A program made the translations under genes and the position numbers. A stretch of DNA of 28,760 nt from a virus. Shown in pieces: positions 1 to 28,760 of this stretch. The notes beneath the pieces are model-generated. The model had not been told where the DNA came from, ran no database searches, and saw nothing but the letters and a program-made list of their open reading frames with translations. The stretch is from IMG/VR virus record IMGVR_UViG_3300025010_002035, positions 1 through 28,760 of that record; one strand, written 5' to 3'. Each line of letters starts with the position of its first letter. Position 1 is the first letter of the stretch.

Positions 1-201
1 ATGGATCGTGAGAAGATTGGAAAGCGTTTGATTGAACTGAGAGGAGAGAAAACTCGAGAAGAAGTCGCATATTTCGCCAAAATCACGTGTAAATCGTTAG
101 AATCTTATGAACGTGGGTACCGAATGCCGGTGGATTCCTCCAAGAAGAAGTTAGCTGATTATTACGGAGTCAGCGTCGATTCTATTTTTTACGAGGATTA
201 A
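1..201 (+). CDS. XRE-family helix-turn-helix regulator (Cro/CI-like)
   Basis: A 66-residue protein consisting of a single Cro/C1-type helix-turn-helix domain: an IGKRLIELR first helix, TREEVAYFAKIT as the HTH core, SLESYERGYRMP as the recognition and wing region, and a final KKLADYYGVSVDSIFYED that matches the usual end of this family. It should bind operator DNA as a dimer and act as a small phage switch regulator. It reads in the same direction as the early operon, and no divergent repressor is visible in the window. A 15-base perfect palindrome lies just after its stop and could be an operator. The ATG is the first base of the window, so its promoter and RBS cannot be judged. The fold is clear; Cro versus CI role is not. 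Confidence 0.8.
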   Translation: MDREKIGKRLIELRGEKTREEVAYFAKITCKSLESYERGYRMPVDSSKKKLADYYGVSVDSIFYED

Positions 202-202
202 C

Positions 203-217
203 ACCACGAAACGTGGT
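203..217. promoter_or_regulatory. Perfect inverted repeat, candidate operator
   Basis: ACCACG-AAA-CGTGGT: 6-base arms around a 3-base centre, immediately after the stop of the XRE regulator and before the RBS of the next gene. A further CGTGG half-site follows at 225-229. The size and symmetry fit a site for a small HTH dimer, but binding is inference. It has no T-tract, so it is not a terminator. Confidence 0.35.
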
Positions 218-248
218 ATCAGAACGTGGAAACGGGGTGAGAAGACAG

Positions 249-530
249 ATGAAGATCTTTTATAATCAGTATGCGACGAAGAGCGATATCCGAGAGTTGA
301 TGCAAAGTCGATGGGAGAAAGCAGTTCAGGTATTTAATGAATGCAAGAAACTAGAGATGGATCCGATGAATTTGCGACCGGACAAGGTTCCAAGTCAACT
401 TGTCTTTGAGGTCTTGGGAATCAATTATAACTTTGCGTTTGCCCAGTATAAAGCCAAGCTTGAGAATCTCTCAGTATCCAATTCCAATGGAGTAGAAAGA
501 TGGACATTCAAACCCTCAATGAAAAGTTAA
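249..530 (+). CDS. Hypothetical early phage protein
   Basis: A 93-residue soluble protein with no recognised domain and no membrane segment; predicted mostly helical (IRELMQSRWEKAVQVFNEC, then FEVLGINYNFAFAQYKAKLE). A GTG at 213 would extend it by 12 codons but lies inside the palindrome and has no ribosome site. The ATG at 249 follows GGGGTGAG at 234-241 with normal spacing, so 249 is preferred. The 3' end overlaps the next gene by 31 bases, which indicates translational coupling in the early operon. Function unknown. Confidence 0.6.
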   Translation: MKIFYNQYATKSDIRELMQSRWEKAVQVFNECKKLEMDPMNLRPDKVPSQLVFEVLGINYNFAFAQYKAKLENLSVSNSNGVERWTFKPSMKS

Positions 531-826
531 GACTTGAAATTCTAGTAAACACCGCAGACTATCCCCAAGAGCGTTTGGTCCGATCCGTCTTGAGTCAACT
601 CCGGAAAGAAGGGGTGTTGTTCATTCCATCTGAGAAGGGTAAGGGTATCTACATCCGTATCGATCACGCCAACCGAAGTGAGATCGAGACCTATGCGAAA
701 GCCCAAGCGCGCCATTTCAAGACCCAGTACTTCAATACTATGTTACCGATGAAACAGTATGTGGAGGACTTGAAGCTGCTGCGGATGCTGGGACGACTTG
801 AAGGGATCCTGGATGAAGAAAAGTGA
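500..826 (+). CDS. Hypothetical early protein, winged-helix-like
   Basis: A 108-residue protein not assigned to a family. Residues 17-55 (NTADYPQERLVRSVLSQL, then a turn, then VLFIPSEKGKGIYIRID) read like a helix-turn-helix followed by a beta wing, as in small phage winged-helix proteins. Residues 60-108 are helical and charged. It begins inside the preceding gene and overlaps the recombinase start by 14 bases, so it belongs to one tightly coupled early transcript. A DNA-binding role next to the recombinase (for example as an excisionase-like factor) is possible but unproven. Confidence 0.6.
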   Translation: MDIQTLNEKLRLEILVNTADYPQERLVRSVLSQLRKEGVLFIPSEKGKGIYIRIDHANRSEIETYAKAQARHFKTQYFNTMLPMKQYVEDLKLLRMLGRLEGILDEEK

Positions 827-1637
827 GTATCAAAATAGTTTACCCCTATTCGCCCGTGATTTACGTCTCGCTGAGAAGAGTCAGAGGACCATCGAGAAAT
901 ATGTCTGTGATGTCCAAAAATTCGTCGACTTCATCCCGGAAAACGAAGAAATTACCAAAGAGCATGTCTTGGCCTACAAAGAGAAGATCTGCTCGGGCAA
1001 ATACAAATCAAATAGCATTAACACGTATATCGTCATTCTCAATCGCTTCCATCGCTGGGCGAAGGTGCCCGATATGTCCGTCAAGGAAATCAAGACGCAG
1101 CAAAAGTCGAGTCTATCCGACGTCGTGACACGAGCGGATGCCAAACGATTACTTAGGACTGCGAAGAAGCGCAAGCGAGATGATATTTACTTGATTCTGA
1201 AGATCATTAGCACCACCGGGATACGGATCAGCGAGTTGGAATACTTCACCGTTGAGAATATCCAGAAACACCACTTCAAAGCGTTTAACAAAGGCAAAGA
1301 GCGCGAGATCCTTTTGACCCAGGAACTCGCCCGTGAATTACGAAAATACTGTAAAAATCATAAGATCCGCGAGGGCAAGATCTTTACCTTAAGCACCCCG
1401 ACGATTTGGCGACAGATGAAGCAGACAGCCAGTGAAGCAAAGGTATCGCTCGAGAGAGTCCATGCCCATAGTTTCCGTCATCTGTTCGCCAAAGAGTTTA
1501 TGGAGCAATACAATAACGTCCTGGACCTAGCCGACATCTTAGGTCATAGCTCGCTAGAAACGACCCGGATTTATACTCGATCCTCCTTGGACGAAAAGAG
1601 AAAAAAACTCGAAAATATGAACCCCCGCCGAAAGTAG
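813..1637 (+). CDS. Tyrosine recombinase / phage integrase
   Basis: A 274-residue tyrosine recombinase with the usual two-domain layout. An N-terminal SAM-like core-binding domain (about residues 5-95, RTIEKYVCDVQKFVDF) is followed by the catalytic domain. The catalytic residues are visible: R138 in TTGIRISEL, a lysine at K160 or K162 in the beta hairpin, H219-x-x-R222 in HSFRHLFA, H245 in LGHSS, and the nucleophile Y254 in TRIYTR. The size is like small XerC-type enzymes, without the long arm-binding domain of many Gram-positive phage integrases. The ATG at 813 follows AAGGGA; an upstream TTG at 798 lacks a site. It likely integrates and excises the element. Its position inside the rightward early operon, rather than beside a divergent lysogeny module, is unusual. 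Confidence 0.92.
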   Translation: MKKSEYQNSLPLFARDLRLAEKSQRTIEKYVCDVQKFVDFIPENEEITKEHVLAYKEKICSGKYKSNSINTYIVILNRFHRWAKVPDMSVKEIKTQQKSSLSDVVTRADAKRLLRTAKKRKRDDIYLILKIISTTGIRISELEYFTVENIQKHHFKAFNKGKEREILLTQELARELRKYCKNHKIREGKIFTLSTPTIWRQMKQTASEAKVSLERVHAHSFRHLFAKEFMEQYNNVLDLADILGHSSLETTRIYTRSSLDEKRKKLENMNPRRK

Positions 1638-1657
1638 CGGGAAGAGGGGACATCATC

Positions 1658-2101
1658 ATGAAGGATATATTTTGGATTAAGCTTGACTCCGGTTTTTACC
1701 AAAATCGCAAAATTCGTAAAATTGTTCAATCAGAGAACGGATACGTCAAAGTAGCAGTTTGGATCAACTTGTTATGCATCGCAGGAAACACGAATGATAA
1801 TGGACTTCTCTTCTTCTCCTCCAAAGAGCCCTACTCGGTTGAACTGCTTGCGGAAGAGATGCGCTTGTCAGAAGACTTCATCCGAGAATCGATCGCACTC
1901 TTTGAGAAACGGGAAATGATCGAGATTGAGAATAATGTCTGGGCAATCAAGAATTGGGAGAAGTATCAAAACATTGGGAAGATGGCAGCAGTTCGCGAGT
2001 ACAACAAGATGAAGAAACGTGAAGAACGTGCTCGGCGGAAAGAAAGCTTAGCCCTTCGTAACCTGTCAAAGACAAGTCCAAAAAGTCAAGCTACAGAGTA
2101 G
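1658..2101 (+). CDS. Phage replisome organizer, N-terminal domain (C-terminus possibly frameshifted off)
   Basis: A 147-residue protein matching the N-terminal domain of phage replisome organizers (Phage_rep_org_N type): WIKLDSGFYQNRKIRKI at the start, VAVWINLLCIAGNTNDNGLLF, then a winged-helix part with LLAEEMRLSEDFIRESIALF and the conserved NWEKYQNIGKM. These proteins bind the phage origin and recruit the helicase and its loader. The start at 1658 follows AGAGGGGA. A small inverted repeat, CCCGC/GCGGG at 1624-1641, precedes that site. The frame stops after a basic tail, but the +1 frame stays open from 2052 to 2186 and reads QSRVALEVEKEKKRRK, the charged low-complexity tail typical of this family. 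The gene may therefore have been shortened by a one-base frameshift near 2045-2065. Confidence 0.8.
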   Translation: MKDIFWIKLDSGFYQNRKIRKIVQSENGYVKVAVWINLLCIAGNTNDNGLLFFSSKEPYSVELLAEEMRLSEDFIRESIALFEKREMIEIENNVWAIKNWEKYQNIGKMAAVREYNKMKKREERARRKESLALRNLSKTSPKSQATE

Positions 2102-2186
2102 AGTAGCTTTAGAAGTAGAAAAAGAAAAGAAAAGAAGAAAGATAAACAAAGATAAAACAAAGATAAAACAAAGAAGTTTACTGTAA
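2052..2186 (+). pseudogene. Candidate frameshifted C-terminal tail of the replisome organizer
   Basis: In the frame +1 to the replisome organizer, codons run open from 2052 (after a TAG at 2049-2051) to a TAA at 2184-2186. They give a 44-residue segment containing VTCQRQVQKVKLQSR, VALEVEKEKKRRK and INKDKTKIKQRSLL. Glu/Lys-rich tails of this type end many phage replisome organizers. There is no start codon or ribosome site, so the segment is explained either as the detached C-terminus after an indel, as a frameshift product, or as chance in A-rich DNA that serves another role. Confidence 0.4.
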
Positions 2187-2198
2187 ATTCGCGCGCGA
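2138..2198. repeat. A-rich tandem direct repeats plus GC palindrome; candidate origin region
   Basis: Three near-identical direct repeats abut: AAAGATAAAC (2138-2147), AAAGATAAAAC (2148-2158) and AAAGATAAAAC (2159-2169). Twenty bases on is the perfect palindrome TCGCGCGCGA (2189-2198). The stretch lies between the replisome organizer and helicase-loader genes, where iteron-type phage origins can occur, and the A-rich run would melt easily. The alternative reading is that the repeats are only the Lys/Asp-rich codons of a displaced C-terminus. Confidence 0.3.
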
Positions 2199-2209
2199 GA
2201 ATTGTCGAG

Positions 2210-3022
2210 GTGATACTCACGAAGCTATTGGCTGACACATTAGACACGAATTCAACTGATCTACCTCATTCATCCCTACTAATCAAAGTACAACGTTACA
2301 ACGATGAAGTCGGAACCCTGCAAGGAATCGATTGTCCTGTCTGTAAAAACAAGGGTTACATCATGATCCTGGATGATGGATATACCGCTCTGAAGAAATG
2401 CGATTGTCTTGAGACTCGTAAAAGTAAGAAGCTCATTGAGAAGAGCGGACTCAAGAACCTCATCCAAGAATACACCTTTGAGAAGTTCATCGCCCAAGAA
2501 ACATGGCAGCGAGTCATCAAGGAAAAAGCGTTAGCCTTTGTCCAAGACACCGATTCCCACTGGTTCTTCATAGGGGGTCAAGTCGGAGCGGGGAAAACCC
2601 ATATCTGCACTGCGATCGTTAACGAGTTGATGAAGCAGGGAGAAGAAGCACTGTACATGCTCTGGCGCGATGAAATCATGAAGCTCAAAGCGAACGTCAT
2701 GGAAGGGAATGAATACTTCCAAGCGATGGAAGCATTCAAGACCAAGCCGGTTCTGTACATCGATGACCTGTTCAAATCGGAACGAGGGAAACATCCCACG
2801 ACCTCCGACATCAACATCGCCTTCGAAATCTTGAATGCCCGCTACAACAATCCGGAACTGACAACCATCTTGAGTTCTGAGAAGATTCTAAAGGAAATCC
2901 TGGGAATCGATGAAGCCATCGGTTCCCGGATCTTCCAAAGAGTCGGTAGCTACATGCTTGAACTCAATAAGAATCCTAAAATGAATATGCGACTGCGCGA
3001 AAGGAAACAGCAGTATGAATAA
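2210..3022 (+). CDS. DnaC-like helicase loader, AAA+ ATPase
   Basis: A 270-residue helicase loader of the DnaC/DnaI type, which delivers the replicative helicase to the phage origin. Residues 41-66 carry a small zinc-binding knuckle (C42, C45, C64, C66, as CPVC and CDC). The AAA+ core follows, with Walker A GGQVGAGKTH at 122-131 and Walker B VLYIDDLF at 181-188; sensor-type residues SSEK and an SRIFQRV arginine-finger region come later. The start is uncertain. The frame can begin at GTG 2210, but that codon lies inside the best ribosome site, GAGGTGAT (2207-2214). The codon at ideal spacing is ACG at 2219, followed by AAG, which looks like an ATG-to-ACG change; TTG at 2228 is a third choice. 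The gene overlaps the next one by 8 bases. Confidence 0.88.
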   Translation: MILTKLLADTLDTNSTDLPHSSLLIKVQRYNDEVGTLQGIDCPVCKNKGYIMILDDGYTALKKCDCLETRKSKKLIEKSGLKNLIQEYTFEKFIAQETWQRVIKEKALAFVQDTDSHWFFIGGQVGAGKTHICTAIVNELMKQGEEALYMLWRDEIMKLKANVMEGNEYFQAMEAFKTKPVLYIDDLFKSERGKHPTTSDINIAFEILNARYNNPELTTILSSEKILKEILGIDEAIGSRIFQRVGSYMLELNKNPKMNMRLRERKQQYE

Positions 3023-3308
3023 ATATCGAGAGAATATCGAAGGCTATCTCTATGATCGAAGAGAGCTCCAAGCCAGCAAAGATCCCATCGAACAACAGTG
3101 GTCTGTCATCGTCGAAAAGACCTTCACCAAGTACGAAGGCACTGAAATGGGGAAGTTACTACACTTAAAGTATGAAATGAGACTTCCTGAACAACAAATC
3201 TTCGAGCGACTCAACGTTGAGAAGACAACGTATTATGTCTGGCGCAATCGCCTCGTAAATGAGATTACCCTTCAAGCAGCCTATCAGCGGTTAATAAAAC
3301 CGTTCTAG
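3015..3308 (+). CDS. ArpU/RinA-like phage transcriptional regulator
   Basis: A 97-residue protein of the type found at the end of early operons in Gram-positive phages and annotated as ArpU or RinA-like late regulators. It has a helical N-terminus (DPIEQQWSVIVEKTFTKYEG) and a sigma-like C-terminal helix-turn-helix at about residues 52-85, including KLLHLKYEMRLPEQQIFERL and KTTYYVWRNRLVNEI. Members are thought to activate the packaging and structural operon; here the likely target lies between 8079 and 8196 or further upstream. The start overlaps the end of the helicase loader. The family call rests on pattern and position rather than on strong catalytic motifs. Confidence 0.7.
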   Translation: MNKYRENIEGYLYDRRELQASKDPIEQQWSVIVEKTFTKYEGTEMGKLLHLKYEMRLPEQQIFERLNVEKTTYYVWRNRLVNEITLQAAYQRLIKPF

Positions 3309-3319
3309 AAAGAGGGACA

Positions 3320-4663
3320 ATGCAATTTGAAACCTTGAAGTTAAGTGAGTTAAAGTATGCCCACTACAATCCCCGGAAAGAACTGAAACCCGGAGATGTT
3401 GAATATGAGAAGATCAAACGAAGTATCCAGGAGTTCGGCTATGTCGATCCGATCATCATCAATGCCGATCGAACGATTATCGGAGGACACCAACGCGCTT
3501 CGGTCCTTAAGGACCTGGGTTATGATGAAGTCAATGTCGTCCAGGTTAAAGTCGACAAAACCAAAGAGAAAGCCTTGAACATCGCCCTGAATAAAATCAG
3601 CGGGGAATGGCAGATGGACAAGCTGAAGGATCTCTTGCTTGAACTCGAGCACCAAATCGATTTAGGAGTTACTGGTTTCGATGATGACGAGTTCAAGGAA
3701 CTCCTGGCCAAGATGGATACGACTTCGGCTGAAGAAGATGACTTCGATGTTGAGGCGGCGTTAGACGCGATTGAGCAACCGAAAGCCAAGCGGGGGGATA
3801 TCTACCAACTCGGCCGGCATCGGCTCATGTGCGGCGATTCTACGGACGCCAATGACGTGTTCTTCCTGATGCATGGGAAGCAAGCGGATCTGATCGTCAC
3901 GGATCCTCCATATAACGTCAACTACGAAAACAAGATCGACTACCATAAGAGTTTCAAGAACGAACATCGGAAAAACAACGAGATCATAAATGATCATATG
4001 GACAGTGACAAGTTCTACGATTTTCTGCTCGCGATGTATATCCTGGCTTACGAGCATCTGAAACCCGGTGGTGTGATTTATGTCTTCCACAGTGACGTCG
4101 AGCGGATCAGTTTCCAATCAGCATTCCGAACTGCTGGGTTCAAGTTCTCCGAGAACCTTATCTGGGTCAAAAATTCCTTCAATCTCAGTCGACACGACTA
4201 CCACTGGAGGCATGAACCAATCCTGTATGGTTGGAAGGAAGGCACCGGACACTTCTTTGTGGATGACCGGACGCAGTCGACGATCTTCGATGAAACCCAA
4301 AACATCGAGAAACTCAAGAAGGAAGAACTCGTCGAGCTCCTCTCCAGATTCCTCGAGCAAACCCAGACCACGATCCTTTATGAAAACAAACCGCTCAAGA
4401 GTGACATTCATCCCACCATGAAGCCCGTGCCGCTCATTGGACGCTTGATTAAGAATAGCAGCCTTAGAGATCAACTCGTCTATGAACCCTTCGGAGGAAG
4501 CGGTTCTACGCTGATTGCGGCTAATCAACTGGACCGGACCTGCTACTGCATGGAGATGGATCCTAGATACGTGGATGTGATCATTCAACGCTGGGAGGAC
4601 TTGACTGGTAGCAAATCTGTACAACTCAATCTCGACAAATCAAATCCTTTACCAAACAATTAG
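3320..4663 (+). CDS. ParB-domain DNA methyltransferase (N4-cytosine/N6-adenine type)
   Basis: A 447-residue fusion. Residues 1-130 form a ParB/Sulfiredoxin-like domain (HYNPRK, then IIINADRTIIGGHQR at 46-59). Residues 155-435 form a beta-class site-specific DNA methyltransferase with the catalytic motif TDPPYNV at 194-200 and the SAM-binding motif FGGSGS at 391-396 near the C-terminus (motif IV before motif I, as in the beta class). It methylates DNA using S-adenosylmethionine; whether the base is N6-A or N4-C cannot be fixed, though DPPY favours adenine. No restriction enzyme is adjacent, so it is an orphan methylase that could shield phage DNA or mark packaging or origin sites. It is the last gene before a strong terminator. 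Confidence 0.9.
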   Translation: MQFETLKLSELKYAHYNPRKELKPGDVEYEKIKRSIQEFGYVDPIIINADRTIIGGHQRASVLKDLGYDEVNVVQVKVDKTKEKALNIALNKISGEWQMDKLKDLLLELEHQIDLGVTGFDDDEFKELLAKMDTTSAEEDDFDVEAALDAIEQPKAKRGDIYQLGRHRLMCGDSTDANDVFFLMHGKQADLIVTDPPYNVNYENKIDYHKSFKNEHRKNNEIINDHMDSDKFYDFLLAMYILAYEHLKPGGVIYVFHSDVERISFQSAFRTAGFKFSENLIWVKNSFNLSRHDYHWRHEPILYGWKEGTGHFFVDDRTQSTIFDETQNIEKLKKEELVELLSRFLEQTQTTILYENKPLKSDIHPTMKPVPLIGRLIKNSSLRDQLVYEPFGGSGSTLIAANQLDRTCYCMEMDPRYVDVIIQRWEDLTGSKSVQLNLDKSNPLPNN

Positions 4664-4677
4664 AAATCAGATATAAT
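4648..4677 (+). promoter_or_regulatory. Candidate sigma-A type promoter just before a terminator
   Basis: TTTACC (4648-4653) and a perfect TATAAT (4672-4677) are separated by 18 bases. Initiation would fall near 4684, the first base of the terminator stem, so any transcript stopping there would be a hairpin of about 45 bases. Read-through would feed the downstream island. It overlaps the end of the methyltransferase gene and may be fortuitous. Confidence 0.3.
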
Positions 4678-4682
4678 AAACC

Positions 4683-4731
4683 AGAGGACATGCATCCCTT
4701 CCCCCAAATTAGAGTGCATGTCCTCTTTCTT
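4683..4731 (+). terminator. Rho-independent terminator ending the early operon
   Basis: A 12-base perfect stem, AGAGGACATGCA (4683-4694) pairing with TGCATGTCCTCT (4715-4726), with a 20-base loop and then a T-rich run. It follows the methyltransferase stop by 20 bases and separates the early operon from the AT-rich cargo island. Confidence 0.85.
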
Positions 4732-4752
4732 ATACTCGTTTTGCGAGAGTCA

Positions 4753-4761
4753 TGTTAAAAT
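4753..4761 (+). promoter_or_regulatory. Candidate extended -10 promoter for the Nmad3 gene
   Basis: TGT followed by TAAAAT (4756-4761) forms an extended -10 element. Transcription would start near 4768, a few bases before the GAGGGGA ribosome site. No good -35 is visible. It would let the cargo gene be expressed independently of the terminated early operon. Confidence 0.3.
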
Positions 4762-4784
4762 TATTCAAAAGTGAGGGGAATCTT

Positions 4785-5585
4785 ATGGAGAGAAAAATCA
4801 TCTTAAGTAGAAAAGGGTTTGATTCAGCGAATGGAGGAAAGCCAAGTCCAATTCTTGAGGATGGCACGTTACTATCTCTACCCATTCCAAACAAAGATGA
4901 TAATAATAGTTACTCAGAATTACGTTATGGTAAATACTCATTCTATGAAATCTTAAGCCACCTAAATGTTATGGATAAATTTAAGAATTGTGAATGTCAC
5001 CTTGATCCGGATATTTATAAACAAGTGAAGTCACGTGGAGATGAATGGGTAGCCTGTTTCGGTCAATCTCATGCTGCTTTTTCGCACCTTGAAGCTAAAG
5101 ACGTCAATAAGGGAGATATCTTTCTATTCTTTGGATGGTACAAACAGACTGTAGAGTCAGATGGATTAATTCAATATAAAAGAGGTGCCTCTGATCAACA
5201 TATCATTTTTGGATATCTGCAAGTTGGAGAGAAAATTACCGATGAACGAATCAAAGAACTTTACTGGCATCCACACTCCATCAACCATGAAGTAGGGAAA
5301 AATGTAATTTATAAGGCAGCTGATAAATTATTGGATACGAACCTTCCGGGATATGGTACTTTCAAATTGTCAAAAGATTTGGTGCTAACAAAGGATGGTT
5401 ATTCTCGTTCACGGTGGGAACTACCTGACTGCTTGAAATCATCGCCCATGACTTACCATGATGATCGCAGTAGAAAGAAAGACTATTTCCAATCAGCCAT
5501 GATTGGTCAGGAATTTGTGATGAAAAGTACTCCCGAGATCGAAAAATGGATTATTTCGATTGCCGAAAATAACAGAGTAGAATAA
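4785..5585 (+). CDS. Nmad3-family protein (nucleotide-modification-associated domain 3)
   Basis: A 266-residue protein beginning MERKIILSRKGFDSANGG and continuing SPILEDGTLLSLPIP, the N-terminal signature I associate with Nmad3, a domain found with phage and bacterial DNA-base modification genes. Later conserved-looking pieces are HLDPD, the acidic CFGQSHAAFSHLEAKDVNKG, DIFLFFGWY, HIIFGYLQVGEKI and HPHSIN. Its biochemical activity is not known; the family is only linked to nucleotide modification by gene context. It sits directly after a DNA methyltransferase, but in AT-rich DNA behind a terminator, so it looks like a separately acquired cargo gene. ATG 4785 follows GAGGGGA with good spacing; an ATG at 4752 has no site. 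No membrane segment or signal peptide. Confidence 0.72.
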   Translation: MERKIILSRKGFDSANGGKPSPILEDGTLLSLPIPNKDDNNSYSELRYGKYSFYEILSHLNVMDKFKNCECHLDPDIYKQVKSRGDEWVACFGQSHAAFSHLEAKDVNKGDIFLFFGWYKQTVESDGLIQYKRGASDQHIIFGYLQVGEKITDERIKELYWHPHSINHEVGKNVIYKAADKLLDTNLPGYGTFKLSKDLVLTKDGYSRSRWELPDCLKSSPMTYHDDRSRKKDYFQSAMIGQEFVMKSTPEIEKWIISIAENNRVE

Positions 5586-5840
5586 CAGAAAATGCATCAA
5601 AAAAAGAGGACGATTTTTCGGGAAAGTATCGAACCCTTTTTTCATGCTTTAAACCCCCTATTTAAAGGCTATAACATACTTTTCCGGCACGTAATCTAAC
5701 CTTAGGCTTATATTGCGTTCGAATTCGAAAATCGAAATATTTTAAGTTCTCATATGTGATGGTGTTAAAGATTTAATTTGCACTATTATTATGTAGTAAA
5801 TAGATGTATGATTTTTCTATGTAATAATAGGGGGGAAAAA
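5586..5840. other. AT-rich intergenic stretch between cargo genes
   Basis: No convincing gene. It contains a perfect 12-base palindrome, TTCGAATTCGAA, at 5719-5730, a TATGAT box at 5807-5812 with no properly spaced -35, and AGGGGGG at 5829-5835 as the ribosome site of the next gene. There is no clear terminator for the Nmad3 gene. Confidence 0.4.
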
Positions 5841-6956
5841 ATGGCTCTAATAATGTGTCCGGAGTGTGGTAAAGATGTCTCAGATAAAGCCCATGTTTGC
5901 CCAAATTGTGGATTCCCAATTGCAATGGAAAAAAACGCCAAAATTGAAACAAATTTAAGTCGTGAAGATTTGATCCAAATTGCATCTAGTGAAATTGAGA
6001 GAAAGCAATTTAATGAAGCCATAAAATCGCTATCCATGATAATGGATCCTGATGCTGAAGTATTTGAATTACTTGCTGATGCTTATTTTTGTGATGGAGA
6101 AGAGTTACATTGCGATTTTGATAAATCAATAGAGTATTATCAGAAGGCTATTGATTATTTGAAATGCTCACAAGTAATATCTATTGAATTGATGTGTTTA
6201 TATTTAAAAATTGGATTTGCCTATTCAACACGTGCTCGAGATGTTTTCGATATGGAAATGGCAGTTTCTTTTGCAGCAAGGGTTGCTGAAATTGACTCTG
6301 AAAATGAACAAGCAAAAGCCAATCTTGCAAGTGTTTATTGGCAATATTGTCAAAAAATGCTAAACAGAGAGCTCGAAGTTTATGATCTTGATTTAGCAAA
6401 AGAATATTTAGATATTGCAACAGAATATGCAACGTCAAGCGAGGAGATTTTGAGTGCAATTGCTGAAAGTTATTCAAATCTAAGTTATGCTTATTCAAAA
6501 CATGAGAACCGGAAACCGGATCTTAGTGATGAGATGGAATGTTCGCAAAAGGCATTAAGTCTTGCCCCAAATGATAAAGACTATAAAAAATCTCTTAAAC
6601 TAATCTATAATTTAAATGCTATGAATTATTTTGTTGGAAATGGTGTGGAAGTAGATTTATTGAAATCAAAACACTATTTTAAGAAAACACTTGAGTTTGA
6701 CAAAAATAATCAGGAAATTATTCGGCGAATCATTCTTATAAACAATTATTTGGGTATAGTATGTTGCCCGAGGTGTGGGTCTGAGAATGTTAAACATAAA
6801 AGTACTCCTAAAAAACAAAGGAATCAATCTTTTTCATACTCTATTACGAGAACAATAGCAAATATTGTATCCGACTCTCTGACAAACGCACAAAAAAGCG
6901 AGACTATTGAAGATTTCTACGTTTGTGAAGATTGTGGTTTTGAAGTAAGACAATAG
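5841..6956 (+). CDS. Zinc-ribbon / TPR-repeat / zinc-ribbon protein
   Basis: A 371-residue soluble protein of unknown function. Residues 3-25 are a zinc ribbon (C6, C9, C20, C23: MCPECGKD, then VCPNCGFPI). About residues 40-300 are tetratricopeptide-like helical repeats (FELLADAYFCDGEE, KSIEYYQKAIDYLK, SYSNLSYAYSKHE, CSQKALSLAPNDKDY, KHYFKKTLEFDKNNQE). The C-terminus is a second, split zinc-binding pair (C309 and C312 in CCPRCGSENV, C362 and C365 in VCEDCGFEV) separated by a 49-residue Ser/Lys/Asn-rich insert. TPRs usually mediate protein contacts and paired zinc ribbons bind nucleic acid or protein, suggesting a scaffold. Strongly AT-rich and unlike the phage core. The start at 5841 follows AGGGGGG; the upstream ATG at 5778 has no site. 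Confidence 0.65.
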   Translation: MALIMCPECGKDVSDKAHVCPNCGFPIAMEKNAKIETNLSREDLIQIASSEIERKQFNEAIKSLSMIMDPDAEVFELLADAYFCDGEELHCDFDKSIEYYQKAIDYLKCSQVISIELMCLYLKIGFAYSTRARDVFDMEMAVSFAARVAEIDSENEQAKANLASVYWQYCQKMLNRELEVYDLDLAKEYLDIATEYATSSEEILSAIAESYSNLSYAYSKHENRKPDLSDEMECSQKALSLAPNDKDYKKSLKLIYNLNAMNYFVGNGVEVDLLKSKHYFKKTLEFDKNNQEIIRRIILINNYLGIVCCPRCGSENVKHKSTPKKQRNQSFSYSITRTIANIVSDSLTNAQKSETIEDFYVCEDCGFEVRQ

Positions 6957-7364
6957 TATTTATTGTTTGGTGATCCAGATAGATACCAATTATATTTAAC
7001 ATGTATTATAGAATTTTGAGTCAATCAAATCTGTGTGCTTTACGAAGTCCGTTGAAACATTGGGCTTAACCTAGAGTTTTCAATCAATTTTTACTCATAA
7101 AGTATTGAGTATATTGTGTATTTACTAAGTCTTGAATTAAGTAACTGGATTATCATAATTATGGATAAAGGGGAACGAAAATATGAAAAGAAAGTAAATA
7201 GAACCATAACATAGTGAAATAGAGGAAGCAAATGACCTGAAGTGAAAATGGCAACTTAGTGATTAAGAATATCTTTATGTTTGTGATTCTTCTATAGATT
7301 AAGCATGAATTTATCGTTTTGCATGGAGATAGTAAGGTATTTTAGGAAATATGGAGGGGAATCA
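6957..7364. other. AT-rich gene-poor gap with a possible gene-start remnant
   Basis: About 400 bases with no long open frame on either strand. At 7167-7173 a good AAAGGGG ribosome site leads to ATG at 7183 and only four codons (MKRK) before a stop; an overlapping frame from ATG 7161 gives 17 codons (MDKGERKYEKKVNRTIT). This is what the decayed 5' end of a lost gene would look like. No terminator hairpin or well-spaced promoter was seen. Confidence 0.35.
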
Positions 7365-8078
7365 ATGTCACAGAATGTCAATGGAAATATCCAATCTAAT
7401 ATTGAAGAAGCATTGTGTTTATCAGGCGAACTTAAAAGGAAAAAGATATATATTGATTTCAATAAGTCTAGGCTTGTATTTGATGTTCAACCTAGGAAAA
7501 TTGTTGATTGCAGAGATATAACTTTTGTGATTAGCAAAGAAGATAAAGAAATAAATCATGGAGGAACCGCATTTCTTATTGCTTTTTCCGTAATTACATT
7601 ACTTATGATATTCTATAATTATGAAACATTACCTGTTATATTTATTTCATATTATACGTATGAATATGATTGGACAGGCATAATAACTAACTCACTCTTT
7701 ACAGGATTGATTTGGGGTGGAGTTGCCTTCTTAATTAGTTACTTTGCGAAGAAACGTATGGCAGTATTCGAGATAAAAACTATAACAGCTGAGTCATTTG
7801 AGATTGCCATGAATCTTGCAGATAAAGAAAGATTCTTGACTCTACTAGAATATGAAGTAAGAATTGATTATGAAAAATCAAATGCTTCAGGTAGAAATAG
7901 CGCTTTCAGTAAATCTCAAGAAAATTCTGCAATAGATTCTAGAGAGTTATTACCAGTTAAATCAGCTAGTAATGCCGTTGTATATTATGATCAGCTTGTA
8001 AAATTGAGTGAGTTGAGAGAAAAAGGTATATTGACTGATGTTGAATTCGATAGAGAAAAGATGAAAATTCTAGAATGA
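7365..8078 (+). CDS. Membrane protein with C-terminal SHOCT motif
   Basis: A 237-residue integral membrane protein. Residues 1-65 are soluble and strand-rich (KKIYIDFNKSRLVFDVQ). Hydrophobic segments lie at about 68-98 and 105-127 (FLIAFSVITLLMIF; SLFTGLIWGGVAFLISYF), followed by a cytoplasmic region (AVFEIKTITAESFEIAMNLA) that resembles a lipid- or membrane-proximal PH-like strand pattern. After a Ser/Asn-rich linker, residues 207-236 (YYDQLVKLSELREKGILTD, then EFDREKMKIL) match the SHOCT motif, a short C-terminal element often found with membrane or oligomerising domains. ATG 7365 follows GGAGGGGA; ATG 7305 is rejected for lack of a site. Function unknown. Third gene of the AT-rich island, ended by a terminator. 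Confidence 0.65.
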   Translation: MSQNVNGNIQSNIEEALCLSGELKRKKIYIDFNKSRLVFDVQPRKIVDCRDITFVISKEDKEINHGGTAFLIAFSVITLLMIFYNYETLPVIFISYYTYEYDWTGIITNSLFTGLIWGGVAFLISYFAKKRMAVFEIKTITAESFEIAMNLADKERFLTLLEYEVRIDYEKSNASGRNSAFSKSQENSAIDSRELLPVKSASNAVVYYDQLVKLSELREKGILTDVEFDREKMKILE

Positions 8079-8136
8079 CATCAATTGGTCTAGTATATTT
8101 GAAATTCCTATAGAAGATATTCACATATCGTTTTAC

Positions 8137-8162
8137 ACTTCGGTACTTACCGGAGTTTTTTT
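8137..8162 (+). terminator. Rho-independent terminator closing the cargo island
   Basis: ACTTCGG (8137-8143) pairs with CCGGAGT (8150-8156), with one G-T pair and a 6-base loop, followed by seven Ts (8156-8162). It lies between the SHOCT protein and the first packaging gene, so the late operon needs its own promoter or antitermination. Confidence 0.75.
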
Positions 8163-8196
8163 GTATGGTACCGTTTCACTGTAAAGAGGTGATAAT

Positions 8197-8643
8197 TTGG
8201 CCAAAAGTAAATGGGAATCTGTACAAGCCAAATTGAGCCTTATCGAGAAGTGGGCAAGAGATGGTCTTCGTGAAGATCAGATTGCTAAGAACCTAGGTAT
8301 TTCTGTCACCACTCTGGAAGTATATAAAAAATCTCAACCCGAGTTAATGAAGGCCCTTAAAAAGGGGAAGGAAACTCTGATTACTGAACTCGAGAATGCG
8401 TTGATTAAAAAAGCTCTGGGATATGACTACGAAGAAAAGAAAGTCTACACCAAAACAGAAAATGGACAATCAGTCACCTATACCGAAATAACAAAGAAAC
8501 ATCAGCCACCAGACACTGGCGCTTTATTCGGTCTTTTGAAGAATAAGGACCCGGAACATTACTCTGACAATCCTCAGATGCTGCAACTCAAGAAACAAGA
8601 GTTGGAACTGAGAGAACGTCTAGCTAAACAAGGGGATTGGTAA
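8197..8643 (+). CDS. Small-terminase-like HTH protein
   Basis: A 148-residue protein, first of the late operon. Residues 15-50 form a helix-turn-helix (LIEKWARDGLREDQIAKNL, then GISVTTLEVYKKSQPEL), followed by ALKKGKETLITELENALIKKA, a central strand pair (YDYEEKKVYTK) and PPDTGALFGLLKNKDPEHY. This pattern occurs in DNA-recognition subunits of phage terminases and in proteins annotated as terminase-like HTH proteins. Because a P27-type small terminase follows at 9496, its exact job is unclear: a second DNA-recognition factor or a late regulator. The start is TTG 8197 after AGAGGTGAT. The TAA stop overlaps the next ATG (TAATG). Confidence 0.65.
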   Translation: MAKSKWESVQAKLSLIEKWARDGLREDQIAKNLGISVTTLEVYKKSQPELMKALKKGKETLITELENALIKKALGYDYEEKKVYTKTENGQSVTYTEITKKHQPPDTGALFGLLKNKDPEHYSDNPQMLQLKKQELELRERLAKQGDW

Positions 8644-9362
8644 TGGCAAAGTATCAAGTCCTATCTGAATTCTATAAAAGTCCGGAATGGATCAACCTAC
8701 GTAAGCAGCTCATGTTGGAACGGAGTAGTACAAGCAGAGGGCTGCTATGTGAGATCTGTCATGAACCGATACTAAGAGATATCGAGTGTATCGGACACCA
8801 TATCCAAGAACTCACACCCCAGAATGTTAACGATGTACAGGTGAGTTTGAACCCAAGAAACATTCTGCTGGTACATCACCGCTGTCATAACGCACTCCAC
8901 GAACGCTTCGGACAAACCATGCTGCAGCGTGTCTACATCGTCTATGGACCACCGTTGTCCGGTAAGACCAGCTTCGTCCGTAACAATAAAGGACGAAAGG
9001 ACTTGGTGCTGGATCTTGATGAACTATACCAAGCCATCACATTACTACCTGCCTATGATAAGCCTACTGAGCTCAAGATGAATGTGTTTCAAATCCGTGA
9101 TGAACTCCTGGATCAAATGAAAATACGTATGGGGAAATGGCAGAATGCCTGGATCATCGGTGGGTATCCACTGCAATCAGAGCGTCAACGTCTCGCTACA
9201 AGCCTTGGTGCTGAGTTGATCTATGTCGTAGCGTCCGAAGAGGAATGTCTTCGTCGTTTATTTGAAGATAGGGATAAACTGCCGTTTCAAACGGAATGGC
9301 AGAAATATATCCACGATTGGTTCCTTGCATTTCGGCCGGACTCCCCCCCGGTCGAGATGTAG
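8643..9362 (+). CDS. HNH endonuclease fused to P-loop kinase-like domain
   Basis: A 239-residue fusion. Residues 1-90 form an HNH nuclease: zinc pair C36/C39 (CEIC), H52-H53 (GHHIQEL), N73, and HHRCHNALHERF with C81/H82. Residues 97-235 form a P-loop NTPase: Walker A GPPLSGKT at 102-109, DLVLDLDELYQAI as the Walker B-like strand, and a C-terminal lid (EECLRRLFEDRDKLP), like phage polynucleotide-kinase-type proteins. HNH proteins beside terminase genes are required for cos cleavage in HK97-like phages. The ATG at 8643 overlaps the previous stop; the TTG at 8637 is rejected. A C7 run at 9343-9349 near the 3' end forms C_CCC_CCG in frame, beyond which the -1 frame stays open to 9487. Confidence 0.85.
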   Translation: MAKYQVLSEFYKSPEWINLRKQLMLERSSTSRGLLCEICHEPILRDIECIGHHIQELTPQNVNDVQVSLNPRNILLVHHRCHNALHERFGQTMLQRVYIVYGPPLSGKTSFVRNNKGRKDLVLDLDELYQAITLLPAYDKPTELKMNVFQIRDELLDQMKIRMGKWQNAWIIGGYPLQSERQRLATSLGAELIYVVASEEECLRRLFEDRDKLPFQTEWQKYIHDWFLAFRPDSPPVEM

Positions 9363-9487
9363 GGACAACCGATTGGGAACTGGACAAGGGACAACGGATG
9401 CACGCAAACCGAAAAATTGAGATTTCGTCCCCAGTTTTCAAAAAAAGTTGTGAAACTGAATCAACATCAAGAAAATCCGGAAAGTAG
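9344..9487 (+). other. Possible -1 frameshift extension of the HNH/P-loop protein
   Basis: In-frame heptamer C_CCC_CCG at 9344-9350 (zero-frame codons CCC, CCG) precedes the zero-frame stop TAG at 9360. A -1 slip would replace the last three residues with 45 others (GRDVGTTDWELDKGQ, then a basic Ser-rich tail), ending at TAG 9485-9487, just 8 bases before the next start. The tight fit to the next gene supports either real coding use or a recent indel in the C run. Confidence 0.3.
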
Positions 9488-9495
9488 GTGAGAGA

Positions 9496-9834
9496 ATGAG
9501 CGAAAAATTGACCACACAGACGGAACTTGAAAAGCTGAAGGAAGTCTTCAAGAAAGTCGATCCCGACAAGCAAAAACTCGTTGAGAAGCTCATTCACGAA
9601 GCCGCCTTCTTGTCCGATCAAAATGACCATTTGCGGTCACTGATTACACAAACCGGGATGATTAAAACGCATCCCACGCAGCCTAACCTGCAGAAACCGA
9701 CAGAAGCCGGCAAGCAATACTTGCGTAACCTTCAGGCTTACTCAGTTGTCATAAAGACCCTGGGAGCCGTGTTGACCAAGAACGCCATCGAAGAAGAAGA
9801 CGCTTTTGACTCTTTCCTCGATGAAGATGAATGA
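9496..9834 (+). CDS. P27-type terminase small subunit
   Basis: A 112-residue protein with the layout of P27-family small terminases, which recognise the packaging site and hand DNA to the large subunit. A helical segment (KQKLVEKLIHEAAFLSDQNDHL) is followed by a short middle part, then PTEAGKQYLRNLQAYSVVIK, TLGAVL and an acidic tail. The start at 9496 follows a TAGGTGAG site. It overlaps the large subunit by four bases (ATGA), the classical coupled pair. Confidence 0.82.
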   Translation: MSEKLTTQTELEKLKEVFKKVDPDKQKLVEKLIHEAAFLSDQNDHLRSLITQTGMIKTHPTQPNLQKPTEAGKQYLRNLQAYSVVIKTLGAVLTKNAIEEEDAFDSFLDEDE

Positions 9835-11474
9835 CCTTTCTTGAGGAATACATTCAAGCCATCGAAACCGGTGAGATACTCGTCGGTCAAGAACTTGAAT
9901 TCGTCCTTCATCAACTCCAGAAAGAAACCCAGGATCCACGATATCGCTATGAACCCAAGCGAGCGAAGAAACGCATTCAATTCATCGAACGCTTCTGCAA
10001 GCATACCAAGTCGCCGTTTCATGGCAAACCCTTCAAGCTTGAACTCTGGGAAAAAGCCTTCATTGAAGTCATCTATTCCTTCATCCGCGTCGCGACCAAC
10101 AAACGTCGTTTCAAGCGTGTCATCTTACTTATCAGCCGCAAGAACGGGAAATCCACCCTGACTGCGGCTTTGGCATTCACAGAACTCATGATGGGCAGTG
10201 GTGGATCGGACATAGTTTGCTCCTCCAATGACGATGCCCAAGCCTCGATTATCTTCCTAGAGATCGGTGCGATGCGGGAAATGTTTGACCCGTATAACAA
10301 GCGAACGCACAAGAACTTGCGCTGGATCCTCAACAAGAAGAACAAAAGCAAGGTCTTCAAGCTCTCGGAGAAAACCCATAACAAAGAAGGTTACAACATC
10401 GAGTTTGGAATCCTGGATGAAAGTCACGAAATGAAAGACAACTCGATCGCCAAACCGATCGAACAATCCCAATCGACCAAAGACGAACCGCTGTTCATCA
10501 ACATCACGACTGAGGGATTCATCAATGATGGCTATCTCGATAAAGAACTTCAATACGCCCGACGCGTCATGGCCGGAGAACACGAAGATGACACTTTATT
10601 GTCCTGGCTCTATACCCAAGACAGTGAAGCCGAGATCTGGCAGGATGAGCGAACCTGGGTGAAGTCCAATCCGTCACTGGGTTTGATCAAGAAAGTCGAT
10701 TACCTTCTCGATCAGATCAACAAAGCCAAGATGGACAAAGGTGATCGGATGTATGTGTTGGCTAAGGACTTCAACATCAAACAGAACAATGCGGAAGCCT
10801 GGTTGATGGAACAGGACTATGTCAATACCAGCACCTTCCAACTCGAAGACTTCATTGGATGCATTGCCCTTGGCGCCGTCGACTTAGCAGAAACCACCGA
10901 CTTGACCTGTGCTAAGGTTCTCCTGATGAAAAAAGGAGACCCGACGAAATACATCCATACACGCTACTTCATTCCCGAGAGTAAAGTTGCCAAAGGTGCC
11001 ATCGAAGATAAGAAAGATTATCTTGAATGGGCACGTCAGGGACTGATAGAAATCACCGAGGGAAATGAAGTGGATCTCTCCCGCGTCGCGAAATGGTTTG
11101 TGGATCTCTACAAGAACTACAAGATTCGAACCTACAAAACTGGGTATGACAACCGCTTTGCGAAAACCTGGTTGACCTCGATGGACAACTACGGACTCGA
11201 TACGGAACGCGTGGATCAAAATCGTTTCACCCTGTCTAATCCGATGAAGTTACTTGAAGCAGATTTGAAATCGAAGCTTGTCAACTACAACAACAATCCG
11301 ATCGACCGCTGGTGTCTGAGTAATACTGCCATCAAGATCGATAACTTGGGATTGGTGATGCCGGTGAAAGTCAACGATGTGCGAAACCGTCGCATTGACG
11401 GCGCCGCAACGAAGATCATTCTGTATTCGATGTGGCAACGGTACCGTACTGAATTTCTAGAAAGTACACGATAA
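9831..11474 (+). CDS. terL: Terminase large subunit
   Basis: A 547-residue packaging motor of the HK97/Terminase_1 type. Residues 90-200 carry the ATPase: adenine/Walker A region ILLISRKNGKSTLTAA with SRKNGKST at 102-109, and Walker B with the catalytic glutamate in GILDES at 193-198. The coupling motif region is NITTEGF. The RNase H-like nuclease begins near GAVDLAETTDLTCAK and continues through TGYDNRF and the final MPVKVNDVRNRRIDGAA. It packages DNA into the prohead and cuts the ends, with the HNH protein upstream probably assisting. The size is normal for the family and no domain is missing. Confidence 0.95.
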   Translation: MTFLEEYIQAIETGEILVGQELEFVLHQLQKETQDPRYRYEPKRAKKRIQFIERFCKHTKSPFHGKPFKLELWEKAFIEVIYSFIRVATNKRRFKRVILLISRKNGKSTLTAALAFTELMMGSGGSDIVCSSNDDAQASIIFLEIGAMREMFDPYNKRTHKNLRWILNKKNKSKVFKLSEKTHNKEGYNIEFGILDESHEMKDNSIAKPIEQSQSTKDEPLFINITTEGFINDGYLDKELQYARRVMAGEHEDDTLLSWLYTQDSEAEIWQDERTWVKSNPSLGLIKKVDYLLDQINKAKMDKGDRMYVLAKDFNIKQNNAEAWLMEQDYVNTSTFQLEDFIGCIALGAVDLAETTDLTCAKVLLMKKGDPTKYIHTRYFIPESKVAKGAIEDKKDYLEWARQGLIEITEGNEVDLSRVAKWFVDLYKNYKIRTYKTGYDNRFAKTWLTSMDNYGLDTERVDQNRFTLSNPMKLLEADLKSKLVNYNNNPIDRWCLSNTAIKIDNLGLVMPVKVNDVRNRRIDGAATKIILYSMWQRYRTEFLESTR

Positions 11475-11488
11475 GGGAGGGTGAAAAA

Positions 11489-12745
11489 ATGGGATGGTTT
11501 GATTCCCTTGTCCAACGATTTAATAAGCCGCCCAGTGGTTCAAGCCAACTCGCTATGGTCAATGGGAATGTCCCAATCTATGCGCAGTTTGGGCAGAGTG
11601 TCTTCGCGAGTGATGTGGTCCAACAAGCCATCGCATGCATCGCTCAAGAGATCAGTAAGCTGACGCCAAAACACATACGATTTGACAAGAACAACCTGCA
11701 GGTCCCGGTCTTCGATTCGATTGCGGATCTCTTGGAATATGGACCCAACGAGTGGAGTACGACCAAAGATTTCCTTGAGAAAATCACCTGGCAACTCTTC
11801 CTCAACTACAACGTTTTCATCCTCCCCGTTTATGACGAAACCATAACCGGAGAGGCGAAATCACGGAAGTACCGAGCCCTCTATCCTTTGGATCCGACGG
11901 AAGTCTCCTTCATTGTCGATGGCAAGAACGAACTCTATGTCGATCTCCGTTTCAATGCAGGTGAAAAACTCGTCGTAAAGTATTGCGACATGATCCACTG
12001 GAGACATCGCTATTCGGTCAATCCCTTCATGGGGGGTAACGCCAATGGTCAACCGGACAATCAAGCGCTCCTTCAAACCGTCGATATCAACCACAAGTTG
12101 TTGCAATCCATTGAGAAATCCGTGAACTCCTCGATGCAAATCTATGGGGTCATGAAATACAACACGATCCTGGATGAAGACAACATGAAAGCTGAGATCG
12201 CGCGTTTCGAAAAAATGCTTTCGGAGAATAAGAACGGGATCATCGGAGCGGACCTCAAATCAGAGTATATCCAAATCAAGCCGGACCCCAAACTTGTGGA
12301 TCAAGAGACTTTAGCCTTCATTGATTCCAAGATTCTGCGTCATTATGGTGTTCCATTACCGATTCTAACTGGAGATTTCACCCCGGAACAGTATCAAAGC
12401 TTCTATGAGAAAACTTTAGAACCCTTGGTCAACTCCTTGAACCAAGTCTTTACGAAAAGCCTCTTTACTCAGAGAGAACTGCAGTTTGGAAATAAAATTG
12501 TCTTCTATGCCAACAACCTCCTCTACATGGCACTCGACAAACGCGTTGAGGTCGGGGATCTGCTTGGGAATCGCGGGGCTCTCACCAACAATGATCTGCT
12601 TGCCCTGTTCGGATATCCACCCTATGAATGCGGCAATGTTCGCTTAATGTCGCTCAACTATGTTGATGTTAACATCGCCAGTCAATACCAACTCAAGAAC
12701 GCCCAAAAGAAAGAAGAGGAACCCCCGAATGAACCCCAAGAGTGA
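11489..12745 (+). CDS. Portal protein (HK97 type)
   Basis: A 418-residue portal protein; twelve copies should form the DNA entry ring at one capsid vertex. Typical features are the N-terminal MGWFDSLVQRF, the VFASDVVQQAIACIAQEI helix, LEYGPNEWSTTKDFLEKITW, the clip region with DMIHWRHRYSVNPF, the long helix (KMLSENKNGIIGADL) and the C-terminal crown. It starts after AAGGGAGGGTGA. Its last 17 bases overlap the protease gene. Confidence 0.92.
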   Translation: MGWFDSLVQRFNKPPSGSSQLAMVNGNVPIYAQFGQSVFASDVVQQAIACIAQEISKLTPKHIRFDKNNLQVPVFDSIADLLEYGPNEWSTTKDFLEKITWQLFLNYNVFILPVYDETITGEAKSRKYRALYPLDPTEVSFIVDGKNELYVDLRFNAGEKLVVKYCDMIHWRHRYSVNPFMGGNANGQPDNQALLQTVDINHKLLQSIEKSVNSSMQIYGVMKYNTILDEDNMKAEIARFEKMLSENKNGIIGADLKSEYIQIKPDPKLVDQETLAFIDSKILRHYGVPLPILTGDFTPEQYQSFYEKTLEPLVNSLNQVFTKSLFTQRELQFGNKIVFYANNLLYMALDKRVEVGDLLGNRGALTNNDLLALFGYPPYECGNVRLMSLNYVDVNIASQYQLKNAQKKEEEPPNEPQE

Positions 12746-13361
12746 TTTGATCTATCGTGCGTATACCTCGGATTTCACCTTGGAAGGGAATAGACTCAGT
12801 GGACTGGCTGCAGTCTATGAAAGCCGGACCAGAATCGGAAATCTCTTTCATGAAGTCATTGAACGTGGAGCCTTTGATGAATCCGATCTTACGGACGTTC
12901 TATTCTTCGTCAATCACGACATGAGTAAGATTCCCTTAGCCCGGAGTCGTCGTAACAATGGCAACAGCACGATGACCTTGAAGGTCGATGAGCAAGGCTT
13001 GCATGTGGAGCCGCAACTCGATGTCGAGAATAACGCGGATGCAAGAGCCTTGTACTCCGCCGTGAAGCGCGGAGACATCACCGGAATGTCCTTCCTGTTT
13101 ACCGTTAAAGAAGATGCCTGGGAAGACCTCGAGAAAAACATTCCAACTCGGCGAATCAAGAAAATCGCTCGCGTTCGTGAAGTATCGGCCGTGAATTTCC
13201 CCGCTTATGATGCCACTGAAATCTCAGCACGCGATGAACGATCTCTGGACAGCGACGTTCTAGCATTGGAGAATGCGCGTGCCGCTTTGGAGAAAGCGAA
13301 AACGAGTTCAGAGATATGGAAGTTGAAGAATCGCATGTTGCAAATGAAAGCCCGAGGATAA
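12729..13361 (+). CDS. HK97-family prohead protease
   Basis: A 210-residue serine protease that trims the delta domain of the capsid protein during maturation. The catalytic histidine is H63 in FVNHDMSK and the serine is S121 in DITGMSFLF; the start (YTSDFTLEGNRLSGLAAVY) is typical. The last 50 residues (LENARAALEKAKTSSEIWK) form a helical capsid-targeting tail. The ATG at 12729, inside the portal gene, has GAAGAGGA upstream; an ATG at 12660 has no site and would deepen the overlap. Confidence 0.92.
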   Translation: MNPKSDLIYRAYTSDFTLEGNRLSGLAAVYESRTRIGNLFHEVIERGAFDESDLTDVLFFVNHDMSKIPLARSRRNNGNSTMTLKVDEQGLHVEPQLDVENNADARALYSAVKRGDITGMSFLFTVKEDAWEDLEKNIPTRRIKKIARVREVSAVNFPAYDATEISARDERSLDSDVLALENARAALEKAKTSSEIWKLKNRMLQMKARG

Positions 13362-13368
13362 AGGAAAT

Positions 13369-14607
13369 ATGAACAAAGAAAAACTCCTGAAGCTGATTCA
13401 GGACAAACAAACCAAAATGGATGCGCTCCTAAAGCGCTCCGAAGCCTCCGAAAAAGTGGAGGAACTCCGCACCTTGAATACGGAAATGGAAGAACTCAAA
13501 AACGAGCTCGACAACCTGCGTGCCTTGGTCAAAGACCTGGATGATGATGAACAACGCAGCACCCAAAAGAAAACGATCTTGGCTACCTATGGGGTCAAAA
13601 CCAAGAGTGAGAAATCCGACGAAACCCGGTTGGAAGAACCCGATGAATTTGAACAACGCGCTGAGGCGTTCAAAGCGTCCAATAAAGTCGAATTCAGCGT
13701 CGAGGAAGTCCGTGCCGTCACCATCGGATCGGGAAACCTGATCTCTCCGAAGCCCGTCCAAAACACCATCAACGAGAAGTTCAATGAAGTCTCTTCGGTG
13801 GTTGAATTGGTCAATGTGGTTTCAGCGGAGGGGATGACGGAATATGAAGTGCCGTACGTTGTCAGCTACGCGGAAGGCGGCATCACCGGAGAAGGTCAAG
13901 ACTACTCCGATGGTGAACCGGTCTTCGATTATGTTTCGATCAAACCGATCAAGATTACGATTTACACCGAAGTCACTGAAGAAGTATCCAAGTTGACGCC
14001 GGTACAATACCTGACCAAGATTCGCCAGGCAGCCTTGATTGCTTTGCGAAAGAAAGTCGCGCGTTTGATTCCCTTAGGAAATCCGGCAGCGACGCCGGCA
14101 GAGTTCACCGGGATCCTCAATGCCCCGGCGATCACCGATGCGGCCTTGGAATTCAGCGCGATCGATGAAAAGACCTTGCGTAAGATTGCGATGTCGTATG
14201 GTGGGGATGAAAACATCCTGGGGAATGCGGTCCTCTTGGTCAACAAGAACGACCTAATTGCCTTTGGGGATGTACGTGGAGCAGATAAGAAATCTGTCTA
14301 CGAAATCACCCCGGATGCCTCCAATCCCAATGCCGGGATCCTCAAAGATGGCGGCCTCTCGGTTCGCTATGTCATCAACAGTGCCCTCAAAGCCCTCAGT
14401 GATGCGGCGACCGTCGCCACGACCCCGTGCATGATCTATGGCAATCCAGGAGCCTACGAACTTGCCTTGTTTAGTCCTTACGAAATCAAAGTCTCGGAAG
14501 ATGCGGCTTTCAAGAAGGGCATGTTGGCGATCAAAGGAAGCGTCTTTGTCGGCGGTAACGTCGTTGCTTCCAATGGCTTCCTGATCATCAAGAAGAAAGC
14601 CGCCTAA
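13369..14607 (+). CDS. Major capsid protein (HK97 fold) with N-terminal delta domain
   Basis: A 412-residue HK97-type capsid protein. Residues 1-65 are a charged coiled coil (KLIQDKQTKMDALLKRSEAS, EELRTLNTEMEELKNELDNL) acting as the scaffolding delta domain; the protease should cut it off at about residue 105-120, before GSGNLISPKPVQNTI. The mature fold includes the E-loop region (SYAEGGITGEGQDY) and the P-domain (EVTEEVSKLTPVQYL). The C-terminus is SVFVGGNVVASNGFLIIK. Whether crosslinking Lys-Asn pairs are used cannot be decided. Confidence 0.94.
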   Translation: MNKEKLLKLIQDKQTKMDALLKRSEASEKVEELRTLNTEMEELKNELDNLRALVKDLDDDEQRSTQKKTILATYGVKTKSEKSDETRLEEPDEFEQRAEAFKASNKVEFSVEEVRAVTIGSGNLISPKPVQNTINEKFNEVSSVVELVNVVSAEGMTEYEVPYVVSYAEGGITGEGQDYSDGEPVFDYVSIKPIKITIYTEVTEEVSKLTPVQYLTKIRQAALIALRKKVARLIPLGNPAATPAEFTGILNAPAITDAALEFSAIDEKTLRKIAMSYGGDENILGNAVLLVNKNDLIAFGDVRGADKKSVYEITPDASNPNAGILKDGGLSVRYVINSALKALSDAATVATTPCMIYGNPGAYELALFSPYEIKVSEDAAFKKGMLAIKGSVFVGGNVVASNGFLIIKKKAA

Positions 14608-14635
14608 TTCGGGGAACCCCTAGAGAGGAGAATCC

Positions 14636-14920
14636 ATGACGGAAGCTGAACTGCTCATTGAAGTGAAAAAAGGATTGGGTGTAACCGGACCAACTCAAGA
14701 TGGAACGATCCTTCGTCATCTGAAGGATGTCAAAGCCTATATGGCAAGCGCCGGTGTCCGATCCGACATTCTTGAGAGTGATGTTTCCGTCGGTGTGATT
14801 CTGCGTGGGGTGGCTGATCTCTGGAACCTGGAGAGTGGCACTGTTCGATTTAGTCCTTACTTCATGCAACGACTGATCCAACTTAACACTCTTCCGGATC
14901 CGGTGGTGTCGAGTGTTTAA
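14636..14920 (+). CDS. Head-tail connector (adaptor, gp6-like)
   Basis: A 94-residue small helical protein directly after the capsid gene (EAELLIEVKKGLGVTGPTQD, HLKDVKAYMASAGV, ILRGVADLWNL). Size, order and helix pattern fit the adaptor that forms a ring under the portal in HK97- and SPP1-like phages. The ATG follows AGAGGAGA. It overlaps the next gene by 8 bases. Confidence 0.75.
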   Translation: MTEAELLIEVKKGLGVTGPTQDGTILRHLKDVKAYMASAGVRSDILESDVSVGVILRGVADLWNLESGTVRFSPYFMQRLIQLNTLPDPVVSSV

Positions 14921-15263
14921 GCCCGCTGGCGTCGGATCTTTTACTACTGCGGTGAAACTTCAAAAGCGCAACACGACAAAAGTCAGTGGCGCACTGGAGT
15001 TCACTTTTGAGGATGCGGCGGATCCGATTCTCAACTGCAGCTTTAAAACGTATGGTGGGACAGAGTCCATCGTCAATGGAAGTCTCGTCATTCTCAATAC
15101 CGCAACACTGGTGACTTGGTATCGTCAAGACATCCAAGCCGCGGACCGTGTTCTCTTGCTACAAGATAACAGCGTATGGGAAGTGCTTGGCGAACCGGAG
15201 AACATCGACATGCGAAACCAATATCTTATTTTGAAAGTCCGCAAGATTTCGGGAGGTGCCTAA
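14913..15263 (+). CDS. Head closure / head-tail adaptor protein (stopper type)
   Basis: A 116-residue, mostly beta-strand protein (FTTAVKLQKRNTTKVSGALE; CSFKTYGGTESIVNGSLV; RVLLLQDNSVWEVLGEPENI; QYLILKVRKI) matching the SPP1 gp16-like stopper family that seals the connector after packaging. GTG start at 14913 inside the previous gene; the stop overlaps the following ATG (TAATG). Confidence 0.75.
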   Translation: MFKPAGVGSFTTAVKLQKRNTTKVSGALEFTFEDAADPILNCSFKTYGGTESIVNGSLVILNTATLVTWYRQDIQAADRVLLLQDNSVWEVLGEPENIDMRNQYLILKVRKISGGA

Positions 15264-15670
15264 TGGCTAAGAATGCCATGAAACTCGACTTGAGCGGCGT
15301 CAAGGAACTCCTGGTGCGCATTCAAAAAGCCGGAGGCAACATTGATGCAGCAGCCGAGAAAGCCATCGTTGAGAGCGCCAAACCGTTCTTGAACGATCTC
15401 AAAGTCGGCATCAAGAAACATCGTCGAACCGGACTAACCGAAGCTTCGCTCAATGATCCGACCCAAATTGAAAGGGAAGGAAATCGGCTCACGTTGAACG
15501 TGGGCTTTGATTTAGGGAAGGGGGGACTACCGGCACTGTTTATCGAGCACGGTACACCCCATATGAAACCCGAACCCTTCATTCAACCGGCTATCCAACG
15601 CAACCAAGCCAAAGCACGAAAAATCCAACAAACAATCCTTACCCAAATTCTGGAGGATTTAAAACGATGA
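15263..15670 (+). CDS. HK97 gp10-like tail-joining / minor capsid protein
   Basis: A 135-residue protein of the HK97 gp10 type. It opens with a helix (LSGVKELLVRIQKAGGNI), followed by AAAEKAIVESAKPFL, RRTGLTEASL, a strand pair (LTLNVGFDLGKGGLPALFIE), the characteristic HGTPHMKPEPFIQPAI segment, and a basic C-terminal helix. The ATG at 15263 overlaps the previous stop; a longer reading from 15176 would run through the upstream gene and is rejected. Confidence 0.82.
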   Translation: MAKNAMKLDLSGVKELLVRIQKAGGNIDAAAEKAIVESAKPFLNDLKVGIKKHRRTGLTEASLNDPTQIEREGNRLTLNVGFDLGKGGLPALFIEHGTPHMKPEPFIQPAIQRNQAKARKIQQTILTQILEDLKR

Positions 15671-16017
15671 ATGTCCGAGAAAGATTAATTGCGGCACTAG
15701 CGCCAATGGGATTGGAAGTACGTCTGCAGGGATCAATCGCAGAAAACGAGCCGCTTCCCGAGAGTTTCTTGACTTACTTCATTGTCGATAGCCCCGACGG
15801 AAACAGCTATGAGGATGGGCCGCTTGTGTCCTATATCCGTATTCAACTTGTTCTTTATTCGACCAAGATGAGTTTCTTGAATTCGCTACCGCAACAAATT
15901 TTTGTCGCCTGTCGCAATGCTGGATTCATCCGAGATAGTCGCGGACGCGATCTAGGCTATGAAGGGGATCATTATGGATGGAGCATGAACTTCATCACCA
16001 CAGAAAGGAATTTCTAA
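15667..16017 (+). CDS. Tail terminator / tail completion protein
   Basis: A 116-residue protein between the gp10-like gene and the tail tube gene, the usual position of the tail terminator (lambda gpU / HK97 gp12-type role). The sequence alternates helix and strand (RERLIAALAPMG, FLTYFIVDSP, SYIRIQLVLYS, LPQQIFVACRNAGF). It overlaps the previous gene by four bases (ATGA). The role is inferred mainly from size and position. Confidence 0.65.
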   Translation: MNVRERLIAALAPMGLEVRLQGSIAENEPLPESFLTYFIVDSPDGNSYEDGPLVSYIRIQLVLYSTKMSFLNSLPQQIFVACRNAGFIRDSRGRDLGYEGDHYGWSMNFITTERNF

Positions 16018-16020
16018 ACC

Positions 16021-16650
16021 ATGTCTCAACCCTATGTTTATGAAGAATACCAAGGTTTCGACAATCTATACTTCGCTGAAATCACCAAAGACGATGCGAC
16101 TGCTTATACCGCTGGAACGCCGGAGGTCTTAGCTCCGGCTGGGGAGATTTCGGTCAAAACGGAACGCGCCTCGGACCCGAAGTATTACGACAATCAACCG
16201 TTTCTGATCGTTACGGCTGAAGGCTTTGATGAAGCCACCTTGACGGTTCCGGTCCTTCCGATCGCCCTTGTTGCACGATTACTGGGAAAAGTCGTCGACA
16301 CCGTCACCGGCGCTCTTCTCGATACCGGAGAAACGCAAACGAAATACTTTGCGATCGGATATCGTCTACGCTTTACCGATGGCACCTATCGATATGTCTG
16401 GCGTCACAAAGGCACCTTCCGGCTCGATGAAGAAAGCGCCAAAGCACAAGACAGTTCCACGGACACCAACAATCACAAACTGATTTTTACCGGGATTACC
16501 ACGAAGTTCCGCTTCGAACTTCCGGACACCAGTAAAAAACCTGGGAAGCAACTCGTCGTGGATGCCCGGGATGGGAAAGCAGATGTCACCGGTTGGTTTA
16601 CCCAGGTCGTAACGCCGGAGAATTTAACGGTGATTACACCGACTCCTTAA
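16021..16650 (+). CDS. Major tail protein (tail tube)
   Basis: A 209-residue beta-rich protein of the phi13-type major tail family, which polymerises into the tail tube. Visible features are an N-terminal strand block (GFDNLYFAEITKDDATAYTA; GEISVKTERASDPKYYDNQP), the central ALVARLLGKVVD helix, the strand pair ATLTVPVLP / YRYVWRHKGTFRLDEE, and SSTDTNNHKLIFTGI. The length lacks an added Ig-like domain. The ribosome site is AAAGGA. It directly precedes the tail chaperones. Confidence 0.88.
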   Translation: MSQPYVYEEYQGFDNLYFAEITKDDATAYTAGTPEVLAPAGEISVKTERASDPKYYDNQPFLIVTAEGFDEATLTVPVLPIALVARLLGKVVDTVTGALLDTGETQTKYFAIGYRLRFTDGTYRYVWRHKGTFRLDEESAKAQDSSTDTNNHKLIFTGITTKFRFELPDTSKKPGKQLVVDARDGKADVTGWFTQVVTPENLTVITPTP

Positions 16651-16662
16651 TGTGGTGAGTGT

Positions 16663-16977
16663 ATGAAATCAAGCATTTCGTTAACGATTTACGATGAAAC
16701 GGATGAAATCCTCGCGGAGTTTACTGAAAGTCGAATCCGCTGGGGAATCATCGAAGATGTGGTGGATCTCTCAGAGAAGCTCGCAGGAAAATCTGAGCGT
16801 GAAGCGATTCAAGCGATGGGGACCTTCATCCAATTGGTCTTCCCAAAATTGACAAAAGAGCTGTTGCGTCAAGCGGATGTGAATGACATCAAACGATGCA
16901 TCCAACAAATCGTCAATCTTGTCAAAAACATCGAAGGAACCTCCGAAAAAAACGTGGAAACGGTGAAGACTCTTTAG
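16663..16977 (+). CDS. Tail assembly chaperone gpG-like
   Basis: A 104-residue helical protein between tail tube and tape measure genes, the position of lambda gpG. Visible parts: ISLTIYDETDEILAEF, GIIEDVVDLSEKLAGKSERE, AIQAMGTFIQLVFPKLTKEL, and a final helix. It coats the tape measure protein during tail assembly. In zero frame it stops at TAG 16975-16977, seven codons after an A_AAA_AAC slippery site, so most ribosomes give this short form. Confidence 0.85.
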   Translation: MKSSISLTIYDETDEILAEFTESRIRWGIIEDVVDLSEKLAGKSEREAIQAMGTFIQLVFPKLTKELLRQADVNDIKRCIQQIVNLVKNIEGTSEKNVETVKTL

Positions 16978-17204
16978 CAAATGCTGAAGAATCTTCACCT
17001 CTGTCCGAAATCCTCTTTGAACTCGTGTTGAACCTCTGTAAGGCGTTTCCTGCATTGGATCCTTTCCGACTTCGCAAAAGGGAAGCCGACGAAGTCATTC
17101 TCCTTATCAACAAACTCTCGCGCCAGGGACGCAAGAAACCAGGTTCTCCCGAGAGTGCGAAGCAACGAAAGAAAGTCTATGCGGATCAAGTGAACTGGTT
17201 CTAG
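16663..17204 (+). CDS. Tail assembly chaperone gpGT-like fusion made by -1 frameshift
   Basis: Slippage by -1 at A_AAA_AAC (16947-16953) joins residues 1-97 of the gpG-like protein to 83 residues of the -1 frame (from CGT at 16953 to TAG at 17202), giving about 180 residues. The T part reads PLSEILFELVLNLCKAFPAL, DPFRLRKREADEVILLINKL, then a basic tail ending DQVNWF. It has no start codon with a ribosome site of its own. This matches the conserved G/GT arrangement of long-tailed phages, in which the fusion links the tape measure to tail tube subunits. Confidence 0.85.
16947..16953 (+). promoter_or_regulatory. Programmed -1 ribosomal frameshift site A_AAA_AAC
   Basis: The seven-A run 16946-16952 followed by C places AAA (16948-16950) and AAC (16951-16953) exactly in the zero frame after an A, giving the canonical X_XXY_YYZ heptamer. 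The zero frame stops 21 bases later and the -1 frame stays open through the whole gpT-like region. Confidence 0.88.
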
Positions 17205-17216
17205 AAAGGGCGGTGG

Positions 17217-19172
17217 ATGAAGATGGCGGATGAAATCTTAGGTGGGAAGTGGACACTCGATACAACGGACCTCAAAGCCGGGCTCACCGAAGCCAATCGC
17301 TTAATCCGGATTGCGGACTCCGAGTTCAAAGCCGCTGCCGCGAGTATGGGAACCTGGGGTGAACATGCCGACGGACTCAGTGCTCGAATCAAAAGCCTCT
17401 CAACCATTGTCGACATCCAGGAACAAAAGGTTCGAGCTCTCAAAGAACAACATCAACAAGTCTCTGAAGTCTATGGGAACAATTCGAAAGCCGCCCAGGA
17501 TCTTGAGGTATCGATCAATCGCGAATCCGCTTCCCTGAATCGCAACAAACTCGAGCTCGATGAGACCCAAACCGCCCTCACGAAACTGAAGGATGGTTCG
17601 GAGAATCTCGCGAAACAAAAAGAAACCTTGAAGAAGAAAACCGATGAGCTCACTTCCTCGATGAATGAACTGGGTAAGAAAGCCCTTGTCGCCGTGACGG
17701 CGGCCGCAGCGGCTGCAGGTGCAGCGATCCTGAAATTGATGAGTGATGCCGGGCACTTTGCGGATGATCTCATCACCCTCTCCAATAAAACCGGAATCTC
17801 TGTCCAACAATTGCAAGAGTTGGACTATGCGGCGCGCTTTGTGGATGTGTCGGTCGAAACCATGACCGGATCACTGAACAAGATGACCAGGACGATGGAT
17901 GATGCTCGCGATGCACTTGCAACTGGAAAACTCAATGACCAAGCAGCTGCGTACAAAGAACTCAACGTTCAGATTACCAATGCGGATGGATCGCTTCGAA
18001 ACAACAAAGCCGTCTTCTACGAGGTGATCGATGCCTTAGGTAAAGTCACCAACGAAACCGAACGAGACGCCTTAGCCATGCAGATCTTTGGGAAGAGCGC
18101 GACGGAGTTGAATCCACTGATCAAGGCAGGATCAACCGAGCTCAGTCGCTTAGCCCAAGAAGCGCACCAGGTTGGGGCGATTGTCAGCAATGAAGGTGTA
18201 AGTGCTTTGGGACAATTTGACGACAACATGGAGACCCTGAAAGCCTCCACGCAAGGCTTGTTGAATGAAGCCCTGGCGCAACTTACCCCGGTGATTAATG
18301 ATTTGGTGACTCAACTGAAAGACAACATGCCCGCGATCATCGAAGCCATTCAAGGTTTCATCACCTTTACGATTGAGAATGGACCCTCGATTGTCGCTGC
18401 TATCGGGGGGATTGCAGCCGGACTTGCAGCATGGAATGTGGTGACCATGATTCAGGGATTAATCACGATGGTCAAAGGTTGGCAAACCGCTACCGAAGGG
18501 ATGAGTGCCGCCCAAGCCCTACTGAATATCGTGATGGCCGCCAATCCGATAGGAATCATTATCACCCTTGTCGCTGTTCTTGTTGCGGGGATCCTCATCC
18601 TCTGGAATACCAATGAGGACTTCCGTAATGCCGTGAAGAAAATCTTTGAGGGAATCCTATCGACCATCAGTGAGGTGGTAGGGAAGATCGTGACTTTCTT
18701 TACCAAGACCATCCCCGAAAGCCTCGTAAAAGTTGGGGATTGGTTCAAGGACATTGGTTCCAACATCGTCGAAGGAGTATGGAATGGTATTCAAGGCATG
18801 ACCTCATGGATCGGAGATAAAGTCGGTGGCTTCTTCTCTGGGATCATCGACGGGGCAAAGGATCTATTAGGGATCCGATCGCCTTCCAAAGTCTTCGCGG
18901 GGATTGGAGAGAACATGGCACTTGGCTTAGGATCAGGATTTAGTAGCGAGATGAAATCGATCAATGCGGATATTCAAAAGGCCATTCCGACATCCTTCAA
19001 TGCGAGTGTTCAACCGAGCAACTTCGCTTCTGCAGCAACCGGTTCGAGCGGACCGTCGATTCAACTGACTCAAAACATCGTATCGTCGAAAGCCCTCTCT
19101 GCCTATGAAGTCTATCGCCAAACGAAAAACGCCAGTCAAGTTTTGGCGGTCGCTTTGAGCAAGGGAGGTTAA
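17217..19172 (+). CDS. Tail tape measure protein
   Basis: A 651-residue tape measure protein that sets tail length and later helps DNA entry. Residues 55-150 are a coiled coil (DIQEQKVRALKEQHQQVSEV; LDETQTALTKLKDGSENLAK). Hydrophobic segments lie at 156-174 (an Ala-rich run), 391-409 and 445-463 (IGIIITLVAVLVAGILIL). The TP901-type core includes FADDLITLSNKTGISVQQLQ, and the C-terminus has the typical GIRSPSKVFAGIGENMALGL. At roughly 0.15 nm per residue this predicts a tail near 100 nm (inference). Two starts, ATG 17217 and ATG 17223, are both possible; AAAGGG at 17205-17210 favours 17217. Confidence 0.92.
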   Translation: MKMADEILGGKWTLDTTDLKAGLTEANRLIRIADSEFKAAAASMGTWGEHADGLSARIKSLSTIVDIQEQKVRALKEQHQQVSEVYGNNSKAAQDLEVSINRESASLNRNKLELDETQTALTKLKDGSENLAKQKETLKKKTDELTSSMNELGKKALVAVTAAAAAAGAAILKLMSDAGHFADDLITLSNKTGISVQQLQELDYAARFVDVSVETMTGSLNKMTRTMDDARDALATGKLNDQAAAYKELNVQITNADGSLRNNKAVFYEVIDALGKVTNETERDALAMQIFGKSATELNPLIKAGSTELSRLAQEAHQVGAIVSNEGVSALGQFDDNMETLKASTQGLLNEALAQLTPVINDLVTQLKDNMPAIIEAIQGFITFTIENGPSIVAAIGGIAAGLAAWNVVTMIQGLITMVKGWQTATEGMSAAQALLNIVMAANPIGIIITLVAVLVAGILILWNTNEDFRNAVKKIFEGILSTISEVVGKIVTFFTKTIPESLVKVGDWFKDIGSNIVEGVWNGIQGMTSWIGDKVGGFFSGIIDGAKDLLGIRSPSKVFAGIGENMALGLGSGFSSEMKSINADIQKAIPTSFNASVQPSNFASAATGSSGPSIQLTQNIVSSKALSAYEVYRQTKNASQVLAVALSKGG

Positions 19173-19175
19173 GAC

Positions 19176-20024
19176 ATGATCCAACTTCAATACATCAATG
19201 CGAAGCAACAATCTCTCGACCTCGGGGAAGGCAGTGACTTCTCATTGATCGATTTTACCGGCATCACGCCCCCCAAAGCCAACATCCAAATCCAAGCCAT
19301 CGCAGGCTTTGATGGCGCAACCTTTGTCAATGCGTCGGTGAATCCACGCAATCTGGTCCTCACACTCCAACTTCAGGGAGAGGTGGAAGCCAACCGCCAG
19401 AAACTCTACGATGTTTTCAAAATCAAGCAGAAGGGGACGTTGATTTATACCTCTGATCGGATCGAGGCACAGATCGAAGCCTATGTCGAAGCGCTGGAAA
19501 TCCCTCCGATGAGTTGGCCAGTCAAAGCGCTGATTTCCTTGCTTTGTCCTCAACCCTACTTCGAAGCCCTACAAGACATCTTGACGGACATTTCTTTCAT
19601 CGAATCAACCTTCACTTTTCCACTTCAATTCACCGACGTAGGCATTGAGATGGGGATTGTGATTCCCTCTGAAGTGGTCAACCTCGTTAATCCCGGAGAC
19701 ATATCCGTTGGGATGAAGATCCGCTATAGTGCCAATGGGGAAGTCGTGAACCCGAAACTCATCAATACCCAAACCTTGGCGTTCATCGAGGTTCAAACGA
19801 CGATGTTGGCGGGGGATGTACTGACGATTACAACGGATGTTGGCAAGAAACACATTGAGCGCTTACGAGGCGGAGAAGTTACCAACCTCTTCAATGCTTT
19901 AGCGTTGGGATCCACCTTCCTGCAGTTGGAAGAAGGAGACAACGTCCTTTACGCCACCAGCAGCAGCGGTTCTTCTTCGCTGTTTACAGAGATTACCTTT
20001 CGACCTAAATACAGCGGGGTATAG
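19176..20024 (+). CDS. Distal tail protein (Dit-like)
   Basis: A 282-residue beta-rich protein following the tape measure gene, the position of Dit, the hub joining tail tube to tip. The first 120 residues carry the siphovirus tail-protein pattern (GSDFSLIDFTGITPPKANIQ, NPRNLVLTLQLQGEVEANRQ, KLYDVFKIKQKGTLIYTSDR, EAYVEALEIPPMSWPVKALI), then CPQPYF leads into a C-terminal galectin-like half (GDISVGMKIRYSANG; RLRGGEVTNLFNALALGSTF). It starts three bases after the previous stop. Confidence 0.85.
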   Translation: MIQLQYINAKQQSLDLGEGSDFSLIDFTGITPPKANIQIQAIAGFDGATFVNASVNPRNLVLTLQLQGEVEANRQKLYDVFKIKQKGTLIYTSDRIEAQIEAYVEALEIPPMSWPVKALISLLCPQPYFEALQDILTDISFIESTFTFPLQFTDVGIEMGIVIPSEVVNLVNPGDISVGMKIRYSANGEVVNPKLINTQTLAFIEVQTTMLAGDVLTITTDVGKKHIERLRGGEVTNLFNALALGSTFLQLEEGDNVLYATSSSGSSSLFTEITFRPKYSGV

Positions 20025-20027
20025 CCA

Positions 20028-21896
20028 ATGGAACTACTGATCTATAATACACAACTTGACTTGATTGGAATTCTCGATACCGCGACTGATGTGATATGGC
20101 ATCGTGTCTTTCATTCTTGTGGGGACTTTGAAATCCATGTTTCAGCCACACCGGAAGCCATTGAGTTGCTTAAGATGAATCATCTGGTGACGAAGAAGGA
20201 TGCGCTCGAATTTGGAATTATCGAAACCCTATCGCTGGAACAAAACGAAGCTGGGGATAACTTAAAGATTACAGGACGATTTGGATCCAGTATCCTCGAT
20301 CGACGGATCCTTTTTGAGACACATACCTTCAATACAACCGTTGAAGAAGCCATGCGAAGCTTAGTCAGTGCATGTTGCATAACCCCGACAATCTCGGACC
20401 GAATTATGCCTGAAATTGAACTTGGACCGTTTATGGGTTTCATCGATATGACTCAGTTTCAAGCGACCTACAAGAATCTCTTGTCTACCCTAAGAAGCCT
20501 GTCCGAAACCAGTGGTCTTGGTTTCCGGGTTCGCTTCATTCCAAGTGACAAGAAATTCCGCTTTGAAGTGATGAAACCGTTGGACCGATCCTTCTTGCAG
20601 AGTGAGAATCCTCGCTTTATCTTCAGTAATGATTATGACAATCTACTGACTTCAACCTATCATGAAAATGCGCAAGCAACTTCCAACCTTGCTCTCGTTG
20701 GTGGAGAAGGGGTCAAAGAAGATCGAACGTTGATTCTCGTCGGGAGCGAAAGTGGCTTGGGACGTCGCGAAGTCTTCGTAAATGCGAAAGACATTCGCAT
20801 TGAGGACGGAATGAGCGCAGAGGAATATGAATCCCTATTAGCGCAAAAAGGTATTGAAGCCTTGACACCAACGGTGGAAACCTTTGAAGGATCGGTTCTC
20901 CCCAATGGCAATGGTACCTATAAAGTTGACTATGACTTAGGGGACATCGTGACCATCGAAAATAGCCGTTGGGGCAAACGGATCCATGTCCGGATCACAG
21001 AGATCACCGAGGTTGAAGATGCCAATGGAAGTTCTGTTCTCCCGGTCTTTGGCCAAGTATCGAGAGTACATTCATTGAACGAACCTGATACATCAGAATC
21101 CGGAACAAGCGGGTCACCCACCCTGACTCCCAATCGAGTCGTGATTTCGGATGGATCAGGAAACCTTGTCGCCGGATTCACTTCATCAACGGAGGTAGGG
21201 TATCTTGCTGGAGTAACCTCAGCGCTTCAATCGCAACTCAACAACCTTTGGAATCTGATCTATCCCGTCGGTGCCTTGTACCTAAGTGTGGTTTCTACAA
21301 GCCCAGGGATTCTCTTTGGTGGTACGTGGGTGCAGATTTCGGACAAATTCTTGTTGGCCGGTGGATCGACGTATAGTCCAGGATCCAGTGGTGGATCCGC
21401 AGCCCATACGCATACCTCACCTTCACATTCCCATGAACTTGCAGCACACAGTCATAGTTCAGCCGCGCACAGTCATAGCGTTGCAGCTCATAATCACAGC
21501 TCGGCCGCGCATACGCATGTCGTTCCGGCTCACAACCATACCCTCGTTTCAGGCTACGCCTTGATTCGTGGGAACACCGGGTACATCTACAATCGTCAAA
21601 AGTCCGTATCTCCGGTTTGGACCGAGACTAATAAGAACGCTGGAGCTTGGTCAACATCCTCTGCAACCAATGGTGCTGCGACCGAACTGGGTGGATCCAC
21701 CGACAATACCAGTTTATCGACCGATTCAACTACACCAGGCAATACGGGTTCGACTGCGATGAACACCGATGCGACGACTCCAGGGAACACAGAATCCATT
21801 GCCCTAACGACGGATGCGACAACACCAGGATCCACTGGCAGCACCTCGAATCTGCCTCCGTATCTCTCTGTCTATGTTTGGAAGCGTACTGCGTAA
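20028..21896 (+). CDS. Gp37-like tail-tip protein with collar-type domain and His-rich stalk
   Basis: A 622-residue multidomain tail protein. Residues 1-350 match the siphovirus ReqiPepy6 Gp37-like tail hub family (IYNTQLDLIGILDTATDVIW; GDFEIHVSATPEAIELLKMN; YDNLLTSTYHENAQATSNLA). Residues 366-408 hold a fibre module (TPNRVVISDGSGNL; VGYLAGVTSALQSQLNN) shared with the next gene. Residues 412-456 form a YPVGALYLSVVSTSPGILFG / WVQISDKFLLAGG segment seen at ends of many phage fibres. Residues 460-504 contain seven HxH motifs spaced exactly seven residues apart, and residues 565-609 hold three 15-residue Thr-rich repeats (TD[SA]TTPG). The end, PPYLSVYVWKR, is the usual tip of this domain. It probably contacts the cell surface. 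Confidence 0.82.
   Translation: MELLIYNTQLDLIGILDTATDVIWHRVFHSCGDFEIHVSATPEAIELLKMNHLVTKKDALEFGIIETLSLEQNEAGDNLKITGRFGSSILDRRILFETHTFNTTVEEAMRSLVSACCITPTISDRIMPEIELGPFMGFIDMTQFQATYKNLLSTLRSLSETSGLGFRVRFIPSDKKFRFEVMKPLDRSFLQSENPRFIFSNDYDNLLTSTYHENAQATSNLALVGGEGVKEDRTLILVGSESGLGRREVFVNAKDIRIEDGMSAEEYESLLAQKGIEALTPTVETFEGSVLPNGNGTYKVDYDLGDIVTIENSRWGKRIHVRITEITEVEDANGSSVLPVFGQVSRVHSLNEPDTSESGTSGSPTLTPNRVVISDGSGNLVAGFTSSTEVGYLAGVTSALQSQLNNLWNLIYPVGALYLSVVSTSPGILFGGTWVQISDKFLLAGGSTYSPGSSGGSAAHTHTSPSHSHELAAHSHSSAAHSHSVAAHNHSSAAHTHVVPAHNHTLVSGYALIRGNTGYIYNRQKSVSPVWTETNKNAGAWSTSSATNGAATELGGSTDNTSLSTDSTTPGNTGSTAMNTDATTPGNTESIALTTDATTPGSTGSTSNLPPYLSVYVWKRTA
21405..21539 (+). repeat. Seven-residue HxH repeat block
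   Basis: Codes for residues 460-504 of the tail-tip protein: histidines at positions i and i+2 recur every seven residues, seven times (HTH, HSH, HSH, HSH, HNH, HTH, HNH). Trimeric phage fibres use HxH motifs to bind metal ions along the axis, so this is probably a metal-stabilised stalk. Confidence 0.8.
21720..21854 (+). repeat. Three 45-base tandem repeats
   Basis: Units at 21720-21764, 21765-21809 and 21810-21854 encode TDSTTPGNTGSTAMN, TDATTPGNTESIALT and TDATTPGSTGSTSNL. DNA identity is partial, the protein pattern clearer. Confidence 0.75.
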
Positions 21897-21913
21897 GGAA
21901 GGTGAGTTGAAAC

Positions 21914-22999
21914 ATGGCTCTACGAAGTGGATTCTTCAATAGTGTCGCCGGCGATCGACTGTACTCGGCAGCGGAGTTCGCGGAATACTTCGCAGCCTTC
22001 ATTGGGAGCGGGGTTTTCCCTGAACCTAGTACAAGTTTGAAGATCGAAGTCACGACCGGTCTGACGCTTAAAATCAAGGCAGGGAAAGCCTGGATCAATG
22101 GTTATTTCTTGATCAATGACGCAGACTTTACCGAGATCATTCCAGTGGATGCGGTATTAAATCGCATCGATCGATACGTCGTTCGACTGCAGTTTGCCTC
22201 TAGGATTATGACGATTGTACGCAAGGAAGGCGTGGCAGCGTCGAGTCCGGTCGCACCGAGTGTTACGCGGGATGCGGAAAGCATCGAGCTCTCCTTAGCG
22301 CTGATTCAAGTCAACGCCGGGGTAAGTTCGATCTCGGCTGGAAACATCACGGATACGCGCGCCGATGCAAGTGTGTGTGGATTTGTGTCCTCGACGATTA
22401 CCAATCTGCCCTACATTACACCCAATCGCGCACTGATTTCCGATGCGTCTGGAGAACTCGATGTTAGTCCTGTGACGAATGTTGAACTTGGGATGTTAAG
22501 TGGAGTGACATCGGCCATTCAAGCACAGCTCAACGCCAAGCAAGCGACGATCAATGGCGCAGCGTCCACCATTGCTGGTAGCAATCTTTCCGCCAATAAA
22601 GTCCTGATCTCGGATGGAAATGGTAAAGTTGGTATAAGCACTGTAATCACTACAGAATTAGCGACACTCGCAGGGGTGACTTCTGCCATACAAACGCAGC
22701 TCAACGCCAAGCAAGCGACGATCAATGGAGCGGCTTCCACCATTACTTCGGGAAATCTAACCGCAAACCGAGTCTTGCTTTCGGATGGAAGTGGCAAAGT
22801 CGCCAACAGCGATATCACCAATGTGGAGTTGGGAACGTTGGCCGGGGTGACGACCGGGATTCAGTCGCAACTGAATGCCAAATTAGGATCCTCGGCTCAA
22901 GCAGCTGATGCGCAGAAAGTCGGAGGAAAAAAGATCACGGTTGGGACAGTCGCACCCACATCGCCTGCCACTGGAGATGTCTGGATTGACACCAACTAG
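21914..22999 (+). CDS. Baseplate / tail fibre protein with 57-residue repeats
   Basis: A 361-residue structural protein. Residues 1-158 form a baseplate-attachment domain common in Gram-positive siphoviruses (SGFFNSVAGDRLYSAAEFAE; FAAFIGSGVFPEP; GLTLKIKAGKAWINGYFL; VLNRIDRYVVRLQFASR; GNITDTRADASVCGFV). Residues 170-323 hold two full and one partial 57-residue units of the form N[RK][AV]L[IL]SD..G then ELG.L[AS]GVT.AIQ.QLNAK. The end, GTVAPTSPATGDVWIDTN, is a usual fibre ending. The units share sequence with residues 366-408 of the upstream gene. Likely part of the host-binding apparatus. Confidence 0.8.
   Translation: MALRSGFFNSVAGDRLYSAAEFAEYFAAFIGSGVFPEPSTSLKIEVTTGLTLKIKAGKAWINGYFLINDADFTEIIPVDAVLNRIDRYVVRLQFASRIMTIVRKEGVAASSPVAPSVTRDAESIELSLALIQVNAGVSSISAGNITDTRADASVCGFVSSTITNLPYITPNRALISDASGELDVSPVTNVELGMLSGVTSAIQAQLNAKQATINGAASTIAGSNLSANKVLISDGNGKVGISTVITTELATLAGVTSAIQTQLNAKQATINGAASTITSGNLTANRVLLSDGSGKVANSDITNVELGTLAGVTTGIQSQLNAKLGSSAQAADAQKVGGKKITVGTVAPTSPATGDVWIDTN
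22526..22728 (+). repeat. Direct repeat pair inside the fibre gene
   Basis: An identical 32-base copy occurs at 22526-22557 and 22697-22728, offset by 171 bases (57 codons). It starts CAGCTCAACGCC and ends ACGATCAATGG. It marks the 57-residue protein repeat and could recombine to change fibre length. Confidence 0.9.
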
Positions 23000-23016
23000 G
23001 TGGAAGGGACAGTAAC

Positions 23017-23646
23017 ATGGCAAACCAAACCTTTGGCTACCTAACCGCTCCAAACTACGGACGCTGGGGAGGATCCTCTACCTATGCCTGTGTCGGATTA
23101 AGATCGACTATGCCCGAGGATGGAGTCATCCTGCAACTCTCGGTCTACCTCGGTCGCTATGCGGATGCGACCGTTCCGATTGTTTGGGGAGAGATTTGGA
23201 ATCGCAGCACCGGAGCGATCCTTGCACAGTCTCTGAATTCAATCTCCCCAACCAACACGACGGATACGTACTCCGAACTGGTCAAAATAATCTTCCCGAT
23301 GCAGAACGTCAAGATTGTAGCCGGTACGCCACTTTGGATTGGATTCGCACGGAACTCGGCTGATGCCAATCGAGCGTTGTGGTTTGGCTCAAGGACCGGT
23401 GCTTCAGGACAGAATACAGACTATCTCAACGCCTCACGTTCGACACCCGGATCCTTTGCGGTGACCAATACCTGGGCAAATGAAGCCCTCTACGTAGAGG
23501 TCGTCTACAAGACCGGTGGCCAAGTCAAAGTCTGGAATGGAGCAGTCTTTGAGTCCAAACCCGCCAAAGTCTTCAATGGATCCTCCTGGTTGGAAAAATC
23601 GGTCAAAATCTGGGATGGATCCCAATGGAAAGAAAGTAATTCGTGA
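23017..23646 (+). CDS. Putative receptor-binding tail protein
   Basis: A 209-residue beta-rich protein with no confident family. Residues 1-165 look like a jelly-roll or carbohydrate-binding type domain (LQLSVYLGRYADATVPIVWG; GTPLWIGFARNSADANRALW; NTWANEALYVEVVYKTGG). The last 40 residues are three 13-residue repeats: VKVWNGAVFESKP (170-182), AKVFNGSSWLEKS (183-195) and VKIWDGSQWKESN (196 on), an aromatic-Gly pattern frequent at ends of phage tail proteins. Its place between fibre and lysis genes fits a host-surface binding role, by inference. Ribosome site GGTGGAAGGGA. Confidence 0.6.
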   Translation: MANQTFGYLTAPNYGRWGGSSTYACVGLRSTMPEDGVILQLSVYLGRYADATVPIVWGEIWNRSTGAILAQSLNSISPTNTTDTYSELVKIIFPMQNVKIVAGTPLWIGFARNSADANRALWFGSRTGASGQNTDYLNASRSTPGSFAVTNTWANEALYVEVVYKTGGQVKVWNGAVFESKPAKVFNGSSWLEKSVKIWDGSQWKESNS

Positions 23647-23663
23647 AAGGAAAAGGAACAAAC

Positions 23664-24035
23664 ATGAATACTACACTCTTGCTTCAACAAATCACCGTCG
23701 CGATTCTGGTCTCGGCGGTCGTACTCCCGACCGTCCAACGCGTCAAAGGATGGTTCCCCAACAGTACTTGGGTCGAAGTCTTCAGCGCAATCCTAGCAGT
23801 TACTTTAGGAATTCTCATGTCCCGATACTATGCAAGTTATGACTGGGTTGCCTGTGCCTGGGTTGGCTTTTATTCCCTAATTGGGGCAGAAGCCATTTAC
23901 CGTCTACTGAGTGAGAAAATGACGACTTTCGCAGATAAAAAAGATATCTGGAACTTACAAGAAACCAATCCGGATGAATTGGCATTCCTATCTACAGATG
24001 AAAGTGAGGATTCGCCTCATGACGAAAACCAATGA
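23664..24035 (+). CDS. Putative holin
   Basis: A 123-residue membrane protein with three hydrophobic segments at about 8-24 (QITVAILVSAVVLPTV), 38-56 (VEVFSAILAVTLGILMS) and 60-80 (WVACAWVGFYSLIGAEAIY), then a charged hydrophilic tail rich in Asp/Glu. Size, topology and position directly before the endolysin fit a phage holin that perforates the membrane at lysis. The ATG at 23664 is preferred over GTG 23643 because GGAAAAGGAAC lies upstream of it. Its end overlaps the endolysin start by 17 bases. Confidence 0.75.
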   Translation: MNTTLLLQQITVAILVSAVVLPTVQRVKGWFPNSTWVEVFSAILAVTLGILMSRYYASYDWVACAWVGFYSLIGAEAIYRLLSEKMTTFADKKDIWNLQETNPDELAFLSTDESEDSPHDENQ

Positions 24036-24798
24036 AGGACTAGTCGCTTACTGTAAATCGAAGCTCACCCTCCCGACGATCTATATGTTGGGAGGGTTTG
24101 GACGTAAACTGACCCAAGCCAACATCGATCGACGAATCAACCAATTAAGGTGTCCCCACACGATTCAAAACCTTAAAACGATCCAAGCAGGACTCGGCAA
24201 ATACTGCTTTGATTGCGTTGGACTGATCAAGGGGTATCTTTGGGAAGAAAAGTCCGGAATCGTCCATTACAACATCCCTAAGGGATCGGATCAGAATGTT
24301 AAAATGATGTACTCAGCTTGTCCTCAAAAAGGACCTCTTGCCTGCATGCCAGACCTTGTAGGGTTGCTTGTCTTCACGGAGAACCTTGGACACGTCGGCG
24401 TCTATATCGGCAAAGACGCGGCTGGAAAGCGCCATTACATCGAAGCCACTCCCGCCTGGAATAGATGGGGAGTCACCCAATCCAACGACGAATTTCGTAA
24501 ATGGGCGTTCTGGGGTAAGTACAGCTACATCACGTACATCGAACCCAAAAAAGAACCGATCCAATCCGAAATCAAAGTCGGGGATCTTGTCTTGGTATCC
24601 GGAGTTGGACGAGGGACCAGTCTCGGTACCGGCGGTTCAACAGCAAACCTCAAGAGTCGGCGAATGAAAGTCATAAAGTTCCTCCCCAAAGCTCCCTACT
24701 CAGTTGGCTGTTCGATCAATCTCAAAGCAGTGGTTGGGGAAACCGGATCAAAGTACATCACCGCTTACTTCAAACCAACCTCGATACGAAAGGGGTAA
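24019..24798 (+). CDS. Endolysin with NlpC/P60-like cysteine peptidase domain
   Basis: A 259-residue lysis enzyme. Residues 5-150 form an NlpC/P60- or CHAP-like amidase/peptidase: the catalytic cysteine is C66 in YCFDCVGLIKGYLW, the histidine is H125 in NLGHVGVYIG, and the third polar position lies around E142 in HYIEATPAW. Residues 155-259 (VGDLVLVSGVGRGTS; SRRMKVIKFLPKAPYSVGCS) resemble an SH3-like cell-wall-binding part. It cleaves peptidoglycan after the holin opens the membrane. No signal peptide. The start at 24019 follows GTGAGGA; ATGs at 23974 and 23986 would extend it further into the holin gene. Confidence 0.85.
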   Translation: MTKTNEGLVAYCKSKLTLPTIYMLGGFGRKLTQANIDRRINQLRCPHTIQNLKTIQAGLGKYCFDCVGLIKGYLWEEKSGIVHYNIPKGSDQNVKMMYSACPQKGPLACMPDLVGLLVFTENLGHVGVYIGKDAAGKRHYIEATPAWNRWGVTQSNDEFRKWAFWGKYSYITYIEPKKEPIQSEIKVGDLVLVSGVGRGTSLGTGGSTANLKSRRMKVIKFLPKAPYSVGCSINLKAVVGETGSKYITAYFKPTSIRKG

Positions 24799-24801
24799 AC
24801 T

Positions 24802-25083
24802 ATGTCGCCAGATACCACATTCAGTTTATCGGTGCTCATTGCGATTGCGGGTTGCTTTGTGGGTCTGGCTGGATGGATCCATGCCCGGGATTCTAAGATC
24901 AGCAATGACGCGGAATGGAAGGGGAACGTAAACGCGAAGTTCGACATGGCCATTGGACTTCGAAAAGATCATGACGAACTCGAAGAAAAGCACAATAGTA
25001 ACACCGAACGCATTGGCCGTGTCGAAGAGTCGACAAAAGCTGCTCATCGCCGAATTGATACTCTCGAGCAAAAAGCTAAATAA
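24802..25083 (+). CDS. Small membrane coiled-coil protein, lysis accessory (XhlA-like)
   Basis: A 93-residue protein with one N-terminal membrane segment (residues 8-26, LSVLIAIAGCFVGLAGWI) and a long charged coiled coil (50-93; LRKDHDELEEKHNSNTERIG, RVEESTKAAHRRIDTLEQK). Proteins of this size and topology beside holin/endolysin genes are often annotated as haemolysin XhlA-like or second holins. It starts three bases after the endolysin stop, with AAAGGGG as ribosome site. Confidence 0.7.
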   Translation: MSPDTTFSLSVLIAIAGCFVGLAGWIHARDSKISNDAEWKGNVNAKFDMAIGLRKDHDELEEKHNSNTERIGRVEESTKAAHRRIDTLEQKAK

Positions 25084-25135
25084 GATTTAGGAAGATCATC
25101 CCTTGTTGCATAAGAGGGTAACAGGAGGTGAAAAC

Positions 25136-25246
25136 TTGGTTCTGTCATTCTGGATGCATTGTTTGTGCGAACTTGAAAGAGAAATTGCTGAAAGCGAAAT
25201 TTTAAAACTCTATCAAGAGCAAATCGAGATTCTGTACATCAGCTAA
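25136..25246 (+). CDS. Small 36-residue protein after the lysis genes
   Basis: A short reading frame with a TTG start at 25136 directly behind a near-consensus ribosome site, AGGAGGTG (25123-25130). It encodes MVLSFWMHCLCELEREIAES followed by EILKLYQEQIEILYIS: an aromatic/Cys N-terminus and an amphipathic Glu-rich helix. The stop codon's final base is the first base of the terminator stem, so it is the last gene of the late transcript. No family recognised. Confidence 0.6.
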   Translation: MVLSFWMHCLCELEREIAESEILKLYQEQIEILYIS

Positions 25247-25274
25247 ACAGTTGCGAAAGCAGCTGTTTTCTTTG
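25246..25274 (+). terminator. Rho-independent terminator ending the late operon
   Basis: AACAGTTGC (25246-25254) pairs with GCAGCTGTT (25259-25267), with one G-T pair and a GAAA tetraloop, followed by a T-rich run. It ends the rightward late transcript ahead of the leftward gene. Confidence 0.85.
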
Positions 25275-25304
25275 TTCGACTTGACTTGAAAAGTTAGCAC
25301 TTGG

Positions 25305-25985
25305 TTACATGTTTTCATTCTGTTTTGATAAACTATTAAGAAGTCTAGTAATTACTAGAGTGCAGATTCCATTGAGGTCTATTAGTAATTGGATATCATT
25401 ACTATACACGATTGTTGGTTCGCCAGCCTTTTTCAATTGCATATGCATTTCTGAAAGCAAGAAGTAACCTGAACCATCAAACGAATATACACAATGGTTT
25501 TCATCATCAAATTCGAGAACTAATGAATCTTCTATATTCTCAGTTATTGAGTCAATTATATTTTTAAAAAGTAATTTATCTTCATATGCATCCTTAATTT
25601 TGTAATGACTTGCTGAAATTCTTAAACTTTTATAGTGTGGTGTTTTCAACTTTTTATACAATTCTTGCCAATCAATCTCTGTCAGCAATTGCATATCAAT
25701 TTTCTGAAAGATTGTTTTGCATACATCATCTAGGTCGCAAGTTGAATGATTCCAAAGCAAATTCTTTAGTTCATAAAATACCCAATAATATCTCGTTGAC
25801 AAGAAAGTTAGTAATGATCTCTTTTTCTTGCTATCAACTTCACTTGAGCTGATCGCATAATAAAGTTCGACATATGCATTTATTTCTTCACGTGATTTAA
25901 AGAATCTAGAAAGAAATACTTTTTCGGAATCATTATTGCATATTTCAAAGATATCCTTTAGGGAGAATTCTTTTTGAAAAGTCAT
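25305..25985 (-). CDS. Hypothetical protein, only leftward gene
   Basis: A 226-residue soluble protein with no recognised domain, rich in Lys, Glu, Leu, Tyr and Ser and strongly AT-rich. It is mostly helical in its first 150 residues (FSLKDIFEICNNDSEKVFLS; YYWVFYELKNLLWNHS; TEIDWQELYKKLKTPHY) and strand-like later (SLVLEFDDENHCVYSFDGSG; PTIVYSNDIQLLIDLNG). The start, MTFQKEF at 25983-25985, has GGAGGT upstream; a longer reading from 25997 would place the ATG within that site. It converges on the late-operon terminator and diverges from the restriction gene. It could be a moron expressed in the lysogen, since it is opposite to the lytic transcripts; function unknown. Confidence 0.65.
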   Translation of the reverse strand: MTFQKEFSLKDIFEICNNDSEKVFLSRFFKSREEINAYVELYYAISSSEVDSKKKRSLLTFLSTRYYWVFYELKNLLWNHSTCDLDDVCKTIFQKIDMQLLTEIDWQELYKKLKTPHYKSLRISASHYKIKDAYEDKLLFKNIIDSITENIEDSLVLEFDDENHCVYSFDGSGYFLLSEMHMQLKKAGEPTIVYSNDIQLLIDLNGICTLVITRLLNSLSKQNENM

Positions 25986-26011
25986 AAATACCTCCAAAAT
26001 GAGTTAAACTA

Positions 26012-26040
26012 AGTATACACATTTCTTACAATAATCAGAA
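26012..26040 (-). promoter_or_regulatory. Candidate promoter for the leftward gene
   Basis: On the minus strand, TTCTGA (-35, plus-strand 26035-26040) and TATACT (-10, 26012-26017) are separated by 17 bases. Initiation would fall about 20 bases before the ATG. The -10 is good, the -35 weak. Confidence 0.4.
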
Positions 26041-26155
26041 GCATAAAGTGAGTATGTCGAACGAAGTAGAATCATTCGAAAATCAATTTTGGGGATTAAA
26101 TTGATATAGTGATGAAATATTAACCATGTTACAATTAGTAAAAGGGGAATTAACA

Positions 26156-26713
26156 ATGAAACAGAATGAAATTGAAGCATTTAAGACAGGTATATTTGCA
26201 TTGAGAACAAGAAGATTTGGTACTGTAGCCGAGTTGATGATTCAACGTCTACAAGATATCGATCATTCAAATGCACTATCATATGACTTACATGATAAGA
26301 CAACTGATGAAAAAGTAGAGGTGAAATTTTCTACTGTTATGAAGGAAAATGAAGACACCATCAATTTGAAAAATGTTATTGATCAATGCTACAAGGCGAA
26401 TTTAACTTTACGGATGATGCTTAGTACTGAAACGAAGGATCATAAATTCGATTGTAATATTCAGCAAGTGAAAAGAAAAGAATTTGATGTATTGTACTAC
26501 GGGCTTTTTTTTAACGATAAAATTGCTGTATTTAAGATGAACTCAAACGATGTACTTAATTGTGTTGGGTATTCGGATAAGCAGCACAGAGGGAATATTG
26601 GTGAGGGGCAATTCCACATAAATAATGATACATTTCAGTTCCATATTGACAATCACTTTTTATATTGGTTGACATATGAGGAACTGTTTAAATTGTTTGC
26701 TACTAAGCCTTAA
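26156..26713 (+). CDS. Putative type II restriction endonuclease
   Basis: A 185-residue protein with the signs of a PD-(D/E)xK nuclease: an N-terminal helix with a conserved-looking glutamate (RFGTVAELMIQRL, E26), then D44 in SYDLHDK and the core E55-V-K57 in EKVEVKFST, followed by NLKNVIDQCY and the strand segment RKEFDVLYYGLFFNDKIAVF. It lies 52 bases upstream of an adenine methyltransferase in the same direction, the arrangement of a type II restriction-modification pair. It should cut DNA lacking the partner's methylation; the target site cannot be predicted. The ATG at 26156 follows AAAAGGGGA; the ATG at 26126 is less supported. Strongly AT-rich, foreign to the phage core. Confidence 0.7.
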   Translation: MKQNEIEAFKTGIFALRTRRFGTVAELMIQRLQDIDHSNALSYDLHDKTTDEKVEVKFSTVMKENEDTINLKNVIDQCYKANLTLRMMLSTETKDHKFDCNIQQVKRKEFDVLYYGLFFNDKIAVFKMNSNDVLNCVGYSDKQHRGNIGEGQFHINNDTFQFHIDNHFLYWLTYEELFKLFATKP

Positions 26714-26765
26714 TTAGGTTGATACCTAACCGATTGTGTGGAATAATACTTCCTGAGGTGATAAC

Positions 26766-28760
26766 GTGAATCTGTTCGACTTCGACTTTGATCAGCATGA
26801 ATCAATAGATGCCACAATGGCAAGCGAAATATTATCGGTTAATGAAGCGACTATTCGAAATTGGGTAAAATCTGAGATTCTTAAACCAATAACCACTAGT
26901 GGGAAAATGTTTTTTAGCAAAAAGGATGTTCAGGATGTTCTCAATAGGATTTTGAGCGGGGAATTAAACCGATTGAAAACAAGAAGAAACAAGAAATTCA
27001 CCTCGGGGAATGTAGTTCCGAAGAATTATCTCGAGAGTAAAAAAAGGTTCAAACTGGCAGAAATGGTAGTTGAAAATTTAGATCTTGAGAACCTAAATGA
27101 ATCAGATACTTTGATAATATTAGCTGAACTTGCGCTAAGAATTTTCTCAAGTAAGAATAACTTACCTAAAAGAGATTTCTACCTCGATCATGTTTCAGAG
27201 TTTGGACAGTTTGGCGAACTTGTATCTGATCTTATTGAAAACGTTGATCAAATCCACGATAGAACACGCACTTATTTCAATACATTCGATTTAGATATTA
27301 CATACAATAATGACGATTTTCTTGGCTTGATTTACATGGCAATTCAGAATCTTGAAGATCGGAAATCAAATGGAGTTTACTATACAACCACTTCTGTCGT
27401 AAAGGAAATGGTTAGTGAGGTTAAAGGTTTACTTACGGTAAGTGAAGATATTAAAATAATAGATCCATGTTGTGGTACTGGTAATTTTCTTCTTGAGATT
27501 CTCAGGTTTTCAAAAGACTACAACAGACTGCATGGTATTGATGTCGATCCAATTTCGGTCAAGATATGTCGAATAAACATAGGATTGTACTGTGATGAGT
27601 TTGATGTGTCTGTTATTAAAAAGAATATACAATGTCAAAACAGTCTAGAAATGACTGAGAATAATGAGTTCGATATCTGTATAGGTAATCCGCCTTGGGG
27701 TTCTGACTTCTCTCAAGATCAGAAACTTCGCTATAATCTGATTTATGAAAGTTGTACTAGAAAAACAATTGAATCATTTAGTCTGTTTCTAGAAAAGTCA
27801 ATTAGACTGACTAAAGAAAATGGATTAATAAGTTTCGTATTGCCAGAAACGTTTTTATTGGCTGGAATCCATAAGAAAATTAGGGAAATTGTTCAATCAA
27901 AGACTAAATTACATTACCTAGTATATTGGGGAAACATCTTTCATCATGTTCAAAGCCCCGCCATTTCAGTAACACTGAAGAGAACGAAAACAAACGATTT
28001 TTTTGGCGGAGCGAGAGTTAAGAATGGTAACAAAGAATACACGATAGAGAATTATGATAACCTATCGAACGGTTGGTCACTTAATATGGAAAACACAGAA
28101 CAATCAATGATTGAACTTTCGAAACAAGGTGATCGTAAGTATCTTGAAGGTAATGCGGATTTTGCACTTGGTATTGTGACAGGTGATAATAAAAAGCATA
28201 TCTTATCTGAACCTATAGAAAACTGTAGAGAAATATACAAAGGTAGTGATGTGAACAAGTTTAAACTTGGCAAGGCAAGTAATTATATATTGTATCGTCC
28301 AGAGTTGTACCAACAAGTTGCAAAGGGTAATTACTACTTTGCTGATGAAAAGCTAATATATCGATTCATAAGTGATACACTAGTCTTTGCATATGATAAC
28401 AAAAAATCTCTAACACTAAATAGTGCAAATATATTGGTACCACACATTGAGAACTTACCTATAAAATTCATTTTAGCAATTTTAAACTCAAGTTTTGCAG
28501 ATTTCTACTTTAAACTCAAATTCAAGTCGGTTAAAGTGTTGAGAAAACATATTGAGAGTATACCAATACCAGACGTAGATCAATCTAAAATAGATGAAAT
28601 CGTGCATATAGTTGATGAAATTTTAGAAACAGATGACAAAAATCAGAATTATGTATTATATGAAAGATTGGATGATATAATTCTAAATTTATATGGTTTC
28701 GATGATGCACAAAAAGATGCAATTCAGAATACATCGTTAAAATGCAGATACATTAAGTAA
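26766..28760 (+). CDS. HTH-fused adenine-specific DNA methyltransferase (type II R-M)
   Basis: A 664-residue gamma-class N6-adenine methyltransferase. Residues 10-62 form a MerR/excisionase-like helix-turn-helix (MASEILSVNEATIRNWVKSE; MFFSKKDVQDVLNRI). The motor part has motif X GVYYTT at 203-208, SAM-binding motif I DPCCGTGNF at 233-241, an acidic motif II (GIDVDP) and catalytic motif IV NPPW at 308-311. Residues 330-640 form a TaqI/Eco57I-like specificity region (PETFLLAGIHKKIREIV; FHHVQSPAISVTLK; ILAILNSSFADFYF; IESIPIP). It protects the sites cut by the nuclease upstream. The start is GTG 26766 after GAGGTGAT. The HTH may let it bind its own promoter, replacing a separate control protein, which is absent. 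Its stop is the last base of the window. Confidence 0.88.
   Translation: MNLFDFDFDQHESIDATMASEILSVNEATIRNWVKSEILKPITTSGKMFFSKKDVQDVLNRILSGELNRLKTRRNKKFTSGNVVPKNYLESKKRFKLAEMVVENLDLENLNESDTLIILAELALRIFSSKNNLPKRDFYLDHVSEFGQFGELVSDLIENVDQIHDRTRTYFNTFDLDITYNNDDFLGLIYMAIQNLEDRKSNGVYYTTTSVVKEMVSEVKGLLTVSEDIKIIDPCCGTGNFLLEILRFSKDYNRLHGIDVDPISVKICRINIGLYCDEFDVSVIKKNIQCQNSLEMTENNEFDICIGNPPWGSDFSQDQKLRYNLIYESCTRKTIESFSLFLEKSIRLTKENGLISFVLPETFLLAGIHKKIREIVQSKTKLHYLVYWGNIFHHVQSPAISVTLKRTKTNDFFGGARVKNGNKEYTIENYDNLSNGWSLNMENTEQSMIELSKQGDRKYLEGNADFALGIVTGDNKKHILSEPIENCREIYKGSDVNKFKLGKASNYILYRPELYQQVAKGNYYFADEKLIYRFISDTLVFAYDNKKSLTLNSANILVPHIENLPIKFILAILNSSFADFYFKLKFKSVKVLRKHIESIPIPDVDQSKIDEIVHIVDEILETDDKNQNYVLYERLDDIILNLYGFDDAQKDAIQNTSLKCRYIK

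Follow-up and report, generated by a model that had tools for sequence, protein, structure and literature searches.

An accessory-gene island at the early/late junction of an Erysipelotrichaceae phage, divided by a candidate site for a phage-encoded Xer-like recombinase

The island that lies where the early and late genes of a temperate Erysipelotrichaceae phage meet is best explained as a cargo dock with two independently exchangeable compartments. The 30-bp core dividing them most likely serves as the target of int2, a Xer/Cre-like recombinase of the phage; we put the probability of this reading at roughly two-thirds. The phage is represented by a 28,760-nt stretch of viral DNA (IMG/VR record IMGVR_UViG_3300025010_002035, positions 1 to 28,760; hereafter the window), with the relevant features listed in Table 1. 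The gain and exchange of accessory genes at fixed sites in phages is usually ascribed to illegitimate or homologous recombination. If our reading is true, a recombinase that the phage itself encodes, acting at a dedicated site on the cargo border, would provide a defined, testable mechanism, the core would be a 30-bp mark for locating such docks and new defence genes in other phages, and the system might be turned into a genetic tool. Nmad3, a family for which we found no tested function in the part of the literature covered, would also be placed among likely defence-associated proteins.

Table 1. Features of the island and its surroundings (positions in the window)
Feature	Position	Strand	Remarks
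int2, second, Xer-like tyrosine recombinase, 279 aa	798..1637	+	Phage_integrase and SAM-like N-terminal domain
ParB_N-N6/N4 methyltransferase fusion	3320..4663	+	last early gene; left hotspot border; conserved in relatives
Terminator-like hairpin after early operon (backbone)	about 4684-4731	+	from sequence; inverted repeat I5
Nmad3	4785..5585	+	PF18754, E 3e-61; cargo of left compartment
Conserved non-coding element, ~120 nt	5600..5719	+	hairpin with AAGTAT motif, spacer, core
30-bp core, 11-8-11 imperfect palindrome	5689..5718	+	arm complementarity; homology breakpoints at edge
Zinc-ribbon/TPR-like protein	5841..6956	+	cargo of right compartment
SHOCT membrane protein	7365..8078	+	cargo of right compartment
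Terminator before terS	8137..8162	+	fixed right border of right compartment
TGnTAnnnT	8166..8174	+	candidate extended -10 of late promoter, directly 3' of terminator
Terminase small subunit (terS)	8197..8643	+	phrog_309; borders hotspot on right

Composition, borders and genes of the island

The island differs from its flanks in GC content (30-37% versus 45-50%), its genes have a GC3 of 0.22-0.32 versus 0.57-0.60, and its neighbors are the ParB_N-methyltransferase fusion on one side and terS on the other. This bears out a first-pass annotation of the same DNA, which had described three genes in AT-rich DNA between two terminators, inserted exactly at the early/late junction. The left hairpin (GAGGACATGCA...TGCATGTCCTC-TTTCTT) is also present in two relatives, L004 and L005, with different genes downstream. 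The right hairpin (ACTTCGGTACTTACCGGAGT-T6) is kept in all 22 relatives, which were collected via terS, with all 176 cells paired and compensatory changes at two pairs, and at its edge mean pairwise identity climbs from 0.39 to 0.91. The annotation had called both terminators strong; the terminator scan by itself found 4 against 4.2 expected, which is not above chance, but the right one has the conservation just described. Promoter-like sites in the scan were not above chance either, and none stronger than chance precedes the cargo genes. In the TGnTAnnnT motif before terS the TG, TA, and T positions are invariant across 22 sequences, and it may be the extended -10 of the late promoter.

Nmad3, with its start refined from the sequence, matches PF18754 over its full length (207.6 bits versus a Pfam cut-off of 27), and the zinc-ribbon protein has an N-terminal Zn_Ribbon_1 domain (E 5e-7) and a second CxxC pair at its C-terminus. 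The SHOCT match (E 4e-6) falls slightly below the Pfam cut-off, in a protein with hydrophobic stretches that are probably membrane-spanning, and the TPR of the zinc-ribbon protein is weak (E 0.0015). Outside its ribbon, convincing relatives of the zinc-ribbon protein were absent from viral contigs and from 316 genomes of the order, except within the same population; the search of viral contigs returned no relatives of the window's zinc-ribbon or SHOCT proteins, and a distant homologue of the latter occurs in L028 on the opposite side of the element. The two may perhaps form a membrane-linked exclusion pair. No relatives of Nmad3 were found in 50,697 phage records, and a sequence search found no relative of solved structure; an AlphaFold model built from four sequences was unusable (pLDDT 33). 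Chromosomal homologues of Nmad3 adjoin McrBC, WYL, and AAA defence genes, and a general remark in the literature, which does not name Nmad3, predicts a nucleotide-modification-associated domain to be defensive (PMC13092281). The Nmad3 of the window is probably a defence-linked protein.

The dividing element and the second recombinase

A conserved non-coding element divides Nmad3 in the left compartment from the zinc-ribbon and SHOCT genes in the right one. Its profile, R1, matches relatives with enough left flank at E values of 1e-25 to 1e-7, and three further relatives match only at marginal E. Each phage has one element, except L035, where two flank a small gene. The element has no Rfam match in the window, and we rejected it as a known RNA. 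Downstream of about 85 conserved nucleotides lies the core (ACGTAATCTAA-CCTTAGGC-TTATATTGCGT), which has dyad symmetry: across 23 elements, 7.78 of 11 arm positions are complementary, versus 3.12 (sd 0.77) at other offsets, with a center of 8 bp fitting best and 6 bp scoring almost equally. The core looks like a dif/lox site, and a conserved dyad could also be the site of another protein, such as terminase or a late activator. The canonical Firmicute dif, at up to three mismatches, was not found in five host genomes.

The second recombinase, int2, has no arm-binding domain. Its best NCBIfam models are XerA, XerD, and XerC, all under the curated cut-offs, its PDB relatives are XerC-like, XerA, and XerD, and the residues R143, K165/K167, H224, R227, H250, and Y259 are invariant in eight relatives. 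We rejected an integron cassette array, since integron-integrase models (TIGR02249 and PRK15417) score far below the Xer models and there are no arrays save one two-element case. In the window lineage about 4 kb lies between the element and int2. In three other phage groups the two adjoin each other: the element is at most about 30 nt from int2 in L195, L213, L209-L211, and L212, all outside the terS lineage. The L212 core has 10/11 arm complementarity with different arm bases; in L195 and L213 the best-scoring symmetry is off the expected center. We infer that int2 acts on the core and cuts it. In the part of the literature covered, we found no report of a phage Xer-like recombinase associated with cargo.

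A different explanation is that the core is kept for an unrelated regulatory reason, as an operator or promoter, and that cargo is moved solely by homologous recombination between conserved flanks. Many elements contain TATAAT-like bases, the element hairpin is terminator-like in several relatives, and a late-activator-like DUF1492 protein is encoded at 3015-3308. However, the window subclade has lost the -10-like bases (TCTAAC), on which ground we also rejected the element as a sigma-70 promoter, and L212, whose recombinase is only about 46% identical, retains both the symmetry and the 8-bp center. The pairing of the element with int2 and its duplication in L035 also count against a regulatory role, and we regard this explanation as rather improbable.

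Cargo turnover on either side of the element

Between the ParB-methyltransferase and terS, the relatives carry a hotspot with high gene turnover, in two compartments on either side of the element and with about 22 distinct right-hand alleles. At least eight right alleles contain known or candidate defence families identified by PADLOC; the families in the hotspot are SIR2/ThsA, HEC-06-type, PD-T4-6-like kinase, PDC-M30/M41, PDC-S45, PDC-M49A, DitA, and GmrSD-type. Other right alleles encode PEP carboxylase, a metal ATPase, and formamidase, making the cargo mixed and not defence alone. The borders are sharp at the core, where mean pairwise identity falls from 0.75 in the right arm to 0.33 immediately past it, as they are at the terS terminator. 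The compartments assort independently of each other: some pairs share the left side with a different right (window and L004, with identities left/core/right of 82/93/28; L014 and L016, from different metagenomes, with left and core 100% and right 37%, a random level), and others share the right with a different left (L028 and L029, with left 57%, core 97%, and right 100%, 99.6% over 6 kb; L031 and L026). The corresponding identities for L030 and L194 are 91/90/39. Near-identity on one side is seen in only two breakpoint pairs, and because both come from metagenomic contigs, these breakpoints may reflect a join at a short repeat.

Assortment bears directly on the proposal that the three genes of the window form one working set, a single defence or superinfection-exclusion cassette of Nmad3, zinc-ribbon scaffold, and SHOCT protein. 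Adjacency, common orientation, and AT-richness favor it, as do the defence neighborhoods of Nmad3 homologues, but the recombination-site-like element parts Nmad3 from the other two genes. L004 pairs an 87% identical Nmad3 with a PHP-ATPase as right cargo, the SHOCT genes of L014, L016, and L028 lie in the opposite compartment with other partners, and the full set recurs only in L025, a 100% identical member of the same population. A conserved neighborhood of all three, whose absence the annotation had itself named as refuting, does not occur in the relatives. Because of these neighborhood data we reject the single cassette, which is now highly improbable. The suspected link to phage defence survives, because defence families are frequent in the hotspot and the chromosomal homologues of Nmad3 have defence genes as neighbors.

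The element could instead be a cos packaging site and the hotspot a cos-adjacent cargo site. This would put the left cargo at one end of the virion DNA and the right cargo at the other, and any interior crossover would reassort them. An HNH-domain gene and the terminase are next door, the element sits between the early genes and terS, the hotspots of P2 and P4 are cos-adjacent (PMC9122126), and the L010 contig terminates inside the element. It is the only contig to end there; the 33-kb record that includes L146 stops close to the element, and the terS-portal stretch of the window finds no match in it. Against a cos site, the element abuts a recombinase gene in L195 and L209-L213, precedes the closest terminase-like gene by over 5 kb in L210 and L212, and contains an 11-8-11 dyad that fits a tyrosine recombinase, and homology ending at the core edge is not explained by cos alone. 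We consider a cos site unlikely.

Proposed exchange and known systems

The chances are about even that these phages use a dedicated Xer-like recombinase and a dif-like site of their own, perhaps in addition to resolving multimers, to exchange cargo among co-resident prophages and decayed chromosomal copies; the island would then be a phage-encoded port at which genes for defence or host fitness dock. Under the cargo-dock reading, int2 would recombine the cores of co-resident phages, or of circular pieces. Most phages have a single element, so exchange would require a second, homologous crossover: core recombination, combined with homologous exchange in terS and the late genes, would replace the right cargo, and exchange within the early genes would replace the left. 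The main task of int2 may be to resolve multimers, as Cre/lox does, with cargo swapping a by-product. The terminators would insulate the cargo from the lytic operons, thus allowing its expression in the lysogen, where it might benefit the host or keep rival phages out.

The closest known systems are the dif modules of Acinetobacter, which have 28-bp sites (11-6-11), usually one per module end, and the hotspots of P2 and P4. According to two papers on Acinetobacter plasmids, accessory genes bounded by short Xer-type sites (pdif modules) are shuffled between replicons (PMC13141974, PMC6449649), and to that extent the accessory genes bounded here by a Xer-type-like site are similar. The predicted site has the imperfect inverted arms of about 11 bp, and L035 alone, with its two elements, could have a site at both ends of a module; elsewhere there is usually one site and a terminator forms the other border. 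Whereas the Acinetobacter modules depend on host XerCD and a 6-bp center, a phage-encoded Xer-like protein would act here, and 8 bp fits best with 6 bp nearly as good. The P2 and P4 hotspots are small, variable, defence-rich loci between a replication gene and a packaging or structural gene (Rousset 2022, PMC9122126). Like our hotspot, they are flanked by two conserved phage genes, turn over their genes at a high rate and include defence families in the cargo, but ours belongs to unrelated phages of Firmicutes and has two compartments and much non-defence cargo; its divider resembles a recombinase core where theirs are cos-adjacent, and the adjacency of element and int2 argues against cos.

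Cre/lox of phage P1 comprises an arm-less phage tyrosine recombinase and an inverted-repeat core with an 8-bp center, features that int2 and its candidate site share with it and with other phage multimer-resolution systems; unlike Cre, int2 is nearer in sequence to XerA, XerC, and XerD, and here about 85 conserved nucleotides precede the core and cargo genes gather around it. Phage morons are terminator-bounded accessory genes of foreign composition between phage operons, as are the genes of the window, but the slot described here is dedicated and repeatedly refilled, and its border falls exactly at a recombinase-like core.

Two cargo compartments between the early operon and terS

The first-pass annotation had placed Nmad3, zinc-ribbon/TPR and SHOCT genes in a terminator-bounded, AT-rich island that might form one defence or superinfection-exclusion cassette. 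All three genes were identified, Nmad3 (PF18754, E 3e-61) with a good ribosome-binding site upstream, the zinc-ribbon protein with a weak TPR signal, and the SHOCT protein with hydrophobic stretches; the island is flanked by a ParB_N-methyltransferase fusion and the terminase small subunit gene terS, and is AT-rich (GC 30-37% versus 45-50% in the surroundings; GC3 0.22-0.32 versus 0.57-0.60). The single set did not hold up: left and right sides assort independently across relatives, so Nmad3 on the one hand and the zinc-ribbon and SHOCT genes on the other are two separate acquisitions.

The window comprises a 28,760-bp virus record. Relatives, whose hosts are Erysipelotrichaceae and related MAGs, were gathered through terS, and the stretch from the ParB-methyltransferase gene to terS was then read in each. 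Close relatives, with terS identity of ~85% or more, hold unrelated genes there, in compartments to the left and right of a conserved non-coding element that separates Nmad3 from the zinc-ribbon gene, and in the distant relatives L018, L019, and L098 ordinary small phage genes fill the slot. The PEP carboxylase of L028 and L029, an unusual metabolic cargo, is full-length (PEPcase_2, E 1e-179) and sits beside an MFS-like transporter and a GAF-HD signalling protein. The ParB_N domain is fused to an N6/N4 DNA methyltransferase, the last early gene in most of the lineage.

Cargo of the two compartments, by locus (phage contig, prophage, remnant, or host stretch); right-hand entries are examples
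Locus	Left compartment	Right compartment
Window	Nmad3	zinc-ribbon, SHOCT
L002	empty	APH-family kinase
L004	Nmad3	PHP-ATPase, PDC-M49A type
L005	small or other genes	P-type metal ATPase
L006		PAS-HD protein
L007		amidase
L008, L034	small or other genes	
L010		trypsin-like, PDC-S45
L012	zinc-ribbon genes	GmrSD-type
L014	SHOCT genes	PDC-M30/M41
L015	small or other genes	TetR/DegV/ABC transporter (named by eye)
L016	SHOCT genes	protein kinase
L026, L031		TetR/DegV/ABC transporter (named by eye)
L027	empty	GmrSD-type
L028	SHOCT genes	PEP carboxylase, DUF6671, GAF-HD proteins
L029	small or other genes	PEP carboxylase, DUF6671, GAF-HD proteins
L030		SIR2
L037	small or other genes	formamidase
L038		DitA

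Immediately 5' of terS, the terminator ACTTCGGTACTTACCGGAGT and its T-run are present in 22/22 close relatives irrespective of cargo, with 176/176 pair cells of the stem intact and two pairs altered on both sides; identity among relatives is close to random until the first base pair of this terminator and 0.91 inside it. The left hairpin is likewise kept in the window, L004, and L005 though the downstream genes differ. Because the hairpins stay while adjoining genes differ, both terminators belong to the phage backbone rather than to the cargo. The extended -10 bases TGnTAnnnT, invariant right after the terS terminator, are a candidate late promoter; terminator and probable promoter fit within ~40 nt.

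A conserved element, its core, and a Xer-like recombinase

The element comprises a hairpin bearing a conserved AAGTAT motif (a constant 55-58 nt from the box) and then a 30-bp core. Profile R1 of the element matches relatives with sufficient left flank, including distant ones, once per phage and, in the terS lineage, between the early operon and terS; L012, L014, and L016 reach only E 0.5-1.6, the core being visible by eye. In L035 two copies surround a 63-aa ORF, a cassette-like arrangement. The window's core is an 11-8-11 imperfect palindrome, ACGTAATCTAA-CCTTAGGC-TTATATTGCGT. Arm complementarity averages 7.78/11 over 23 elements, which are related sequences and hence not 23 independent tests, versus 3.12 (sd 0.77) at other offsets and 4.87 at the runner-up. 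The symmetry persists with other arm bases in other phages (10/11 in L212, 8/11 in L209 and L211) and is weaker in L195 and L213.

Similarity between relatives changes at this core. The pairs window/L004 and L014/L016 are alike on the left and unlike on the right, and L028/L029 and L031/L026 are the reverse. The core and the 101 nt on its left match at 100% between L014 and L016, which come from different metagenomes; identity is 99.75% over 810 nt and drops to 37% (random) right of the core. L028 and L029 rise from 57% left of the core to 97% within it and 100% just to its right, where 99.6% identity extends for 6.1 kb. Across 21 loci, mean identity falls from 0.75 in the core's right arm to 0.33 immediately past it. 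The compared sequences are mostly metagenomic, and mis-joining at a 30-nt repeat during assembly is an unlikely but possible origin of the breakpoints.

Relatives with enough sequence encode in their early operon a second tyrosine recombinase, int2, in addition to an ordinary integrase, encoded at the left end, that carries an arm-binding domain. Int2 lacks such a domain, is nearest to XerA/XerC/XerD, keeps the catalytic residues, and is still ~57% identical in L059, L060, and L098. A scan with int2 brought in phages that do not belong to the terS lineage: the element begins no more than 20 nt from the end of int2 in L195, L213, and L209-L211, and in L212 it ends 30 nt upstream of the gene. 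A recombinase gene adjoining its own site is the usual arrangement, and mainly because of this adjacency we regard the element as the putative target of int2; alternatively, it could be read as cos or as plain regulatory sequence. A profile search found no element match in L215, whose int2 is the most distant (43%), and only weak matches in L214. The first task of int2 may be multimer resolution.

The slot has terminators on its flanks and the core as a boundary. With the element as its target, int2 would join the cores of two co-resident phages, or the core of a cargo circle; in several hosts terS of this lineage is present in two or three copies, which offers the opportunity. The joint molecule would be resolved by homologous crossover in early or late genes, or by int2 itself, giving new pairings of left and right cargo that would be expressed in the lysogen.

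Nmad3 neighbourhoods, remnants, and other features

Nmad3 is rare, matching in 5/392 genomes of the phylum, two of the five as broken copies. Its chromosomal neighbours include an AAA_5 protein with McrC and a NERD-helicase (L140), an AAA protein and a WYL regulator (L104, L141), a PHP/SMC ATPase (L104; a PHP-ATPase likewise occurs in L004), and an LmuB-type SMC protein beside a broken copy (L142). These neighbours support a defence-linked role for Nmad3. The MAG with a copy of the window's island (L025) has a second Nmad3, 48% identical and a few kb off, in a defence-like island of AAA, WYL, and PHP/SMC ATPase genes (L104). Because its match to the window drops from 100% up to ~9 kb to ~82% and then ends, L025 may be chimeric or a remnant.

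One chromosomal locus, with the same flanking host genes, carries phage pieces in three host genomes: a left-compartment gene and the element in L194, and, in L039 and L030, the element together with terS and HNH fragments and a cargo gene, metal-ATPase-like or SIR2. Since remnants without structural genes still keep cargo, its survival suggests a benefit to the host.

Elsewhere in the window, a gene lying between terS and terL joins an HNH domain to one resembling P-loop kinases (Pfam matches weak), and the right end holds a second island of AT-rich DNA with a type II restriction-modification set and an opposite-strand gene without an assigned family.

Coordinates of features (window unless a locus is named)
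Feature	Position
int2	798-1637
ParB_N-methyltransferase fusion	3320-4663
Nmad3	ATG 4785
Element	5600-5719
Core	5689-5718
Zinc-ribbon protein	ATG 5841
SHOCT protein	ATG 7365
Extended -10 bases	8166-8174
HNH/P-loop gene	8637-9362
Second AT-rich island	25305-28760
REase_II-like gene	26126-26713
Eco57I-like methyltransferase	26766-28760
PEP carboxylase allele	L028 734-6191
Duplicated element	L035 7609-8222
Second Nmad3	L025 12698-13447
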